Positions 1-64,000 of a DNA stretch of 64,000 nt are shown piece after piece (positions within the stretch are counted from its first letter, which is position 1; each line of letters starts with the position of its first letter). This DNA comes from Halorussus limi. Its GTDB lineage: Archaea > Halobacteriota > Halobacteria > Halobacteriales > Haladaptataceae. The stretch spans positions 310,001 to 374,000 of the forward strand of contig NZ_CP096660.1 in the NCBI RefSeq assembly GCF_023238205.1, read 5' to 3'. Both the position numbers and the translations under genes were made by a program. The notes below the pieces were generated by a model. It did no database searches. It saw only the letters and a list, made by a program, of their open reading frames with translations, and was not told where the DNA came from.

Positions 1-334
1 CGAGGCGCTCGGCCTTCCTGCCGATGTGGTTGTAGAGGGCGTTCTGGACCGCCACCGCGTCGGCCTCCGAATCGGCTTGGCGCTTCTCCTCTCGGAGCGC
101 GTCGAACGTCGGCACGTTCCGTTCGTGCGGTTCGAGGTCCAGCAGGTCGAAGACGCGTTCGAGTCGCTCGACGTGGGTCTCGGTCTGCTCGCGGTGGTGG
201 GAGAATCCCTCCACGAGGTTCGACTCGGTCGCGCTGGTCTGGAGTTCGTCGAGCATGTCGGTCAACTGCCGCTCGGCGTAGTAGATTCCCTGCAGTTCGT
301 ACGTGAACAGGTCCTCGGGCGTGTCGAGAGCCAT
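1..334 (-). CDS. DUF892 (YciE/YciF-type) ferritin-like protein, partial
   Basis: The reverse strand opens with ATG at 334 and runs off the left edge, leaving about 111 N-terminal residues. The sequence begins MALDTPEDLFTYELQGIYYA and is entirely helical. It has the spacing of the DUF892 four-helix bundle: an ELQGIYYAERQL helix, then a HHREQTETHVERLERVFDLL helix with the Glu and His positions that act as metal ligands in ferritin-like families. Relatives are stress-associated, possibly ferroxidase-like proteins of uncertain role. The C-terminal part is outside the window. No operon partner is visible. The family call is from recalled similarity only. Confidence 0.75.
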   Translation of the reverse strand, partial: MALDTPEDLFTYELQGIYYAERQLTDMLDELQTSATESNLVEGFSHHREQTETHVERLERVFDLLDLEPHERNVPTFDALREEKRQADSEADAVAVQNALYNHIGRKAERL

Positions 335-419
335 TTCCCCACGTATAACCCGTTCACGTCCTTAGCTGTTGTTGCGGATTTCTCCCCCGCATCTCGGGCG
401 CGTCTCGCGTTTCTACGCC

Positions 420-502
420 GACGACTCGCGGTTCGAGACCAACGACTCACGTTTCGACGCGAACGCTCGTGGTTCGAGACCGACGACTCGCGTTCCGACG
501 CC
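420..502. repeat. four degenerate 20-21 bp tandem units
   Basis: Between the DUF892 gene and the small membrane protein lie four imperfect head-to-tail copies of GACGACTCGCGGTTCGAGACC, at 420-440, 441-461, 462-481 and 482-502. Copies 1 and 3 end in TTCGAGACC and copies 2 and 4 in TCGACGCC or similar, which suggests duplication of a two-unit block. No coding role is apparent. The array ends about 34 bases before the ATG at 536, so it could overlap that promoter. Confidence 0.6.
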
Positions 503-535
503 AGCGTTTTCACGAATGCCGTCGTCGGAGGTTCC

Positions 536-706
536 ATGGCCGACTCGAAGTCGCAGACCGCGCTGAAAGTCGGGGGTATCGTGGTCGGGGCGCTCGTCGC
601 GTTCGTCGTCGTCGTGCCGCTTCTGCCGGTCGTCCTCGAGTTCGCGGTGGGAATCTTCCGGGGGTTCTTCGACGCTATCGTCCCCGGCGGACGGACGTAC
701 GAGTAG
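536..706 (+). CDS. small single-pass membrane protein
   Basis: A 56-residue protein starting MADSKSQTALKVGG. It has one long hydrophobic segment, about residues 11-42 (VGGIVVGALVAFVVVVPLL), followed by an amphipathic stretch, FRGFFDAIVPGG, and an acidic end. The start was chosen because the upstream open frame is repeat DNA with atypical composition, while this Met begins a typical haloarchaeal small membrane protein. No family recognised. It is not in an obvious operon: the gene upstream is divergent and the one downstream is convergent. Confidence 0.55.
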   Translation: MADSKSQTALKVGGIVVGALVAFVVVVPLLPVVLEFAVGIFRGFFDAIVPGGRTYE

Positions 707-919
707 CCCGCAAACCGATTTTGGAGGGGGACGACCGAACTGGCTACTCGTGCTGTGCCTGACGCGATTCCAGTACTGGACGATTGGCACTGGCTCCCGC
801 CTCTCCGCACTACTCACTCAACCCACGACCCGACCCAACCCGACGACCACCGACACAAACGATAATCCACTGATACAGCCAACATTTATTTCTAAAACGT
901 GTCTAAATATTGCTCGAAC

Positions 920-1285
920 TTACTCTCCACCGGACCCCCGACTCAGCAGTGCTCCGACGACCACACCGAGACCAAACAGCGCGAGCGACCGCCGCCGCCG
1001 GTCCGCGAACCGCACGAACTTCGTTCCGTCGTCGGAGATTACGAGCGCACCGACCGGCGTGGCGGCCGCACCGCCGCCGCCACCGCCGCCAGTGCCGCCC
1101 TCGCTACCGCCGTCGGTCGTCTCCGCGTCGTGACTCTCGCCGTATCCGCCGCCGAACCCGAACGCGACGCGTGCGACGGGAACGACCGTTCGGTCGCCGC
1201 GTTCTACCGGGTCGCCGAAGACCGACCGGACGTTCGCGCTCTCCTGTAATCGCTCTACGATGGACTCTATCTGCGTGACGCTCAT
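920..1285 (-). CDS. GerW/YtfJ-family protein
   Basis: A 121-residue protein. Residues about 1-85 match the Spore_YtfJ (GerW) domain pattern: a short helix, the element VFGDPVERGDRTVVPVARV, a glycine-rich FGFGGGYG run, a Gly-rich disordered loop with seven Gly in a row, then TPVGALVISDDGTKFV. A C-terminal hydrophobic helix (about residues 100-115, LALFGLGVVVGALL) probably anchors it in the membrane. The family is named from Bacillus spore germination but is widespread in non-sporulating archaea, where its role is unknown. The 213-base gap after the previous gene is AT-richer (AACATTTATTTC near 882) and holds no gene I can support. Confidence 0.75.
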   Translation of the reverse strand: MSVTQIESIVERLQESANVRSVFGDPVERGDRTVVPVARVAFGFGGGYGESHDAETTDGGSEGGTGGGGGGGAAATPVGALVISDDGTKFVRFADRRRRSLALFGLGVVVGALLSRGSGGE

Positions 1286-1360
1286 CGGTGTTTCTCCGTA
1301 GACTGGTCCGACGCCGAGGAACTAAGAGGCTCGCTCCGTCCCGAATTTCGACGCGAACGC

Positions 1361-2062
1361 TCACCGGACTTCGTAGGTGTCGTGTTCCGCGAGGAACCGG
1401 CCGAGGTCGGCGGTCTGGCGGTAGTCGGTCGCCCGCAGGTCCGACAGCGACGAGGCGAGTCGCTCCCCGTCGCCCGCTTCCCACTCGGTCGGTTCGCGCA
1501 CGGGAACCACCAGAAAACCGCGGCCCGGCACGTGGTCGCCGTGCAGGTCGGCCATCCGGTCGCCGTCGCTCACCGCCTCGCCGTCCGTCGAGTCGCCCGC
1601 CGCGTCGAGTAGCGCCTCCCGCGCCGCGTAGGTCCGCAGGACGTGGCGGGTCGCACGTTCGCCGACCGGCAGGAGGACGTGGGCCGCGATGGCGCGCAAC
1701 TCGGCGTCGAAGAACGGTTCGAGTCGGTCGTAGTCGTCCTCGGTCGGAGCGCTCCCCTCGGGCAGACAGCACGCGTGGCGATAGCTCAGGAAGAGGTCGG
1801 CGACCGCCGGTTCGTCGCTGTAGGCGTCGCCGACGAGTCCGACCTCGTTCAGGACCGGTTGGAGGCGCTCGCCCGCGACGCTCCCGGTGAACGGAACGCC
1901 GGTCTCTCGTCCGCCGTGGACGCCCGGATAGTCGCCGACGAGGTGGAAGTCGGCGTTGGCGTCGCCGTAGCCGAAGACCGAACTGACGCCCGAGTCGCAC
2001 TCGTGGCGACAGGGCGGGCGCATGCCGAACGGATTGCTCGTTCTGTCCGTGACGTTCTTCAC
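1361..2062 (-). CDS. uracil-DNA glycosylase family protein
   Basis: A 233-residue protein expected to excise uracil from DNA as the first step of base excision repair. The motif GDYPG (residues 43-47) followed by ETGVPFTGSVAGERL matches motif A and the PF.G..G signature of iron-sulfur family 4/5 uracil-DNA glycosylases. Four Cys are visible: C18 and C22 near the N terminus and C98-C99 before PEGSAPTEDD, the place where family 4 has CRPP..R.P. The usual fourth ligand further on is not evident (RLEPFFDAELRAI), so cluster binding may use the adjacent C98/C99 pair or be altered. Residue assignments come from recalled family patterns. Confidence 0.8.
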   Translation of the reverse strand: MKNVTDRTSNPFGMRPPCRHECDSGVSSVFGYGDANADFHLVGDYPGVHGGRETGVPFTGSVAGERLQPVLNEVGLVGDAYSDEPAVADLFLSYRHACCLPEGSAPTEDDYDRLEPFFDAELRAIAAHVLLPVGERATRHVLRTYAAREALLDAAGDSTDGEAVSDGDRMADLHGDHVPGRGFLVVPVREPTEWEAGDGERLASSLSDLRATDYRQTADLGRFLAEHDTYEVR

Positions 2063-2146
2063 GGGGCCGAGTAGTACGCTGGCGGTTAAGTCCGCCCCGG
2101 TTTCGGTAGGCGTTACGCGTCGTCCGTTCGCACTCGCTCGTCGGCG

Positions 2147-4387
2147 TCACCGCGCCGGGTCGAGCAACTGCACCGGATGCCGGGTCGGGCGCCCGAGCAG
2201 GGAGTCGAGTTGCTCCAGACAGGAGGTTCCGCTCGCGACGACGAGGCGGTCTGCGGCGTCGGGCGCGGTGAACTGGTCGCGCAACTGCTCGCCGACGGCC
2301 ACGCTCAACTCGTAGTACTCGGACTTGTAGCCGAAGCTCCCGGCCATGCCGCAACACTCCACGTCGGACGTGACCACGTCGTAGCCCGCCGCCTCCAGCA
2401 CCGCCGTCGTGTACGGTTCGAGGTCGAGCGTCCGCTGTTGGCAGTGGCTGTGGTACGCGACTTCCGCGCCGCCGCCCGCCGTCAGCGCGTCCGCGTCGCC
2501 CGCGCCCTCCTCGCCGAGCAGGCCGTAGACGTACTCTAACACCTCGTAGCTCCCGTCGGCGAGCGCCGCGCGGCGCTCGCCGTCGAGGAACTTCTCGTAC
2601 TCGCGCTCGAACATGGCGAGGTCGCTCGGTTCGATTACCACCACGTCGCGTCCCGTCTGGATGTGGTCGAGGAGCGCGGGCGCGACTTCCTCGGCGCGGC
2701 GCTCCGCGGTGGCTATCATCCCTTGCGAGAGCGGCGCGCGACCCGACGAGGCAACCTCGGGAACCCTGACCCCGACGCCCAACGCCTCCAGCACTCGGAC
2801 CGCGGCCTTCCCGCGTTCGACCTGCACGTGGTTCGTGTAGAGGTCGGGGTAGAGGACCGCCTCGCGCTCGGCCGCCGAGGGCGAAACTCGGGACCCGCCG
2901 CGGGCCTCGAACCAGTCCACGAGCGTCTGCGACCGGAACTCCGGCAACTCGCGCCGCCGGTCGATGCCCAGCACGCGCTCCATCGCCCAGCGGACCGGGG
3001 GCGCGTCGGCCAGCCAGTTCGACGCCGGAGCCAGCGCCGACCCGATCTTCGCCACTGTCTCGAAGTTGCCGAAGAACCGCTTCTGAAGGCTCAGACCTCC
3101 CGGTTCCTCGTCGGGCGTCAGCCCCTCCACCAGCCAGTCGAACTCGCCGTCCCCGATTTCCTCGCCGCCCTCGCCCCGATTGATGCGGTCCCGGACCACC
3201 GTGTTTATCCACGGGATGTCGATTCTGACCGGGCACTGGTTCACGCAGCGCGAACACCCCGTGCAGAGGTCGTTGAACTCCGCGGCGGTGTCGAGTCCCT
3301 CGACGCCCGCCTCCCACCCGGTGGCGATGCCCCCGGAGTAGGTCTCGCCGCCGAAGGCGTGGCCGCCGACCGACTGGAAGTTGGCGCAGGAGTTCGCGCA
3401 GGCCGAACACCGGATGCAGTAGAGCGTCTCGCGCAACTGGTCGTCCTCGCGCATCGCCGTCCGACCGTTGTCGACGAGGACGAGGTGAAACTCCCGGTCG
3501 TCGCTCCCTGCCTCCGAGAGCGGCGTCTCGTCGTCCTCGAAATCGACGGTCGGCGAATCGACCGGCGGGGTGAACAGCGAGACGTAGGAGGTGATGTCCT
3601 GCCCGGTCCCCGAACGACCGATCAACTCCACGAACGGTTGGAGGTCGGCGACCGACGGAATCAGTTTCTCGACGCCCGCGACGGCGACGTGCGTATCGGT
3701 CGCCTGAATCGTCTTGCGGGCGTTGCCCTCGCTGGTGACGAGCGCCAACGTGCCCGACTCGGCCGCGACGAAGTTCGCGCCGGTCATCCCGACTTCGGCC
3801 TCCTCGATGCGCTCGCCGAGGTACTCGCGGGCGAACCGGGTCAGTTCCTCGGCGGTTTCGAGGGGTTCGTCCAACTCGAAGTGCGCGTCGAACAGGTCGG
3901 CGATTCCCTCGCGGGACTTGTGGATGGCGGGCGCGACGATGTGACTCGGGGCGTCGTCGGCGACCTGCAGGACGAACTCCCCGAGGTCGGTCTCCCAGAC
4001 CTCCGCGCCCCGCGCTTCGAGGTGTTCGTTGACCTCGATTTCCTCGGTGGTCATCGACTTGCTCTTGACCACCGTCTCGGCGTCCCGGTCCTCGACGACT
4101 TCCGCGACGTATCGGTTCGCGTCGGCGGCGTCGTCGGCGAGATAGACCGTGCCGCCGTTGGCCTCGACGCTCTCGCGGACTTGCGCTATCAGTTCCGGCA
4201 GGCGCTCGATTGCGTCCTCTTTGATGGCCCGCGCCTCGGCTTTCAGCTCCTCGTAGTCGTCGAGTCCGGCGACCGACTCGTACCGGCCGTCGTTGAATCC
4301 GCGGGTGTTCTCGGCGACCGACGCGCCCTCCTCGGCGAGCAACCGGCGGATTTCGGCGGCCTTCGCCTTCCGTGATTCGGAACTCAT
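2147..4387 (-). CDS. lutB: LUD-domain iron-sulfur oxidoreductase, LutB fused to a GlcF/CCG module
   Basis: A 746-residue protein likely to pass electrons from lactate or another 2-hydroxyacid to the quinone pool. Residues about 60-300 form the LUD domain (TGANFVAAESGTLALVTSEGN). Residues about 305-395 hold two 4Fe-4S motifs, CIRCSACANSC and CTGCSRCVNQCP. A long C-terminal module ends in a CCG cysteine-rich domain (YHSHCQQRTLD, then VECCGMAGSFGY). LutB proteins of bacteria are about 475 residues, so this one carries an extra LutA/GlcF-like half. Its ATG overlaps the lutC stop by four bases (ATGA), which indicates translational coupling. The C-terminal half resembles that of the divergent GlcD-like protein. 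Confidence 0.85.
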   Translation of the reverse strand: MSSESRKAKAAEIRRLLAEEGASVAENTRGFNDGRYESVAGLDDYEELKAEARAIKEDAIERLPELIAQVRESVEANGGTVYLADDAADANRYVAEVVEDRDAETVVKSKSMTTEEIEVNEHLEARGAEVWETDLGEFVLQVADDAPSHIVAPAIHKSREGIADLFDAHFELDEPLETAEELTRFAREYLGERIEEAEVGMTGANFVAAESGTLALVTSEGNARKTIQATDTHVAVAGVEKLIPSVADLQPFVELIGRSGTGQDITSYVSLFTPPVDSPTVDFEDDETPLSEAGSDDREFHLVLVDNGRTAMREDDQLRETLYCIRCSACANSCANFQSVGGHAFGGETYSGGIATGWEAGVEGLDTAAEFNDLCTGCSRCVNQCPVRIDIPWINTVVRDRINRGEGGEEIGDGEFDWLVEGLTPDEEPGGLSLQKRFFGNFETVAKIGSALAPASNWLADAPPVRWAMERVLGIDRRRELPEFRSQTLVDWFEARGGSRVSPSAAEREAVLYPDLYTNHVQVERGKAAVRVLEALGVGVRVPEVASSGRAPLSQGMIATAERRAEEVAPALLDHIQTGRDVVVIEPSDLAMFEREYEKFLDGERRAALADGSYEVLEYVYGLLGEEGAGDADALTAGGGAEVAYHSHCQQRTLDLEPYTTAVLEAAGYDVVTSDVECCGMAGSFGYKSEYYELSVAVGEQLRDQFTAPDAADRLVVASGTSCLEQLDSLLGRPTRHPVQLLDPAR

Positions 4388-4893
4388 CTGTCTTCCAGCA
4401 CGATTACGTGGACTTCTCTCGGGCCGTGCGCGCCCGTCACGAGTGCGCCCATGTCGGCCGTCGCGCTCGGACCCGTGGCGATTACGGCATCGTCTTTTCC
4501 GTCTTCGACCGCCCCCGCGAGTCGGTCGAACGCGGCGGGCATGTCCGCCACGAGGTCGCTCGCGGCGAGGACCGCGACGTGACGCTCGGGGTAGAGGCTC
4601 ACCGGTTCGACGCCCGACGGGTCGGGCCGCAGGACGACCGACCCGTAGTCGGCGACGGCGAACGCGGCCGGGGTGACGCCGGTCGCCGCGGCGTCGAGTT
4701 CCGCCGGCGTCGGGTCCGCGTTCACGTCGGTCTCGTCGAGCGACACGCCCTCGTACGGGAGTTCGACGCCGACCGCGGGGTCGTCCGCGGCCTCGACGAC
4801 TGCGGCGTCGAACTCGGCGGCCGTCGTCCGCGATTGCGTCACGCCGAGGTCCCGAAGCGAATCCTCGAACTGGTCCGCTACGTCTGCGCTCAT
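4384..4893 (-). CDS. lutC: LutC-like LUD domain protein
   Basis: A 169-residue LUD/LutC-type protein starting MSADVADQFEDSLRDLG at ATG 4893. The later part carries the family pattern: TPAAFAVADYGSVVLRP, then SLYPERHVAVLAASDLV, then DAVIATGPSATADMG and the C-terminal GAHGPREVHVIVLED. LutC is the small subunit of the LutABC lactate-oxidation complex. Here it is promoter-proximal in a two-gene operon with the LutB fusion (four-base overlap). The long upstream extension of this frame is antisense to the GlcD-like gene and was discarded. Confidence 0.85.
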   Translation of the reverse strand: MSADVADQFEDSLRDLGVTQSRTTAAEFDAAVVEAADDPAVGVELPYEGVSLDETDVNADPTPAELDAAATGVTPAAFAVADYGSVVLRPDPSGVEPVSLYPERHVAVLAASDLVADMPAAFDRLAGAVEDGKDDAVIATGPSATADMGALVTGAHGPREVHVIVLEDR

Positions 4894-4989
4894 GACTCGA
4901 CGTTGCGACGCGGCCACATTAAACGTTCCACGGGGTCGCGGGGGCGGACCGACCACGGATTTATGCGCTCCACCTGCTAACGGACCTGT
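4894..4989. promoter_or_regulatory. divergent promoter region, lutC operon and GlcD-like gene
   Basis: These 96 bases separate two oppositely transcribed oxidation units. On the plus strand a TATA-like GATTTATGCG (around 4958) lies about 30 bases before the ATG at 4990. For the minus strand the AT-rich CACATTAAACG (around 4914-4924) lies about 25 bases upstream of the lutC ATG. Both distances suit leaderless haloarchaeal transcripts. A shared operator is possible, but no convincing palindrome was found. Confidence 0.5.
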
Positions 4990-7900
4990 ATGGCCATTCG
5001 ACCGAACGACTCCCCCGACCCCGCCGACCGCGGGGACTACGACTACCGGAACGAGGAGGTGGCGCGCCCCGACCTGATGGCCGCCCTCGACGCGCGCGTC
5101 GAGGGCGACGTCCGGTTCGACACCTACACCCGGCAGTTGTACGCGACCGACGCCAGCATCTACGAGAAGACACCCATCGGCGTCGTCTTCCCGACCGACA
5201 CCGACGACGTGGCCTCGGTCGTCGCGTACTGCGCCGACGAGGAGATTCCGGTGCTGCCGCGGGGCGGCGGCACGAGTCTCGCCGGCCAGACCGTCAACGA
5301 GGCGGTGGTCCTCGACTTCACCCGACACATGGACGGTCTCGTGTCCTTCGACGCCGACGCGGCGGTCGCCCGCGCCCAACCCGGCATCACGCTCGGCGAA
5401 CTGAACGCCGAACTCGCGCCCCGCGACCTGAAGTTCGCGCCCGACCCCGCGTGGGGCGACAAGAGCGTCCTCGGCGGAGCCATCGGCAACAACTCGACCG
5501 GCGCGCACTCGCTGAAGTACGGCAAGACCGACGCCTACGTCGAGGAGTGCGAGGTCGTCCTCGCCGACGGCACCGTGACGACCTTCGGCGAGGTCGAAGT
5601 CGAGACGCTCCGGGAGGGGGGCGACCCCGAGGGCGACCTCGAAGCCCGCATCTACGCCGAAGTCGCCCGAATCCTCGACGAGGAGAGCGAAGAAATCGAG
5701 GCGCGGTACCCCGACCTGAAGCGCAACGTCTCCGGGTACAATCTGGACGCGCTCGTCGAGGACGCCCGCGAGGGGAGCGAGGCAGGCGAGGGGACCGTCA
5801 ACCTCGCCAAACTGGTGGCGGGGAGCGAGGGCACGCTCGCGGTCGTCACCGAGGCGACGGTGTCGCTCGAACCCGTGCCCGAGACGAAGGCGGTCGCGCT
5901 CCTGACCTACGCCGACGTTCTCGACGCGATGGAGGACGTCGAACCCATACTCGACCACGACCCTGCCGCGGTCGAGGTGATGGACGACGTGCTGTTGGAC
6001 CTCGCGGCCGAGACCGACGAGTTCGCCGACGTGGTCGGGATGCTCCCCGACGGGACCGACTCGGTCCTCCTCGTGGAGTTCTACGCCGAGGACGACGCGG
6101 CGGGCCGCCGGAAGGTCGCGGACCTCGTGGCCGACCGAGTGCCGGACGCGACCACCGAGGCCGACCCGAGCGACGGCGCGACCGGAATCACCGACGCGCC
6201 CCGAAACGCGCTGGGGGCGATGGAGGCCCACGACGCCGACGAACGCGCCCGGTTCTGGAAGATGCGCAAGTCCGGGCTTCCCATTCTGCTGTCGAGAACC
6301 TCGGACGCCAAACACATCTCGTTCATCGAGGACACCGCCATCCCGGCCGGGAACCTGCCGGAGTTCGTCGCCGACTTCCACGACATCCTCGACGCCCACG
6401 ACACGTTCGCCAGTTACTACGCCCACGCCGGTCCCGGCGTCCTCCACATCCGACCGCTGGTGAACACGAAGACCGAGGGCGGCGTCGAGACGATGGAGTC
6501 CATCGCCGACGCCGTGACCGACCTCGTCGTGAAGTACGGCGGGTCGGTCTCGGGCGAACACGGCGACGGTCGCGCTCGGACCCAGTGGAACCGGAAACTC
6601 TACGGTGACGACCTCTGGCGCACGTTCCGCGAGTTGAAGACCGCGTTCGACCCCGACTGGCTACTCAACCCCGGGCAGGTCTGTGGCTACGTCGAGTCCG
6701 AGCAGTTGCCGCCCGACGCGCCGGAGCGCGCAGCCGCCGCCGACATGACCGAGAACCTGCGGTTCGACCCCGAGTACGACTTCGACGCGGGGTTCGACCC
6801 CGAACTCGACTGGGAGAACGAGAACGGCTTTCAGGGGATGGTCGAACTCTGTCACGGCTGTGCCGGTTGTCGCGGCGACCAAGAGACCACCGGCGGCGTG
6901 ATGTGTCCGACCTACCGGGCGGCCGACGAGGAGATGACTTCGACCCGCGGCCGGGCGAACATGCTCCGGCAGGCGATGAGCGGGGACCTGCCGGAGGACG
7001 AACTGTTCACCGACGAGTTCGTCGACGAGGTGCTGGACCTCTGTATCGGGTGCAAGGGGTGCAAGCACGACTGCCCGAGCGGGGTCGACATGGCGAAACT
7101 GAAGGCCGAAGTCGAACACGAACACCACCAGCGCGAGGGCGCGGGCCTCCGCAGTCGGCTGTTCGCCCGGACCGAGACCCTGCTCTCGGTCGGGAGCGCC
7201 TTGGCACCCCTCTCGAACTGGGCGACGAAGCTCCCCGGCGCGCGCACCGCGATGGAGAAACTCGTGGGCATCGCCAGCGAGCGGAGCCTCCCCGAGTTCC
7301 ACCGCGAGACGCTCCGTGACTGGTACGCCGACCGGGGTCCCCGGGTCCCGGCCGACGAGGCCGACCGCAGGGCGATGCTCGTCGCCGACCCGTACACGAA
7401 CTACGCCCACCCCGAGGTCGGGAAGGCGGCGGTCCGGGCGCTCGAAGCCGCGAACGTCCACGTCCGCATCCCGAACGACGTGACCGACAGCGGTCGCCCC
7501 GCGTTCTCGAAGAGCCTCGTGGACGAGGCGCGCGAGACGGCCAGCGAGAACGTCCGAAAGCTCGCGCCCCGAATCGAGGACGGTTGGGACCTCGTGGTCG
7601 CCGAACCCTCCGACGCGGTGATGTTCCAGTCGGACTACCTCGACCTGCTCGGGGACGGCCCGCTCGCGGCCGACGCCGAGACGGTCGCTCGGAACGCCTA
7701 CGGCGTCTGCGAGTACCTCGACGCGTTCCGACTCGACGAGAACGCCGCGTTCGACGCGCCCGACGAGGCGCTGACCTACCACGGCCACTGCCACCAGAAG
7801 GCGACCAAGAAGGACCACCACGCGGTCGGCGTCCTCCGGCGCGCGGGCTACGACGTGGACCCCCTCGACTCGGGATGCTGTGGCATGGCCGGGAGCTTCG

Positions 7901-8091
7901 GCTACGAGGCCGAACACTACTCGATGAGCGAGGCCATCGGCGAAATCCTGTTCGAGCAGGTGGACGACAGCGACGGCGAGACGGTCGTGGCGCCGGGCGC
8001 GTCCTGCCGCACGCAACTCGGCGACCGGGACGCGCGGGACGCGGAGCCACCCCATCCCGTCGAGAAACTGGCCGAAGCGGTCGCCGAGTGA
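4990..8091 (+). CDS. glcD: FAD-linked oxidase and iron-sulfur fusion (GlcD-GlcF / D-lactate dehydrogenase type)
   Basis: A 1,033-residue membrane-associated dehydrogenase fusion. Residues about 50-240 form an FAD_binding_4 domain (PTDTDDVASVVAYC, then PRGGGTSLAGQ). Residues about 280-560 form the FAD-oxidase C-terminal domain, with GEHGDGRARTQWN near its end. Residues about 615-700 hold two Cys clusters, CHGCAGC..CP and CIGCKGCKHDCP, for 4Fe-4S centres. The end carries a CCG domain (YHGHCHQKATK, GCCGMAGSFGY). This architecture fits glycolate or D-lactate oxidation to the quinone pool; the exact substrate cannot be told. It is divergent from lutC-lutB, suggesting co-regulation. Confidence 0.85.
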   Translation: MAIRPNDSPDPADRGDYDYRNEEVARPDLMAALDARVEGDVRFDTYTRQLYATDASIYEKTPIGVVFPTDTDDVASVVAYCADEEIPVLPRGGGTSLAGQTVNEAVVLDFTRHMDGLVSFDADAAVARAQPGITLGELNAELAPRDLKFAPDPAWGDKSVLGGAIGNNSTGAHSLKYGKTDAYVEECEVVLADGTVTTFGEVEVETLREGGDPEGDLEARIYAEVARILDEESEEIEARYPDLKRNVSGYNLDALVEDAREGSEAGEGTVNLAKLVAGSEGTLAVVTEATVSLEPVPETKAVALLTYADVLDAMEDVEPILDHDPAAVEVMDDVLLDLAAETDEFADVVGMLPDGTDSVLLVEFYAEDDAAGRRKVADLVADRVPDATTEADPSDGATGITDAPRNALGAMEAHDADERARFWKMRKSGLPILLSRTSDAKHISFIEDTAIPAGNLPEFVADFHDILDAHDTFASYYAHAGPGVLHIRPLVNTKTEGGVETMESIADAVTDLVVKYGGSVSGEHGDGRARTQWNRKLYGDDLWRTFRELKTAFDPDWLLNPGQVCGYVESEQLPPDAPERAAAADMTENLRFDPEYDFDAGFDPELDWENENGFQGMVELCHGCAGCRGDQETTGGVMCPTYRAADEEMTSTRGRANMLRQAMSGDLPEDELFTDEFVDEVLDLCIGCKGCKHDCPSGVDMAKLKAEVEHEHHQREGAGLRSRLFARTETLLSVGSALAPLSNWATKLPGARTAMEKLVGIASERSLPEFHRETLRDWYADRGPRVPADEADRRAMLVADPYTNYAHPEVGKAAVRALEAANVHVRIPNDVTDSGRPAFSKSLVDEARETASENVRKLAPRIEDGWDLVVAEPSDAVMFQSDYLDLLGDGPLAADAETVARNAYGVCEYLDAFRLDENAAFDAPDEALTYHGHCHQKATKKDHHAVGVLRRAGYDVDPLDSGCCGMAGSFGYEAEHYSMSEAIGEILFEQVDDSDGETVVAPGASCRTQLGDRDARDAEPPHPVEKLAEAVAE

Positions 8092-8175
8092 CGGCGGGTC
8101 GGCCCCGACGCTACGCGACTTGAACTCTGGCGCCGCCGCAAAAATCCGCGCTCGCCCGCCGAAAGCAGGAAATCG

Positions 8176-8319
8176 TCGGCTCTCGCGGAGGGGTCGGCTC
8201 TCGCGGAGGGGTCGGCTCTCGCGGAGGGGTCGACTCTCGCGGAGGGGTCGGCTCTCGCGGAGGGGTCGGCTCTCGCGGAGGGGTCGACTCTCGCGGAGGG
8301 GTCGACTCTCGCGAGGAGG
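8176..8319. repeat. eight tandem 18-bp repeats
   Basis: Eight head-to-tail copies of TCGGCTCTCGCGGAGGGG begin at 8176, 8194, 8212, 8230, 8248, 8266, 8284 and 8302. Copies 4 and 7 differ only by GGC to GAC; copy 8 has GAC and a degenerate end (GCGAGGAGG). The array fills the space between the convergent GlcD-like and DUF5786 genes and ends three bases before the latter's stop codon. Because 18 is a multiple of three, open frames run through it, but their proteins are pure repeats and unlikely to be real. Confidence 0.95.
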
Positions 8320-8322
8320 TCG

Positions 8323-8505
8323 CTACTCTTCCTCGCCGCTGTTCTTGATGTCGTTCAACTGGTCGAGGAGTTCGTCCTGCGAGGCGTCGGAGTCGAACGA
8401 AATCTCCCCTTCGTGGGAGTTCTCGTGGACGTTGACGGCGTCTTCCTCGTCGAAATCGCTCTCTTGGTCCTTCTGCTCGGACTCGTCGTAGCTACCAAAA
8501 CCCAT
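8323..8505 (-). CDS. DUF5786 family small acidic protein
   Basis: A 60-residue, extremely acidic protein starting MGFGSYDESEQKDQ. The MGFGSYDESEQ opening is, as I recall, the hallmark of the haloarchaeal DUF5786 family, whose function is unknown. The central DFDEEDAVNVHENSHEGEISF and the C-terminal helix DELLDQLNDIKN are typical. No cysteines or membrane segments. It lies downstream of the EF-1 alpha gene on the same strand, separated by 76 bases that contain AT-rich sequence (CTAAAATCAATCG), so it probably has its own promoter. Confidence 0.8.
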   Translation of the reverse strand: MGFGSYDESEQKDQESDFDEEDAVNVHENSHEGEISFDSDASQDELLDQLNDIKNSGEEE

Positions 8506-8581
8506 GTTCTAACGGATTCCGCACGCACGCTAAAATCAATCGATGTTCGCCGGTCGGAGGCGGACTCCGAGGGGCCGCGTC

Positions 8582-9847
8582 TCAGCTCCCGTTGACCTCC
8601 AGCACGCGCCCCGCCGCGATGGTCTGGCCCATGTCTCGGACCGCGAAACTCCCCAACTCGGGAATCTCCGAGGAGGGTTCGATAGAGAGCGGCTTCTGGG
8701 GCCGGACCGTGATGACGGCGGCGTCGCCGCTCTGGATGAAGTCTGGGTTCTCCTCCTCGACTTCCCCGGAGGAGGCGTCTATCTTCTGGTCGATGGACTC
8801 GATGGTACACGCGACCTGCGCGGTGTGGGCGTGGAAGACCGGCGTGTACCCGTCCGTGATGACGCTCGGGTGCTGCATCACGACGATTTGAGCCGTGAAG
8901 GTCTCGGCGACCGACGGCGGGTCGTCGGCCGGGCCGCACACGTCGCCGCGGTGGATGTCGTCCTTGCCGATGCCCCGCACGTTGAACCCGACGTTGTCGC
9001 CGGGTTCGGCCCGCGGGACCTCCTCGTGGTGCATCTCGATGGTCTTGACCTCGCCGCCCACGTCGGAGGGCTGGAAGGAGACGTTGTCGCCGGTGTTCAG
9101 CAGGCCCGTCTCGACGCGGCCGACCGGGACCGTCCCGATGCCCGAGATGGTGTACACGTCCTGAATCGGGAGTCGGAGCGGCGCGTCCGTGGGCGGTTCG
9201 GGTTCTTCGAGGCCGTTGAGCGCCTCCAGAACGAGTTCGCCGTCGTACCACTCCATGTTACCGCTCCGCTCGACGACGTTGTCGCCCTCCAGCGCGGAGA
9301 TTGGGATGAAACTGGCGTCCTCGGTGGCGAACCGGACCTGATTCAGCAGGTCCTCGACTTCGGTGACGACCTCCCGGTAGCGACTCTCCTCGTAGTCCAC
9401 CCGGTCCATCTTGTTGACGCCGACGATGAGTTCGTTGATGCCGAGGGTGCGGGCGAGGAAGACGTGTTCTTGAGTCTGGGGCGCGACGCCGTCGTCGGCC
9501 GCGACGACCAGCACCGCGTTGTCGGCCTGACTCGCCCCGGTAATCATGTTCTTGACGAAGTCGCGGTGGCCCGGCGTGTCCACGATGGTGAAGTAGTACT
9601 CGTCGGTCTGGAACTCCTGATGGGCGATGTCGATGGTGACGCCGCGCTCGCGCTCCTCGGCGAGGTTGTCCATCACGTACGCGAACTCGAAGCCGCCCTT
9701 GCCCTTCTCCTCGGCTTCCTCCTTGTGCTGTTCGATGATGTGCTCCGGTACGCTCCCCGTCTCGTAGAGCAGTCGCCCCACGAGCGTCGATTTCCCGTGG
9801 TCAACGTGGCCGATGATGGCCAAGTTCTGGTGCGGTTTCTCTGGCAT
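8582..9847 (-). CDS. tuf: translation elongation factor EF-1 alpha
   Basis: A 421-residue GTPase that delivers aminoacyl-tRNA to the ribosome. G1 is GHVDHGKS (13-20), G3 is DTPGH (90-94) and G4 is NKMD (145-148). Domains 2 and 3 follow, with [26 protein letters not shown] and the C-terminal [15 protein letters not shown]. Length and domains are normal. Two things are unusual: G3 has Thr where haloarchaeal EF-1 alpha, as I recall, has Cys (DCPGH), and the neighbours are DUF5786 and an MFS gene rather than EF-2 or ribosomal protein S10. It could be the only copy, relocated, or a second paralogue. Confidence 0.9.
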
Positions 9848-9914
9848 GGTAACTCTCCCCGTGTGACTCTAGGTGTCGTCTCGCAGAGTCAATATAGCTT
9901 CCGACGACCGACCC

Positions 9915-11117
9915 TCATCTCACGTCCGGCGCGTACCACGCCAGCGCGACACCCAGCACTGCGACGACGCCCGCGACCAAGAACGCCGGTCGGTAGCCCG
10001 CGGCGTCGATTATCGCGCCGCCCGCAATCGGCGCGACGAAGGCCCCGAGCAGGCCCACGCTGGTCAGCAGCGAGATGGCCGTGGTCCTGACCGCGGGCGC
10101 GACCACCTCCGGGACGTAGGTGTAGAGCAGGCCGATGGAGAGTTGGACCGCGAACCCCGCGACGACGACCAGCGCGACCGCACCGGCGACCCCCGAGACG
10201 GCGACGAACCCGACCACGGCGGGCGCGGCCGCGACGAACGCCAGCAGGACGACCGGGCGGCGCTGCCCGCCGAAGAGTCGGTCCGAGACGAGTCCGGCGC
10301 TGGTCCGCGAGACGACGCCGACGGCGGGGAACACCGCGGTCAGGAGACCGCTGACCGCGAGCGAGACGCCGAGGCTGTCGTTCAGATAGCTCGGGAGCCA
10401 ACTGTTGAGGAACAGGTACAGCGAGAACGCCAGAAAGGACAGGCCGTAGAGCGTCCACGCCGCCCCGTTGGTGAACAGGTCGCCGACCTCCTCGCGCGAC
10501 GGCGTCGCGGTCTCGACGCCGATGCGCCGTCCCTTCGTCGCCACCAGGAAGACGGCGACGCCGACCACCGCGATGGCCGCGAAGACCGGCAGCGTGGCGG
10601 CCCACCCGAAGGGGTCGGCGAGCAGGGGACTGCCGAACTGGCCGAGCGCGAACCCGACCGGCGCGCTCGCGGTGAACACCCCGACAGCGGTCGCGCGGAC
10701 GTCCGGCCCGACGGCCTGCCCGACCAGATTCGTGCCCGCGTTCCAGACCACGACGTAGGAGAACCCGCCCAGAATTCGGGAGGCGACCAGCCACCAGTAC
10801 GCGCCCGCCGTCGCGGCGACCCAACCCCACGCGCCGGCGACCAAGAGCGCGAGCGCCGCGACGGCGACCGCGCGCCGGACGCGAACCCGGTCGAGGACGA
10901 CCCCGACCGGGACGCTGGTGACGACCGCGGTCAGGTACATCACGCTGACCAGCCACGACCCCGCGGTCGGCCCGACCCCGAGCGAGTCCCGGACGAGCGG
11001 AAGGACGCTGGCGGGCGCGATTTCGTACGCGCCCGCCGCGGCCGAGAGCGTGAAGAGTCCGGCGACGAGGCCGACGGTTCCGCGGCGCGCGCCGGAGGCG
11101 TCTGAGTCGTCGGTCAC
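9915..11117 (-). CDS. MFS transporter
   Basis: A 400-residue major facilitator superfamily protein with about twelve hydrophobic segments and a central cytoplasmic linker near residue 195-205 (TKGRRIGVETATPSREEV). The loop 2-3 signature is visible as PVGVVLDRVRVRR (about residue 77), and a second copy as SAGLVSDRLFGGQRR in the C-terminal half. The substrate is unknown. The gene lies upstream of the EF-1 alpha gene on the same strand with 67 bases between, including ATATAGC near 9894, so the two are probably separate units. Confidence 0.85.
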   Translation of the reverse strand: MTDDSDASGARRGTVGLVAGLFTLSAAAGAYEIAPASVLPLVRDSLGVGPTAGSWLVSVMYLTAVVTSVPVGVVLDRVRVRRAVAVAALALLVAGAWGWVAATAGAYWWLVASRILGGFSYVVVWNAGTNLVGQAVGPDVRATAVGVFTASAPVGFALGQFGSPLLADPFGWAATLPVFAAIAVVGVAVFLVATKGRRIGVETATPSREEVGDLFTNGAAWTLYGLSFLAFSLYLFLNSWLPSYLNDSLGVSLAVSGLLTAVFPAVGVVSRTSAGLVSDRLFGGQRRPVVLLAFVAAAPAVVGFVAVSGVAGAVALVVVAGFAVQLSIGLLYTYVPEVVAPAVRTTAISLLTSVGLLGAFVAPIAGGAIIDAAGYRPAFLVAGVVAVLGVALAWYAPDVR

Positions 11118-11184
11118 GACGCCCTGTTTTCAGGACAGGTATAAAACTCCGGCTTTGGCGGAAATCTCGGCGCGGGTCCCGCCG

Positions 11185-11415
11185 CTACTCGCTCTCGGCG
11201 GCTTGCCGCCACGCCAAGAGGGCGAACCCGACGAGGAAGAACCCGACCGAAATCGGCATGCCGAGCGAGAACAGCGACGCCGGCACTCCCGGCGGTTGAA
11301 CCTCGGCGATGACGGCCAACAGCCACCCGGAGAACACGACGGTCCCGGCGTTCGTCCACGTTCGCCAGTGGGCGAGACGCCGGACCGACCACCGGCGGTT
11401 TGCGAGTCGTCGCAC
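11185..11415 (-). CDS. small membrane protein, two predicted helices
   Basis: A 76-residue protein read from a GTG at 11415. Hydrophobic stretches near residues 22-36 (NAGTVVFSGWLLAVI) and 48-70 (FSLGMPISVGFFLVGFALLAW) suggest two membrane helices with a basic N terminus. The start is supported by a TATA-like GTATAAGG about 24-28 bases upstream on this strand, as in leaderless haloarchaeal transcripts. No family recognised. Plausible but short. Confidence 0.5.
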   Translation of the reverse strand: MRRLANRRWSVRRLAHWRTWTNAGTVVFSGWLLAVIAEVQPPGVPASLFSLGMPISVGFFLVGFALLAWRQAAESE

Positions 11416-11585
11416 GAACCGAACTCCGGCCCTCTCTTCCTTATACGTGTCGGAAAACTAACCCTCGCGCTCACTGCTGGATAAGTGTAAGAACTCAAAC
11501 AAAAATGCTGTTCAGACAACACTTTTTCCGGAGTCGGGCGAAGTCGTCCCATGGCGACTCAGACCTCCCCCGCGAGGGTGATTCG

Positions 11586-12662
11586 ATGACCGTCTGGCGG
11601 ACCGCCGACCCGGACGCTCGACTGACCGACGCCGACGAACTGGGACCGCCCGAGGAGACGACGCCCGCCGACGCGCAGGCCGCGGTTAACTTCGTCGTCT
11701 TCGACCCAGAATGGCTCCCCGAGGACTGTCGGGTCGAGTCGGTCACGCGCCGCCCCGAGCGACCGCCGGGCCGCCCGGCCGACGCGTCTGTCGAGGCGGC
11801 GAACCAGACGCCCCACAGCGAGGGCAACCCCTGTAGCCTCCGTACGGTCGTCGCGGGCGAGGACCGCCGACTCAGACTCAAGCAGTTCTGCTACGATTGG
11901 GCGCCGCCCGCCGCGAGCGTCGCGCCGCTCTGGCGCACCCCCGAGCCGACGCCCTTCGACTGCGGCGACGCGGTGGGATGGCTCGGCACCGACTACAAGG
12001 ACAACCGCGGCGCGTGCGTCCAGCGCGACCGGACCCAAATCGAACTATCGGTCACGGCTGGCGAGTTCTCGGACGAGGAGCTAATCGGTCTCCTCGACGG
12101 CCTGACGCCCGCCGACCCCGCGGGGGCCAACCGCGTCCGGCGGGTCCCGTTCCACCGATTGAACTACTGGGCGCGCTACAAGGTCCGGCCGCCGGTGGTT
12201 CCCCACGGTCTGTGGGACTACGCGCCCGAGCATCCCTACGAGGAGAGCCTCGTCCTCTCGCCGGTCGCGCTCCGCGAGCGCTCGCCGGTCCCCGCGCTCC
12301 TCCCGACGGGCGACCGGTTCGTCCTCGACTCGGCGCTCGCGTTCACCGAAGCCGACGCGGTGGAGGCGGTGTTCCGCCACCGGGCGAACGCGAGCGACCA
12401 CCTCTGGCTGACGGCCGCCGACGCGGGGAGTCCGCTCGCGCCGTCGCTCCCGCCGGAGGCGTCCGACCAGTCGGCCGAGGCCCGGGAGGCAATCGACCTG
12501 CGCGAGACGACGGTTCACTGCGCCGCCCTGACCGAGGAGCGGGGCGCGTGGGAAGCGCTCTGGGAGGAAGACGGCGTTCGCTACGCGGTCTGGGCCGGAG
12601 CGTCCCAAGAGTTAGACGGTCGAGCGTTCCGGAGCGTCGTGGACTCGCTGGAAGCGCCCTGA
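11586..12662 (+). CDS. conserved-looking haloarchaeal protein of unknown function
   Basis: A 358-residue soluble acidic protein starting MTVWRTADPDARLTDADELG. The ATG at 11586 follows GAGGGTGATTC, which resembles the GGAGGTGAT ribosome-binding consensus; the open frame extends to 11400 but the upstream part is not protein-like. Visible features are FVVFDPEWLPEDC, KQFCYDWAPP, PFDCGDAVGWLGTDYKDNRGACV (four Cys in total) and a repeated pattern of short beta-rich segments ending each half with VDSLEAP-type helices. No signal peptide or membrane segment. I do not recognise the family. Confidence 0.7.
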   Translation: MTVWRTADPDARLTDADELGPPEETTPADAQAAVNFVVFDPEWLPEDCRVESVTRRPERPPGRPADASVEAANQTPHSEGNPCSLRTVVAGEDRRLRLKQFCYDWAPPAASVAPLWRTPEPTPFDCGDAVGWLGTDYKDNRGACVQRDRTQIELSVTAGEFSDEELIGLLDGLTPADPAGANRVRRVPFHRLNYWARYKVRPPVVPHGLWDYAPEHPYEESLVLSPVALRERSPVPALLPTGDRFVLDSALAFTEADAVEAVFRHRANASDHLWLTAADAGSPLAPSLPPEASDQSAEAREAIDLRETTVHCAALTEERGAWEALWEEDGVRYAVWAGASQELDGRAFRSVVDSLEAP

Positions 12663-12679
12663 GGCGGCGGCTCTCGGCA

Positions 12680-13639
12680 CTACTCGTAGGCGCTCTCGAT
12701 GCGCTCGAACTGGTCGTCCGACAGCGACACGTCCGTCGCGCCGAGATTCTCCTCCAGTTGGTCGGGCGTCCGCGCGCCGACGATGGGAATGCATTGGAAC
12801 TCGCGCTGGTCGGCCAACCACCGGAGCGAGACCTGCGCGGGCGTGGCGTCGGTCTCGTCGGCGACGCTCCGAACCTCGTCCAGCACGTCCCACTGGCGCT
12901 CGTCGAACCGGTTCTTCCAGTCGTAGAGGTCGCCGCGCGACCCCTCCGGACCGTCGCCGTCGCGCTCGTACTTGCCGGTGAGAAAGCCGCCTTCGAGCGG
13001 CGAGTAGGGACAGACCGCGAGGTCGCGGTCGGCGCACACGTCGAGGTACTCCGCCACCGGGTCGCGGTAGGCCGCGTTGAACCGGGGTTGGGTCACCTCG
13101 AAGCGTTCGAGTCCCTCCACGTCGCTGGTCCAGAGCGCCTTAGTCAGCTTCCACGCCGACATCGAACTCGCGGCGAGGTAGTTGACTTTCCCCTCGCGCA
13201 CGAGGTCGTTCAGCGTCCGGAGGGTCTCCTCGACGGGCGTCTCCTCGTCCCAGCGGTGGATGTAGTACACGTCGAGGTAGTCGGTGCCGAGGCGTTCGAG
13301 CGTGCCCTCTATCTGGTTCCGGATGTGCTTGCGCGAGAGGCCCCGGTCGTTCGGGCCGTCGCCGACGCCGAAGTAGACCTTCGAGGCCAGCACGAAGTCC
13401 TCGCGGTCGTAGTCCGAGAGCCAGTCGCCGATCCACTCCTCGGCGGTGCCGTTGGGGTCGCCGTAGACGTTCGCGGTGTCGAGGAAGTTGATTCCAGCGT
13501 CCCACGCGGCGTCGAGCAGGTCGAACGCGGTCGAGCGGTCGGTCTCGACGGTGCCGTCGGTCTCCTTGGCGAAGCGCCACGTGCCGAAGCAGAGTTCCGA
13601 GACTTTCGTGCCGGTGGACCCGAGTCGGACGTACTCCAT
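12680..13639 (-). CDS. aldo/keto reductase
   Basis: A 319-residue NADP-dependent reductase of the AKR superfamily (TIM barrel). The catalytic tetrad is visible: D54 and Y59 in NFLDTANVYG, K88 in VLASKVYFG and H128 in DVYYIHRW. The cofactor-binding end reads IPIVGARTPDQLEENLGA. Length is typical. The physiological substrate cannot be deduced. The gene is convergent with the unknown gene at 11586-12662, only 17 bases away, and alone on its strand. Confidence 0.88.
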   Translation of the reverse strand: MEYVRLGSTGTKVSELCFGTWRFAKETDGTVETDRSTAFDLLDAAWDAGINFLDTANVYGDPNGTAEEWIGDWLSDYDREDFVLASKVYFGVGDGPNDRGLSRKHIRNQIEGTLERLGTDYLDVYYIHRWDEETPVEETLRTLNDLVREGKVNYLAASSMSAWKLTKALWTSDVEGLERFEVTQPRFNAAYRDPVAEYLDVCADRDLAVCPYSPLEGGFLTGKYERDGDGPEGSRGDLYDWKNRFDERQWDVLDEVRSVADETDATPAQVSLRWLADQREFQCIPIVGARTPDQLEENLGATDVSLSDDQFERIESAYE

Positions 13640-13751
13640 GTTCTCCGTGTCGGTGTTTCCGTCCTTAGTTCTGTGCGTGGAGTCGGCGCGGGCGAACTGG
13701 TGGGCCTGGCGCGAGAACGTCCGTTCCGGGGCTCGGAGCGCCTTCGGCGGT

Positions 13752-16502
13752 TCAGCGGACGTTTCGGAACTCGAACTGCGCCCCGCCGGCCTCGCTCTCG
13801 GTCACGGACACGTCCCACTCGTACACCTCGGCCAACTCCCGGACGAACGCAAGCCCCAATCCGGTACCTCCCTGCTCGGCCGCGGTCGTGTAGCCGATTT
13901 CGAAGATGTCGTTCCGCTGGTCGGCCGGGATTCCGACGCCGTCGTCGGCCACGTAGAACCCGCCGGCAGTCCGCTCCGCTCCCTGCCGAGCCTCGTCCTC
14001 GCTCCGCTCGGACGAGACGCCGACCGACCCGTCCGTCGAGTCGCCGCCCGCGGAGTCGGTCGGGAGTTCGCCCACCGTGACGGTGAGGTCGCTGCCGCCG
14101 TGTTCGACGGCGTTCTCGAACAGGTTCTGGAACAGGTGGCGGACGTACGTCTCGTCGGCCTGAATCGTCCGGTCGAGCGTCACCTCCAGCGTCGCGTCCG
14201 GGGCCTCGACCTCTTCCCACGCGTCCCGCGCCACGTCCGCCAGCGGGACCGGGGCCTGCTCGTCGACCGCCTCGCGGCCCCGCGCCAACACCAACAGCAC
14301 GTCTATCATGTCCTCGATGCGGTCGAACGCCTCGGTGACGTAGTCGACCGCCTCCGGCGCTTCGTCGGTCGGCAGTTGGCGACCGTATATCTGGCCGATG
14401 GTGACGGGGTTGCGCAACTCGTGGGCGAGCATGCTCGCGAAACTGTCCAAGCGGTCGTTCTGGTGTTGCAGGCGGCGCTCGCGGTCGGTTCGCTTGAACG
14501 CGGCTTCCGCGGTCGCCGCGACGAGTTCGACGAGGTTCCGCATCTTCCCGTCGAACGACTCCTGCTCACCCACACCGACGGCGAGGACGCCGTACTCGCC
14601 GAGCGGAACCAGCATCGTCCGGTGGGTACCGCTCTCTCCCGACGGCGCGACCGAGTCGGTGAACTGGGTTTCGCCTCGTTCGAAACTCGTCCAGATGGGA
14701 GAGTCCGCACCCGCGCTGACAGTGACCGGTCGGCCCGCGCCCGCGTCGCCCCGGGACGACGCCGCTATCGGTTCGAGGGCGTTCTCGGCGGTATCGAAGG
14801 CGTACACGACCGCGTCGGCCAACGAGATGTCGTCGGTGAGGGTCCCGACGATGATGTCGCCGATTTCCGTCTGGGTCTCGGTCCGGAGCAACTCCCGCGT
14901 CGATTCCTGCAACGCGGTCAGCGTCTGCTCGCGTTCCTTGCGCCTGATAGCCGCTATCGCGTGGCTTATCGTCTCGCCCAACTCGCTCAGCACGGCGATT
15001 TTGCGCTGGTCGAACGCCGACTCGTGGTCGGCGTACACGGTCAGGACGCCGTACTCGACCTCGTCGTAGAGGAGCGGGACCGAAATCGCCGACTCGAAGC
15101 CTTCGGCGAGCGACGCCTGTCGCCACGGTTCGCCGTCCGAGTCCCTCTGCAGTCGCTGGACGGGTTGGACCGACCCGGTTCGGAGCGCGAGCGCCCCGAC
15201 GCCCTTCTCCGTCTCCTTGGCGTCGTCGGTGTTCGCGTTCCGGACCGTCTCCAGATACTCGTCGTCGACCCCGGCCCACGTTCGGGGCGTGATGTCCTCG
15301 TAGTCCTCGGTGAACTCGCCGACCCACGCGGCCGAGTAGGTGGTCGAGGACGCCAACCGATTGCACACCGCCTGCTCGATTTCCTCGCGCGTGGTCGCCG
15401 TGACGAGCGCTTGGTCGATGTCCCGGATGACAGTGTTTATCTGGTTGAGTTCGTCCAACTCGTCGCGCTGTGCGCGGAGTCGCTGCTCGTACTCGTGGCG
15501 CTCGGTCATGTCCCGCGTGACCTTCGCGAACCCGCGGACCTCTCCTTCGTCGTCGTAGAGCGCCGTGATGATGACGTTCGCCCAGAACGTGGTCCCGTCC
15601 TTCCGGACGCGCTTGCCCTCGTCTTCGACTCGCCCCTGCTCGGCGGCGACGCTGAGGTTCTGTTCGGGCCGACCCGCCTCGCGATCCTCGTCGGTGTAGA
15701 ACGCCGAGAAGTGTTGGCCGACGATTTCGGCCTCGTCGTAGCCCTTGAGTTGCTTCGCGCCGTCGTTCCACGTCTGGACGATACCGTCGGCGTCGAGCAG
15801 GAAGATGGCGTAGTCTTTGACCTCGCGCACGAGCGTCTCGAACCGCTCTTTCTCCTTTCGGAGTCGCTGCTCGTACTCGTGGCGATCGGTCATGTCCCGC
15901 GTGACCTTGATGAACCCTTGGAGTTCGCCGTCGTCGTCCCGAATCGCCGTAATCGTGACGCTCGCCCAGAACGTGGTCCCGTCTTTCCGGACGCGCCACC
16001 CCTCGTCGGTGACCCGCCCGTTCTCGACGGCCCTCTCGATGTTCCGTTGGGGGACGCCCGCCTCGCGGTCCTCGTCGGTGTAGAAGTTGGAGAAGTGTTG
16101 GCCGAGGATGTCGGCCTCGTCGTAGCCCTTGAGTTGCTTCGCGCCCTCGTTCCACGTCTGGACGCGGCCCTCGCGGTCGAGGACGAAAATCGCGTAGTCG
16201 GTGACCGCCTCGACGAGGTTGCGGAACTGCGCTTGGTCGAGCGCGGCCTCCGAACTCTCCTCGACGGTCTCCGAGGACTCGGGCGGTCGCCACCAGACGC
16301 GCTCGCCCGTCCCGACCGTCTTGGCTTCGAGCGCACCCCGGCCGACCAGTTCGTCGAGTTCGTCGGCGACCGTCTCGGGGGTGCGGCCGAGTTCGTCGGC
16401 GATTTCGCTCGCCGTCAGCGGCGTTCCGGGGACGTCAACTCGCGTAAACACGTCGAATACATCGTCGAACGTGTCCGGCGACGACGGCCCTGACGTTTCC
16501 AT
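13752..16502 (-). CDS. multi-sensor histidine kinase (wHTH-PAS-PAS-GAF-GAF-HisKA-HATPase)
   Basis: A 916-residue soluble sensor kinase. An N-terminal winged-helix segment (about 15-75, LTASEIADELGRTPETVADELDEL) is followed by two nearly identical PAS domains, each with DYAIF, QTWN-GAKQLKGYDEA and FYTDEDREAG. Then come two GAF-like regions, a HisKA helix with the phospho-acceptor His in SMLAHELRNPVT, and HATPase motifs NAVEHGG, DDGVGIP and GGTGLGLAF. The start METSGPSS (ATG 16502) was chosen because a TATA-like TTTATAC lies about 28 bases upstream, while a longer frame would read through that box. No membrane helices. No response regulator is adjacent. Confidence 0.88.
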   Translation of the reverse strand: METSGPSSPDTFDDVFDVFTRVDVPGTPLTASEIADELGRTPETVADELDELVGRGALEAKTVGTGERVWWRPPESSETVEESSEAALDQAQFRNLVEAVTDYAIFVLDREGRVQTWNEGAKQLKGYDEADILGQHFSNFYTDEDREAGVPQRNIERAVENGRVTDEGWRVRKDGTTFWASVTITAIRDDDGELQGFIKVTRDMTDRHEYEQRLRKEKERFETLVREVKDYAIFLLDADGIVQTWNDGAKQLKGYDEAEIVGQHFSAFYTDEDREAGRPEQNLSVAAEQGRVEDEGKRVRKDGTTFWANVIITALYDDEGEVRGFAKVTRDMTERHEYEQRLRAQRDELDELNQINTVIRDIDQALVTATTREEIEQAVCNRLASSTTYSAAWVGEFTEDYEDITPRTWAGVDDEYLETVRNANTDDAKETEKGVGALALRTGSVQPVQRLQRDSDGEPWRQASLAEGFESAISVPLLYDEVEYGVLTVYADHESAFDQRKIAVLSELGETISHAIAAIRRKEREQTLTALQESTRELLRTETQTEIGDIIVGTLTDDISLADAVVYAFDTAENALEPIAASSRGDAGAGRPVTVSAGADSPIWTSFERGETQFTDSVAPSGESGTHRTMLVPLGEYGVLAVGVGEQESFDGKMRNLVELVAATAEAAFKRTDRERRLQHQNDRLDSFASMLAHELRNPVTIGQIYGRQLPTDEAPEAVDYVTEAFDRIEDMIDVLLVLARGREAVDEQAPVPLADVARDAWEEVEAPDATLEVTLDRTIQADETYVRHLFQNLFENAVEHGGSDLTVTVGELPTDSAGGDSTDGSVGVSSERSEDEARQGAERTAGGFYVADDGVGIPADQRNDIFEIGYTTAAEQGGTGLGLAFVRELAEVYEWDVSVTESEAGGAQFEFRNVR

Positions 16503-16633
16503 AACTATTCGTCGTACGCCGTCCGTATAAATAGCCCCTTTCGAAAGCACCTCTCGGCGGGACCGGGGTCGAGAACCGCGCGACGGTCGCCGCGACCCAC
16601 CGATTTAACCCCGACCCGCGGAAACACGAACCC
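16503..16633. promoter_or_regulatory. divergent promoter region between kinase and alcohol dehydrogenase
   Basis: A 131-base spacer with one box per direction: GTATAAATAG (around 16524-16533), serving the kinase on the minus strand about 28 bases before its ATG, and GATTTAACC (around 16601) about 28 bases before the dehydrogenase ATG at 16634. Both suit leaderless starts. Confidence 0.55.
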
Positions 16634-17695
16634 ATGAAGGCCGCGGTGTTACGGGAGTACGGCGAACCGCTCGAAATCGAGGACGTATCCGACCCGCGAC
16701 TCGCGGAACACGGTCTCGTCGTCGAGACCGAAGCCTGCGGCATCTGCCGGAGCGACTGGCACGCGTGGCAGGGCCACGGCGAGTGGGCCGACGACCGGGT
16801 TCCGAAGGGCCAGATCCTGGGCCACGAACCCGCCGGACGGGTCGTCGCCGTCGGCGACTCGGTCGACCGATTCCGGGAGGGCGACCGAGTCGCGGTCCCG
16901 TTCAACCTCGGGCGGGGCGACTGCGACCACTGTCGGAACGGCCGGGGCAACGTCTGCGAGGACGGACTGGCGCTCGGGTTCGAGGCCGACGCGCCCGGCG
17001 CGTTCGCCGAGCGAGTCCACGTGCCCTACGCCGATTACAACGCCGTGGAACTCCCCGACGGCGTCTCGCCCGTCGAGATGGCCGGACTCGGGTGCAGATT
17101 CGCTACCGCGTACCACGGACTGGCCCACCGGGCGGACCTGACGCCCGGTGACTGGGTCGCGGTCCACGGATGCGGCGGGGTCGGCCTCTCGGCGGTCCAC
17201 GTCGCGGACGCGCTCGGCGCGAACGTCGTCGCGGTCGATTTGGACGACGAGAAACTGACGAAGGCCCGCGAACTCGGCGCGGACGAGACCGTGAACGCCG
17301 GGCGCGTCGCTGACGTGCCCGGGCGCGTCCGGAGCGCGACGGACGGAGGTGCCAACGTCTCGGTGGACGCGCTGGGCGTCGCCGAGACCTGCCGGAACTC
17401 GGTCGCCTGCCTCCGGAAGCGGGGCCAGCACCTCCAACTCGGCCTGACGACCGACGAGGAGCGCGGCGAGGTGTCGCTCCCGACCGACGCCATGACGATG
17501 AACGAGGTGACGTTCCTCGGTTCCCGGGGGATGCCGCCGACGCGCTACGGCGAACTCCTCCGCATGCTCGACCGCGGCACGGTCTCGCCCGCGGCGCTGG
17601 TGACGAACGAGGTCGGACTCGACGACGTGCCCGACCGCCTCGCCGCGATGAGCGACTACGGCACGGTCGGCATCGAAGTCGTCACCGAGTTCTGA
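16634..17695 (+). CDS. zinc-dependent alcohol dehydrogenase (MDR family)
   Basis: A 353-residue medium-chain dehydrogenase. The catalytic zinc site is shown by C35 in ACGICRSDWH, GHE at 63-65 and C154 in GLGCRFATAYHG. The NAD(P)-binding Rossmann motif is GCGGVGLSAV, with an acidic residue after the second strand (VAVDLDD) that favours NAD. The structural zinc lobe has only three cysteines (C97, C100, C108): the position expected to hold the first one is R94 in NLGRGDCDHC. The substrate is unknown. The TATA-like GATTTAACC upstream supports the ATG used. Confidence 0.87.
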   Translation: MKAAVLREYGEPLEIEDVSDPRLAEHGLVVETEACGICRSDWHAWQGHGEWADDRVPKGQILGHEPAGRVVAVGDSVDRFREGDRVAVPFNLGRGDCDHCRNGRGNVCEDGLALGFEADAPGAFAERVHVPYADYNAVELPDGVSPVEMAGLGCRFATAYHGLAHRADLTPGDWVAVHGCGGVGLSAVHVADALGANVVAVDLDDEKLTKARELGADETVNAGRVADVPGRVRSATDGGANVSVDALGVAETCRNSVACLRKRGQHLQLGLTTDEERGEVSLPTDAMTMNEVTFLGSRGMPPTRYGELLRMLDRGTVSPAALVTNEVGLDDVPDRLAAMSDYGTVGIEVVTEF

Positions 17696-17834
17696 GTCGG
17701 TTCCCCGTCGCGTCTCTGTCCTCCACGTCGCTAATCTGTCGTACCGCGTCGCCACTCTGTCACGTCCCGCCGCGGACGCGGAGTAACTACCCGATAACAA
17801 AATACGGCGCTCTCCCTAGCGTTCGTAGCCGGAA

Positions 17835-18851
17835 ATGAGAAGAGAGCAATCGAAACCGACGCGGCGGGCGGTGCTGTCTGCCGTCGGCGCGAGTCTCGCG
17901 GCCGGTGGGTTCGGGGTCGGGACCGACGCGACCGCAGCGAAACGCGCGGAGAGCCAGTACGTCCTCGTACAGGGCGACGAGTGCGTGCCGATACGGCCGC
18001 TCCGCGGCCAACTGCCGGTCGAGACGGTGTACGAGTATCAGCTCCCGGAGAAGTACGTCAGCGATGTCAACGGCGCGTCCGCGGGAGATACCGCGCGGTA
18101 CGGGTCGGCGGGGACGACCGACTTCCAGCGACCGCAGACGAGCGTCGCCTTCCTCTATCGGGGTCCGAAGGGTCTGAGCCTCGTGGTCGTCCACGGCAGT
18201 CTCGACGCCTCGGAGGGCGGGAGCGTGACGTTCCGCATCTCGGGGCTGCCCGCGAGCGGCGAGTGGGTCGTCAGAGACGACTTCTACCGCGACCCCGACG
18301 GAGAGATAGCGTCCTCGAACTACGACCGGTGGCGTCTCGACGGCACCGAACACCGAATCGACTGGACGTGGGGGAGCGGCGGAACCGACGGCGGTGCGTT
18401 TCGGGGCCTCGGCGACGACTTCGCGGTGACCGTCGACCCGGCGTTCAACGACGAGGCCGCGCTCTCCGGGAAGCATTACGAGGGGAGCATCACCGACTGG
18501 GAGTTCCTCTCCGGGTCCGCGAGCGTCTCGAAGCGCGTCTCGCTCGATATGACGGAACCGATACGAATCGCGACCGGTGGCTGTGAGTCCGGGAGTGACG
18601 ACCAGCAGGGCGGGAGCGGAAACGGCGGGGATGGCGGCGGTGGAGGAGACGGAGACGGCGAGAATGGTGGCAGTGGGGGAGGAGACGGCGAGGACGAAGA
18701 AAGCGGCGAGAGCGGCGGTGAGTACGCGGTCTGTCACCGGCCGCCGGGCAACCCGGACAACGCACACACGATTCACGTGGGAAGCGAGTCGGCCGTCGAG
18801 TCGCACCTCGAACACGGCGATTCGCGGGGTCCCTGTTCCGAGGACGGGTAG
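17835..18851 (+). CDS. Tat-exported protein with C-terminal Cys-rich CHRPPGNP cassette
   Basis: A 338-residue secreted protein. The N terminus has a twin-arginine leader (PTRRAVLSAVGASLAAGG). Residues about 35-250 are beta-rich and of no family I recognise. A Gly/Asp/Glu-rich linker of about 45 residues follows. The last 35 residues form a small cassette, CHRPPGNPDNAHTIHVG through SHLEHGD to PC, with two Cys and three conserved-looking His, similar to a module I recall at the ends of many secreted bacterial proteins. Its role (metal binding or cell-surface retention) is not known to me. It is monocistronic between oppositely oriented genes. Confidence 0.75.
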   Translation: MRREQSKPTRRAVLSAVGASLAAGGFGVGTDATAAKRAESQYVLVQGDECVPIRPLRGQLPVETVYEYQLPEKYVSDVNGASAGDTARYGSAGTTDFQRPQTSVAFLYRGPKGLSLVVVHGSLDASEGGSVTFRISGLPASGEWVVRDDFYRDPDGEIASSNYDRWRLDGTEHRIDWTWGSGGTDGGAFRGLGDDFAVTVDPAFNDEAALSGKHYEGSITDWEFLSGSASVSKRVSLDMTEPIRIATGGCESGSDDQQGGSGNGGDGGGGGDGDGENGGSGGGDGEDEESGESGGEYAVCHRPPGNPDNAHTIHVGSESAVESHLEHGDSRGPCSEDG

Positions 18852-18923
18852 GAACCGGGCCGAGAACTGGCTAACTCGATGTTAAAAAATTCTATCCGTT
18901 TGTCAAAGATAGCTCTAGCGTTG

Positions 18924-19148
18924 TCAGTCGGCGTTTCGCTCACTCTCTCCGGCGCCGGCGAAGTCACCGCGCAGGTAGAAGTGGACGAACAGGCCCGCAA
19001 AACCTAGCAGTCCCAACCCGAGCGCCAACGCCAGCGGACGGGACTTTCCGCGGCGCTCGCGGTCACGATAGACGTAGATAGCGACCGGCGGTCCGAGGAC
19101 GAGGAGCGTCAGGCCGACGCGAACCAGTGGCCACGGCAGATTCGTCAT
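18924..19148 (-). CDS. small membrane protein, two helices
   Basis: A 74-residue protein starting MTNLPWPLVRVGLTLLVLG at ATG 19148. Hydrophobic segments lie at about 7-25 and 38-57 (ALALGLGLLGFAGLFVHFYL), separated by a charged YRDRERRGKS loop. It ends acidic. A TATA-like CTTATACG lies about 25 bases upstream on this strand, which fixes the start and rules out the longer antisense frame. No family recognised. Confidence 0.65.
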   Translation of the reverse strand: MTNLPWPLVRVGLTLLVLGPPVAIYVYRDRERRGKSRPLALALGLGLLGFAGLFVHFYLRGDFAGAGESERNAD

Positions 19149-19271
19149 GGGTCGGAAATTCGCGCAGGCCGACGTATAAGTTCGTAGTAGCCGAGGGACG
19201 CCGCTTCGGGGTCTACGGACGAATTTCAGCAGCTTGAGGTTCCGTCGGACCGAACCCGACGTAACTACCCG

Positions 19272-20057
19272 ATGACCGAGGAAGTCCGCTCGATAGCGAG
19301 ACGCGAACTGGGAGCGGTCCCGGACGAGGTGGCACGGGTAGCGGAGGGACTGCTCCACGAGACCTATCGAATCAGTTGCGACGGCGAGACCTACGTCCTC
19401 CAGTTTTCGTCGGACGCCGACGAGAGTCGGGTCGATTCGCTGCGGCGCGGCGCGCGCTGCTACGACCTGCTCCGGGACTCTGAGATTCCGGTTCCGGACG
19501 TCGTAGCGGAGCGTCCGGCGTCGGACGACGGCAGACGGTACTTGCTCGTCGAACGGATTCCGGGGCAAACGGCTGAGCGCGACATCACTCTGAATCGCGT
19601 CCGGAACGCCGGTCGCTACTTGGCGAAGATACACGAGTTCCGTACCTTCGAGGAATCGGGATGGATTCGCTTCGAGAACCGACGGCCGAACGTTCGCGGA
19701 TTCGAGGAGGGTGGGCTGGCGCACCGGATACGGCGGACATTGACGGAGGACGCGGCGGTCCTTGACTTCGACCGGTCGTACTCCGGCCACGCCCAGCGTG
19801 ACCTCGTGAAGGCGGCCAGCTGCTTCTGGATGCACGACCCGTGTAGCGATTGGAACGTGCGAGCGAAACTCTACGAGGGGTATCGAGACGTGGCCGAAGT
19901 CGGTGACGATTTCGAAGCGAACGAACCGCTCTACAGAGCCGAGACGCTCGTCGGTACGGTCGCGGGTCTCGTGCGACTGAACGAACTCTCCGAATACGAG
20001 GCGGAGTTCTACTCCGAGCGCATCCTCGAAGCGGTCGAACGGCTCGAAGTTACCTGA
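19272..20057 (+). CDS. aminoglycoside phosphotransferase-like protein lacking the catalytic loop
   Basis: A 261-residue member of the APH/choline-kinase-like fold. The N-lobe (EGLLHETYRISCDGETYVLQF) and hinge region (RRYLLVERIPGQ) are clear, as are the helices LNRVRNAGRYLAKIHEF and the metal-binding region AAVLDFDRSYSGHAQRDLVKAA. The catalytic loop (H-G/D-D-x4-N) that should stand some 15-20 residues before VLDFDRS is absent: HRIRRTLTED runs straight into it near 19740. Members with this fold are usually 300 residues or more. The frame is intact, so this looks like an in-frame internal deletion and the protein is probably not a kinase any more. Confidence 0.7.
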   Translation: MTEEVRSIARRELGAVPDEVARVAEGLLHETYRISCDGETYVLQFSSDADESRVDSLRRGARCYDLLRDSEIPVPDVVAERPASDDGRRYLLVERIPGQTAERDITLNRVRNAGRYLAKIHEFRTFEESGWIRFENRRPNVRGFEEGGLAHRIRRTLTEDAAVLDFDRSYSGHAQRDLVKAASCFWMHDPCSDWNVRAKLYEGYRDVAEVGDDFEANEPLYRAETLVGTVAGLVRLNELSEYEAEFYSERILEAVERLEVT

Positions 20058-20202
20058 CCTTCCCAGGATTACCGAACTGAGTCCTTCGGATGCAGACCAC
20101 CGGCCGCCCGACCCTACAAACTCTGGAGAATCTGTGGGTTAGGCCTCGTATACCACAAATAAGCCGGATATAACTTTGATTCTCTTCCTCGTTGCCTGGA
20201 GT

Positions 20203-21456
20203 ATGGACAGCGAGAACTCCCGACGGCAGTTCCTCCAACGGAGCGTCGTCGCCGCTGGCGTCGCACCGCTGCTCGGCGGTCCGGTCTCGGCGGCGACCGA
20301 CCTCCCGAAGACCCTCCGAATCGAGAGCGACGGCGGCGGGTTCGCGGCCTACGAGGTGACGGTCAGCGGCGACCTCCGACAGCGAGACGGCGGCGACCGG
20401 GTCTCCGGCAGTCGCGCCGCAGGTAACGTCGGCCCGGAGCGCGGTGCCGACACGTTCCGGTACTCCGGCGAAATCACCGGTCTCGTCCTCGCGGGTCCGG
20501 CGACCGTCGCGCGAGACGGCACGCGGGTGAACCCCTCGTCGTTCCCGCGCCCGGCCGGGTCGCTCGCGAGCGGCGACTTCGACGCCGGGTCGGGCACCGA
20601 CCGACTCCGCATCGAGAGCGACGGCGGCGGCGTCGCGGCCTACGAGTTCGCGGCCGGCGGGTCGGTCCGTCAGCGCGACGACGGCGATACGGTGGCCGAG
20701 TCGCGCGCGGTCGGCCACGTCGGCCCGGAGGGCGGTGCCGACGAGTTTGACGTCGACGGACCGATAACCGCGTTCGCGCTCGCGGGTCCGGCCACGGTCT
20801 CGCTGAACGGGAGCGAGGTGACGCCCTCTCGGTCCTCTCCGACCGTCTCGCGCGGCGGTCCGAAACAGACCGTCGCGGTCCGGCCCGACACCCGGATGCT
20901 GTTCGAGACCGCGGTCAGCGACTACCCCGGCGACTACGTCACGGCCGAGTGGTACGTGGACGGCGAGCGGCGGGTCGGCCCGGACCTGTTCTACAACAAC
21001 CTCGGGTCCGGTAGTCGCGCGACGTTCACTCACCGCTTCGAGTCGGCGGGCACCCACCGAGTTCGCTCGGAGGTCTACCGCGAGGGCGAGGCGTCCAGAG
21101 AGGGCGACGACCCCATCGACGCGGTCGAGTGGACGGTCGAGGTCGGGTCCGACGGGCATCGAGCGCCGATAGTCGAGTGCGAGAACCCCGACGCCAGCAT
21201 CCTCAGGACGGCTTACGAGACGACCGAGAACGTCGAGTTCGAGGTCGCCGCGACCGACCCCGACGGAGAACTCGACCGCGTGGTCTGGTGGATACCGCAG
21301 GCCGACGACGTTCACGCCGTCTCGTCTGTCGAGGGCGACTACGACACCGCGAGCGTCACCTACGACATCGACCCCGGTCTCCCCTTCGGCGCGTACGCCA
21401 TCGACAGACGGGGAGCGATTTCGCAGTTCCGCGGGTGGCGCATCGAGAGGAAGTGA
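20203..21456 (+). CDS. Tat-exported protein with duplicated beta domain and Ig/PKD-like C terminus
   Basis: A 417-residue secreted protein. The ATG at 20203 gives a twin-arginine leader (SRRQFLQRSVVAAGVAPLLGG), and a TATA-like GATATAACT lies about 32 bases upstream. Two tandem copies of an approximately 80-residue domain follow, each with LRIESDGGG-AAYE, then RQRD-GD, then GPE-GAD-F and a closing LAGPATV. The C-terminal part (VTAEWYVDGERR, then VEFEVAATDPDGELDRVVWW) reads like two Ig/PKD-type beta domains. Extracellular, function unknown. It follows the APH-like gene by 145 bases but has its own promoter. Confidence 0.75.
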   Translation: MDSENSRRQFLQRSVVAAGVAPLLGGPVSAATDLPKTLRIESDGGGFAAYEVTVSGDLRQRDGGDRVSGSRAAGNVGPERGADTFRYSGEITGLVLAGPATVARDGTRVNPSSFPRPAGSLASGDFDAGSGTDRLRIESDGGGVAAYEFAAGGSVRQRDDGDTVAESRAVGHVGPEGGADEFDVDGPITAFALAGPATVSLNGSEVTPSRSSPTVSRGGPKQTVAVRPDTRMLFETAVSDYPGDYVTAEWYVDGERRVGPDLFYNNLGSGSRATFTHRFESAGTHRVRSEVYREGEASREGDDPIDAVEWTVEVGSDGHRAPIVECENPDASILRTAYETTENVEFEVAATDPDGELDRVVWWIPQADDVHAVSSVEGDYDTASVTYDIDPGLPFGAYAIDRRGAISQFRGWRIERK

Positions 21457-21630
21457 GGGAAAGCGGTGAGTGAGTCTCTGCGTAAACGAAAACGCAAATG
21501 CAAACGTAAACGAAACGAGAGCGACCCCCGAGACGACCGGCGCGGCGTCGCAGTCCGAACGCTAGCGGCGCCGAATCCTGCCGACGCGACAGGGACAAAA
21601 TTATAACCCGACTCCCCGCAACAAGCGGAT

Positions 21631-22446
21631 ATGGCCGATCTCCTGCCCTCCAGTCCCGACCCCTCCGCCGGAGACGGGGGCGAACCCAAAGTCGTCGGCG
21701 TGGACAGCGACGACGCCGACGACCTGCTCGCGGCCCTCCAGTCCGAGACGGCCCGCGACCTGCTCGCGGCGCTGTACGACGACCCGGCGACGCCCTCCGA
21801 ACTCGCCGAGACCGCCGACACCTCCATCCAGAACGTCCGGTATCACCTCGAACGACTGACCGACGCCGACCTCGTGGAAGTCGCCGACACCGTCTACTCC
21901 GAGAAGGGCCGCGAGATGAAGGTGTACGCGCCCGCCGCGAAACCGCTCGTCGTCTTCGCCGGCGGCGACGACGAGGTGCCCGGACTCGAATCCGCGCTCT
22001 CCCGACTGCTCGGCGGACTCGGCGTTCTCGGCCTGTCGAGTCTCCTCGTCCAGCGGTTCTTCGGCGGACCGAACGCGGTCGGCGACTCGCTCGTCGAACG
22101 GGAGTGGAGCGGGCAGTCGCTGGCCGAGACGACCGCCGGAGAGAACCTGACCGCGCCCAGCGTGACCCTCGACGCCGCGACGACTCGGCCGGAGGCCACG
22201 CGGACCGCGGCCGACGGAGTCGATACGAAAGCCGAGGCGACTCGAACCACGGTCGAGGAGGTCCAGACGGGCGCGACTCCGAACGAGGCCGTCACGGAGG
22301 CGACCCGAACCGTCACCGAGGAGGCGGCGACCACGGTGGCTACCTCGGGGTCGACCGGCGGTCTCCCGCCGGGGGTGGTCTTCTTCGCGGGCGGACTCGC
22401 GGTCTTGCTCGCACTCGGAGTCGCGTGGTACGTGCGCGCCCGGTGA
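21631..22446 (+). CDS. membrane-anchored winged-helix (ArsR-like) regulator
   Basis: A 271-residue protein. Residues about 27-95 form an ArsR-type winged helix (LQSETARDLLAALYDDPATP, SIQNVRYHLERLTDADLV, and a wing containing TVYSEKGREMKVYAP). A first hydrophobic stretch, LLGGLGVLGLSSLLVQRFF, lies near residues 126-145. A long Thr/Ala/Glu-rich disordered region follows, and the C terminus is a membrane helix, GVVFFAGGLAVLLALGVAWYV, with a basic tail. The layout suggests a DNA-binding domain held at the membrane with an external or linker segment, as in one-component sensors. Family relatives are common in haloarchaea; the target is unknown. Confidence 0.78.
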   Translation: MADLLPSSPDPSAGDGGEPKVVGVDSDDADDLLAALQSETARDLLAALYDDPATPSELAETADTSIQNVRYHLERLTDADLVEVADTVYSEKGREMKVYAPAAKPLVVFAGGDDEVPGLESALSRLLGGLGVLGLSSLLVQRFFGGPNAVGDSLVEREWSGQSLAETTAGENLTAPSVTLDAATTRPEATRTAADGVDTKAEATRTTVEEVQTGATPNEAVTEATRTVTEEAATTVATSGSTGGLPPGVVFFAGGLAVLLALGVAWYVRAR

Positions 22447-22599
22447 CGAGCCCTGCACGCCCAGTGACCGTGCTCCGTCCCCGGTGTCGGACGTGCGACG
22501 CTGCCGAGCGCGACCCCGCAGACGTCCGCGCGAGGCCGCCGCCCTCCCGCGACGCGCCGAATTCGATTCCGACCCCGCGGAGCTAAATTTTCGGGTTAC

Positions 22600-22637
22600 T
22601 TTCCCGCACGTGGGGAAAAACGGTGGGTCTTTAATAC
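22600..22637 (+). promoter_or_regulatory. palindrome plus TATA-like box before zinc-ribbon gene
   Basis: An inverted repeat TTTCCC (22600-22605), GCACGTG, GGGAAA (22613-22618) lies just upstream of a TATA-like TTTAATAC (about 22630-22637), itself about 25 bases before the ATG at 22659. The position at the BRE/TATA edge fits an operator. The 212-base gap otherwise holds no gene I can support. Confidence 0.4.
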
Positions 22638-22658
22638 GATGCCGCGTGAAATACGGAT

Positions 22659-22889
22659 ATGGAACAACTGCTCGAGAGTCGGGAGACCGGCACTGACGAC
22701 GTAGACCTTTCCCGCGGCGCGGACGACTTCGACTCCCTGCTCTTCTGTGGCCGATGCGGGGAGCGATTTCAGGCCGCGGAGGCCACCGACGACGGGTGGT
22801 ACTATCGATGTCCGAACGAGGACTGCGACGCCGAGGGTATCCACGAGGACCTCTACCCGGTGAAAGACGTTCTCCCGTCGACACACTGA
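22659..22889 (+). CDS. zinc-ribbon protein, 76 residues
   Basis: A small acidic protein starting MEQLLESRETGTDDVDLS. Residues 30-56 form a treble-clef or zinc-ribbon motif: CGRC then, after a short beta hairpin (FQAAEATDDGWYYR), CPNEDC. This CxxC...CxxxxC arrangement is typical of the many haloarchaeal miniproteins thought to be regulators or adaptors. No partner gene is adjacent: it is convergent with the cyclase-family gene, 22 bases apart. Specific function unknown. Confidence 0.7.
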   Translation: MEQLLESRETGTDDVDLSRGADDFDSLLFCGRCGERFQAAEATDDGWYYRCPNEDCDAEGIHEDLYPVKDVLPSTH

Positions 22890-22911
22890 ACCCCCGGCCG
22901 GACCCGCGGCG

Positions 22912-23706
22912 TCACCACGTCGCCACGGCCCTCACGGGCGACCCGTCGGCGTCCACCAGCGCGAGCGGGTAGGCTAGCAGTTCGAATCGGTCCGGTACCT
23001 CTCCGAGTCCGGTCAGGTTCTCCACCACGAACAGTCCGCTCCCGAGCAGTTCCCGATGGGCGGGCACGCCGTCCGGTTCGCTCGTCCCGTCTGATTCTTC
23101 CGTTTCGTTCGGTTTCTCCGTTCCAGCAGACGCTCCCATTTCGCCCGATTCCTCCGCTCCAGTCAATTTTCCGGTCCCGACCGATTCGCTCGTACTCTCC
23201 CCCTCCTCCGTGCCGGTCTCGCTCGGCGACGGGTCGGGACTCAGCGCGTCGAGACCGACGTGCCACCCGCGGTCGGCACAGGTCGCCGCCGCCTCCGCGG
23301 TCAGGTACGGGTGGTCGAAGTACCGGTCGGTGCCCCAGTGGGCGTCCCACCCGGTCCGGAGGACCAGCATCTCGGTCTCGGCGTCCCCTCCGCTCTTCGG
23401 CCCGGGAATCACCTCCGGGCCGATGGGGTCGCGCGCTCCCAGTCCAGTGCAGTCCACGAGTTGCGCGTCGAAGACGAACTCCTCGACGCCGAACGCGTCT
23501 AGATTCTTTCCGTCGGGTTCGGTGTGACTCGGCGCGTCGACGTGGGTCCCCGAGTGACTCCCGAACCGTAACTCCGTCACGCGGTAGCCGTCGGAGTCGT
23601 GGGTCGCCGCGGGTGCGGATTCGACCGCCGGGTCGCCGGGGTAGACGGTGGCGTCGGCGTCGAGCGGTTGAGTGAGGTCGGCAGTAGAGCGGTCGCGGTC
23701 GGACAT
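22912..23706 (-). CDS. cyclase family protein (kynurenine formamidase-like)
   Basis: A 264-residue hydrolase-fold protein. The metal-binding signature HSGTHVDAPSH lies near residues 50-60, preceded by LTQPLDADATVYPGDP. Later segments LRTGWDAHWGTDRYFDHPYL and HVGLDALSPDP, then the C-terminal HRELLGSGLFVVENLTGL, are all typical. Between SPDP and PAHRELL sits a roughly 53-residue insertion rich in Glu, Ser, Thr and Gly, where homologues have a short loop; it is probably a disordered acidic tether. Possible substrates are amides or lactones such as N-formylkynurenine; no tryptophan-degradation genes are nearby. Confidence 0.85.
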   Translation of the reverse strand: MSDRDRSTADLTQPLDADATVYPGDPAVESAPAATHDSDGYRVTELRFGSHSGTHVDAPSHTEPDGKNLDAFGVEEFVFDAQLVDCTGLGARDPIGPEVIPGPKSGGDAETEMLVLRTGWDAHWGTDRYFDHPYLTAEAAATCADRGWHVGLDALSPDPSPSETGTEEGESTSESVGTGKLTGAEESGEMGASAGTEKPNETEESDGTSEPDGVPAHRELLGSGLFVVENLTGLGEVPDRFELLAYPLALVDADGSPVRAVATW

Positions 23707-23886
23707 GATTCGCTCGACAGTAACGAGTGCACGCCTTTCATCTTCGGGGTCGCTTACCCCTCTCGGGGTCGCTCACGGGAGTGGTCGCGCTCTCCCGTCG
23801 GTTTCCTTTCCGGCGTCGCACCCCCGACGTGTGACAGAAATTAACGCGATACGCCTTTATCACCCCGCGGCTTACGCCTCCTTCAC

Positions 23887-24525
23887 ATGATGGCGACCAC
23901 TCACGCGCTGTTCGGCGTCGTCCTCGCGACCGCGACGGCGACCGTCGCGCCCGAGTTCGCGCCGGTCGCGTTCGTCGCGGGGGTCGTCGGGAGCGTGTTC
24001 CCCGACCTCGACCTCTACGCGGGCCACCGCCGGACCCTCCACTTCCCGGTCTACTACGCGGTCGCCGCGCTCCCTGCAGTCGCGCTCGCGGTCGTCTCGC
24101 CGGTCGCCGAGACGGTCGCGCTCGCGCTGTTTCTCGCCGGAGCGGCGGCCCATTCGCTGATGGACGTGTTCGGCGGCGGTCTCGAACTCAAGCCGTGGCG
24201 CGCCGAGTCCGACCGGGCGGTCTACGACCACTACCGCGGGCGGTGGGTCGCGCCCCGGCGCTGGATTCGCTACGACGGCGCGCCCGAGGACCTGCTCGTC
24301 GCCGGGTTCTTCGCCGCGCCCGCCCTCGTCGTCTGGACCGGCCCGCCCCGGACTTTCGTCGCCGCGGTCCTGCTCGTCTCGGCGGGGTACGCGCTGGCCC
24401 GGAAACCCCTCGCGGCGCTGGTCGAGCGACTCGTTCCGGCCCTGCCGTCGGCCCTGCGGTCGCGCCTCCCCGAACGGTTTCGCGCCACCGCGGACCGGAC
24501 GCCGCCGGCCCAGACCGGCGACTGA
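23887..24525 (+). CDS. membrane-bound metal-dependent hydrolase (YdjM/DUF457-like)
   Basis: A 212-residue membrane protein beginning MMATTHALFGVVLATA. The opening THALFG and the later GSVFPDLDLYAGHRRTLHF give the conserved His and Asp positions of the metal-dependent hydrolase family (H6, PDLD, GHRRTLHF). About four hydrophobic segments follow, with AAHSLMDVFGGGLE as a second His/Asp site. Relatives include LexA-regulated YdjM; the substrate is unknown. A TATA-like CTTTATCAC lies about 28 bases upstream of the ATG pair at 23887/23890; either could be used. Confidence 0.8.
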   Translation: MMATTHALFGVVLATATATVAPEFAPVAFVAGVVGSVFPDLDLYAGHRRTLHFPVYYAVAALPAVALAVVSPVAETVALALFLAGAAAHSLMDVFGGGLELKPWRAESDRAVYDHYRGRWVAPRRWIRYDGAPEDLLVAGFFAAPALVVWTGPPRTFVAAVLLVSAGYALARKPLAALVERLVPALPSALRSRLPERFRATADRTPPAQTGD

Positions 24526-24538
24526 CCGCCGGCCGGTC

Positions 24539-24883
24539 CTACATCAGCGCGTCGGCTATCCACGCTACGACCCCGAGACCGATGAGCGCGATGCCGAGCG
24601 TCGACGTGAACGGTTCGGGGAAGAAGAACAGGACGACGCCCGCGATTAGCACGAGTCCGATTAGCCCCTCGTCCAACCAAGTGCCGTCGTCGTCGTCCTC
24701 GCCGTACTCGTCTCCGGCGTACGCGTCGTTCTCGGCGTACGCGTTGCCGTACTCGTCGTCCGTGCCGTACGCATCGTCCACATATTCGTCGCGCCCGACC
24801 ACGTCGTTATCGTCGGCGTACGCGTCGTCGCGAGTCCCCTCGTCGTACGTGTCGTCGTCGGTGTAACTGTGGTCGTCAGACAC
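24539..24883 (-). CDS. acidic Tyr/Asp-rich membrane protein
   Basis: A 114-residue protein with an N-terminal 66 residues made almost entirely of Asp, Tyr, Glu, Ala and Thr (repeats such as DDAYADD, NAYAEND, DAYAGDEYGEDD), then a hydrophobic C terminus with two helices (GLIGLVLIAGVVLFFF and LGIALIGLGVVAWIADAL). It looks like a small membrane protein with a disordered acidic tail. The tail's codon-level repetition (GCGTACG at intervals) suggests slippage or expansion. Function unknown. Confidence 0.65.
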   Translation of the reverse strand: MSDDHSYTDDDTYDEGTRDDAYADDNDVVGRDEYVDDAYGTDDEYGNAYAENDAYAGDEYGEDDDDGTWLDEGLIGLVLIAGVVLFFFPEPFTSTLGIALIGLGVVAWIADALM

Positions 24884-24938
24884 ACCGATTAATTGGGGGA
24901 GCGACGCAGGTAGGACTTCTGGCAGGCCCGACGGGCCG

Positions 24939-25535
24939 CTAGTCGCGGTCGGCGGTCGCGTCGCGGTACTGCTCGCGCGAAATCGTGTAGCGGTGCAGGT
25001 CCCCGACCTCGCCGTCTCGGGGGAAGAAGTCCCGGAGGACGCCGTCGTGTTGGCCGCCGAACCGCTCGACGTACTTCTCTATCGCCCGTCGGGACCGCTC
25101 GTTGTCGGTTCGATGGGACGCGCCGACGAGTTCGAGGTCGAGTCGGTCGAACGCGAGTTCGAGCAGGGCGGCGGCGCGCTCGCCCGAGTACCCCCGGCCC
25201 CAGAACCGCCTGCGGAGCCAGACGCCGAGTTCGGCCGACCGACGGTCCCAGTCGAAGTCGAGGTTCGTCGTGCCCACGAGTTCGTCGCCGGAGTCGTCAC
25301 GGGCGAAGATGGCGTAGGTCGCCTGCTCGCGGTCGTCCCACCGCTCCTCGACACTCACGAGGAAGTCGTGGGTGTCCTTCGGCGTCTCGTGGGGGTCCCA
25401 CATCGCGTACTCGCTGACCTCGCTCATGTGCGGTGCCCCGGTGCGCATGTGCTGGTAGAGTTCCGCGGTCGGCACAGTGTCTCGCGAGAGACGCACGAAT
25501 CGCAGGCGCTCGGTCTCGATTTCGTCGGGAAACAC
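24939..25535 (-). CDS. GNAT N-acetyltransferase (RimJ-like)
   Basis: A 198-residue acetyltransferase. The start IETERLRFVRLS is typical of the RimJ/RimL branch. Strands AIFARDDSGDELVGTTNLDF and AELGVWLRRRFWGRGYSGERAAALLELAF carry the acetyl-CoA loop (R-R-x-x-W-G-R-G-Y-S-G). The later ASHRTDNERSRRAIEKY is the conserved Asn-rich helix. Substrate (protein N terminus or small amine) unknown. Upstream is a 332-base gap. Confidence 0.85.
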   Translation of the reverse strand: MFPDEIETERLRFVRLSRDTVPTAELYQHMRTGAPHMSEVSEYAMWDPHETPKDTHDFLVSVEERWDDREQATYAIFARDDSGDELVGTTNLDFDWDRRSAELGVWLRRRFWGRGYSGERAAALLELAFDRLDLELVGASHRTDNERSRRAIEKYVERFGGQHDGVLRDFFPRDGEVGDLHRYTISREQYRDATADRD

Positions 25536-25867
25536 GTCCAGAATTGGATCTGCGGAGGGATGGGTGCTTCGGCTATCGATGCGCCCGGCCGACTCGCGAC
25601 GTACGCTCGACCCGGTCGTGGGTCGGTCTCGCCGGGGTAAAATCCAGTTTGGGGGTAGTGGTGACGGGATACCAGCCCGGGACGCCAGACACTGACTACC
25701 AATCAGGTCCGCATTCGTACCTCGTTCTCGATAGTTATCAAGTTACGGCTTCGTACACTATCGATCATTCTAGGTAATTAACACTCACATTTGGCGGCTC
25801 GCGTCGCCACTTTCAGTTTCACTCCGCTTGGCTCACCGCTTTAGTGGTCTCTCCCGTTCATTCGAAC
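25536..25867. other. 332-base intergenic region without a supported gene
   Basis: This gap between two divergent genes has lower GC than its surroundings, with TATA-like ATAGTTATCAAGT and GGTAATTAACAC near 25731-25790. The first 150 bases include a GGGGTAAAATCC segment that could serve the GNAT gene on the minus strand. I looked for a tRNA fold around 25650-25720 and found none. No palindrome or ORF is convincing. Confidence 0.5.
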
Positions 25868-26203
25868 ATGGCCAGTTCAGCCGCACCCGCGGGGAACACG
25901 GAACTGTTCGACCGACTCTGCGCGGCCATCGCCCGCGAGCGAGGAGGTACCGACGTGTACCTGAAGGCCGCCCACCTGTTGCGCCGGGACAACGGCGCGT
26001 ACTCGCTGGTCGGACTGGAGGAGGGCGGCGAGCGTGCGGTCTACCACTACGAGGGCGCGTTCACGTCGGTGATGCCCTTCGACGCAGAAGGCGTCCGACA
26101 GGACGAGGCCGAGACCCTCGCGCGCAACGAGAACGTCCGCGAGGGGCTACACGCGGTGTCGTACTCGTGGGTCCGCCCGGAGTACCGCGACCTGCTGGGG
26201 TGA
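25868..26203 (+). CDS. small soluble protein of unknown function
   Basis: A 111-residue protein starting MASSAAPAGNTELFDRLCAA. It contains an N-terminal helix (DRLCAAIARERGGTDVYLKAAHLLRRDNGAYSL), an acidic beta segment (ERAVYHYEGAFTSVMPF) and a helix QDEAETLARNENVREGLHAV ending SYSWVRPEYRDLLG. No cysteine clusters, signal or membrane helices. I do not recognise the family. The Met at 25868 was preferred over the one 24 bases upstream because it begins a normal N terminus. Confidence 0.6.
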   Translation: MASSAAPAGNTELFDRLCAAIARERGGTDVYLKAAHLLRRDNGAYSLVGLEEGGERAVYHYEGAFTSVMPFDAEGVRQDEAETLARNENVREGLHAVSYSWVRPEYRDLLG

Positions 26204-26328
26204 ACGCCCACCGGTCGCTCACGGTCCGCTCCCGCGTTCCGTCGCTGCCGCCCGTTCCCGCGCTCTCGAACACTCTCTGCGTTTCGACGAACCCCATTCT
26301 TATCCGTCAGTCCTGACAATGGCCGTCC

Positions 26329-26451
26329 ATGGAGGACGACACCTACCTCTGTCCCGACTGTGGCTGGACCGGTAGCGAGGCGAAACTCGACGCGAGCGGC
26401 GACGGCCACTCGTGTCCCATCTGTCGCGCCAGCATCCGCGTCGACGGGTAG
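26329..26451 (+). CDS. 40-residue zinc-ribbon miniprotein
   Basis: A very small gene: MEDDTYLCPDCGWTG, a 15-residue spacer, then SCPICRASIRVDG and stop. The two CPxC knuckles, CPDC (8-11) and CPIC (29-32), form a complete zinc ribbon. A TATA-like ATTCTTATCCG lies 25-30 bases upstream. Codon use is haloarchaeal and the motif is far from random, so it is likely real. Such miniproteins are numerous in haloarchaea and often regulatory. No partner identified. Confidence 0.7.
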   Translation: MEDDTYLCPDCGWTGSEAKLDASGDGHSCPICRASIRVDG

Positions 26452-26560
26452 TCGCGGAGCGCGCTCGCGCCGGGGAACGCTCGGCGGTGCGACGGCTTCG
26501 ACTCGCCGCCGTCCCCGAACCACCTACGACTAAGAGCCTCGCCGCTAACCCAACCCACTA

Positions 26561-27325
26561 ATGAAACTCCAGAACTCGTTCATCGCCGCGAGCGGGGTGG
26601 GCGAGAAGACCGAGCGCAAACTCTGGCGGCAGGGCGTCACCCACTGGGACGACTTCGACGACGACCTGCTCGGCCCGAAGACCGGCCGGAACGTCCGGGA
26701 GTTCATCGACGCGGCCCGCGAGCGACTCGACGCCGGGGACGCCGACTTCTTCGGCGAGAACCTGCCGAGCGGGAGCCTCTGGCGGGCCTACGACAACTTC
26801 GCCGACGGCGTCTGCTTCTTCGACATCGAGACCACCGGACTCGACAGCGCGCGCCACGACGTGACCACGGTCAGCCTCCACCGCGGTGGCGACACCCGGA
26901 CGTACGTGCAGGGCGAGGACCTCACCGCGGCGGCGCTCCGCGAGGAGTTCGCCGAGTCGAGCATGCTAGTCTCGTTCAACGGCAAGCGATTCGACCAGCC
27001 GTTCTTGGAGGACAGTTTCGACCTCGACGTGACCACGCCCCACCTCGATTTGATGTACACGTGCAAGCAAATCGGTCTCTCGGGCGGTCTGAAGAGCGTC
27101 GAGAAGGAGGTCGGCATCGACCGCTCGGACGACGACGTGGACGGCCGCGAGGCGGTCCGACTCTGGCACCGCTACGACCGCGACGAGGACGACGCCGCGC
27201 TCGACCGACTCGTGAAGTACAACCGCGAGGACGCCGAGAACCTGCGAGACCTGCTCGAACACGTCCACGAGAGTCTGCGGGCCGACGTGTTCGACCCGTA
27301 CGTGCCCGAGGAAGCGACGAACTGA
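26561..27325 (+). CDS. RNase H-fold 3'-5' exonuclease (YprB-like)
   Basis: A 254-residue protein. An N-terminal helix-hairpin-helix-like segment (IAASGVGEKTERKLWRQGVTHWDDF) precedes a DEDD exonuclease core: FFDIETTGL (Exo I, D and E near 88-90), SFNGKRFDQPFL (Exo II) and YNREDAENLRDLL (Exo III). In between is HLDLMYTCKQIGLSGGLKSVEKEVGI. This matches YprB-type putative exonucleases, which may process DNA or RNA ends. The ATG at 26561 gives the usual MKLQNSF-type start. Confidence 0.82.
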   Translation: MKLQNSFIAASGVGEKTERKLWRQGVTHWDDFDDDLLGPKTGRNVREFIDAARERLDAGDADFFGENLPSGSLWRAYDNFADGVCFFDIETTGLDSARHDVTTVSLHRGGDTRTYVQGEDLTAAALREEFAESSMLVSFNGKRFDQPFLEDSFDLDVTTPHLDLMYTCKQIGLSGGLKSVEKEVGIDRSDDDVDGREAVRLWHRYDRDEDDAALDRLVKYNREDAENLRDLLEHVHESLRADVFDPYVPEEATN

Positions 27326-27371
27326 GGACCCGCCCGTCGACGCCGATTCGGGGGTTCTCCGCCGACCCGCG

Positions 27372-30300
27372 CTACCGCTCGGTCCACCGTCCTGCGCCGA
27401 TTCCGTACAGCCGAGCGACGATTCCGTCGATGGTCCCTTCCAGCGCCGCGATTCGGTCGTCGAGTTCGTCGGCCTGCGCCCGGGTCTCCCGGTAGCGCGC
27501 CACGTCGTCGGCGACTCGCTCGGAGTCGGGCAGCGTCAGCGCCCGCAGGCGGTCGAGCAGGGAGTTGGTCGCGGTGGCGTGCTCGCGGAACCCCGCGAAC
27601 CCCGCGCCGCGTTCGGCCGCGGCCGGGACGAACGCCTCGACCAGCGTACGCTCGGTCGGGTCGGGGTTCGGTATCCGCATCGCGGTCACGGAGTCGGTCT
27701 CGGCGTACCCCCAGCAATCGGTCTCGCGGTCGGTTTTGCGTCCGCTCTCGCGGTCCGCGCCCGCACCGTCCGAGGGCTTGTAACGCGCCGTCGCCGACAG
27801 CGCGAGCGCACCGGTCTCCTCCTCTCGGACCCGAACTTCGCCGAACCGAAGGTTCTCCCGGTCGGCGCTCGTCTCGGCGAGGACCGAGTCGCCGACGCCG
27901 CGAGCGGGGACGCACCGCTCGCCGAGGGTCGGCCCGGCCGCCGACTTCGCTCGCTGACCGAGGTAGTCCAGCACGTCGCAGTCGAGCGCGGTCCGCCGGT
28001 CGCGGGCCGCGCGGACGCGCTCCGTCAGGGTCGCTATCGCGGACTCGGGGCCCGGAGTCGGGTCTCCGAGTTCGCCTTCGACCCCGCGCTCCGCGAGGAC
28101 TTCGGACACGTCGTCGGCGCCGACCGGCGCGTCCTCGGGGTCGGGCACCGGAATCCGCTCGGCGAACATCGGCTTGAACCGGAGGTAGTCGCCGCTGACG
28201 CGGGTGCCGCCGTACACCTGCCGGTAGTAGGTCGCCACCAACTCGGAGTTGAAGACCCCGAGCAGGTAGCGCAGCGAGCGGTCCGACTCCTCGCGTGACC
28301 GGACGACGTAGAGGGTGTTGAGCGCGTAGAACCCCGACTCGTCGTGGACCGCCGCGGGCCGGTCGCTGATGTCCCGGACGAGGAGTTTCTCGCCCTCGAA
28401 GACGTCCGGGCGCCGCAGGTCGGCGTACTCGCCGGGTCCGACCAGCGACTCGTCGTAGCGAATCCGCGACCCGTCCCAGTCGAGGCGGTATCGGTCGACC
28501 GATTTCCCGTCCACGACTTTCGGGCGGGAGTCGCGGCGCTCTCCGCCGTCGTCCTCGACCAGCAGTTTCTCGCGGACGTTCCCGGTGTGGACGCCCTCGG
28601 TCATCGTCGCGTGGTCGCCGAGGCGGTCGCACTCCGCCAGCGCGTCGGCCGCGAGGTCGGCGAAGTCGGGGGACACGCCGAGGGGAATCACCCGGCCGCC
28701 GAGCCGGTCCACGAGCGACCGGGGGACCGCGGTGGTCTCGGCGGCCGCGAGTCCCCGGTCCCCGTCCGGCCGACGGACGAGGATTTCGTCGTCTTCCTCG
28801 TCCGGGGCCGTCGCGTCGCCGTCGCCCGAGGTCGGCGCGTCGCCGTAGGTCACGACCACCGGATAGACGTCGGCGTCCGGGAACACGTCGAGGGCCGAGG
28901 CGTCGAGGACCTCCCGGAGTCCGTCGCGGTCGAGCAGGCGGTCCCGGAGCGCCCGCCCGTAGTCGGTCGTGGTCCACTTGTTCGGGACGACCAGCGAGAC
29001 CCGGCGGCCGAGGTCGGCCGCGCGTTCCGCGAAGGGGACGTAGAGGTCGTAGGCGCCCCGCGCGGTGTCGTACTCCGCGCGGTAGTACTCCTTCGGGCCG
29101 TCGGGCAGCTTCCGACTCCTGACGTAGGGCGGGTTGCCGACCACGGCGTCGAACCCGGCCTCGTCCTCTGCCAGCGGCGACCCCTCGTCGTCGTAGAACG
29201 CCTCGGGGAAGGCGAGACCCCAGTGGAAGAAGTCGCGCTCGTCGGCGATTCGCTGGGCGTCGGCGAACCACGACCGGTCGGCGAGGTCGGCCCACCGCTC
29301 GGAGTCGGAGAGCGCCCGGCCGACGCGCTCGCGAGCGTCGTCGGGAACGTCGAGACCGAACCGCTCGGCGGTGCGGACGTTCGCCGTCGCGGCGAGTCGC
29401 CGCCGTCGGTCGTCTCGCCGAATCTCGTCGTACCGGCGCTCGGTCTCCTTCACGTCCGCGAGACTCTCGCTCTCGCCGGCGACGAACTCCCGGCGGGCGG
29501 CCGACAGGTCGCCCACGCCGTCCGCGCCCGCGGCCGTCTCGCGGGCCATCGCCTCGACTTCGGCCGCGTCGGTCCCGGCCAGCGCGTCGCCGCGTTCGAG
29601 GCGATGGTCGAGGAACGCCGGCGGCCTCCCGTCGGTCAGCGTCCGGAGCCACAGCGACATCTTCGCCAACTCGACCGCCGTGCCGTCGCTGTCCACGCCG
29701 TAGATGCACCGCCGGGCGACCCGCCTCCGCACTCGGTCGACGTCGGGCGGGTCGCCCGGTTCGGCCGCGTCGTCGTCGCTTCCGGTCTCCTCCGGGCGCT
29801 CGGCCATCGCGTTACGCGTCTGCGTCCGGTGGGCCTCCGAGATTGCCTTCGCGAGGTACTCGACCGTCTCGACGAGGAAGTGGCCGCTCCCCATCGCGGG
29901 GTCCAGCACCGAGAGGTCGAAGACGCGCTCGGCGAACTCGTCGGCGTAGTCGGGGCCCTCCGGGTTCAGGTCGCTCCGAATCTCGTCCAGCAGGGGTTCG
30001 AGCGCGCTCTCGACCGCGTACTCCACGACGAACTCGGGGGTGTAGTACGACCCCGTGGTCTTCCGCTCGCCGGTCCCGGTCGTCAGGTAGACGTCGCCGG
30101 GTTCGACGCGTTCGACGGCGGCCTCCGCGGGGGCGTCCTCGGCGGGGACCCACTCCTGCTCGCCGCCCTCCCGAACCGCCGCGAGCGGCCGGTCGGCGAC
30201 GGCGAGGTCGTACTCCAGCAGGCCCTCGTAGATGCTGCCGAGGTGGCGCACGCCGAGCGACGAGTAGTCCACGAACGCCCGGCCGTCCCCGCGCGGACTC

Positions 30301-31607
30301 TCGCGACGGGCTAGCAGGTCCACGACTCGGGCGAGGTAGGTGTCGCCGACCGCACGTGAATCGAGGAACGCGGCCACTTCGCCCGCGTCGGGGTCCGACT
30401 CGAACAGGCCACCGTCGCACGCCGGTACGTAGAGGTCGTCGTCCGGGACGCCCGGCGACTCGCTCCCGCGGTCCACGAGCGCGAACAGGTCGTCGAGTCG
30501 GTCCCAGAGGGTCGTCTGCTGCGGCCGATAGGCGGGGTCCGGACTGTCGAGTTCGGCGGCGACGCGACGCTTGAGCGCGCTGAGGCTGTAGCGAGCGCGG
30601 TACCTCTCGTCGTCGGTGTCGAGCAGGTCACGGCCGTCGCTCTCGGCGTACAGCACGAAGACGAGGCGGTAGAGGTAGGTCAGCGACGCCTCGTAGACGG
30701 TGTCGAGGTCGTCCGCAGGTACGTCGTCAGCGTCCGCCACGAACCCCTGCGCGAGCAGTTCCAGCGCCTCGCGGACGTTCTCTCCGAGGTCCTCGCTCAG
30801 TTCCTCGGCGAAGGCGTTGCTCTCGCGGTAGACCCGCTCCACGAACGGGCGGTCCCCGGCGATACGGTTCGCGGGCGTCGCCTCGCTACCGGCGTCGCTC
30901 GCTCGTCGGTGGTCGTCTCCGCTTCGCTCTCCTCGCTCGCTCCGCCCGCTGTCCGCATCCCGGCCCCCGCCGAGAAACGCCTCGCGCCGGAAGAACAGGT
31001 AGAAGTACTTGAACGCCTCGCCGTCGCCGGTCTCCAGCAGGGCCGGCAAGTCTATCTCGTAGTACGAGTCGGGCTGATAGCCGGTCGGCCGGTAGTAGAG
31101 TCGCCACTTCCGGCCGTTCGTGAGGACGCCCCGGTCGAGTCCCGTCGCGTCGAGGGAGACGTGAATCCGATAACTCGGGTCGGTGCGCTCGCGGTCGGTG
31201 CTTCCGTCGAGCGACCGGTCCCACCGCTCCACGTCGGCGACAGCGAGCGCGTTCGCGTGGAACGACTGACCGCCGCGGCGGCGCTCGACGGCGTCCTCGC
31301 GGGCCTGCTCGCTCCCGAACAGGGCGTAATCCGGCCCGAGTCGCTCGCCGCTGGCGGGTCCCTCGACAGCGGTCGTCAGCCCCAGCGTCTCGAAGACCGG
31401 ACCGACCAAGTTCTCGCGCACTCCCCGTTCGCTGTAGTCGGCAATACGGTCGGACTCGCGCCGATACCGGTCGCGAATCGACTCGTAGGCCGCCCGGACC
31501 TCGGTCTCGTCGGCCGCGGTCCAGTCGTCCGTCTCCGGGAGTCGCTCGTCGAGGTAGCGGTTCGAGAACAGGCCTCGGTTCGTCCGATACTTCGGTGTCC
31601 CCCTCAT
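27372..31607 (-). CDS. Eco57I-type restriction-modification methyltransferase, nuclease motif degenerate
   Basis: A 1,411-residue protein with the single-chain Type IIG/IIL layout. The N domain holds P92-D93 (GPDYALF), then ADVERWDRSLD (124-134), where the family pattern E-x-K-x-W should stand, and TNGRKWRLYY. The methyltransferase core has motif I DPAMGSGHF (569-577) and motif IV NPPYV (825-829), which mark an N6-adenine or N4-cytosine enzyme. A target-recognition region with NSELVATYYRQVYGG and FKPMFAERIPVP follows, then a C-terminal coiled coil. E127 replaces the expected catalytic Lys and R147 the usual Gln, so cleavage may be lost. It stands alone, with an IS element close to its 5' end. 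Confidence 0.85.
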   Translation of the reverse strand: MRGTPKYRTNRGLFSNRYLDERLPETDDWTAADETEVRAAYESIRDRYRRESDRIADYSERGVRENLVGPVFETLGLTTAVEGPASGERLGPDYALFGSEQAREDAVERRRGGQSFHANALAVADVERWDRSLDGSTDRERTDPSYRIHVSLDATGLDRGVLTNGRKWRLYYRPTGYQPDSYYEIDLPALLETGDGEAFKYFYLFFRREAFLGGGRDADSGRSERGERSGDDHRRASDAGSEATPANRIAGDRPFVERVYRESNAFAEELSEDLGENVREALELLAQGFVADADDVPADDLDTVYEASLTYLYRLVFVLYAESDGRDLLDTDDERYRARYSLSALKRRVAAELDSPDPAYRPQQTTLWDRLDDLFALVDRGSESPGVPDDDLYVPACDGGLFESDPDAGEVAAFLDSRAVGDTYLARVVDLLARRESPRGDGRAFVDYSSLGVRHLGSIYEGLLEYDLAVADRPLAAVREGGEQEWVPAEDAPAEAAVERVEPGDVYLTTGTGERKTTGSYYTPEFVVEYAVESALEPLLDEIRSDLNPEGPDYADEFAERVFDLSVLDPAMGSGHFLVETVEYLAKAISEAHRTQTRNAMAERPEETGSDDDAAEPGDPPDVDRVRRRVARRCIYGVDSDGTAVELAKMSLWLRTLTDGRPPAFLDHRLERGDALAGTDAAEVEAMARETAAGADGVGDLSAARREFVAGESESLADVKETERRYDEIRRDDRRRRLAATANVRTAERFGLDVPDDARERVGRALSDSERWADLADRSWFADAQRIADERDFFHWGLAFPEAFYDDEGSPLAEDEAGFDAVVGNPPYVRSRKLPDGPKEYYRAEYDTARGAYDLYVPFAERAADLGRRVSLVVPNKWTTTDYGRALRDRLLDRDGLREVLDASALDVFPDADVYPVVVTYGDAPTSGDGDATAPDEEDDEILVRRPDGDRGLAAAETTAVPRSLVDRLGGRVIPLGVSPDFADLAADALAECDRLGDHATMTEGVHTGNVREKLLVEDDGGERRDSRPKVVDGKSVDRYRLDWDGSRIRYDESLVGPGEYADLRRPDVFEGEKLLVRDISDRPAAVHDESGFYALNTLYVVRSREESDRSLRYLLGVFNSELVATYYRQVYGGTRVSGDYLRFKPMFAERIPVPDPEDAPVGADDVSEVLAERGVEGELGDPTPGPESAIATLTERVRAARDRRTALDCDVLDYLGQRAKSAAGPTLGERCVPARGVGDSVLAETSADRENLRFGEVRVREEETGALALSATARYKPSDGAGADRESGRKTDRETDCWGYAETDSVTAMRIPNPDPTERTLVEAFVPAAAERGAGFAGFREHATATNSLLDRLRALTLPDSERVADDVARYRETRAQADELDDRIAALEGTIDGIVARLYGIGAGRWTER

Positions 31608-31794
31608 GATTCCGTAGTACGCGGTCGGAAACCAGCGTAGATCCGACCTAACTAATTAAAGCTAGTTGTCATTCTAGCTCCCTAACGACGGTCACAGGTA
31701 AAAATACAACGTCCGACTGATTCGGTACCCGGCCGATTTCCGCGTCGTGTCCGTTCGGTTCGCCTCAGAGCAATCTGCACGATTGGATACCATA

Positions 31795-31802
31795 ACTACA
31801 GA
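31795..31802. repeat. left 8-bp target-site duplication of the IS element
   Basis: ACTACAGA stands immediately before the left terminal inverted repeat and is repeated exactly at 32849-32856. Eight-base duplications are characteristic of the IS1595 family. The perfect match indicates insertion without later rearrangement. Confidence 0.9.
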
Positions 31803-31865
31803 CGCTCTTGTGTAGAGCTACGGAAAGACCCTGTAGTTACACTGAGCCAGCTATAATCTGGGAGT

Positions 31866-32843
31866 ATGTCTTCTGCTCAGCCGGCGTTCGGCGCGATGTT
31901 TCGAGAGTTGATCAAGCTGGGCGTCGTCGAGATCGACACCGAGCCGCTCGATGCGGGCATCGAGCGGCGACTCAAGGAATTCTGGGAGAATACATCCTGT
32001 CCACGGTGCGGGCACAACTCTGTTCAAACGTGGCCGCATCTCGACCGCGTTTGGTGTCGTAACTGCAACTTCAAGCCGGTCTACACCTACGGAACGCCGT
32101 TTCACGAGAAGCACCTCACCTGCGGCGAGGTACTTCTCGCGTTCACGCTCTACGCCGATACGTTGCTCAGTATCAACCAGATCGCGCCGTTGCTCGGTCG
32201 GGCCTACAAAACCGTTCACACGGCGATTCGAGAGGTGGAAGCCGCGATCCATCGCGGCTTCCCCGTCGTTTGGGGACTCCTCGACCAGACCATCGATGGA
32301 CGGACGCAAGTTGACGAATCTGGCATAGTCTGTTCGGGGTATAAGGGACAAGAGCCGCCGCGAAACAGCCGTTCTCGCGGCGGCTCGTCCCAAACTGGCC
32401 GCTCACGTTGGCGGGGCCGCCACGGTGATCAGCTGACGCTCGTCGCGGCGTGCCGCGACTCGCTTCGCGTGATCCGTGGTCAACTCGGTATCGACTTCAG
32501 CGGTGATTTGGAGCCAGTGATTCGGGAGGCTGAAGACCTCTCCCAGCGGCTGGGAGAGGTCTGGACCGACGGACTCCAAGCCTACCGAGAGATGGACTAC
32601 GATCACCGAACAGTCGTGCACAAAGAGAGATACGTCTCGCCAGACGGCGTCCATATTAACCAAGCTGAGTGCCTGTTTTCGCTCGTCCAGCCGTGGCTGC
32701 GGAAGTTCCGCGGCCTGTCCAAGCAGGGCTTGGAACAGGCCGCTCACACCTTCGGCATCATTCGGTCACTCAACCTAGCTGGTGAATCTATCGAGTCAGC
32801 CATTGATTGTCTCATTATCGGGGCTTTCCACAGTTCTACATAA
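31866..32843 (+). CDS. IS1595-family transposase
   Basis: A 325-residue DDE transposase. The N-terminal zinc ribbon uses C45, C48, C64 and C67 (CPRC, CRNC), followed by a helix-turn-helix-like region (LLSINQIAPLLGRAYKTVHTAI). Catalytic positions are D150 (VDESG), D235 (WTDGLQAY) and E268 with N265 in HINQAECLFS, the H-x-N-x2-E signature of the ISXO2/IS1595 fold. The SGYKGQ after D150 is also typical. The frame is intact end to end. The gene contains seven long perfect or near-perfect inverted repeats with tiny loops, listed separately. Confidence 0.93.
   Translation: MSSAQPAFGAMFRELIKLGVVEIDTEPLDAGIERRLKEFWENTSCPRCGHNSVQTWPHLDRVWCRNCNFKPVYTYGTPFHEKHLTCGEVLLAFTLYADTLLSINQIAPLLGRAYKTVHTAIREVEAAIHRGFPVVWGLLDQTIDGRTQVDESGIVCSGYKGQEPPRNSRSRGGSSQTGRSRWRGRHGDQLTLVAACRDSLRVIRGQLGIDFSGDLEPVIREAEDLSQRLGEVWTDGLQAYREMDYDHRTVVHKERYVSPDGVHINQAECLFSLVQPWLRKFRGLSKQGLEQAAHTFGIIRSLNLAGESIESAIDCLIIGAFHSST
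31943..32743 (+). repeat. seven long hairpins inside the transposase gene
   Basis: Inverted repeats with short loops: 31943-31968 (12-bp arms, 2-base loop); 32105-32139 (13-bp arms, one mismatch, 9-base loop); 32237-32262 (12-bp arms, 2-base loop); 32352-32386 (12-bp arms, 11-base loop); 32442-32459 (8-bp arms, 2-base loop); 32534-32562 (13-bp perfect arms, 3-base loop); 32710-32743 (15/16-bp arms with one bulged base, 3-base loop). They recur every 90-180 bases. I saw no comparable series in the host genes I read closely. Confidence 0.88.
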
Positions 32844-32848
32844 GAGCG

Positions 32849-32856
32849 ACTACAGA
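32849..32856. repeat. right 8-bp target-site duplication of the IS element
   Basis: ACTACAGA directly after the right terminal inverted repeat, identical to 31795-31802. Confidence 0.9.
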
Positions 32857-32921
32857 AATCTCTCGGAACTATCTATGAACACAAAAGAAATACAGAACCA
32901 ACTACACGCACGCGTCCGCCG

Positions 32922-33119
32922 CTACCGCTCGCCGTCGGGCAGGCGCGACACGCGGACGGTCGGGAGCGACCCGAACAGGCGGTCGATGGCGTCGTCGGTC
33001 CCCGAAGCGCGTCCGCCGGTCGGTCGCCCCGCGGCGTCCTCGTCCGGTCTCGGCGCGGCGTCGCCGGACTCGCTGTTCGCGGCGTCGTCGGGTTTCGGGT
33101 CCGGGTCGTGGGCGGGCAT
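32922..33119 (-). CDS. small acidic hypothetical protein
   Basis: A 65-residue protein starting MPAHDPDPKPDDAANSESGD. The first 45 residues are Asp/Ala/Pro-rich and probably disordered; the last 20 (DAIDRLFGSLPTVRVSRLPD) could form a helix and a strand. A weak TATA-like GTTTCAAG lies about 30 bases upstream. No family recognised. Its stop codon is about 70 bases from the IS element. It may be a real small gene or a chance frame. Confidence 0.45.
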   Translation of the reverse strand: MPAHDPDPKPDDAANSESGDAAPRPDEDAAGRPTGGRASGTDDAIDRLFGSLPTVRVSRLPDGER

Positions 33120-33203
33120 GGGAAGACGAACGTCCCGCTGGCACTTGAAACCCGATTCCGACCCGTACGTGGCCCCACGAACCGGTCAGAGCGCTCCCGA
33201 GGG

Positions 33204-33923
33204 CTATTGAGCGCTCCCGTACTCCGCTCGAAGGTGGCCCAGCACGTCGCCGGTCAGCGACGAGTCGTAGGTCCAGAACCCGGCGAACTCGTTGGGGTCG
33301 TCCTCCGCGGCGAGGAGCGCGCAGTCGCCGCCCTCGGGCGCGTCGAAGGCGACGAACCACGCCCTCCGAATCTCGGGGGTGTCTCGGCCGTGGACGGTCA
33401 GCCACTCGGTCTCCGGGGGTCGCCAGTCGGGCACGCCGTACACGTGAACGCCCACGCCGCGGTCGGCGATTCGCTCGTAGAGCCTCCACTGCTCGCGCAG
33501 CAGCGACAGTCGCTGAAACCCCGAGTGGAGTTGGCCGCCGCCCGCGCGATACGCTTGCTCTTCGATTTCGCGCGAGGCCAGAATCATGCGCTGCTTGCCG
33601 TACGCGGTGAAGGTGGTGTCGCTGACGTGCCTGAGAACGTCTGGGACTTGGGTCGACTCGAAGTCGGTCGCGTCGAGCAGTCCCGACTCGAAGGTAACGG
33701 CCCGCCGGAGCGTTTCGAGGTCGGCGGCCGCGAGGAACTCGTCGCCGTCCTGTAACACGACGAAATCGTCCGGACCTTCGGGGAGCGTGGCCTCCTCGAC
33801 GGCGACGTTCTGGACCTCGAAGTGTCGTTCGAGCGCCGCGACCGCGTTCGGGTCCGTCGGGTCGTAGACCCGCAGCGTCCGCCCGGTTCCCGTCACGTCC
33901 TCGATGATCGACGTGAGTGTCAT
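33204..33923 (-). CDS. DICT sensory domain protein
   Basis: A 239-residue protein starting MTLTSIIEDVTGTGRTLRVYD at ATG 33923. It matches the DICT domain, a predicted sensory module found with GGDEF, EAL and two-component proteins, through the element ALERHFEVQNVAVEEATLPEGPDDFVVLQD, the later REQWRLYERIADRGVGVHVYG, and the end AFDAPEGGDCALLAAEDD with GFWTYDSSLTGDVLGHL. Here it stands alone. Many haloarchaeal homologues are stand-alone and their signal is unknown. It is divergent from hemH with 135 bases between. The longer upstream extension of the frame is antisense to hemH and was discarded. Confidence 0.8.
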   Translation of the reverse strand: MTLTSIIEDVTGTGRTLRVYDPTDPNAVAALERHFEVQNVAVEEATLPEGPDDFVVLQDGDEFLAAADLETLRRAVTFESGLLDATDFESTQVPDVLRHVSDTTFTAYGKQRMILASREIEEQAYRAGGGQLHSGFQRLSLLREQWRLYERIADRGVGVHVYGVPDWRPPETEWLTVHGRDTPEIRRAWFVAFDAPEGGDCALLAAEDDPNEFAGFWTYDSSLTGDVLGHLRAEYGSAQ

Positions 33924-34058
33924 TCGGTTGTCTGCAGAAGAAGTTGTACCGGGGAGTGTTAAAAGTGATAGGTCAGCGCGGAGACCGCTGCGCTCGTCGA
34001 GACGGCGCTTTCCCCCGCAAGCGACAGCTATTACATTACACTGTCCTAAGACCCGATT

Positions 34059-35123
34059 ATGTCTACAGGAGTCGTGTTGCTCAACTTCGGTGAGCCTGCG
34101 GAACCGACCCGCGAGAACGTCGTCGCCTACCTCGAACGCATCTTCCTCAACAACGCCGCGCTGGAGGAGGCCGACACCGAGGAGGAGAAGCGAGAACGCG
34201 CCCGCCAACTCGCCGAGCGACGCGCGCCCGGCCTCATCGAGGAGTACGAGGAAATCGGCGGCTCCCCGCTGAAGCCCCAAGCCGAGGCCCAAGCCGACGC
34301 ACTGGCCGACGAACTCGCCGAACGGGGCTACGACGCCGACACCTACCTCGGGATGCAGTTCACCGAACCGTTCATCGCCGACGCCGTCGAGGCCGCCCAC
34401 GCCGACGACGTGGACCGACTCGTCGCCCTGCCCATTTACCCGCTCTGCGGTGCCTCCACGACCATCGCGGCCAACGAGGAACTCCGCGAGGCGGCCGACG
34501 ACCTCGACTGGGACGTGCCGGTCGCCGAGATTACCGGCTGGCACCGCCACCCGCGCTACAACGAGATTCGCGCGGACAACGTCCGACGCTTCGCCGACGC
34601 TCACGGCCTCGACCTCCGCGACTCCGCGACCGAGCTCGTCTACTCCGCCCACGGTACGCCCCGCCACTACCTCGAAGAGGGGAGCCGATACGACACCTAC
34701 GTCGAGGAGTTCTGCGACGTGGTCGGCCGGAAACTCGGCGTCGATTCCTACTCGCTGGGCTACCAGAACCACGAGAACCGCGACATCCCGTGGACCGAAC
34801 CCGAGGTCGAGGACGTGGTCGAGGAACTGGGCGACGACGACTCCGTGGAGCGAATTGTAGTCGAACCCATTAGCTTCATGCACGAACAGAGCGAGACCCT
34901 CTCGGAACTCGACGACGAACTCCGCGAAGAGGCCGAGGAAGTCGGCCTCGACTTCTACCGCGTGCCCGTCCCCCACGACGACGACCGCTTCAAGTCCGTC
35001 CTCGGGGACCTCGTGGAACCGTTCGTCGGCGACTTCGACCCCGGCTACTACCAGTACCGCCAGTGTCAGTGTTCGGACTCGCCCGACGCGATGTGCCTGA
35101 ACGCTCCCGTCGAACGCATATGA
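34059..35123 (+). CDS. hemH: ferrochelatase
   Basis: A 354-residue enzyme that inserts iron into a porphyrin near the end of heme synthesis. Family marks are MSTGVVLLNFGEPA, YLGMQFTEPFIADAV, PIYPLCGAST, the catalytic His in LVYSAHGTP and the Glu-containing FMHEQSETLSELDDE. The C terminus is unusually Cys-rich: C336, C338 and C346 in QCQCSDSPDAMC. With C130 (YPLC) these could hold a 2Fe-2S cluster, as known for several bacterial ferrochelatases. The stop overlaps the hemG ATG by four bases. A TATA-like CTATTACATTAC lies about 25-30 bases upstream. Confidence 0.9.
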   Translation: MSTGVVLLNFGEPAEPTRENVVAYLERIFLNNAALEEADTEEEKRERARQLAERRAPGLIEEYEEIGGSPLKPQAEAQADALADELAERGYDADTYLGMQFTEPFIADAVEAAHADDVDRLVALPIYPLCGASTTIAANEELREAADDLDWDVPVAEITGWHRHPRYNEIRADNVRRFADAHGLDLRDSATELVYSAHGTPRHYLEEGSRYDTYVEEFCDVVGRKLGVDSYSLGYQNHENRDIPWTEPEVEDVVEELGDDDSVERIVVEPISFMHEQSETLSELDDELREEAEEVGLDFYRVPVPHDDDRFKSVLGDLVEPFVGDFDPGYYQYRQCQCSDSPDAMCLNAPVERI

Positions 35124-36427
35124 CGACCGGCGAGCGCTCGCCGGAGTCGGTCGGCATCGTCGGCGCCGGCATCACCGGCCTCTCGCTGGCCCACTACCTC
35201 GCCGACCGCGACGCGGAGTTCACCCTGTTCGAGGCCGCGGCCGAACCCGGCGGCGTCGTCCGGAGCGACCGGGTCGACGGTCACATCCTCGAACGCGGAC
35301 CCCAGCGCGTCCGGCGCACCGAACACGTCGAGGGCATGATTCGGGACCTCGGCCTCGAATCCGAGGTCCGGACCGCCGACCCCGACCTCCCCGTCTGCGT
35401 CTACGCCGACGGCGAGATTCGGCCCGCGCCCTTCTCGGTCGAGGGGTTCGGCGAGACCGACCTCCTGTCTGCCGAGGCAAAGCGTCGGGTCCTCGCGGAA
35501 CCGTACACCGACCCCGCCGACCCCGACGAGACGGCGGCCGAGATGTTCGTCCGTAAGTTCGGCGACGAGACCTACCGGAACCTGCTCGGTCCCCTCTTCG
35601 GCGGCACCTACGGGTCGGACCCGGCCGAGATGCCGGTCGGCCACGCGCTCTCGGGCCTCGTGAAACTCGAAGCGCGTCACGGAAGCCTCCTCAAGGCCGC
35701 TATCGCCCGCACTATGGGCGGCCGCGACACGCCTCCGGCCATCTCGTTCGACGAGGGCCTCCAGCGACTCCCCGAGGCGCTGGCCGACGCTCACGCCGAG
35801 AACGTCCGCTTCGAGACGCCCGTGACCGCGGTCCGAGCGGACGACGACCGGGGATACGAACTCGAAACCCCCGACGGGACCGAGTCGTTCGACCGCGTCG
35901 TCCTGACGACGCCCGCGGACCTCACGGCCGACCTCGTGGTCGACCTCGCGCCCGAGTCGGCCGACGCGCTCCGCGAGTTGCACTACAATCCGCTCGCCAT
36001 GGTCTACCTCCGGACCGACCTCGACGCGGCGGGCGTCGAACCGGCGCTCGGCTATCAGGTCGGCTTCGACGCCGACCTCCGGACCCTCGGCGTCTCGTGG
36101 AACGCGAGCATGTTCGACCGCGGGGTGGTCACGGCCTTCCTCGGCGGGATGCACGACCCCGCGATACTGGACGAGAGCGAGGACCGGATGGGCGAGATTG
36201 CGGCCTCGGAGTTCGAGGCGGTCACGGGTGCCGAGGCGGAGGTCGTAACCGTGAACGTCCTCCGCCGGGGATTCCCGGCTTACGACGACTCGTGGGACGC
36301 AGTAGAGCGCGTCGAACTACCCGAGGGCGTCCGACTGGCGACCAACTACACCGCGCGGATGGGCGTCCCGAGTCGGATTCGAGAGGCCGAGAGCGTGGCC
36401 GACGACCTCGCCGCCGCGCTGACCTGA
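35120..36427 (+). CDS. hemG: protoporphyrinogen/coproporphyrinogen oxidase (HemY/CgoX type)
   Basis: A 435-residue FAD-dependent oxidase of the flavin-containing amine oxidase superfamily, starting MTTGERSPESVGIVGAG. The dinucleotide-binding motif GAGITGLSLA stands at about residues 16-25 and is followed by FTLFEAAAEPGGVVRS. Other typical elements are ERGPQRVRR, GPLFGGTYGSDPAEM and the C-terminal GVRLATNYTARMGVPSRI. It oxidises a porphyrinogen to the porphyrin used by HemH. The ATGA overlap with hemH shows translational coupling, so both belong to one operon. Confidence 0.9.
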   Translation: MTTGERSPESVGIVGAGITGLSLAHYLADRDAEFTLFEAAAEPGGVVRSDRVDGHILERGPQRVRRTEHVEGMIRDLGLESEVRTADPDLPVCVYADGEIRPAPFSVEGFGETDLLSAEAKRRVLAEPYTDPADPDETAAEMFVRKFGDETYRNLLGPLFGGTYGSDPAEMPVGHALSGLVKLEARHGSLLKAAIARTMGGRDTPPAISFDEGLQRLPEALADAHAENVRFETPVTAVRADDDRGYELETPDGTESFDRVVLTTPADLTADLVVDLAPESADALRELHYNPLAMVYLRTDLDAAGVEPALGYQVGFDADLRTLGVSWNASMFDRGVVTAFLGGMHDPAILDESEDRMGEIAASEFEAVTGAEAEVVTVNVLRRGFPAYDDSWDAVERVELPEGVRLATNYTARMGVPSRIREAESVADDLAAALT

Positions 36428-36483
36428 CGCGCGTAATCCGCTTCGGCGAGAACCTTCTACACGGACGTTCCCTTAGCACCTCT

Positions 36484-38118
36484 GTGACCACACCGTTTCC
36501 GGCGGGAACCGGCGGGAAGAGCGGTATCGTCCTCGAACAGGTCGGCCGATACGAGTCCGGGCAGTTCGCCGAGGACGCGGCCGAAATCGTCGCCACCAGC
36601 GCCGACTCGGACTACCTGTTCGTCGTGAACGCCGAGGTCCCCGGCGTGGACGTGCTGGACGCGACGGACCCCGCCGACCCCGAACGCGTGGACCGGATTT
36701 CGGTCGCCGAAGCGTGGCCCGACGTGGCCGAGGTGACCAACGTCGCGTTGAAAGACGAGGTTCCGGTCGGCGACCGAGAAACCACCGTGCTGGCCGTCTC
36801 TGCGGTCGCGGAGGCCGCCGACGCGAACGGCCGGGTCCTCTTCTACGACGCCGCGGACCGCTCGAACGTCGGGAGCGCCGAGGTCGGCGCGACTCCCGAC
36901 GCGGTGAAGTTCACGCCCGACGGAAGCCGCGTTCTGACCGCCGACTCGGGCGAACCGAGCGACGACTACGAAATCGACCCGCCGGGGACGGTGAGCGTGG
37001 TGGACGTCCGGGAGGGCGCAGACGCCGCCTCGGTCGAGCAGGCGGATTTCGCCGAGTACGACGGCCGCGAGGATGAACTTCGCGACCGAGGCGTCCACGT
37101 CTTCGGCCCGAACCCCACCGCATCGACCAACCTCGAACCCGAGTATCTGACCGTCGCCGACGACGGCGAGACCGCCTACGTCGTCCTGCAACTCAACAAC
37201 GCCCTCGCGGAGGTGGACGTCGAATCGGCCACCGTCGAGGGGATTCGCGCGCTCGGCTACAAGAATCACGACGAGACCGGCAACGAACTCGACGCCAGCG
37301 ACGTGGACCGCCTCTGCATCCGCAACTGGCCCGTCTACGGGATGTACCAACCCGACGCCATCGTCGCCTTCGAGTCGGACGGCGAGACCTACCTCGCCAC
37401 CGCCAACGAGGGCGGGATGCGCGACTCGGAGGGCTACAGCGAGGTCACTACGGTCGCAGACCTCGATTTGGACCCCGAAGCCTTCGACTGCGGCGCGATT
37501 CCGGGGGTCGAGAGCGTCGGCGACCTCCAGAAGTCGGAACACCTCGGGAATCTCCTGACGACGGAGGCGCGCGGCGACGTGGACGGCGACGGTCGCCACG
37601 AGGAGATTTACGCCTTCGGCGGCCGGTCGTTCGCCATCTGGCGGCCCGACGGGACGCTCGTCTACGACAGCGGGGCCGACTTCGAACTCCTCGAAGCGAT
37701 TCACCATCCCGAGTACTTCAACGCCGACGGCCTCGAAAACGTCCCGTTCGCCCAGAGTACGGTCAAAGGGCCCGAACCCGAAGGTATCGCGGTCGGGGAC
37801 GTCGGCGACCGGACCTACGTCTTCGTCGGACTGGAGCGCATCGCCAGCGTCGTGGTCTACGACGTGACCGACCCGGCCGACCCCGCGTTCGTCCAGTACG
37901 TCAACAACCGGAACTTCGACGTGGACCCCCAAGCGGTCGAGAACGGCCCGGCCGACCCCCGCGACGTGGGTGACCTCGGGCCGGAGGGCGTGACCTTCGT
38001 CCCCGCTTCCGCGAGTCCGGTGGACGCTCCTCTCGTGGCGGTCGGCAACGAACTGAGCGGGACCACGACGCTCTACCGGGTCCACGCGCTACGAGAAGCA
38101 GAGGGGTCGGGAGAGTAA
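36484..38118 (+). CDS. choice-of-anchor I domain (beta-propeller-like) protein
   Basis: A 544-residue protein from a GTG at 36484; no ATG exists near the N terminus in this frame and the upstream part overlaps hemG. It matches the choice-of-anchor I domain pattern: QVGRYESGQFAEDAAEIVATS, YLFVVNAEVPGVDVLDATDP, TPDGSRVLTADSGEPSD, EYLTVADDGETAYVVLQLNNAL, IYAFGGRSFAIWRPDG and KGPEPEGIAVGDV. Homologues are usually exported; here no signal peptide or anchor is visible, so it is either cytoplasmic or the start is mis-assigned. It follows hemG by 56 bases with a possible TATA-like CCTTCTACAC upstream. Confidence 0.78.
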   Translation: MTTPFPAGTGGKSGIVLEQVGRYESGQFAEDAAEIVATSADSDYLFVVNAEVPGVDVLDATDPADPERVDRISVAEAWPDVAEVTNVALKDEVPVGDRETTVLAVSAVAEAADANGRVLFYDAADRSNVGSAEVGATPDAVKFTPDGSRVLTADSGEPSDDYEIDPPGTVSVVDVREGADAASVEQADFAEYDGREDELRDRGVHVFGPNPTASTNLEPEYLTVADDGETAYVVLQLNNALAEVDVESATVEGIRALGYKNHDETGNELDASDVDRLCIRNWPVYGMYQPDAIVAFESDGETYLATANEGGMRDSEGYSEVTTVADLDLDPEAFDCGAIPGVESVGDLQKSEHLGNLLTTEARGDVDGDGRHEEIYAFGGRSFAIWRPDGTLVYDSGADFELLEAIHHPEYFNADGLENVPFAQSTVKGPEPEGIAVGDVGDRTYVFVGLERIASVVVYDVTDPADPAFVQYVNNRNFDVDPQAVENGPADPRDVGDLGPEGVTFVPASASPVDAPLVAVGNELSGTTTLYRVHALREAEGSGE

Positions 38119-38128
38119 GCGGTCGCTC

Positions 38129-39142
38129 CTACTCCCACTCCCACTCCTTGGCCGTCTCCACGAACGCCTTCGCGTTCTCGACTGGCGTCTCGCGGTCGAT
38201 ACCGTGCCCGAGGTTCAGAATGTGGCCCTCGGGGCCGGCCTTCTCGATGACCTCCGCGGTCTTCTCGCGGACGAACGCCTCGTCGCCGAGCAGGTAGGCG
38301 GGGTCGAGGTTGCCCTGCACCGGCGCGTCGACCAACTGCTCGCGGGCGTCGGCCAAGTCCACGGTCCAGTCGAGGCTGACCACGTCCGCGCCCGACTCGG
38401 CCAGCAGGTCCAACTTGCCGCCGGGGTTCCGGGCGAAGACGACCGTCGGCACGTCGCACGACTCGAAGATGCGCCGGTGGAGCGGTTGGACGAACTCCCG
38501 GTAGTCGTCGGGCGTCAGGAGTCCGGCGTAGGTGTCGAACAGTTGAATCAGGTCCGCGCCAGCCTCGACCTGATACTCGACGTAATCGACCACCACGTCG
38601 GCGAAGCGTTCGAGCAGACTCCGGAACGCCTCGGGGTACTCGACGCGGAACCGCCGGATGGGTTTCTGTTTCTTGCCCGCTGGCTGTCCGGCGACGGCGT
38701 AGGCCGCGAGGGTGAACGGCCCGCCGGCGAATCCGATGATGGAGGTCCGGTCGCCGACGCTGTCTTGGAGTCGCCGGAGGAGCGCGCCGACGTAGTCAAG
38801 TTCTTCGCGCACGTCGGCGTGTCCGTCGGGTACCTCCGAGGGCCGGGTCACGGGGTTCTCGATGACCGGTCCGGTCCCGCTCTCGATGTGGTAGTCGAGT
38901 CCGAGCGGTTCGAGGACGGTGAGGATGTCGGAGAACATCACCAGTCCGTCGGGTTCGAAGCGGTCCCACGGCAGGAGGGTGATGCGCTCCGCTATCTCGG
39001 GGGTCGAGATGGCCTCCTTGAACGTGTAGTCCTCCCGAATATCGCGGTACTCGGGGATGTACCGCCCGGCCTGTCGCATCAGCCACACCGGCGGTCGCTC
39101 GGTTCGCTCGCCTCGGGCCGCGCGGACCAGCAAATCGCTCAT
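38129..39142 (-). CDS. hemE: uroporphyrinogen decarboxylase
   Basis: A 337-residue enzyme that decarboxylates uroporphyrinogen III to coproporphyrinogen III. Signature PPVWLMRQAGRYIPEYR (about 17-33) and the second signature region, with GFAGGPFTLAAYAVAG and LIQLFDTYAGLL, are clear, as is NLGHGIDRETPVENAKAFV at the C terminus. It is convergent with the choice-of-anchor I gene, only ten bases apart, and close to hemH and hemG, so three heme genes lie within 5.1 kb. Confidence 0.92.
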   Translation of the reverse strand: MSDLLVRAARGERTERPPVWLMRQAGRYIPEYRDIREDYTFKEAISTPEIAERITLLPWDRFEPDGLVMFSDILTVLEPLGLDYHIESGTGPVIENPVTRPSEVPDGHADVREELDYVGALLRRLQDSVGDRTSIIGFAGGPFTLAAYAVAGQPAGKKQKPIRRFRVEYPEAFRSLLERFADVVVDYVEYQVEAGADLIQLFDTYAGLLTPDDYREFVQPLHRRIFESCDVPTVVFARNPGGKLDLLAESGADVVSLDWTVDLADAREQLVDAPVQGNLDPAYLLGDEAFVREKTAEVIEKAGPEGHILNLGHGIDRETPVENAKAFVETAKEWEWE

Positions 39143-39347
39143 TACCCCGGGGTTGGGACGGCGGAGGCTAATGGTTTCGGAATCGCGTCTATCGGGAATC
39201 GCCGGCTAGGAGTTCGAATTCCGTGGACAACCGCGACGACGGCACTCGGAATCCGATGGAAGGAACACCGGAACGTATGCCTCCGAAGTCTCGCGCGGAC
39301 TTATCAGAAGGACTTTCGGCTCCCACTTAGAATGTAACCAGTATTCC

Positions 39348-39773
39348 ATGTCTTGGTCGCGCCGACAGATTCTCGGACTCGGCGGTCTCTCCACTCTGGC
39401 GGGACTCGCTGGCTGTGCGTCGGTATCGTTGACCGGGACGCTGGGGTTCAGACTCCGTAACTACACGAGTGCGGCCTACGATGCCACAGTCGAAATTCGA
39501 CTGGCCGGGCAGACGACCTTCGAGCGGACGTTTCAGCTACCGAGCGCAAGCAGTGCAGACCCATACGTCTATACGGAGACCGACGCCGTCTCGAATATCC
39601 CGAGCGGGATGTCGTACACCGTCTCCCTGTTCCTCGATGGGACCGAGGTACGCACTCACGAGGCGACCATGGACTGTACGGACCGCGACTCGCAACGGAT
39701 GGACGAGGAAATCGACATCAATATCGGGTTCGGCGGGGACGAGACCGTCGAAATAGCCGACACTCAGTGCTGA
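39348..39773 (+). CDS. Tat lipoprotein, small beta protein
   Basis: A 141-residue exported protein. The leader MSWSRRQILGLGGLSTLAGL ends in a lipobox LAGC with C23 as the likely lipid-modified residue, so it should be anchored outside the membrane. The mature part is beta-rich (FRLRNYTSAAYDATVEIRL, TYTVSLFLDGTEVRTHEA) and resembles a small Ig-like sandwich; C-terminal DETVEIADTQC has a lone Cys. Function unknown. Codon use is a little less GC-biased than the neighbours. The 205-base gap before it contains no supported gene. Confidence 0.75.
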   Translation: MSWSRRQILGLGGLSTLAGLAGCASVSLTGTLGFRLRNYTSAAYDATVEIRLAGQTTFERTFQLPSASSADPYVYTETDAVSNIPSGMSYTVSLFLDGTEVRTHEATMDCTDRDSQRMDEEIDINIGFGGDETVEIADTQC

Positions 39774-39826
39774 GTTTACACCACGCCTCTATCGAGTTCG
39801 GTGATTGGCTCGGACGCGATTCCGCC

Positions 39827-39876
39827 GAAAGGGACCGCATTGCTGTCCGCAGAAAGGGACCGCATTACTGTTCGCA
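39827..39876. repeat. two tandem 25-bp repeats
   Basis: GAAAGGGACCGCATTGCTGT plus CCGCA at 39827-39851 is repeated at 39852-39876 with two changes (GCT to ACT, CCG to TCG). The repeats lie in the noncoding gap between the lipoprotein and the glycosyltransferase-like gene and are not part of any gene I support. Confidence 0.8.
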
Positions 39877-39985
39877 GGGAGCAGTTCGTAGCTGTTGTTC
39901 CCACCGATAGCCCTCCGGAACGGCCGAGACGTTCAAACTCCTCGCTACCGTTTTCACCGTCTACGCAACCGAACAGGTGGTCTCG

Positions 39986-41554
39986 ATGCGCGTTCTCATC
40001 GTTCCCGAACTCTACCGCCCCGACGACCCGAGCGCGAACGGCACCCTCGGCGACGCCGCGACGTGGGTCCGGGGGTGGCTCGACCGCGACCCCGCGATGC
40101 ACGTCTACTGGCTGGTCCCGCCGAGCGTGCCCGACGAGGCGATTCTGGCCGACCGCGAGCGGGTGACGGCGATACGGGCCGAACCGTTCGGTTCCGCCGA
40201 CGCCGGTTCGGACGCCGACCCGCCCGCCGCGGACGACAACCCGCCCGTCGCGGACGCCAATCTATTCACCGAGGGCGGGTACAGTTGGGCCGAACTCGCC
40301 GCCATCGAGCGCGAAATCTACGACCGCGGGGCGTACCTCGACTGCGTGGTGGACCAGCGCCGGACCGGCCGGTTCGACCTCCGGAAGTGGCTCTGCCGCC
40401 AGACCGACCGGTGGGCGGCCGACGTCGCTCCCTTCGAGGTTATCGCCAACGTCCACGACCTGCAGGTGCCGTTCAAGTACCGCTACTGCGACCACCGCGA
40501 CGAGTTCCAGAGTCGCATGGAGATGGCCGCGGCGGTCTTCTCGGACGGCATCTGGTTCAAGGCCGGAGCGGACGCCGACCGACTCCGCGAGTACGCCACC
40601 GAGGTCCTCCGGCCCGCGGTCGTAGAATCGGCCGTCGACGACGCCCTCGAAACCGGCAGTCCCATCGACTTCTCGGGGTTCGAGGAGTCGTACGCCGACG
40701 AACCCCGGTATCTCCACCTCGCGGGGTCGCTCTGGGACAAGAAGTGCGCCGACAGACTGCTCGCCGTCGGCGAGCGCCTCCACGACGAGTTCGGAATCGA
40801 GACCCTGCTGACCAGCATGGAGGCGATTCCCGAGGAGTACGCCGCCCCCGAGTGGGTCGAGGCCCGCCCCGAGGCCGACCGCGAGACCTACGAGCGCGCG
40901 CTGTCGCGGGGCGACCTCGCGGTCTGCGCCAGCGAATACGAGACCATGGCCCGGACGCCCTTCGAGCAGGCCGCCAGCGGGCAGGTCCTCGTGGTCCGCG
41001 ACGAGCCGTGGATTTACGACTGCGTGCCCGAGGACTACCGGTTCGCCCGCGACGCGGACGAACTCGGGGACGCGGCGGTCGAAGCGGTCGAGGACTGGGA
41101 CGAAGCGGTCGCGGAGAACCGCCGACTCGTGGCCCGCGTCGAACGCGTCCGGAACCCCGACCGGTCGGCCCGCCGGACCCACGACGACCTCCGAGCGCGC
41201 GTCGAGCGAAAGCGAGAGCGGTACGACCTCGACTCGACCGACGCGCCGGTGCGGGCCGCGCTCGCGGACGACTCCACGAGCGCGGACGCGCCCTCGCAGA
41301 CTCGTTCTCGGGCAGAAGCGCGTTCGCCCTCACGGACAGAACCGCGTTCGCTCGCGTCCGTAGACGCGAGCGACGACCGCCCTCGCGTCGTGGACTTGAA
41401 CGCGCTCCGAGCGCACACCGCCGACTACACCGACGACGGCGCGCCCGCCACCGCCCGGCAGGACTACGCGCTGGCCGACCTCGTGTACGCGCTCCGGTCG
41501 CTCGGCTACCGAGACGCCGGAAACCCGGGAACGCCGGTGTTCGTCCGAGAGTAA
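39986..41554 (+). CDS. glycosyltransferase-like protein (GT-B fold)
   Basis: A 522-residue protein starting MRVLIVPELYRPDDPSANGTLGDAATW, the N-terminal strand-loop of a GT-B nucleotide-sugar transferase. Later elements include FEVIANVHDLQVPFKYRY, YLHLAGSLWDKKCADRLLAVGERLHDEFGIETLL and the acceptor-side ETMARTPFEQAASGQVLVVRDEPWIYD, which fits the C-terminal UDP-sugar-binding region. A Ser/Arg/Ala-rich linker near 430-465 and a C-terminal helical cap follow. The substrate is unknown. The assignment rests on fold-like patterns, so it is tentative. Confidence 0.6.
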   Translation: MRVLIVPELYRPDDPSANGTLGDAATWVRGWLDRDPAMHVYWLVPPSVPDEAILADRERVTAIRAEPFGSADAGSDADPPAADDNPPVADANLFTEGGYSWAELAAIEREIYDRGAYLDCVVDQRRTGRFDLRKWLCRQTDRWAADVAPFEVIANVHDLQVPFKYRYCDHRDEFQSRMEMAAAVFSDGIWFKAGADADRLREYATEVLRPAVVESAVDDALETGSPIDFSGFEESYADEPRYLHLAGSLWDKKCADRLLAVGERLHDEFGIETLLTSMEAIPEEYAAPEWVEARPEADRETYERALSRGDLAVCASEYETMARTPFEQAASGQVLVVRDEPWIYDCVPEDYRFARDADELGDAAVEAVEDWDEAVAENRRLVARVERVRNPDRSARRTHDDLRARVERKRERYDLDSTDAPVRAALADDSTSADAPSQTRSRAEARSPSRTEPRSLASVDASDDRPRVVDLNALRAHTADYTDDGAPATARQDYALADLVYALRSLGYRDAGNPGTPVFVRE

Positions 41555-41576
41555 CGTCGGCCGGCTGGGCCGACGA

Positions 41577-42755
41577 CTACGCCGAGGCCGCCTCGTCGTC
41601 TTCCTCGTCCTCGTCGCCGAGGTCCCCGAGGTCCCGCGCGCCGAGCGAGGGCGCGGCGTCCACGTCCGGCGTCAGGTCGTCGCCGTGAATCAGGTCGGTC
41701 ACGACGATTCGAACCGCCTGAATCACCAGCACGAAGAACAGCGGGAGCAGGAAGAAGCCGTACCACCCGAACAGCATCGGGCCGAGGATGTACGCGAACA
41801 TCATGACGCCCATGTGAATCTCGTTGCCCGAGATGTAGGGCTGGAGGAACGTCTGCGGCAGGATGTCGAGGACGAGGAACGACACCACCAGCAGGCCGAT
41901 GGGGTATATCATGGCCGCGCCGCCGGTTCCGGCCGCGACCCACGCGAGGTAGCCGACGAGAGGCACGTAGACGATTTTGCCGACGACGAGCGGGACGAGG
42001 CTGGCGACGCCCGTCAGGAGGGCCAGCAGGATGGCGAACGGGATGGTCAGCGCCGGAGGCGCGAGGAAGTTGAAGCCGTAGTAGACGAGCGCCGCGAGAA
42101 TCGCCATCGTGAACACGAACAGGACGTTCCCGAAGAAGACGGTCTCCAGTTCGTCGTCCACCGCGTAGGCGTAGGCGTGGGCGGCCGACCCCGGCGAGGC
42201 CACCTCGTCGCGGAACCACGCCGCGATGCGGTCGTCGTCCCGCAGGAGGAAGAACGCGAACCCGAAGGACAGCGACAGGAGGACGAGGGCTCCGAGGACC
42301 GCACCGAGCGCGGTCATCGCGGCCTGCACCACCTGTCGGATTCGCTGGGCACTCAGCGACCCCACCTTCGAGGGGTTTTCGAGGAGCGTTTGGACGAGGC
42401 TCTGCTGGTTCGCCGTGAGTTGGTTCACGTTCAGGAGCGGCGCGAGCAGGCCGCTCCCCGGCATTCCAGACAGCGAGGCGACGTCGCGAAGTCCGGCCAA
42501 GAGGACGTAGCCCACGACGAGCAGTATCGGCGTCACGATGCCCGCGAGCGTCAGTCCCGCCGCGAGACCGTCGTTGTCGACGTAGTCGCTCACGCGGTCG
42601 CAGATGGGCCGCGAGGCGTAGTAGAGGAACACGCCCAGCACGAACATCCCGACGAACGAGTAGCCGACGTAGACGACGCCGACCGCCAGCGCGAGCAGAT
42701 AGAGCCACCACGCGATGCGATTCCGGTCGCGGTCGAGAAACTGGTTCCAGTTCAC
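41577..42755 (-). CDS. AI-2E family transporter
   Basis: A 392-residue membrane protein of the AI-2E/TqsA permease family (PF01594). Hydrophobic segments begin at about 15, 28, 65, 145, 215, 240, 275 and 310, with family elements LGVFLYYASRPICDRVSDYV, PFAILLALLTGVASLVPLVVGKI and the C-terminal LQPYISGNEIHMGVMMFAYILGPMLFGWYG. The tail is very acidic (DLGDLGDEDEEDDEAA). Members export small molecules or ions; the substrate is unclear. It is 31 bases downstream of the SDR gene on the same strand, so probably co-transcribed. Confidence 0.85.
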   Translation of the reverse strand: MNWNQFLDRDRNRIAWWLYLLALAVGVVYVGYSFVGMFVLGVFLYYASRPICDRVSDYVDNDGLAAGLTLAGIVTPILLVVGYVLLAGLRDVASLSGMPGSGLLAPLLNVNQLTANQQSLVQTLLENPSKVGSLSAQRIRQVVQAAMTALGAVLGALVLLSLSFGFAFFLLRDDDRIAAWFRDEVASPGSAAHAYAYAVDDELETVFFGNVLFVFTMAILAALVYYGFNFLAPPALTIPFAILLALLTGVASLVPLVVGKIVYVPLVGYLAWVAAGTGGAAMIYPIGLLVVSFLVLDILPQTFLQPYISGNEIHMGVMMFAYILGPMLFGWYGFFLLPLFFVLVIQAVRIVVTDLIHGDDLTPDVDAAPSLGARDLGDLGDEDEEDDEAASA

Positions 42756-42786
42756 GAGTGTGGTCTCCCGAAGCGTGTCGCGTCGG

Positions 42787-43599
42787 TCAAATCGCGGTCG
42801 CTCCCGCGGCCACCGGGAGTCCGATGCCGGTGACGAACCGGGCGTCGTCGCTCGACAGCCACATGAACGCCGCGCTCACGTCCTCCGGTTGGACGATTTC
42901 GCCCAGCACGTTGTCCGGCCCGGACTGCTCGGCGACTTCGGCCATCTCCTCGCCGATGGACTCCACGATACCGCCGGTCATCGGGGTGTCGACCGCCGAG
43001 GGACAGACCGCGTTGACCGTGATGTCGTACTGGGCCAACTCCATCGCCAGCGTCTTGGTCAGTCCCAGCACCCCGTGCTTGGCCGCGGTGTAGTGGCCCA
43101 GTCCCGGCGAGGCGACCATCCCGGCGGTCGAGGAGGTGTTGACGATGCGCCCGCCCTCGCCGCGGTCTATCATGTGCGCGCCGACGTGCTTCGCGCAGAG
43201 CCACATCCCCTTGAGGTTCACGTCGAGCGCGTGGTCCCACGTCTCCTCGTCCAACTCCATCAGGCCCGAGACGGGCGCGACCCCGGCGTTGTTGGCGAGG
43301 AAGTCGATGCGCCCGAACTCCGAGACGGCGTGTTCGACGCCCGCCTCGACCTCGGCCTCGTCGGACACGTCCATCTGGACGCCGAGCGCGCGCTGACCTC
43401 GCTCCTCGACCTCTCGAACGGTCTCGTCGAGTTCGGTCTCGTCGCCGAGTTCGTAGGTCGACTCGTCGGTCGTCTCGCAGATGTCGGCACACACCACGTC
43501 GGCCCCGTTTTCGGCGTAGTGGAGCGCGTGCGACCGTCCCTGTCCGCGCGCCGCACCGGTGACGAACGCTACCTTGCCGTCGAAGTCGTACTCCGCCAT
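42787..43599 (-). CDS. SDR family oxidoreductase, mycofactocin-coupled type
   Basis: A 270-residue short-chain dehydrogenase starting MAEYDFDGKVAFVTGAARGQGRSHAL at ATG 43599. The TGAARGQG nucleotide motif, NNAG, the Ser in NTSSTAG and Y-x3-K in HYTAAKHG are all present. GQGRSHA and ENGADVVCADICE resemble the mycofactocin-coupled SDR subfamily, whose members hold NAD tightly and need a redox partner; no mycofactocin genes are nearby. Probably in one operon with the AI-2E transporter. Confidence 0.88.
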   Translation of the reverse strand: MAEYDFDGKVAFVTGAARGQGRSHALHYAENGADVVCADICETTDESTYELGDETELDETVREVEERGQRALGVQMDVSDEAEVEAGVEHAVSEFGRIDFLANNAGVAPVSGLMELDEETWDHALDVNLKGMWLCAKHVGAHMIDRGEGGRIVNTSSTAGMVASPGLGHYTAAKHGVLGLTKTLAMELAQYDITVNAVCPSAVDTPMTGGIVESIGEEMAEVAEQSGPDNVLGEIVQPEDVSAAFMWLSSDDARFVTGIGLPVAAGATAI

Positions 43600-44012
43600 G
43601 TCTGCTACACACGCACGAGAGCGAAGGGTAAAACGCTGTTCGCCGTCTTCGCCGAGATTCCGAGGATACGTCCCGCTACTCGGGGGTCCCGGGAAGACGA
43701 ATCGGTGACGAACGACGCCCGCCGAGTGCGATGCAGTCCGACCGATGGGTGCGGAGTCGCGGCGGTGCCCTCTCGCATTCGCTCTCGCTCTCTCTATCCT
43801 GCTCACACTATCTCCTATCTGCACTCTCGCACTCGGGCGAACTCATAAATTACGATACACGAACTTCGTCGGGGATGTGGTTTACGAACGAAAGGCTGGG
43901 AATTAACGGAGAAAGTGCCCCGTGTGGCACTCTTAGCCCTCGACGGAGCGATTATTCTTACTGATACTGGCGTCCAAAGATATAAACTTGGTAACTCAAA
44001 AGACGGGTCGTA
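43600..44012 (+). promoter_or_regulatory. 413-base regulatory region upstream of htr
   Basis: This is one of the longest noncoding gaps in the window and is AT-richer than its surroundings. It contains a CT-rich tract (43770-43800, CTCTCGCTCTCTCTATCC), a hairpin AGTGCC-N6-GGCACT at 43914-43931, and a strong TATA box TATAAA at 43981-43986, 27-32 bases before the htr ATG, giving an almost leaderless transcript. The TATA box lies inside an imperfect palindrome, CCAAAGATATAAACTTGG, which could be an operator. The left part also carries the SDR gene promoter. Confidence 0.55.
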
Positions 44013-45707
44013 ATGACGATACGTTCGCCTCGCGAGTGGATTTCCAGAAAGTACAGTCGTCGCATCGGCGCGGCGCTGTTCGTTACGCTCGTCGCCACGA
44101 TGGCGTTCGGCGTCCTGTTCGCGCTTGACGCGGCGCGCGGCGGCGAGGGGGTCCGAGCGGTCGCCGGAACGCTGTTCGTCCTCGCGCTTCACGTCGGACT
44201 GCTCGGCATCGTTCTCGGCGGCAGCGTCGGCGTGGAACTCCGCACCCTGACCGACGCCGCCGAGGCCATCGAGGAGGGTGACCTCGACGTGTCGCCCGAG
44301 AGCGACCGCAGCGACGAGTTCGGGCAACTGGCGTCGTCGTTCGACACCATGCGGCGGTCGCTCGACGAGGCGTTCGAGGAGTCGGAGGCCGCCAGAGAGG
44401 ACGCCGAGAGCGCCCGGAAGCGGGCCGAACGCGCGAAGGAGGAGGCCGAGCGCGCCAAGCGCGAGGCCGAGGAGCGAAACGACCGCCTCCTCGAACGTGC
44501 ATCGGAAATCGGCGACGCGATGTCGTCGGCCGCGGACGGCGACTTCACGCACGAACTCGACACGGGCGGCGACATCGAGGCCATCGAACGCATCGGCGAC
44601 GCGTACGACGAGATGGCCGAGTCGCTGTCGGGGACCGTCGAGGAGATACTAGACTTCGCCGCCGAGGTCGAACGCGCCAGCAACGCCGTCGCGGACGACG
44701 CGGCCGAGGTCGAGGCGTCTCACGAGGCGCTCGCGGGCGACATCCGCTCGCTGGCCGACGCCATCACCGACCAGACCGACCAACTCCAGAGCGCGGCCGA
44801 GGAGGCCAACGACCTCTCGGCGACCATCGAGGAGGTCGCTTCGACCACCGACGAGGTTGCGGGTCGGGCCAGCGACGCGGCCGAGGTCGGCGAGGCGGGC
44901 GCGGAGCGCGCGACCGAGGCGGTCGAGGCCATCGAGGGAATCGAGGACGCCGTCGCGGGACTCGGCCGCTTGGTCGACGAACTCGACGACCGCATGAACG
45001 AGGTCGAATCGACGACCGACCTCATCGACGACATCGCCGAACAGACGAACATGCTCGCACTGAACGCCAACATCGAGGCCGCCCACGCGGACGCCGACGG
45101 CGACGGGTTCGCCGTCGTCGCCGACGAGGTCAAGCAACTCGCGACCGAGACCCAGGAGGCCATCGACGAAATCGAGGGGATAGTCGACGGCGCTCGCGGC
45201 GACGTCACCGACGTCACCGAGGAGATGGCCGCCACCAGAACGCGAATCGACACGAGCGTCGACACCGTGACCGCGACCGGCGACACGCTACAGGAGTTGA
45301 CCGACACGGTCGTCGACGTGGACGACGCCATGGTGGAGATAAGCCGCGCGACCGACGACGGCGCGGCCGCGACCGAGGAGGTCGCCGCGGCGGTCGAGAC
45401 CGTCCGCGAGGCCGCCACCGATGTCGCCGACCGCTCGCACGAACTCGCGGCGACGGCCGACGAGACGGTCGAGACCATGGGCGACGTGCGCGAACGCGCC
45501 GACGCCCTCGCCGACCGGACCGAAGACCTGCGTTCGATGCTGACCGCGTTCGAGACGCGGGACGCCGACGTCGGCGGTGTGGGCGACAACTCGGACGGCG
45601 GTACGGGCGGCGACTACGACGGCGGACCGGACGACGGTTCCGGCCAGTCGACCGACGAGTCACTCCGCGCCGGTCCCGGCGCGCTCGCGGGTGGTGACGA
45701 TGATTAG
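44013..45707 (+). CDS. htr: rhodopsin-type sensory transducer (Htr, methyl-accepting)
   Basis: A 564-residue chemotaxis-type signal transducer. Two membrane helices, about 17-40 and 48-72, are joined by only about seven residues (RGGEGVR), so there is no external ligand domain. HAMP follows (LRTLTDAAEAIEEGDLDV), then a long coiled linker rich in Ala, Glu and Arg, and a second HAMP-like segment (MSSAADGDFTHELDTGGDIEAI). The methyl-accepting domain has the hairpin tip EQTNMLALNANIEAAHADADG-DGFAVVADEVKQLA, which contacts CheA/CheW. This is the layout of HtrII-type transducers, which take their signal from a membrane-embedded receptor. The receptor gene overlaps its end. Confidence 0.9.
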   Translation: MTIRSPREWISRKYSRRIGAALFVTLVATMAFGVLFALDAARGGEGVRAVAGTLFVLALHVGLLGIVLGGSVGVELRTLTDAAEAIEEGDLDVSPESDRSDEFGQLASSFDTMRRSLDEAFEESEAAREDAESARKRAERAKEEAERAKREAEERNDRLLERASEIGDAMSSAADGDFTHELDTGGDIEAIERIGDAYDEMAESLSGTVEEILDFAAEVERASNAVADDAAEVEASHEALAGDIRSLADAITDQTDQLQSAAEEANDLSATIEEVASTTDEVAGRASDAAEVGEAGAERATEAVEAIEGIEDAVAGLGRLVDELDDRMNEVESTTDLIDDIAEQTNMLALNANIEAAHADADGDGFAVVADEVKQLATETQEAIDEIEGIVDGARGDVTDVTEEMAATRTRIDTSVDTVTATGDTLQELTDTVVDVDDAMVEISRATDDGAAATEEVAAAVETVREAATDVADRSHELAATADETVETMGDVRERADALADRTEDLRSMLTAFETRDADVGGVGDNSDGGTGGDYDGGPDDGSGQSTDESLRAGPGALAGGDDD

Positions 45708-46434
45708 CGAGTCGCTCCTCTACGCGGTCGCGGGCGGCGCGTACGTCGCGACCCTCGTCGTGCTGGTCGCGTGGCTTCGGAACGTTCCGACTCACCTCCG
45801 GCGGTACTGTCACCTCCTGCTGGTCGTCGTGGGTCTCGGCGGGGCGGCCAGTTTCCTCGCGTCCGCCGGCGTCGGCGGCGTCTCGGTCGGCGGACAGACG
45901 GTCCTCCTCCCGACGTTCGTCAACGACGCGGTCGCCTACTCGGTGCTGTGGTTCGTCACCGCGATGCTGGCGCGCGTCTCGCGCCGGATGCTCGCGGTCG
46001 TCACTGCGCTCCCGTTCCTGCAGGTCGTGGCGTTCCAGTTCGGCACCCCGATGGGCGGTCTGATAGCGCTCGCCTCGACGGCGGTCGTCATCGGCGGTCA
46101 CCTCGTCATCGCGTACCTGTTCGTGGGTCCCATCTGGCGGACCGCGCAGGCGCTTCCCGACGAGCGGCGACTGCTCCACTGGAAGTCGCGCAACCTCCTG
46201 CTGTTCCTCATCGGGATGCTCATCGTGTTCGCCTTCCTCTCGCTGGCGGGCGCGTTCACGACGTTCGGCGCGCAGGTCCTCAACCAGTACATCTCCGTGC
46301 TGATTCGGGTCGGCTTCGCGGGGTTCCTGTTCGTCAACGTCGACGCGCTCGACGCCGAAGACGGGCGGAACGCGACCGGGAGCGCCTCCTCGCTCGCCGA
46401 CCGGGCGAGTCCGGGCCCGGACGCCGCGGACTGA
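45700..46434 (+). CDS. lysine-less opsin homologue (non-retinal-type rhodopsin-like receptor)
   Basis: A 244-residue protein with seven hydrophobic segments. Helix G reads QYISVLIRVGFAGFLFV, which lines up with bacteriorhodopsin VLDVSAKVGFGLILL. Arg203 replaces the Schiff-base Lys216 and Ser199 replaces Asp212. Helix F keeps the family RN pair (R164-N165 in KSRNLLLFLIG, compare LRNVTVVLW). Helix C has N75-D76 where Arg82 stands and no clear Asp85 counter-ion. The ATG overlaps the transducer gene by eight bases, as in sensory rhodopsin operons. It probably senses something other than covalent retinal and signals through Htr. The opsin assignment is from my alignment by eye. Confidence 0.75.
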   Translation: MISESLLYAVAGGAYVATLVVLVAWLRNVPTHLRRYCHLLLVVVGLGGAASFLASAGVGGVSVGGQTVLLPTFVNDAVAYSVLWFVTAMLARVSRRMLAVVTALPFLQVVAFQFGTPMGGLIALASTAVVIGGHLVIAYLFVGPIWRTAQALPDERRLLHWKSRNLLLFLIGMLIVFAFLSLAGAFTTFGAQVLNQYISVLIRVGFAGFLFVNVDALDAEDGRNATGSASSLADRASPGPDAAD

Positions 46435-46472
46435 CCCGCCGCGCCTAAGCGGTTCGGACGCCTACTCCTCTC

Positions 46473-46991
46473 ATGGTCAACGCCTTCTGGCTGGACCGCG
46501 ACCTCGACCAGACGGCGCGGTGGCTGGTGGACTCGCACGTCCTCTCCTCGGTCTTCGAGAACGCGATGGTCCTGACGACGGCGGTCCAACTGAACGGCTA
46601 CCCGGAGTCCGAAGACCTCTACTACACGCACGCCGACCACCCGCTCACGCGGTGGGCCGCCGCCCACCTCGACAACTGGGAGTACCTCCGGGCGTACGCC
46701 GCGGCCGCTCACGAGGAGTGGCGCTACCGGTGGGACCACCCGCCTGAGAAGACCCACGGGAGTTGGGCCACCGTCGAGTCGCTGGACGAGTCCCTCCTCG
46801 CGGGCCTCGACTGGCCGGGCGAACCGGGCGACCCGCCGCAGGTCACGGGCGAGTGGCACGCCGACGACTACGTGGAGGCGTATCGGCTCTACTACGCCAA
46901 CGAGAAGCGCGACCTGTTCGAGTGGTCGAAGGACCGGACCGCGCCGCCGTGGCTGGACGAGTACCGCCGGGATTCAGAGCAACCTCTGTAA
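46473..46991 (+). CDS. phage-type conserved protein, possibly DNA-repair related
   Basis: A 172-residue protein. The pattern AFWLDRDLDQTARWLVDSHV, then FENAMVLTTAVQLNGY, then YTHADHPLTRWAAAHLDNWEYL and EEWRYRW-KTHGSW resembles a family I recall from phages and some archaea (D-x5-A-x4-D-x-HV, NHP-x3-W, N-x2-WL, E-x3-R), sometimes annotated as pyrimidine-dimer glycosylase-like. No catalytic residues can be confirmed. It lies 38 bases after the opsin homologue on the same strand and may be read from the same transcript. Confidence 0.6.
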   Translation: MVNAFWLDRDLDQTARWLVDSHVLSSVFENAMVLTTAVQLNGYPESEDLYYTHADHPLTRWAAAHLDNWEYLRAYAAAAHEEWRYRWDHPPEKTHGSWATVESLDESLLAGLDWPGEPGDPPQVTGEWHADDYVEAYRLYYANEKRDLFEWSKDRTAPPWLDEYRRDSEQPL

Positions 46992-47316
46992 TCTGAAGAG
47001 GTGGATATATATTTTTCTACAGCTGCTGTAGATATTTATTCAAATGGCATATATGGCTCAGTTGTGATTGCTTCGGGCGGCGACGCTGACCGCACCAATT
47101 GCCCGACTAGCTATCGCCCGACGCCTATCAGACCGCAACCGCACCGCAGACTGCGCCCGTTCCCCGCCGCCGCTCGCGTCGCTCGCTCGGCGTGCGGCGT
47201 GTCCTGTGGGACGTGCAGATTCGCGGGACTGGCGGAGCGTGGTAATTCTCGAAACTGGCGGAGAGCGTCGTTTGGCGAGACTGGTCGAACGGAAAAGTTA
47301 CGAAATCGGGAACGGC
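46992..47316. other. 325-base intergenic region with palindrome
   Basis: Between convergent genes. It begins with an AT-rich block (GATATATATTTTTC), then an inverted repeat with 8-bp arms at 47016-47032 (centre CTACAGCTGCTGTAG), which with the neighbouring T-rich sequence could terminate the plus-strand transcript. Near 47225-47280 there are loose direct repeats of ACTGGCGGAG. No ORF is convincing. Confidence 0.5.
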
Positions 47317-47829
47317 TCAGTCGTCCGCCGAGGCGCCGTCGGACGGCGATTCGTCGTCGCCGTCGCTGCCCACGCCGTCGCGGTTTACCGGCGGCCGACC
47401 GCCCGCGGGAGCGTCGCCGAGGAGCGCCCGGTGCCCGGCGGCGACGGCGTAGAGACCGACGACGCCGAGACCGGCGCCCGTGAGCGAACTGGCGAGCGCG
47501 GAGGCGGTGGACGACGGTCCGTACGCGTACGTCGCGCCGTCGAGGGCGTACACCGCTACCGCGCCGACGAACCACGCTCCGGCGGGGAGCGCGAGGCGGG
47601 CGTTCTGATAGAGGATAGCCGTCACGCTGTCGGTCGCCGGGGGAAGAACCTCCGACGAGAGCGAGACGCCGCGCAACACGACGAAGAGCGCGGCCATCAC
47701 GACGCCTGCGCTCCCGACGGCCCCGCCGGCGTTCTGTAACTGAGCGACGACCGCTAATAGGTTCCAGAACAGCAGTATCACGGCGACCGGAACCGCTTCG
47801 AGGGCTAATCGCTTCGGGGATTCCAACAT
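47317..47829 (-). CDS. hypothetical membrane protein
   Basis: A 170-residue protein with four hydrophobic segments (about 10-30, 38-55, 78-96 and 107-130) and an acidic, disordered C-terminal tail (GVGSDGDDESPSDGASADD). No family recognised. The ATG at 47829 follows AT-rich sequence (TAGTTAAATTATCC) suitable as a promoter. Neighbours are unrelated, and the next gene on the right is divergent. Confidence 0.65.
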   Translation of the reverse strand: MLESPKRLALEAVPVAVILLFWNLLAVVAQLQNAGGAVGSAGVVMAALFVVLRGVSLSSEVLPPATDSVTAILYQNARLALPAGAWFVGAVAVYALDGATYAYGPSSTASALASSLTGAGLGVVGLYAVAAGHRALLGDAPAGGRPPVNRDGVGSDGDDESPSDGASADD

Positions 47830-47930
47830 GTCCGACGCCTCTGCCTCCCAGTAGTTAAATTATCCTACTGGCGAGCCGAACTCCCCGCTTCGGCCGTCGC
47901 GCATTAGTCCGTCTCCGCCGTCGTCCCTCC

Positions 47931-49220
47931 ATGCACCTCCTCGTGGCCGCCCACGACTTCTACCCGGACCCCGGTTCGGGCGGCACCGGTCGATACGTCT
48001 ACGAGACGACGACCCGACTCGCCGACCGCGGGCACGACGTGTCGGTCCTCACGCGCCGCCGCGGCGACGTGCCGTCGCGCGAGACGATTGGCGGCGTCCG
48101 GGTCGCGCGCTACGACCTCGAAGTCGCCGAGCGCTCGGCACCTGCAATCGCCCGCCAACTCCCGACCGCCGTCCGGGCGGTCCGCGACCACCTCGACGCC
48201 CTCCCCGACCCCGACCTCCTGAGTTTTCAGGGCACCGTCACCGACCCGCTGGCCGACCTGCTGGTCGCCGACGACGTGCCCCGGAGCGCCACGTTCCACA
48301 GTCCGTGGCCGACCGAGTACCGCATCCGGGCCGGCCACGAGGCCGACGGGACTGGTCGCGGGTTCGACCGGTCGGCCCCGCGTCGCAGACTCAACGCCGC
48401 GCTCCGCGAGCGAATCGAGCGCCGAACCCTCGCCGAGTGCGAGCAGGTCCTCGCGCTGAGTCGGTTCATGGCCGGGACGCTGCGCGAGGTCCACGGTCCG
48501 GTCGCCGACCCCGAAATCGTCCCCGGCGGCGTCGATACGGAACGCTACCGCCCGGACGCGGGCGTCTACGGACCGATGGCCGACGGTCGGCCTCCGACCG
48601 AACCCGACGCGATGGTGGACGGCGGCGCGGCGAGCGAGTCCGGCACCGACTTCCTCACGGTCCGTCGCCTCTCGCCGCGGATGGGCCACGGGATGCTCCT
48701 GCGCGCGTTCCGTCGGGTCGTCGAGTCCGACGGCGCGCCCGCCGACGCCGGACCGCACCTCTACGTCGCGGGCGACGGTCCGCTCCGGGGGGAACTGGAG
48801 CGTCTCGCGGCCGACCTCGGCATCGCCGACAGCGTGACGTTCCTCGGCTACGTGCCCGACGACGACCTGCCCGGAGCGTACGCCGCGGCCGACTGCTTCG
48901 TCCTGCCGACACGCGAGTTGGAGGGGTTCGGTCTCGCGACGCTCGAAGCCCTCGCGTCGGGCACGCCCGTCGTCGCCACTCCGGTCGGCGGGACCACGGA
49001 AATCCTCTCGAGCCTGCGCGGCGACGACCGGATTCCGACCGAGATGGTCGTCGAGTCGGTCGACGCCGACTCGCTGGCCGAGCGCATGCGAACGTGGGCC
49101 GCGCTCTCGCCCGCCGAGCGCGCGGACGCGGGCCGGGCCTGCCGCGACCACGCCCGACGGAACTACACGTGGGACTCGACGGCCGACGCGCTGGAAGCGA
49201 AATACCGCGAACTCGTCTGA
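47931..49220 (+). CDS. glycosyltransferase family 4 protein
   Basis: A 429-residue GT-B glycosyltransferase. The N-terminal acceptor domain has HLLVAAHDFYPDPGSGGTGRYVYE. The C-terminal domain has VRRLSPRMGHGMLLRAF, the nucleotide-binding segment LYVAGDGPLRGELERLAADLGI, GYVPDDDLPGAYAAADCFVLP and the E-x7-E motif in ELEGFGLATLEALASGTPVVATPVGG. It transfers a sugar from a nucleotide donor, probably for surface glycans or N-glycans. It is convergent (three bases apart) with another glycosyltransferase gene. Confidence 0.88.
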   Translation: MHLLVAAHDFYPDPGSGGTGRYVYETTTRLADRGHDVSVLTRRRGDVPSRETIGGVRVARYDLEVAERSAPAIARQLPTAVRAVRDHLDALPDPDLLSFQGTVTDPLADLLVADDVPRSATFHSPWPTEYRIRAGHEADGTGRGFDRSAPRRRLNAALRERIERRTLAECEQVLALSRFMAGTLREVHGPVADPEIVPGGVDTERYRPDAGVYGPMADGRPPTEPDAMVDGGAASESGTDFLTVRRLSPRMGHGMLLRAFRRVVESDGAPADAGPHLYVAGDGPLRGELERLAADLGIADSVTFLGYVPDDDLPGAYAAADCFVLPTRELEGFGLATLEALASGTPVVATPVGGTTEILSSLRGDDRIPTEMVVESVDADSLAERMRTWAALSPAERADAGRACRDHARRNYTWDSTADALEAKYRELV

Positions 49221-49223
49221 GAA

Positions 49224-50441
49224 TCAGTCTCCGCTCGCCGGTCGCTCCGCGGGCGCGTCGGTCGGGGCCCCCGGAACGCCGGTCGCGGGCCGGTCCATCG
49301 CCTCGGCGACGATTTCGCGAATCCGTCGCTGGAACCGCCGGCGGCCGAACCGGCGGCGAATCGCGCTCGGTCCCATCGGTTCCCGCAGTTCGCGCTGGAG
49401 GTCGGGGTCGGCCGCGACTCGGGCTATCTTCTCGGTCGCGTCCGCGACGCTCCCGTACAGCAGTTCCTCGCGGTCGTCCACGATGGCGTGCTGGCCGCCC
49501 TCGTTCGGGACGAACGGAATCGCCCCGCCGGCGGCGAGTTCCGCGACGGCCATCCCGAAGTGCTCGTACTCCTTGCCGTGGATGCCGTACTTGTGAGTGC
49601 AGATGCGCTCGACCAATTCCTCGCGGGGCACCTCGCCCTCCAGTTCGACGTAGTCGCGGCCCGACGCGAGGGCCTCGACCTCCTCGCGGTACTCCTCGTC
49701 CACGGTCGGGCCGATGACGTGGAGGTGGAGGTCGCGGCCGCGCTCGCGGACGCCCTCGGTGATTCGAATCAGCTCCTTGATGCGCTTGCTCCGCTCGATG
49801 CGCCCGACCGTGACGATGCCGTCCTCGCGTTCGCTCCACGGTAGGTCCTCGAACTCGCGGGTGTCTATCGGCGGGTGGACGACCTCGGGCCGGGTGCCGT
49901 AGGCGTCTTCGACCACGTCGGCGGTCCACCCGGAGTTGGCGAGCAGGGCGTTCTGGCGGATGTCCTCGCGGTCCACGCCCGCGACCCGCGTGGCGAGTCG
50001 CTCGTAGAGCGAGTCCTCCTCGACGGTCGGGTGGAAGATGTGTTCGCGGTCGTCGCAACTCACCGTCCAGTCGAACGGGAAGTGGACGTACTGGACCGCG
50101 TTAGATTCGAGTCCGAGTTCGTTGATGGTGCTGACGAGCAAATCGTACTCGTCGCTGTGCCGCCGGGCGTAGCGCCCGAGCAAAGCGTTCTGGAGGACGT
50201 AGTACTTCAGGCCGAACCGGTCGTTCAGCCACGGCGCGAGATAGCCCGCCCGCTCGACGGTCAGACTACCGACGTCGACGCTCGTGTCGAAGTAGTCGTT
50301 GAGTTCTCGGAGGTCGGGGTCGGTCAGCGTGAGCAGGGTCAGGTCGTGGTCTCCCTGAAGCGCCTCCAACACGTTCATCGCGACCGCTTCGCCGCCCCCT
50401 TTGGACATCAAATCCATATGAATAACGGCAATTTCCCCCAT
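49224..50441 (-). CDS. glycosyltransferase family 4 protein
   Basis: A 405-residue GT-B glycosyltransferase, unlike its neighbour in the N-terminal half. It opens GEIAVIHMDLMSKGGGEAVAMNVLEAL and the C domain has VTVGRIERSKRIKELIRITEGVRERG, LHLHVIGPTVDEEY and the E-x7-E region KEYEHFGMAVAELAAGGAIPFVPNEGG. The start ATG at 50441 is preceded by AGGAGACC, a Shine-Dalgarno-like sequence. Its job is probably in surface polysaccharide or glycoprotein synthesis together with the convergent gene at 47931-49220. Confidence 0.87.
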   Translation of the reverse strand: MGEIAVIHMDLMSKGGGEAVAMNVLEALQGDHDLTLLTLTDPDLRELNDYFDTSVDVGSLTVERAGYLAPWLNDRFGLKYYVLQNALLGRYARRHSDEYDLLVSTINELGLESNAVQYVHFPFDWTVSCDDREHIFHPTVEEDSLYERLATRVAGVDREDIRQNALLANSGWTADVVEDAYGTRPEVVHPPIDTREFEDLPWSEREDGIVTVGRIERSKRIKELIRITEGVRERGRDLHLHVIGPTVDEEYREEVEALASGRDYVELEGEVPREELVERICTHKYGIHGKEYEHFGMAVAELAAGGAIPFVPNEGGQHAIVDDREELLYGSVADATEKIARVAADPDLQRELREPMGPSAIRRRFGRRRFQRRIREIVAEAMDRPATGVPGAPTDAPAERPASGD

Positions 50442-50669
50442 CGTATCGGTCTCCTGTGAGAACCAGTGCCCGGCCGAAGTTAGGCATTCTGGGCGAACAG
50501 AAACACGTCATCGGCGGGGTAGGAGCGACTGTAAGGAGACAAACGTATTGTCGGAAAGTGACGCGACGCAGGGGTGGACTTCCGTGCCGGCCGGTCGCCC
50601 AATCCTCTCCGATTTCGACGCAAAACTTCAACCAACAGACTTACATTGAGGAAATGCGCGGCCGAGGGT

Positions 50670-51713
50670 ATGGCACTTCGACTTGGGGCCGTCGGTTTGG
50701 GCGGTCTCGGGAGCATCGAACTCGAACTGTACGACGAGATGAGCGACGTGACGGTCGTCGCCGGCGCGGACGTGTCCGAGGGCGCGCGCGAGGCCTTCGC
50801 CGACACCTACGACGCGCCGACCTACGAGAGCCACGAGCGACTGCTGGCCGAACACGACCTCGACGCCGTCACCATCGTCACGCCTCACACCCTCCACTAC
50901 GAGCAGGCGATGGACTGCTTCGAGGAGGGCGCGGACGTGTTCCTCGAAAAGCCGATGGTGACGGGCATCGAGAACGCCGCGTCGCTCGTGGCCGCGGCCG
51001 AGGAGCGAGGCAGGATTCTGCAGGTCGGCTACCAGCGCCACTTCGACCCGCTGTTCCGCGAACTCAAGCGGGTCGTCACCTCGGACAGAATCGGCCGAAT
51101 CCACGCCGCCAACGCCTATCTCGGGCAGGACTGGATAGAGATTCAGCGCGGGTCGTGGCGGACCGACCCCGGCCTCTCGGGCGGCGGCCAACTCTACGAC
51201 TCGGGAAGCCACCTGCTCGACGCCCTGCTCTGGACGCTCGACGCTGAACCCCGGAGCGTCGCGGCGGTCACCGACGATCGCGGCGAGGCCGTGGACGTGA
51301 ACTCGGCGCTGGCGGCCACGTTGCATCGCGACGAGGGCCCGGTCACGGCCAGCGTCGGCGTCGTCGGCGACGGAACCCACGGCGAACCCGACGAGGGGAT
51401 GGTCCTGTGGGGCACCGAGGGTCACGTCAGGTACGAGGACGGACGCCTCACGGTCCACGAGGACGGCGCGACCTACGAGGGCGAGGTGGCGGGCGACCGT
51501 GACTTCACGACGCTGACCCGGCGAAAACTCTCGGACTTCGTCCGGGCGGTCGAGGAGCGAACCGAACCCGCGGTGCCGGGGTCGTTCGGCCTCCGAGTCA
51601 CCGCGATGACCGAGGCCGCGTACGAGGCGGCCGAGACCGGCCGAACCGTGGACGTGCAGGCCCGCATCGAGGCGGCGCGACCCGACGCCGGGGCGGCGAC
51701 CGCCGACGACTGA
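50670..51713 (+). CDS. Gfo/Idh/MocA family oxidoreductase
   Basis: A 347-residue NAD(P)-dependent sugar-type dehydrogenase. The Rossmann motif is GAVGLGGLGSI, the conserved EKP is in DVFLEKPMVTGIENA, and the substrate domain has GYQRHFDPLF and GGGQLYDSGSHLLDALLWTLD. The ATG at 50670 was chosen over a frame-internal extension because a TATA-like CTTACATT lies about 28 bases upstream. It may act on an activated sugar, since glycosyltransferases are adjacent; the exact substrate is unknown. Confidence 0.88.
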   Translation: MALRLGAVGLGGLGSIELELYDEMSDVTVVAGADVSEGAREAFADTYDAPTYESHERLLAEHDLDAVTIVTPHTLHYEQAMDCFEEGADVFLEKPMVTGIENAASLVAAAEERGRILQVGYQRHFDPLFRELKRVVTSDRIGRIHAANAYLGQDWIEIQRGSWRTDPGLSGGGQLYDSGSHLLDALLWTLDAEPRSVAAVTDDRGEAVDVNSALAATLHRDEGPVTASVGVVGDGTHGEPDEGMVLWGTEGHVRYEDGRLTVHEDGATYEGEVAGDRDFTTLTRRKLSDFVRAVEERTEPAVPGSFGLRVTAMTEAAYEAAETGRTVDVQARIEAARPDAGAATADD

Positions 51714-51818
51714 GCGCCCTCGACTCCGGCCGCTCGCCTCCCACGAACCGGTTTCGACCGCTCGCTATCGAACGATGACGAAAAGTGTTTCTATGCTGGA
51801 CTGACAAGTATCTTGATA

Positions 51819-52409
51819 ATGCGAGAACTAGACGAAACCGACCTCGAAATCCTGCAACTCCTCGTCGCGGACGCCCGCCGCCCGTACAAGGAAATCGCGG
51901 ACGCGGTGAATCTCTCGCCGCCGACCGTCTCGGACCGCATCGACCGCCTGCGCGAACTCGGCGTCGTCGAGCGGTTCACCGTGGACCTCGACCGGTCGCT
52001 GCTCTCGGACGGCGTCGCGGTCCTCGTGGACCTCCACGCCGAACCCGGCCGCGTCTCGGCGGTCCGGGGCGGCGTCGAGGACATCGACGGCGTCGAACAC
52101 GTCTTCGTGACCGCCGACGGCCACGTCGTCTTCCACGCCCGACTGCAGGACGGCGCGGTCGAACCCCTGCTGGCGGAGGTGTTGGACACCGACGACATCA
52201 GAGAGTACGACGTGCGCCTGCTCGCGGACTCGGCGTGGCATCCCGACCCCCGCGCCGTCGAGTTCGCGCTGGAGTGCGACGAGTGTGGCAACTCGGTCAC
52301 CAGCGAGGGCGAGTCGGCGCGCATCGACGGCGACCTCTACCAGTTCTGCTGTTCGTCCTGCAAGTCGCGCTTCGAAGAACAGTACGAGGAACTGAAGGAA
52401 GCGGCCTGA
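51819..52409 (+). CDS. Lrp/AsnC-type HTH regulator with C-terminal TRASH metal-sensing domain
   Basis: A 196-residue DNA-binding protein starting MRELDETDLEILQLL. An AsnC-type helix-turn-helix (about 5-55: RRPYKEIADAVNLSPPTVSDRIDRL) is followed by a ligand-binding-like region and a TRASH domain, CDECGNSVTSEGESARIDGD then FCCSSCKSRFEE. TRASH-domain regulators of haloarchaea respond to metals such as copper and control P-type ATPases. A CopA gene lies 7 kb away at 59473, a plausible target. The ATG at 51819 was used rather than the TTG six bases upstream. Confidence 0.85.
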   Translation: MRELDETDLEILQLLVADARRPYKEIADAVNLSPPTVSDRIDRLRELGVVERFTVDLDRSLLSDGVAVLVDLHAEPGRVSAVRGGVEDIDGVEHVFVTADGHVVFHARLQDGAVEPLLAEVLDTDDIREYDVRLLADSAWHPDPRAVEFALECDECGNSVTSEGESARIDGDLYQFCCSSCKSRFEEQYEELKEAA

Positions 52410-52679
52410 GGCCGCCGGCGCGCCTCTCCCCGACACTCTCCCGTCTCGCCGTCGAACGGTCCCCGATTTCGAGGCGGAACTCGCCAGTGTCACGGTCCCC
52501 GCCCCAGTCACGGCCTGCCCCGTCACAGTCTCCGGTCTCGCAACGGTCCTCGTTTCACCGTCACCGAGACGGACGCGGGTCACCTCGCGGCGTCTCTTCG
52601 CGGCGAGAGAAAATATAAGAAGTGGTACATAAATCGGGTTCAGCGAACCGTTTTGAGGGATGGTGACGAGTCGCTAGGT

Positions 52680-54449
52680 ATGGCGACCGAAGAACCAGCG
52701 TCCGACGACGAACCGACGACCGAGGCGTCGTTCGTCCGCGTCGCGGACGCCGACGAACTCCGCGACGAGGGTCGAACGGTCGCGCGGGCCGACGGCCGGG
52801 CCATCGCGCTGTTCCACCACGAGGGCGAGTTCCGCGCGGTGGACAACCGGTGTCCCCACATGGGCTTTCCGCTCGCGGACGGCACCGTGGACGACGGCAT
52901 CCTGACCTGCCACTGGCACCACGCCCGGTTCGAACTCTCCTGCGGCGACACGTTCGACCCGTGGGCCGACGACGTGCAGAGCTTTCCGACCGAGGTCCGG
53001 GACGGCGAGGTGTACGTGGACCCGCACCCGGACCCCGACCTACCGCCGGTCGAACACTGGACCGACCGACTCCAGACCGGACTGGAGGAGAGTCTGCGCC
53101 TCGTCGTGGCGAAGTCGGTCATCGGACTCGCAGACGAGGACGTGGCCTACACCGAACCGCTCCGGCAGGGCCTGACCTTCGGCGCGCGCTACCGCGACGA
53201 CGGGTGGAGTTCGGGACTGACCATCCTCTCGGCGATGGCGAACCTGCAGGACGCGCTCCGACCCGAAGACCGGAAGCGGGCGCTCTACACCGGCCTCTAC
53301 CGGGTCGCCGAGGACTGCGAGGGCGAACCGCCGAAGTTCGACCAGCCGTCGTTCTCGGCCCGGGACCTCTCTCGCGAGCGCCTCGAATCGTGGTTCCGCG
53401 AGACCATCGAGGTACGGGACCGGGACGGCGCCGAGCGGTGTCTCCAGACCGCCGTCGCCACGTTAGACCCCGAAGAGGTCGCCGACATCCTCTATCTGGC
53501 GGCGACCGACCACCTCTACATGGACGCGGGCCACACCTTCGACTTCGTGAACAAGGCCTGCGAGGCGCTGGATCACGTCGGGTGGGACCACGCCGACGAA
53601 GTCCTGCCGAGCGTGATTCCCCGACTCACCGAGGCCACGCGCTCGGAGGAACTCTCATCGTGGCGCCAACCCGTCGACGTGGCCGAACTCGTCTTCGACG
53701 CCTACGACGAACTCCCGGAACTCGCCGCGGAGGGCGCGGACGCCGAGTGGGACGCGCCCGAGGGCTTCATCGACACGCTCCTCAGCGACGACCCGGAGGA
53801 GATAGTGACCGCGATGAAGGCCGCGGTCCAGAACGGCGCGACCCCCGACGGACTCGCCGGTGCCGTCGCGCAGGCCGCGGGCCGCCGGGTCGCGCGGTTC
53901 GGCACCTCCAACGAGTTCGGCGACTGGGACACGGTCCACCACACCTACACCTACGCCAACGCGGTCCAGAAGGCCGCCCTGCGGACCGACTCGATGGCCG
54001 CTTACCGCGCCGCCGTCGCCGGAGCGATGAGCGTCTACCTCGACCGGTTCCTCAACACCCCGCCGACGCCGATTCCCGACGGGACCGAGGTCGATGCGCC
54101 CGACGACCTCCGCGAGGAACTGCTCGCTCTCTTCGACGAGGAGGGCGAAGTCGATTCGGCCGGCCGACTGGTCGCGGCGTATCTGGCGGACGGCGGCGAC
54201 CCCGCCGAGTTGAAGCGGGTCCTGGGCGAGGGTCTGCTCCGGGAGGACGCCGACTTCCACACGCTCCAGAACGTCGAGGCGGCCTTCCAGCAGTTCGACC
54301 TGACCGAGGACCCGGAGCGGGCGCACACGCACTTGGTAGCTACCGCGCGCTACGTCTCCGCGCACGTTCCCACGCGGCGCTCGGCCGAGCAGACCTACAC
54401 CATCGCGGACCGACTCCGCCGCGGCGAGAGGATTCACGAATCCGACTGA
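52680..54449 (+). CDS. Rieske 2Fe-2S protein with long helical C-terminal domain
   Basis: A 589-residue protein. A Rieske domain (residues about 18-110) has the ligands C58-x-H60 in NRCPHMG and C77-x2-H80 in TCHWHH. The remaining roughly 470 residues are helical and contain several His and Asp clusters (LYMDAGHTFDFVNKACEALDH, DWDTVHHTYTYANAVQKA) with no family I can name firmly. It could be an oxidase of the questin-oxidase type or an electron-transfer partner of an unknown enzyme. The ATG at 52680 follows a TATA-like TACATAAATC by about 50 bases, so a short leader may exist. Confidence 0.75.
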   Translation: MATEEPASDDEPTTEASFVRVADADELRDEGRTVARADGRAIALFHHEGEFRAVDNRCPHMGFPLADGTVDDGILTCHWHHARFELSCGDTFDPWADDVQSFPTEVRDGEVYVDPHPDPDLPPVEHWTDRLQTGLEESLRLVVAKSVIGLADEDVAYTEPLRQGLTFGARYRDDGWSSGLTILSAMANLQDALRPEDRKRALYTGLYRVAEDCEGEPPKFDQPSFSARDLSRERLESWFRETIEVRDRDGAERCLQTAVATLDPEEVADILYLAATDHLYMDAGHTFDFVNKACEALDHVGWDHADEVLPSVIPRLTEATRSEELSSWRQPVDVAELVFDAYDELPELAAEGADAEWDAPEGFIDTLLSDDPEEIVTAMKAAVQNGATPDGLAGAVAQAAGRRVARFGTSNEFGDWDTVHHTYTYANAVQKAALRTDSMAAYRAAVAGAMSVYLDRFLNTPPTPIPDGTEVDAPDDLREELLALFDEEGEVDSAGRLVAAYLADGGDPAELKRVLGEGLLREDADFHTLQNVEAAFQQFDLTEDPERAHTHLVATARYVSAHVPTRRSAEQTYTIADRLRRGERIHESD

Positions 54450-54458
54450 ACCGGCCGC

Positions 54459-54950
54459 TCACTCGCGTTCGGCCAACTCCGCCCGGCGCTTCGCGCGCTC
54501 TTGCAGAGCGCGCTCCCGTTTCGCCTCCTGCTCGTCGGTCGGACACCGCAACTCCGGCACGCTCGCGGCCTCCTCGTCGTCGTCCAACGCGACGAACGTG
54601 AAGAACGAAGTCGCGGTCTCGCGGCGCGCGTCGGCACTGGGTCGCTCGGCGTACACGTCCACCTTGACCTCCATGCTCGACTCGCCGGTCTCGAAGACGT
54701 AGGCCTCGGTCACGACCACGTCGCCGAGGTCGATTGGCGCGAGGAAGTCGACGTGGTCCATCGACGCCGTGACGACCTGTCGCCGGGAGAACCGCCGGGC
54801 CGCTATCGCGCCGCAGATGTCCATCCAGTGGAGGACCGACCCGCCCAGCGCCCGGCCGAGATTGTTGGTGTCGTCGGGCATCAGAATCTCGGTCGTCTCG
54901 GTGTGGGAGTCCGCCAGCGTCGCGGTCCGGCGTGCCGACTGCTGTTGCAT
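54459..54950 (-). CDS. acyl-CoA thioesterase (hotdog fold, YciA-like)
   Basis: A 163-residue hotdog thioesterase starting MQQQSARRTATLADSHTETTE. It carries LMPDDTNNLGRALGGSVLHWMDICGAIAARR, TASMDHVDFLAPIDLGDVV and TEAYVFETGESSMEVKVDVYAE, with the Asn/Asp motif of acyl-CoA thioesterases. The C-terminal 35 residues are a charged helix. It hydrolyses acyl-CoA to free acid and CoA. The ATG at 54950 fits a TATA-like GTTTTATCC about 30 bases upstream; the longer frame was discarded. Confidence 0.85.
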   Translation of the reverse strand: MQQQSARRTATLADSHTETTEILMPDDTNNLGRALGGSVLHWMDICGAIAARRFSRRQVVTASMDHVDFLAPIDLGDVVVTEAYVFETGESSMEVKVDVYAERPSADARRETATSFFTFVALDDDEEAASVPELRCPTDEQEAKRERALQERAKRRAELAERE

Positions 54951-55050
54951 TGTCGTCTCTCCCTCCGGCGTCCGCACGGATAAAACTACTAACTTTGCAC
55001 TAACACAAATTAATTTTCCTAGCGTTCGGTCGCGCTCCGCGTCGCCGCGG

Positions 55051-58000
55051 TCAGACGACGTTCCGGAACTCGAAGCGCGCGCCGCCGTCCTCGCTCTCGG
55101 TCACTTCGAGGTCCCACTCGTACACCTCCGCGAGTTTCTGGACGAACGCCAGTCCGAGTCCGGTTCCCCCGCTGTCGGCGGCCGTCGTGTACCCCTCGTC
55201 GAGGACCGCGTCCCGGTCCTCGTCGGGGATTCCTGGTCCGTCGTCGGCCACGTAGAAGCCGCCGGTGGTCGGTTCCGTCCCGTCTCCGTCCTCGCTCCGG
55301 CCGTCCGAGGCGCTCGGCAGGTCGCCGACAGTGACCGTCACGTCGGGTCCGCCGTGTTCCACGGCGTTCTCGAGGAGGTTCCGGAACAGGTGTCGGATGT
55401 ACGTCTCGTCGGCCTCGATGGTCCTGTCGAGTTCGACGTCGAGCGCGGCCTCGGAGGAGTCTACGTCGTCCCACGCCTCTCGCGCCACGCTCCCGAGGTC
55501 GATGGGTGCGGAGTCGCCGACCGCCTTGCGGCCCCGGGTCAACACCAGCATCACGTCTATCATGTCCTCGATGCGGTCGAACGCTTCGGTCACGTACTCG
55601 ACCGCCTCCGAATCGGTCTCGGCCGGCAACTGCTGGCTGTATATCTGGCCGATAGTGACGGGATTTCGCAACTCGTGGGCGAGCATGCTGGCGAACGATT
55701 CGAGTCGCTCGTTCTGTCGTTCGAGCGTTCGCCGGTTCTCCTCGCGTTCGGTGATGTCTTGGGCCATCGTCATCCCGGCGAACACGTCCCCGTCCTCGTC
55801 CGGTACCGGGACCGCGTAGATGAGCCACTCCCGCCCGGCGTACGAGACCTCGATGGAGTTGCGCTCGCCGTCGAGGGCGGCCCGGCAGACGGGTTCGAGT
55901 TCGTCGGCCACGTCGTCGTCCCACGCCTCGCGGGGCGTTCGACCCTCGATGTCGTCTCTGGAGACCGGCAGGTCGTCCAAGACTCGTCCCGCCGCGAGCG
56001 TGTACCGGAGGTCGTCGTCGAACAGGGTGACGATGCCGTTCGGGAACGCCTCGGCCAGCGTCCGGTAGCGCTGTTCGCTCTGTTCGAGCGCTCGCTCGCG
56101 CTCCTTGCGCTCGGTGATGTCGCGGTCCGACACGATGACCGACACCACCTCGCCGTCGTCGTTCGTGACCGGCCGGAAGACGCCGTTGAGGGTGTACCGC
56201 TCGCCGTCCGGCCGGGTGAGGTCCGCCTCGAAGTCCACGTACTCGCCGTTCGCGGCCCGCTCGACCCACTCCCGAACGTCGCTTCGCACCTCGTCGCCCT
56301 GCCCCCACCACGGCGTCTCCCAGAACGGTTCGCCGGTCACGTCGTCGAGGTCGGCGCCGATGTACTCCATCGCGGTCTGGTTGATGTCGAGCACCGTCCC
56401 GTCGGGGTCGAGCAGGCCGACGAGGATGTTCGGGTCCTCGAAGATGGCCTCGAAGCGACGCTCCTTGCGCCGGAGTTCGCGCTCGCGCTCCTTCTGCTCG
56501 GTCACGTCGTGGGTCAGCGCCACGTGGGCGGTCGTCGAGTCGGGGCGGTGGAGCGGCGCCGCGTGGGACTCCATGTGTCGGCGTGTTCCGTCGAGTCCGA
56601 CGATGTCGAACTCCATGCTCCCGCGCTCGCCCCCACATATCCGCTCGTTGAACTTCCGGAACTCCTCGCGGTCTTCGGGCGCTATCAGGTCGTAGACGCA
56701 CTCGCCGACCACGTCCGACGTCGAGTCGGCCTCCACCATCTCCAGTCCGGCGGAGTTCATCTGGAGCAGGGTCCCGTCGGGGGCGACGGTCTTGATGCAC
56801 TCGGGAGTGGTCTCGACCAGCGCGCTCAGATGCTCGGTGCGTTCGCGGAGCGCACGCTCGTACTCCCGGCGTTCGAGTTCGTACTCGGTCCACTGGCCCA
56901 TCAGGTCGAGGAACGTTCGCTCGGTCTCGGAGAACTCCCGGTCGCGCGACTCCTCGGAGAGGAAGAAGAACGTCCGGTCTTGGGCGTCCTCGACGTCCAG
57001 CAGGGTGCCGAGATAGGTCTCGAACCCGTGTTCGCTGTGGATGCGGCAGTCGTCGTACCCGGCCGCCGCGGGGTCGACGATGCTGACCTGCCCGCCTGTC
57101 TCGATGGCCGCCTCGCAGAACGTCTCGGACAGCGCGAACTCCTGTCCCGGTTCGTAGATGCCGCGGTCGTCGCTGATACGTTCTATCTCGACGCTGTCGG
57201 CCTCGGGGTCCACCACGGCCATCCCGCCGAGTTCGACGCCGAACTGCTCGCACCCCAACTCCAACAGCGCGTCGAGTTTCTCGCCGAACGAGCGGTCGGG
57301 GTCAGACGTGACCTCGTACAGTTCCCGCTGGGCGTCGCTGTGGTCGCGGCGCTCTATCTCGTAACTGACCCACTGGCCCACCAGTTCGATGAAGGTGCGC
57401 TCGGTCTCGGAGAACTCCCGGTCGCGGGGTTCGGTGCTGCCGACCCACAGCGTCCCGTACGGCGTCGACCCGCTCGTGACCTTCGTACCGAGGTAACACG
57501 ACAGGCCGTGTTCCCGGTGGATTCGGTCGTCCTCCCAGTCGGTCCCCCGAACGTCGGCCATCCCGAGCGGTTCGTCCTCCTCGATGACCTGTCGGCAGTA
57601 GCACCCCTCTCCGGGGTCGGTCCACACGTCGTCGGACGCGTCCACTACCTCGTCGCCGTTGCCGTATCCGAGAGCGTACTCGTTGCGGAACGCGCCGTCC
57701 CACTCCGGCAGGTGGGTCAACCCCGCCGCGTCGAGACCCATCCGCTCGCGGGCGAGGTCGAGCAACCGGTGGAGTTTCCCCCGGAAATCGAGCGCGGGGT
57801 CGGACGTAATCTCGTAGCACTCCCGGACGAACCGTTCGCGCTGTCGGCGTTCGAGTTCGTAGCCGACCCACTGGCCCATCAGTTCGACGTACGCCTCGTC
57901 TCGCTCGGAGAACGACTCCTCGCGGGACCCCTCGGGGACGAACGCGAGCGTCCGGTCCGTGCCGCCCTCGACCGGGATGTACGTCCCGAGATACCCGTCG

Positions 58001-59142
58001 ACGCCGAACTCCTCGTAGACGACGTGGTCGTCGAAGCCCTTCTCGGCGGGGTTCGAGACGCTCACGGCCTCCTCGATGTCGGCGGCGGCCTGACAGTACG
58101 TCTCGGACAGCGGGAGCTCCCTGCCGCGTTCGTAGTGTTCGTGGTCACCGCTGGCGTACTCTATCTCCAGTCGGTCGGCGGCGAGGTCGACTCGATTCAG
58201 AAAGCCGAAGTCGAGGCCGAACCGCTCGCACCCCAACTCGAACAGGGCGTGGAGTTTCTCCTCGAACGAGCGGTCCTGACTGGCCGTGATTTCGTACAGT
58301 TCGCGCAGGAACCGGTCGTGGTCGGCCAGTTCCGCCTTCGCTCGGGCGCGCTCCGTGAGCGTGCCGAGCATCCGGTCGACTTCGCGAGCGGGGTCGTCGT
58401 CGCTGAGAAACTCCGCGGGCGGCGTGTAGTAGACGTTGTGACACGCCGTGTCGTCGTAGATGAGATGGGGATGGGTTCGAACGACCTCCTGAACGACTTC
58501 CGACGGGAACGCGCGGCGGTCGTACTGACAGAGTGCGAGGCAGTCCTCCTCGGCGAAGAGGTCGTTGACCTTCGACTCGTACTCCATGAACTGCTCGACC
58601 GTCGCGGCGTCGCTCTCGAGCCACGACGTTTCGGCGACGATGCGGAGCGCCTCGAACTCCTCGGTGGCGGCCGCGACGACGTCGGCGTAGAACTCGACCA
58701 TCTCGTCGGGGTCGAACGCGCCGTTTCGGAGGTAGGTCTCCTGAACGGTGTGGAACGATAGTCCGCCCGACCCGAGAGCGTCCTCGACGTCGACACCTCC
58801 CTCGCGAAGTGCCGCGCGCACCTCGTCCTCGTTACCGTCGTCGAGGACGTACATGACGCGTTCGTCCCGGTCGAGTCCGCTGCGCACGAACGGGACGGCG
58901 GTGGAGAACCGCTCCTCGTCCGTCTCGTAAATCTGCGCGAAGTGGTCGTTGCAGTCGTGGCCGTCGAGCGCCTCCACGGGGCCGTCCAACCGGTCGCCGG
59001 ACCGCAGCGCTTCGAGTCCGCTTTCGGGCGTCAGCGACTCGGGGAGACCGGTCGTCGGGGCTGCGTGTTCGCTCACGTCTCGGCCCTCCTCTCGACGCGC
59101 GACCGCAGTCGCTCGTCCGGTTTCCGGTGTTCCATTATACAC
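55051..59142 (-). CDS. MEDS-GAF-PAS multisensor histidine kinase
   Basis: A 1,363-residue soluble sensor kinase. A MEDS domain (about 65-250: HFAQIYETDEERF, then VRTHPHLIYDDTACHNVYY) is followed by three homologous GAF domains, each with a RELYEIT-type lead helix and a conserved ETYC/CYC/ETFC cysteine. Three PAS domains follow, then HisKA (SMLAHELRNPVT) and HATPase (NAVEHGG, DDGPGIP, GGTGLGLAF). The transmitter closely resembles that of the kinase at 13752-16502. The GTG at 59142 gives a leaderless start; an alternative GTG at 59076 has a GAGGAGG ribosome-binding site eight bases before it. Confidence 0.85.
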   Translation of the reverse strand: MYNGTPETGRATAVARREEGRDVSEHAAPTTGLPESLTPESGLEALRSGDRLDGPVEALDGHDCNDHFAQIYETDEERFSTAVPFVRSGLDRDERVMYVLDDGNEDEVRAALREGGVDVEDALGSGGLSFHTVQETYLRNGAFDPDEMVEFYADVVAAATEEFEALRIVAETSWLESDAATVEQFMEYESKVNDLFAEEDCLALCQYDRRAFPSEVVQEVVRTHPHLIYDDTACHNVYYTPPAEFLSDDDPAREVDRMLGTLTERARAKAELADHDRFLRELYEITASQDRSFEEKLHALFELGCERFGLDFGFLNRVDLAADRLEIEYASGDHEHYERGRELPLSETYCQAAADIEEAVSVSNPAEKGFDDHVVYEEFGVDGYLGTYIPVEGGTDRTLAFVPEGSREESFSERDEAYVELMGQWVGYELERRQRERFVRECYEITSDPALDFRGKLHRLLDLARERMGLDAAGLTHLPEWDGAFRNEYALGYGNGDEVVDASDDVWTDPGEGCYCRQVIEEDEPLGMADVRGTDWEDDRIHREHGLSCYLGTKVTSGSTPYGTLWVGSTEPRDREFSETERTFIELVGQWVSYEIERRDHSDAQRELYEVTSDPDRSFGEKLDALLELGCEQFGVELGGMAVVDPEADSVEIERISDDRGIYEPGQEFALSETFCEAAIETGGQVSIVDPAAAGYDDCRIHSEHGFETYLGTLLDVEDAQDRTFFFLSEESRDREFSETERTFLDLMGQWTEYELERREYERALRERTEHLSALVETTPECIKTVAPDGTLLQMNSAGLEMVEADSTSDVVGECVYDLIAPEDREEFRKFNERICGGERGSMEFDIVGLDGTRRHMESHAAPLHRPDSTTAHVALTHDVTEQKERERELRRKERRFEAIFEDPNILVGLLDPDGTVLDINQTAMEYIGADLDDVTGEPFWETPWWGQGDEVRSDVREWVERAANGEYVDFEADLTRPDGERYTLNGVFRPVTNDDGEVVSVIVSDRDITERKERERALEQSEQRYRTLAEAFPNGIVTLFDDDLRYTLAAGRVLDDLPVSRDDIEGRTPREAWDDDVADELEPVCRAALDGERNSIEVSYAGREWLIYAVPVPDEDGDVFAGMTMAQDITEREENRRTLERQNERLESFASMLAHELRNPVTIGQIYSQQLPAETDSEAVEYVTEAFDRIEDMIDVMLVLTRGRKAVGDSAPIDLGSVAREAWDDVDSSEAALDVELDRTIEADETYIRHLFRNLLENAVEHGGPDVTVTVGDLPSASDGRSEDGDGTEPTTGGFYVADDGPGIPDEDRDAVLDEGYTTAADSGGTGLGLAFVQKLAEVYEWDLEVTESEDGGARFEFRNVV
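59073..59135 (-). CDS. possible 20-residue leader peptide ahead of the MEDS kinase
   Basis: In the frame next to the kinase an ATG at 59135 opens MEHRKPDERLRSRVERRAET and stops with TGA at 59073-59075, which overlaps the alternative kinase GTG at 59074-59076. The GAGGAGG ribosome-binding site lies inside this mini-ORF. This could be a translationally coupled leader, or it may only reflect a longer kinase N terminus. There is no other evidence for the peptide. Confidence 0.25.
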   Translation of the reverse strand: MEHRKPDERLRSRVERRAET

Positions 59143-59472
59143 TGAGACAGCGGTCTAGCAGTTAAAAAGATATTGCACGTTCTCGGGGCCGCCGGGAGCG
59201 CGTTCGCTTTGCTCGGAGCGCGCCGTCTCTCGGAGCGTCCGCCTCGCCGGGGAGCGGTCCGCCACAGCGCCGTCGGACTCGTCACGTCTCTCTCGGGGGT
59301 ACCCGCTCGCGACCGATACGCGTCGTTGGGGTCTCGCGCCGCGATACTTTAGAAACAAAGGCAGAGTGGTGAGAGAAAGCCATTCGAAAAATATAGCGCC
59401 GCACTGAGCCGATTTCCATAAGGGAAAAGTCGCATTAACGTGGGTCCCGTACGTTCTACCAAGGAGGACTAC
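59143..59472 (+). promoter_or_regulatory. 330-base divergent control region, kinase and copA
   Basis: For copA, TTTCCATAAGGGAAA (59413-59427) is a perfect inverted repeat (TTTCC-N5-GGAAA) whose centre CATAAGG doubles as a TATA-like element about 55 bases before the ATG at 59473, leaving a leader of about 30 bases with a strong AAGGAGG ribosome-binding site (59461-59467). A second AT-rich element, GAAAAATATAGC, lies near 59385. For the kinase, TTTTTAAC (59162-59169, read on the minus strand) lies about 25 bases before the GTG at 59142. The middle (59180-59340) is GC-rich with nothing recognisable. Confidence 0.6.
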
Positions 59473-62070
59473 ATGGCGCGAACCGCACACCTCGACATCC
59501 GAGGCATGAGCTGCGCCAACTGCTCGGGGACCGTGGAAGACGCCCTGAGCGAGTTGGACGGCATCGACTCGGCGAACGTGAACTTCGCCACCGACGAGGG
59601 GACCGTCGAGTACGACCCCGACATCGTCTCGCTCGGCGAGATTTACGCGGCCGTCGAGGACGCGGGCTACGACCCGGTCGCCCAGCAAGTCACCGTCGGC
59701 ATCTCCGGGATGTCGTGTGCGAACTGCTCGGAGACCAACGAGCAGGCGCTCGAAGAGACGCCGGGGGTCGTGGACGCCGAAGTCAACTACGCCACCGACG
59801 AGGGGACGGTCCGGTACAACCCCAACGACGCCGACTTGGAGGACCTCTACGACGCCATCGAGCGGGCGGGCTACGAACCCATCCGCGAGAACGAATCCGA
59901 CGGGGACGGCGAGACCGCTGGCGACCGACGCGAGGACGCCCGGAAGGCCGAAATCCGCCGCCAGCGCAACCTGACGATTCTGGGCGCGGTCCTCTCGGCC
60001 CCGCTGGTGTTCCTACTGCTCGAACACTTCTTGTTCGACAGTCTGCTCGGAGACACCCTCTTCGGACTTCCGCTCGGATGGCTCATGTTCGGACTCGCGA
60101 CCCCGGTCCAGTACTTCCTCGGCAAGGAGTTCTACGAGAACTCGTACACCGCGGTCGTCAGGAACCGGACCGCGAACATGGACGTGCTGATAGCGCTCGG
60201 GTCCTCGACGGCGTACTTCTACAGCGTCGCGGTCCTGCTGGGGTTCACCGGGAGCCTCTACTTCGACACCGCCGCGCTCATCCTGGTGTTCATCACGCTC
60301 GGCAACTACCTCGAAGCCCGGTCGAAGGGCCAAGCCAGCGAGGCGCTTCGCAAACTGCTGGAGATGGAGGCAGACACGGCCACCATCGTTGAGGACGGCG
60401 AGGAGGTCGAGGTTCCCGTCGAGGACGTGGAAGTCGGCGACCTGATGGTCGTCCGGCCCGGCGAGAAGATTCCGACCGACGGCGTCGTCCGCGAGGGCGA
60501 CAGCGCCGTCGACGAGTCGATGGTCACGGGCGAGTCGGTGCCCGTCGAGAAGTCGCCCGGCGACGACGTGGTCGGCGCGACGGTCAACGAGAACGGCGTC
60601 CTGAAGGTCGAGGCGACCAAGGTCGGCTCCGAGACCGCGCTCCAGCAAATCGTCCAACTGGTCAAGGAGGCCCAGAGCCGCCAGCCGGAGATTCAGCAGG
60701 TCGCCGACCGCATCTCGGCGTACTTCGTGCCCGCGGTCATCACGAACGCCCTGCTCTGGGGCGCGCTCTGGTTCCTCTTCCCCGAGGCGCTGGCCGGGTT
60801 CGTCCAATCGCTCCCGCTGTGGGGACTGGTCGCGGGCGGCCCCGGCGTCGCGGGCGGCACCGTCTCGGTGTTCGAGTTCGCGGTCGTCGTGTTCGCCTCC
60901 GCGGTCCTCATCGCCTGCCCCTGCGCGCTCGGTCTGGCGACTCCGGCCGCGACGATGGTCGGGACCTCCATCGGCGCGCAGAACGGCGTGCTGTTCAAGG
61001 GCGGCGACGTGCTGGAGCGAGTCCGCGACGTGGACACGGTGGTCTTCGACAAGACCGGCACGCTGACCGAGGGCGAGATGCGCCTGACCGACGTGGTGGC
61101 GCTCGGCCCCCGAGCGGACGGCGGAGAGCGAACCGCCGCGGACGGAGGCGCGGTGGAAGCCCCGACCGAGACCGACGTGGACGAGGAGTTCGTGCTCGCG
61201 GCCGCCGCGAGCGCCGAGACGGGGAGCGAACACCCGCTCGCGGAGGCCATCGTCGAGGGCGCGCGAGAGCGGGGCATCACCGTCGAGGACCCCGAGGACT
61301 TCGAGAACGTGCCCGGCCACGGCGTCCGCGCCACGACCTCTCACGGCGAGGTCTTGGTCGGCAACCGAAAGCTGATGGAAGACAACGGCATCGACGTCTC
61401 GTACGCCGAGGAGACGATGGAGCGCCTCGAACGCGAGGGCAAGACCGCGATGCTGGTCGCCGCGGACGGCCGACTCGCGGGCGTCGTCGCCGACGCCGAC
61501 ACCGTCAAGGAGAGCGCCAAGGAAGCGGTCGGGGACCTCCGCGATTCGGGCCGCGAAGTCATGATGATTACCGGCGACAACGAGCGCACCGCCCGCGCGG
61601 TGGCCGAGCAGGTCGGCATCGACCCCGACAACGTCCGCGCGGAGGTCCTGCCCGAGGACAAGGCCGACGCGGTCGAGTCCATCCAGTCCGAGGGCCGCGA
61701 GGCGATGATGGTCGGCGACGGCGTCAACGACGCGCCCGCGCTGGCCGCGGCCTACGTCGGCGCGGCCATCGGGTCGGGGACCGACGTGGCCATCGAAGCC
61801 GCCGACGTGACGCTGATGCGCGACGACCCCGCGGACGTGCTGAAGGCCATCCGAGTCTCGGAGGGGACGCTCGCCAAGATAAAGCAGAACCTCTTCTGGG
61901 CGCTCGGTTACAACACCGCGATGATTCCGCTGGCCAGCCTCGGCCTGCTCCAACCCGTGCTGGCGGCGGGCGCGATGGCGTTCTCCAGCGTGAGCGTCCT
62001 GACCAACAGCATGCTGTTCCGCAGGTACACCCCGGACCACGAGTACGAACTGCTGGGCTTCCTGCGGTGA
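59473..62070 (+). CDS. copA: copper-translocating P-type ATPase
   Basis: An 865-residue P1B-type ATPase that exports Cu(I) across the membrane. Two N-terminal heavy-metal domains each carry GMSCANC (about 11-17 and 78-84). Then come eight membrane helices with the transport motif CPC (in [12 protein letters not shown]), the phosphorylation site DKTGTLT, the nucleotide-binding His-Pro (GSEHPLAEA), the hinge GDGVNDAP, and MVTGESVPV as the dephosphorylation loop. The ATG is preceded by a strong AAGGAGG ribosome-binding site six bases away, unusual here, and gives [11 protein letters not shown]. Probable regulator: the TRASH-domain protein at 51819. Confidence 0.93.
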
Positions 62071-62128
62071 CGCGACCCGTTTCTCTCCCACGGAAAAGTT
62101 GACCTTCGGCCGACTCGATTTCGCTCCC

Positions 62129-62251
62129 GTGCAGTTCCTTCCGCTCCGCGTTCCCGGGACGCCGTGGTGGTCGTATCTGCTCGTCGCGCTCGCCGTGGCG
62201 GGCCTCTGGCAGAGCGTCCGATGGTTCTCGACTCGCCTGCGAGCGCGGTGA
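62129..62251 (+). CDS. 40-residue one-helix membrane protein
   Basis: A small frame from GTG: MQFLPLRVPGTPWWSYLLVA, then a hydrophobic run and WQSVRWFSTRLRAR before the stop. One membrane helix (about 15-27) is followed by a basic cytoplasmic tail. It begins 58 bases after copA on the same strand. The next small ORF has the same helix-plus-WQ-x2-R pattern, which supports both being real. Function unknown; possible accessory peptide to metal transport. Confidence 0.45.
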   Translation: MQFLPLRVPGTPWWSYLLVALAVAGLWQSVRWFSTRLRAR

Positions 62252-62355
62252 TTTTCCGAGACCGCCGCCGCACTCCGCGACGAGAGCGGTGAAAACCGAC
62301 CCTCGTCACACCGCGGAGAGAAATATTGACGGCCGTGTGGAGCGTACGGTGACGC

Positions 62356-62496
62356 ATGCTCCTCCCGCTTCACGCGACCGGTCACGCGGGACTCGACCCC
62401 CTCGCGGTGGTGTTCGGTGCGCTCGCCGGTCTCGCAATCTGGCAGGCCATTCGACTGCTCGCGCGGTCCGACACCCGAAAGCGAGGCGGCGCGTAG
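62356..62496 (+). CDS. 46-residue one-helix membrane protein
   Basis: From ATG 62356: MLLPLHATGHAGLDPLAVVF, then GALAGLAIWQAIRLLARSDT and a basic end. One hydrophobic helix (about 16-30) ends in AIWQAIR, like the GLWQSVR of the preceding small ORF. Two N-terminal His (H6 and H10) could bind metal. A TATA-like AAATATTG lies about 30 bases upstream. Likely a paralogue of the 62129 peptide; function unknown. Confidence 0.5.
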   Translation: MLLPLHATGHAGLDPLAVVFGALAGLAIWQAIRLLARSDTRKRGGA

Positions 62497-62557
62497 CGTC
62501 GCCGGAACAAGGTGATACCGAGACACCGCCGACCGCCCCGCGCGACCATCGCCCCTC

Positions 62558-63544
62558 TCAGAACAGTCCTGCGACGAACCCGAGACCCATCAGTATCAGC
62601 ACGGCCGCCGAGAACGCGGGGAGGTAGTCGGTGTATCGCTCGACGCGCTCCTCGTATCGCTCGTAGCCCGCGATGAGCAGGAGCGTGAGCGCCACGATGC
62701 CGAGGACGACCGTCACCGCGTAGACGGCCATCAGCGAGAGGCAGTAGTCCGACCCCGCGCACATCGCGATAATCTCGAACTCCTCCTCGTGGGCGAACCC
62801 GAGGACGAAGGCGAACCCCGCGATGCCCCAGAGGCCGCGTTCGGTGGCCTCCTCGGGCGACCCGTGACTGTGTCCGCCGACGAACGGGAGCGCGAGTTTG
62901 ATTCTGTCGAGGACGCCGCGGCCCTCGCCGTGGTCGTGGGGGTGGTCGGCGTGGCCGTGCGGGTGGCCGTGGCCGCGGTCGGCGCGTGAGTCGCCGCCGG
63001 TGCCGTGTTCGTCCGCGCCCCGACCAGATTCAGATTTGTTTGCCCCGTACGAAGTTACGTTATCGTCGACGTGATACCGCTGGTCGTCGTGAGCGCCGTG
63101 GCCGTCGTGACCGTGCCCGGACTCGCCGTGGTCGTGCGAGTGTCCGCCGTGGCCGTGGTCGTGACCGTGCGAATGGTCGCCGTCTCCGCCGTGGTCGTGG
63201 CTGTGGCCGTGAAAGTACTCCCGAACGCCCAGCAGTATCAACACGACCCCGGCGACGACGCCGACCGGGCCGCCGATTTGGACGCCGAACAGTTCCAGCG
63301 GTTCGTTTATCTGGGTGAGTTCGAAGTGGCGCTTGGCGAAGAAGAACACGACAACCATCGCGATGCTACTCACGAGGTGGCCGAACCCGAGCAGGAAACT
63401 CGCCGCGAAGCCGTAGAGCCACTTGTTCGACTGGTCGAGGGCGTAACTGGCCGCGACGGGCCACCCGTGGCCCGGTTCGATGCCGTGAACCGCGCCGAGC
63501 GCGACGGCCCCGGCGAACAGTCCGACCGCGTCACTCGGTATCAT
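62558..63544 (-). CDS. nickel/cobalt transporter with His-rich loop (NiCoT/RcnA-like)
   Basis: A 328-residue membrane protein. The metal motif HGIEPGHGWPVAA near residues 20-32 is the NiCoT-type helix signature, and a second site is AHEEEFEIIAM. Between the third and fourth helices lies a roughly 120-residue hydrophilic loop packed with His (GHSHDHGGDGDHSHGHDHGHG and repeats), typical of RcnA/NiCoT metal-handling proteins. It probably exports or takes up Ni2+ or Co2+. It is divergent from a NikR-type gene, and a perfect inverted repeat lies in the 197-base spacer, so nickel control is likely. Confidence 0.85.
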   Translation of the reverse strand: MIPSDAVGLFAGAVALGAVHGIEPGHGWPVAASYALDQSNKWLYGFAASFLLGFGHLVSSIAMVVVFFFAKRHFELTQINEPLELFGVQIGGPVGVVAGVVLILLGVREYFHGHSHDHGGDGDHSHGHDHGHGGHSHDHGESGHGHDGHGAHDDQRYHVDDNVTSYGANKSESGRGADEHGTGGDSRADRGHGHPHGHADHPHDHGEGRGVLDRIKLALPFVGGHSHGSPEEATERGLWGIAGFAFVLGFAHEEEFEIIAMCAGSDYCLSLMAVYAVTVVLGIVALTLLLIAGYERYEERVERYTDYLPAFSAAVLILMGLGFVAGLF

Positions 63545-63583
63545 TCTCGCTCCGAGGTTGGCGGAGGCGTCCTAAACGGGTTG

Positions 63584-63610
63584 TTATTACCGAACCGGGG
63601 TGCCCGTAAT
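63584..63610. promoter_or_regulatory. candidate NikR operator TATTAC-N15-GTAATA
   Basis: TATTAC (63584-63589) and GTAATA (63605-63610) form a perfect inverted repeat separated by 15 bases, about the centre spacing of NikR half-sites (known E. coli operator: GTATGA-N16-TCATAC). It lies 40-66 bases upstream of the transporter ATG, just beyond a TATA-like GTTTAGG, and 132 bases before nikR. Confidence 0.6.
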
Positions 63611-63741
63611 ACGGGTCGGTGGCGTCGGGCCTCGGACGTTCGGTGAGACGGCGCGAACGGCGGGCGCGGTTCGAAGTCGGCAGTCGCGCCCCGTCACGTC
63701 CGAACGAAATACCCAACCACCCCGAAGCGAAAGGTCTCCAC

Positions 63742-64000
63742 ATGCGAACGAGTCTCAACGTTCCCGACGACGTGCTCGCGGCCTTCGACGAGACGTGGCA
63801 GGCCGAGGGGCTGGACTCCCGGTCGCGCGCGATTCGAGAGGCGATGCGCGAGTACGTCGAGTCACACGCTCGACTCGAAGCCGCCGAGGGCGAAGTCACG
63901 GCCGTCCTCGCCTACGACTACGAACACGACGCGGTGGTCCGGGACCTCCACGCGGTCCAGCACGAGTTCGGGGAGGTCATCACCGCGACCAACCACGTCC
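63742..64000 (+). CDS. nikR: NikR-type nickel-responsive regulator, partial
   Basis: The first 86 residues of a ribbon-helix-helix regulator, running off the right edge. The opening MRTSLNVPDDVLAAFDETW is the RHH strand and helix, followed by SRSRAIREAMREYVESHARL. The next part, AVLAYDYEHDAVVRDLHAVQHEFGEVI, begins the ACT-like metal-binding domain, with the His in AVQHE and the last residues THATNH-like (ATNHV), expected nickel-ligand positions. It should repress the divergent transporter in the presence of nickel. Confidence 0.85.
   Translation, partial: MRTSLNVPDDVLAAFDETWQAEGLDSRSRAIREAMREYVESHARLEAAEGEVTAVLAYDYEHDAVVRDLHAVQHEFGEVITATNHV

Follow-up and report, generated by a model that had tools for sequence, protein, structure and literature searches.

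Conserved hairpin arrays along the transposase genes of haloarchaeal insertion sequences are constrained alike on both strands

In bacteria, structures that lie within a transposase mRNA or close to it, and that presumably limit synthesis of the enzyme, are known from the fold-back inhibition of IS10, the 5' stem-loop of IS200 tnpA and the structured 5'-UTR of ISPpu9. These are single 5'-end structures hiding the start region, whereas the haloarchaeal arrays described here consist of 3 to 10 hairpins distributed along the coding sequence, occur in unrelated families and are strand-symmetric. The genome-scale ordered RNA structure (GORS) of RNA viruses resembles them in the pervasive, conserved folding within coding sequence, beyond that of codon-shuffled controls; in contrast, the present arrays belong to DNA transposons, are made of discrete perfect hairpins, are equal on both strands, and have so far been found in one archaeal class. 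Haloarchaea also possess the sotRNA/omega RNA of IS200/IS605 tnpB (Rfam RF02656, PMC8303175), likewise a structured RNA overlapping a transposon gene. That RNA is processed from the 3' end of TnpB genes, whereas tnpB and IS200 tnpA carry no array and the gene studied here has no match in Rfam. Short antisense RNAs of about 45 nt at the 5' ends of haloarchaeal transposases (PMC10927574) are similar in that they, too, are found at the RNA level in many IS families of haloarchaea; they lie at the start codon and are transcripts, not hairpins, and they leave hairpins along the whole gene unexplained. No report of hairpin arrays along transposase coding regions was found in the open-licence literature searched, and the passages on mobilome and antisense RNA in PMC10134880, PMC6523106, PMC5892119 and PMC10927574 do not mention hairpins along transposase genes.

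The window, i.e. the whole 64,000-bp stretch of Halorussus limi DNA analysed here, contains a 1047-bp insertion sequence on the plus strand (31803-32849), whose limits were set by alignment with copies at other sites. Identical 8-bp target duplications (ACTACAGA) abut both ends (31795-31802 and 32850-32857, plus strand), and 21 of the 25 bases of the left terminal inverted repeat (CGCTCTTGTGTAGAGCTACGGAAAG, 31803-31827, plus strand) are the reverse complement of the right one (32825-32849, minus strand). The element encodes a transposase of 325 amino acids (31866-32843, plus strand), which matches NCBIfam NF033547 transpos_IS1595 with 119.6 bits (cut-off 75) and Pfam DDE_Tnp_IS1595 with 29.7 bits (cut-off 27); transposase type, terminal inverted repeats and target duplication all place the element in the IS1595 family. 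A near-identical element (99.8% in DNA) is present on a Halorussus aquaticus plasmid, while three further full copies in the genome to which the window belongs (contigs C3, C4 and C5) share 92% protein identity with the window copy, which therefore seems to be a separate, recent arrival.

Seven hairpins are located inside the transposase gene between 31943 and 32743, where an earlier note on this DNA had placed them. The first (H1, 31943-31968) starts 78 nt into the gene and has perfect 12-bp arms with a 2-nt spacer, and the remaining six are spread as far as nt 878. H2 (32105-32139) forms 14 of 16 pairs around a 3-nt loop, H3 (32237-32262) again has perfect 12-bp arms and a 2-nt spacer, and H4 (32352-32386) has perfect 12-bp arms around an 11-nt loop, or 15-bp arms if an inner AAC/GTT helix of three pairs with one bulge is counted. 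They are followed by H5 (32442-32459; perfect 8-bp arms, 2-nt spacer), H6 (32534-32562; perfect 14-bp arms, 1-nt spacer) and H7 (32710-32743; arms of 9 bp, then a single bulged base and 6 further inner pairs closing a 3-nt loop). The note had counted three hairpins with perfect arms of 12-13 bp and loops of 2-3 bases; long perfect arms are indeed present, but they measure 12, 12, 12 and 14 bp.

A few random hairpins are normal in GC-rich genes, about 0.4 per kb in the rest of the window (arms of at least 9 bp, loop of at most 16 nt), compared to 5 per kb in the transposase gene. An origin of the array in chance or in the composition of GC-rich coding sequence is nevertheless refuted. In 2000 codon shuffles of the window gene, which kept protein, codon usage and GC content and produced almost no such hairpins, perfect arms of at least 12 bp numbered 0.02 on average and one at most, and none of the shuffles reached the four observed, which bears out the note's remark that a perfect 12-bp arm should be very rare by chance. 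Furthermore, host genes of equal GC content on the same replicons are negative and a haloarchaeal transposase gene with a GC content of 48% (L150) is positive. The gene also provides an internal negative control: at 32025-32053 it contains a lookalike hairpin (83% paired) that homologues do not conserve. A search of Rfam revealed no family (sotRNA, omega RNA, small RNAs) matching the gene above its gathering score, and the analysis gave no sign that small RNAs are produced, as the note had suggested they might be.

The same seven hairpins, and no other conserved hairpin positions, were found in nearly all of 46 distinct, ungapped homologous genes with 58 to 100% protein identity. At codons for an invariant or near-invariant amino acid, third positions had an entropy of 0.24 bits in stems versus 0.99 bits outside (p ~2e-15); most stem third positions pair with first positions fixed by the protein and are therefore frozen. 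Pairing was scored over 40 genes, in which 98.1% of cells were paired, compared to only 39-49% when the structures were slid by 1-3 columns. Eleven pairs had changed on both sides (4.4 in shuffled alignments), amounting to 48 cells (10 in shuffled alignments), and none of 500 shuffles reached the observed number of paired cells, of pairs changed on both sides or of such cells. Paired cells amounted to 99.1% in H1, with a compensatory change from UA to CG, 98.0% in H3, 98.3% in H6 and 99.2% in H7, where 12 of the 15 pairs are invariant, as are all seven scored pairs of H5; H2 contains four pairs changed on both sides and H4 five, mostly between two third positions. Columns 489 and 519 of H4, both third positions, illustrate this: they change jointly and read G-C in 21, C-G in 13 and U-A in two of the 40 sequences. 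The compensatory base-pair changes expected of a structured RNA are thus present, and the covariation of arms that the note had proposed to look for is found in the homologues. The alignments argue that the array is maintained by selection at synonymous sites. Sequence-specific protein-binding sites are an unlikely cause of this conservation, because each site has a different palindrome and the pairs adjacent to the loop are the least conserved.

More distant homologues (50-62% identity) keep two to seven hairpins, not all of them in the original places (new ones are at CDS 168 and 410), and a subgroup at 28% identity that includes ISH4-like elements has its own set of hairpins elsewhere in the gene. 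Having an array is thus the more widely conserved trait, and the individual hairpins are conserved over a narrower range of relatives.

The distribution of the arrays was scrutinized in 50 transposase genes, taken from annotated haloarchaeal plasmids and from transposases of the same class and belonging to eight haloarchaeal groups (IS1595, IS630, IS4/ISH8, a second IS4 group (IS4b), IS5, ISH3, ISH6 and IS6); the set includes related copies, several families are represented by one or two genes, and all archaea sampled belong to the phylum Halobacteriota. Counting hairpins with arms of at least 9 bp and a loop of at most 16 nt, we found two or more in 48 of the 50 genes and three or more in 46 (range 2-10), compared to averages of 0-0.5 in codon shuffles. 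The highest number, ten, was found in ISH3B, and the two exceptions are a truncated gene of 648 nt without hairpins and a gene with a single one. In-depth alignments of IS630, IS4b, ISH8 and ISH3 each revealed five to nine conserved hairpins with freely varying loops, a third-position entropy of 0.14-0.40 bits in stems versus 0.66-1.21 bits outside (p 1e-8 to 1e-12), and compensatory pair types in 4-11 columns per family, such as GAGGTC/GACCTC versus GAAATC/GATTTC in ISH3. The seven hairpins of the IS1595 gene are therefore one example of a feature that DDE insertion sequences of haloarchaea share, and not a peculiarity of IS1595.

Neither is the feature general to transposons or to GC-rich or salt-adapted genomes. 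The 130 host genes from the same plasmid stretches contain 24 hairpins in total and never more than two per gene, and three transposase genes of Salinibacter, a small sample, have none. Bacterial transposase genes of the IS1, IS5, IS30, IS26, IS66 and IS4 types have none or one hairpin each, and a Tn3 transposase gene of 2.9 kb has three. Among PF01609 transposases, eight of nine haloarchaeal members carry hairpins, whereas 14 of 16 from non-haloarchaeal Halobacteriota (methanogens and relatives) have none and the other two have one. Within haloarchaea, integrases have none or one, and no hairpins were found in TnpB, IS200 TnpA or long ISH7-type transposases. ISH7-type and other long haloarchaeal transposase genes of 1.7-1.8 kb without an array are located at L288:1905-3719, L133:9224-11038, L322:2352-4055 and L323:27957-29738, and this exception may help to find the purpose of the arrays. 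As a feature of most transposase genes examined, in unrelated families of one class, and scarce in the other genes and transposons tested, the arrays suggest a common pressure on haloarchaeal transposons. The hairpin array also offers an easy way of recognising DDE elements of haloarchaea in sequence data.

This distribution also bears on a mutational origin without function, in which template switching between arms at replication perfects palindromes and thereby mimics compensation and synonymous conservation. Such a process is strand-symmetric and would keep arms matched, and disrupted IS1595 copies do retain 94% of their pairs. It should, however, hit all genes and offers no reason to single out DDE transposases: host genes on the same replicons show the low counts given above, integrases, TnpB and ISH7 genes are almost free of hairpins, and unrelated families have their arrays at different positions. 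Moreover, the disrupted copies are partly relaxed, with a ratio of stem to outside third-position entropy of 0.25 versus 0.15 and 94% versus 98% of cells paired. This mild relaxation is as expected if selection stopped recently, although it is a weak test because most disruptions are young. Taken with the host genes, these data make a purely mutational origin very improbable.

When C opposite G changes to T, a sense RNA still has a G.U pair, but when G opposite C changes to A, the pair is lost; the variants tolerated in stems can indicate on which strand the hairpins are constrained. Over five families, G.T and A.C variants occurred in 60 and 61 stem columns, respectively. Of the stem columns, 32 of 91 had C-to-T changes, which are G.U in the mRNA, and 21 of 58 had G-to-A changes, which are A.C in the mRNA; at third positions outside stems both reach about 80%, so that the two kinds of change are suppressed to a similar degree. 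As a positive control, the G-C pairs of the SRP RNA of 30 haloarchaea showed 68 G.U versus 16 A.C cells (about 4:1), or 25 versus 10 columns (2.5:1); the tolerance of G.U above A.C expected of a structured RNA is therefore absent from the IS stems. Folding energies gave the same picture. The comparison with codon shuffles that the note had suggested yielded z scores of -4 to -16 on the sense strand of the IS genes and about 0 in most host controls, so that, as in GORS, folding energy lies below that of codon shuffles over the whole coding sequence (14 IS genes), but the antisense strand equals the sense strand: relative to codon shuffles, local folding gained -70.0 kcal/mol sense versus -69.1 kcal/mol antisense (p = 0.95), and host controls were near zero. 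Within the power of the data, some 180 stem columns for the variant test, the constraint is strand-symmetric. This speaks in favour of both transcripts folding, or of the DNA doing so, rather than of a function in the mRNA only. In addition, a tnpB gene (L132:19426-20664) was observed to fold mildly better than its codon shuffles (z -2.1 sense, -3.6 antisense) despite having no array, perhaps owing to the known structured RNA at the tnpB 3' end.

The note's suggestion that the hairpins fold the mRNA thus agrees with their excess and covariation, but a purely mRNA role does not predict the parity of G.U and A.C or the equal energies of the two strands. A version of it in which only the sense mRNA folds, as a translation brake or decay control, and in which stability is so strict that G.U harms like a mismatch, would account for the same excess, conservation and covariation, and mRNA hairpins are their simplest physical form. 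A sense-RNA function for which G.U is insufficient would still be compatible with the symmetry data. The SRP RNA of the same organisms does, however, prefer G.U, by the ratios given above, in contrast to the IS stems, and the energy gained by folding is as large on the antisense as on the sense strand, which makes action through the sense mRNA only improbable.

A role at the DNA level, in which the element itself would form cruciforms or, when single-stranded, DNA hairpins, is the main rival to folding of both transcripts and would agree with the strand-symmetric constraint, different from that of SRP RNA, and with the equal excess of folding energy on the two strands. Haloarchaeal cells are polyploid and show strong gene conversion, and in yeast palindromic insertions in heteroduplex DNA resist repair. 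When a new insertion is present on one genome copy of a polyploid cell, either strand of the element might form a single-stranded loop during gene conversion, and hairpins in this loop might hinder removal of the element; in another version, cruciforms would slow RNA polymerase. An effect on DNA would represent an undescribed way for transposons to survive, or be held back, in polyploid cells. On the other hand, GC-rich arms of 12-15 bp with loops of 1-7 nt extrude poorly as cruciforms, the methanogen-related transposases tested have no arrays although polyploid methanogens also exist, and such a role does not account for the absence of arrays from TnpB, IS200 and ISH7 elements. We regard a DNA-level role as possible but somewhat unlikely, and the stronger proposition that at least eight DDE groups independently evolved strand-symmetric, DNA-acting arrays in haloarchaea, for instance shielding the looped-out element during gene conversion, as decidedly less likely.

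The reading that we favour, with a probability of roughly 45% based on the computational evidence and published expression data, is that folded sense and antisense transcripts damp transposase synthesis. Single strands from the element, i.e. the transposase mRNA and antisense transcripts, would fold through the hairpins, and this folding would keep transposase synthesis very low through stalled or slowed translation, decay, or sense-antisense RNA interference; low synthesis would give an advantage to elements that spare their host. The strand symmetry would follow if both transcripts fold. In Halobacterium salinarum, mobilome mRNAs are abundant, while only four of the 33 proteins could be observed, and three of these four were TnpB (PMC10134880). 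TnpB being the type without hairpins here, this fits post-transcriptional silencing. The same study describes Ribo-seq reads piling up at the 5' end of an ISH3 transcript, and reports that SmAP1, which according to its authors is able to melt hairpins, promotes IS4 and ISH3 transposition (PMC10134880). Antisense RNAs on transposase genes account for 58 of 846 in the H. salinarum data presented in PMC6523106, and for Haloferax volcanii 36 oxidative-stress-induced antisense RNAs on transposase genes are listed in PMC5892119. Damping by folding of mRNA and antisense RNA is therefore favoured, given this agreement with post-transcriptional silencing and the widespread transposase antisense RNAs.

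Several observations count against damping through folded transcripts. Translational control is usually strongest at the start codon, and the hairpins are not concentrated there; Salinibacter and methanogen transposases manage without arrays; and the symmetry is equally compatible with a role at the DNA level. That transposase proteins are hardly seen in H. salinarum is correlative evidence only, and the authors credit this silence to SmAP1 and antisense RNA; deletion of SmAP1 lowered, not raised, the transposition of IS4 and ISH3 (PMC10134880). The arrays point to an undescribed way by which elements or their hosts control haloarchaeal transposons, and damping by folded transcripts could explain abundant transposase mRNA with hardly any protein in Halobacterium.

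Two observations were made on the insertion sites of this IS1595 group. The window copy is inserted about 190 bp upstream of a gene encoding a 1411-aa protein with an NPPY motif (window 27372-31607, minus strand); this large protein is probably the DNA methyltransferase of a restriction-type system. Elsewhere, a dispersed inverted repeat (TTAACCAACA-N(about 21)-TGTTGGTTAA), none of which is present within the window, adjoins copies of the group 6-8 bp outside one end. Among 74 distinct insertion sites, 27 have the repeat beside the element and nine more have half of it, equally far from the end; at L002, L003, L004, L034, L073 and many IS1595 loci the distance is 7-8 bp. This looks like a choice of targets beside the palindrome, consistent with the 8-bp duplication. 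The repeat occurs eight times in 50 kb of one Natrinema versiforme plasmid (L291), mostly in intergenic positions.
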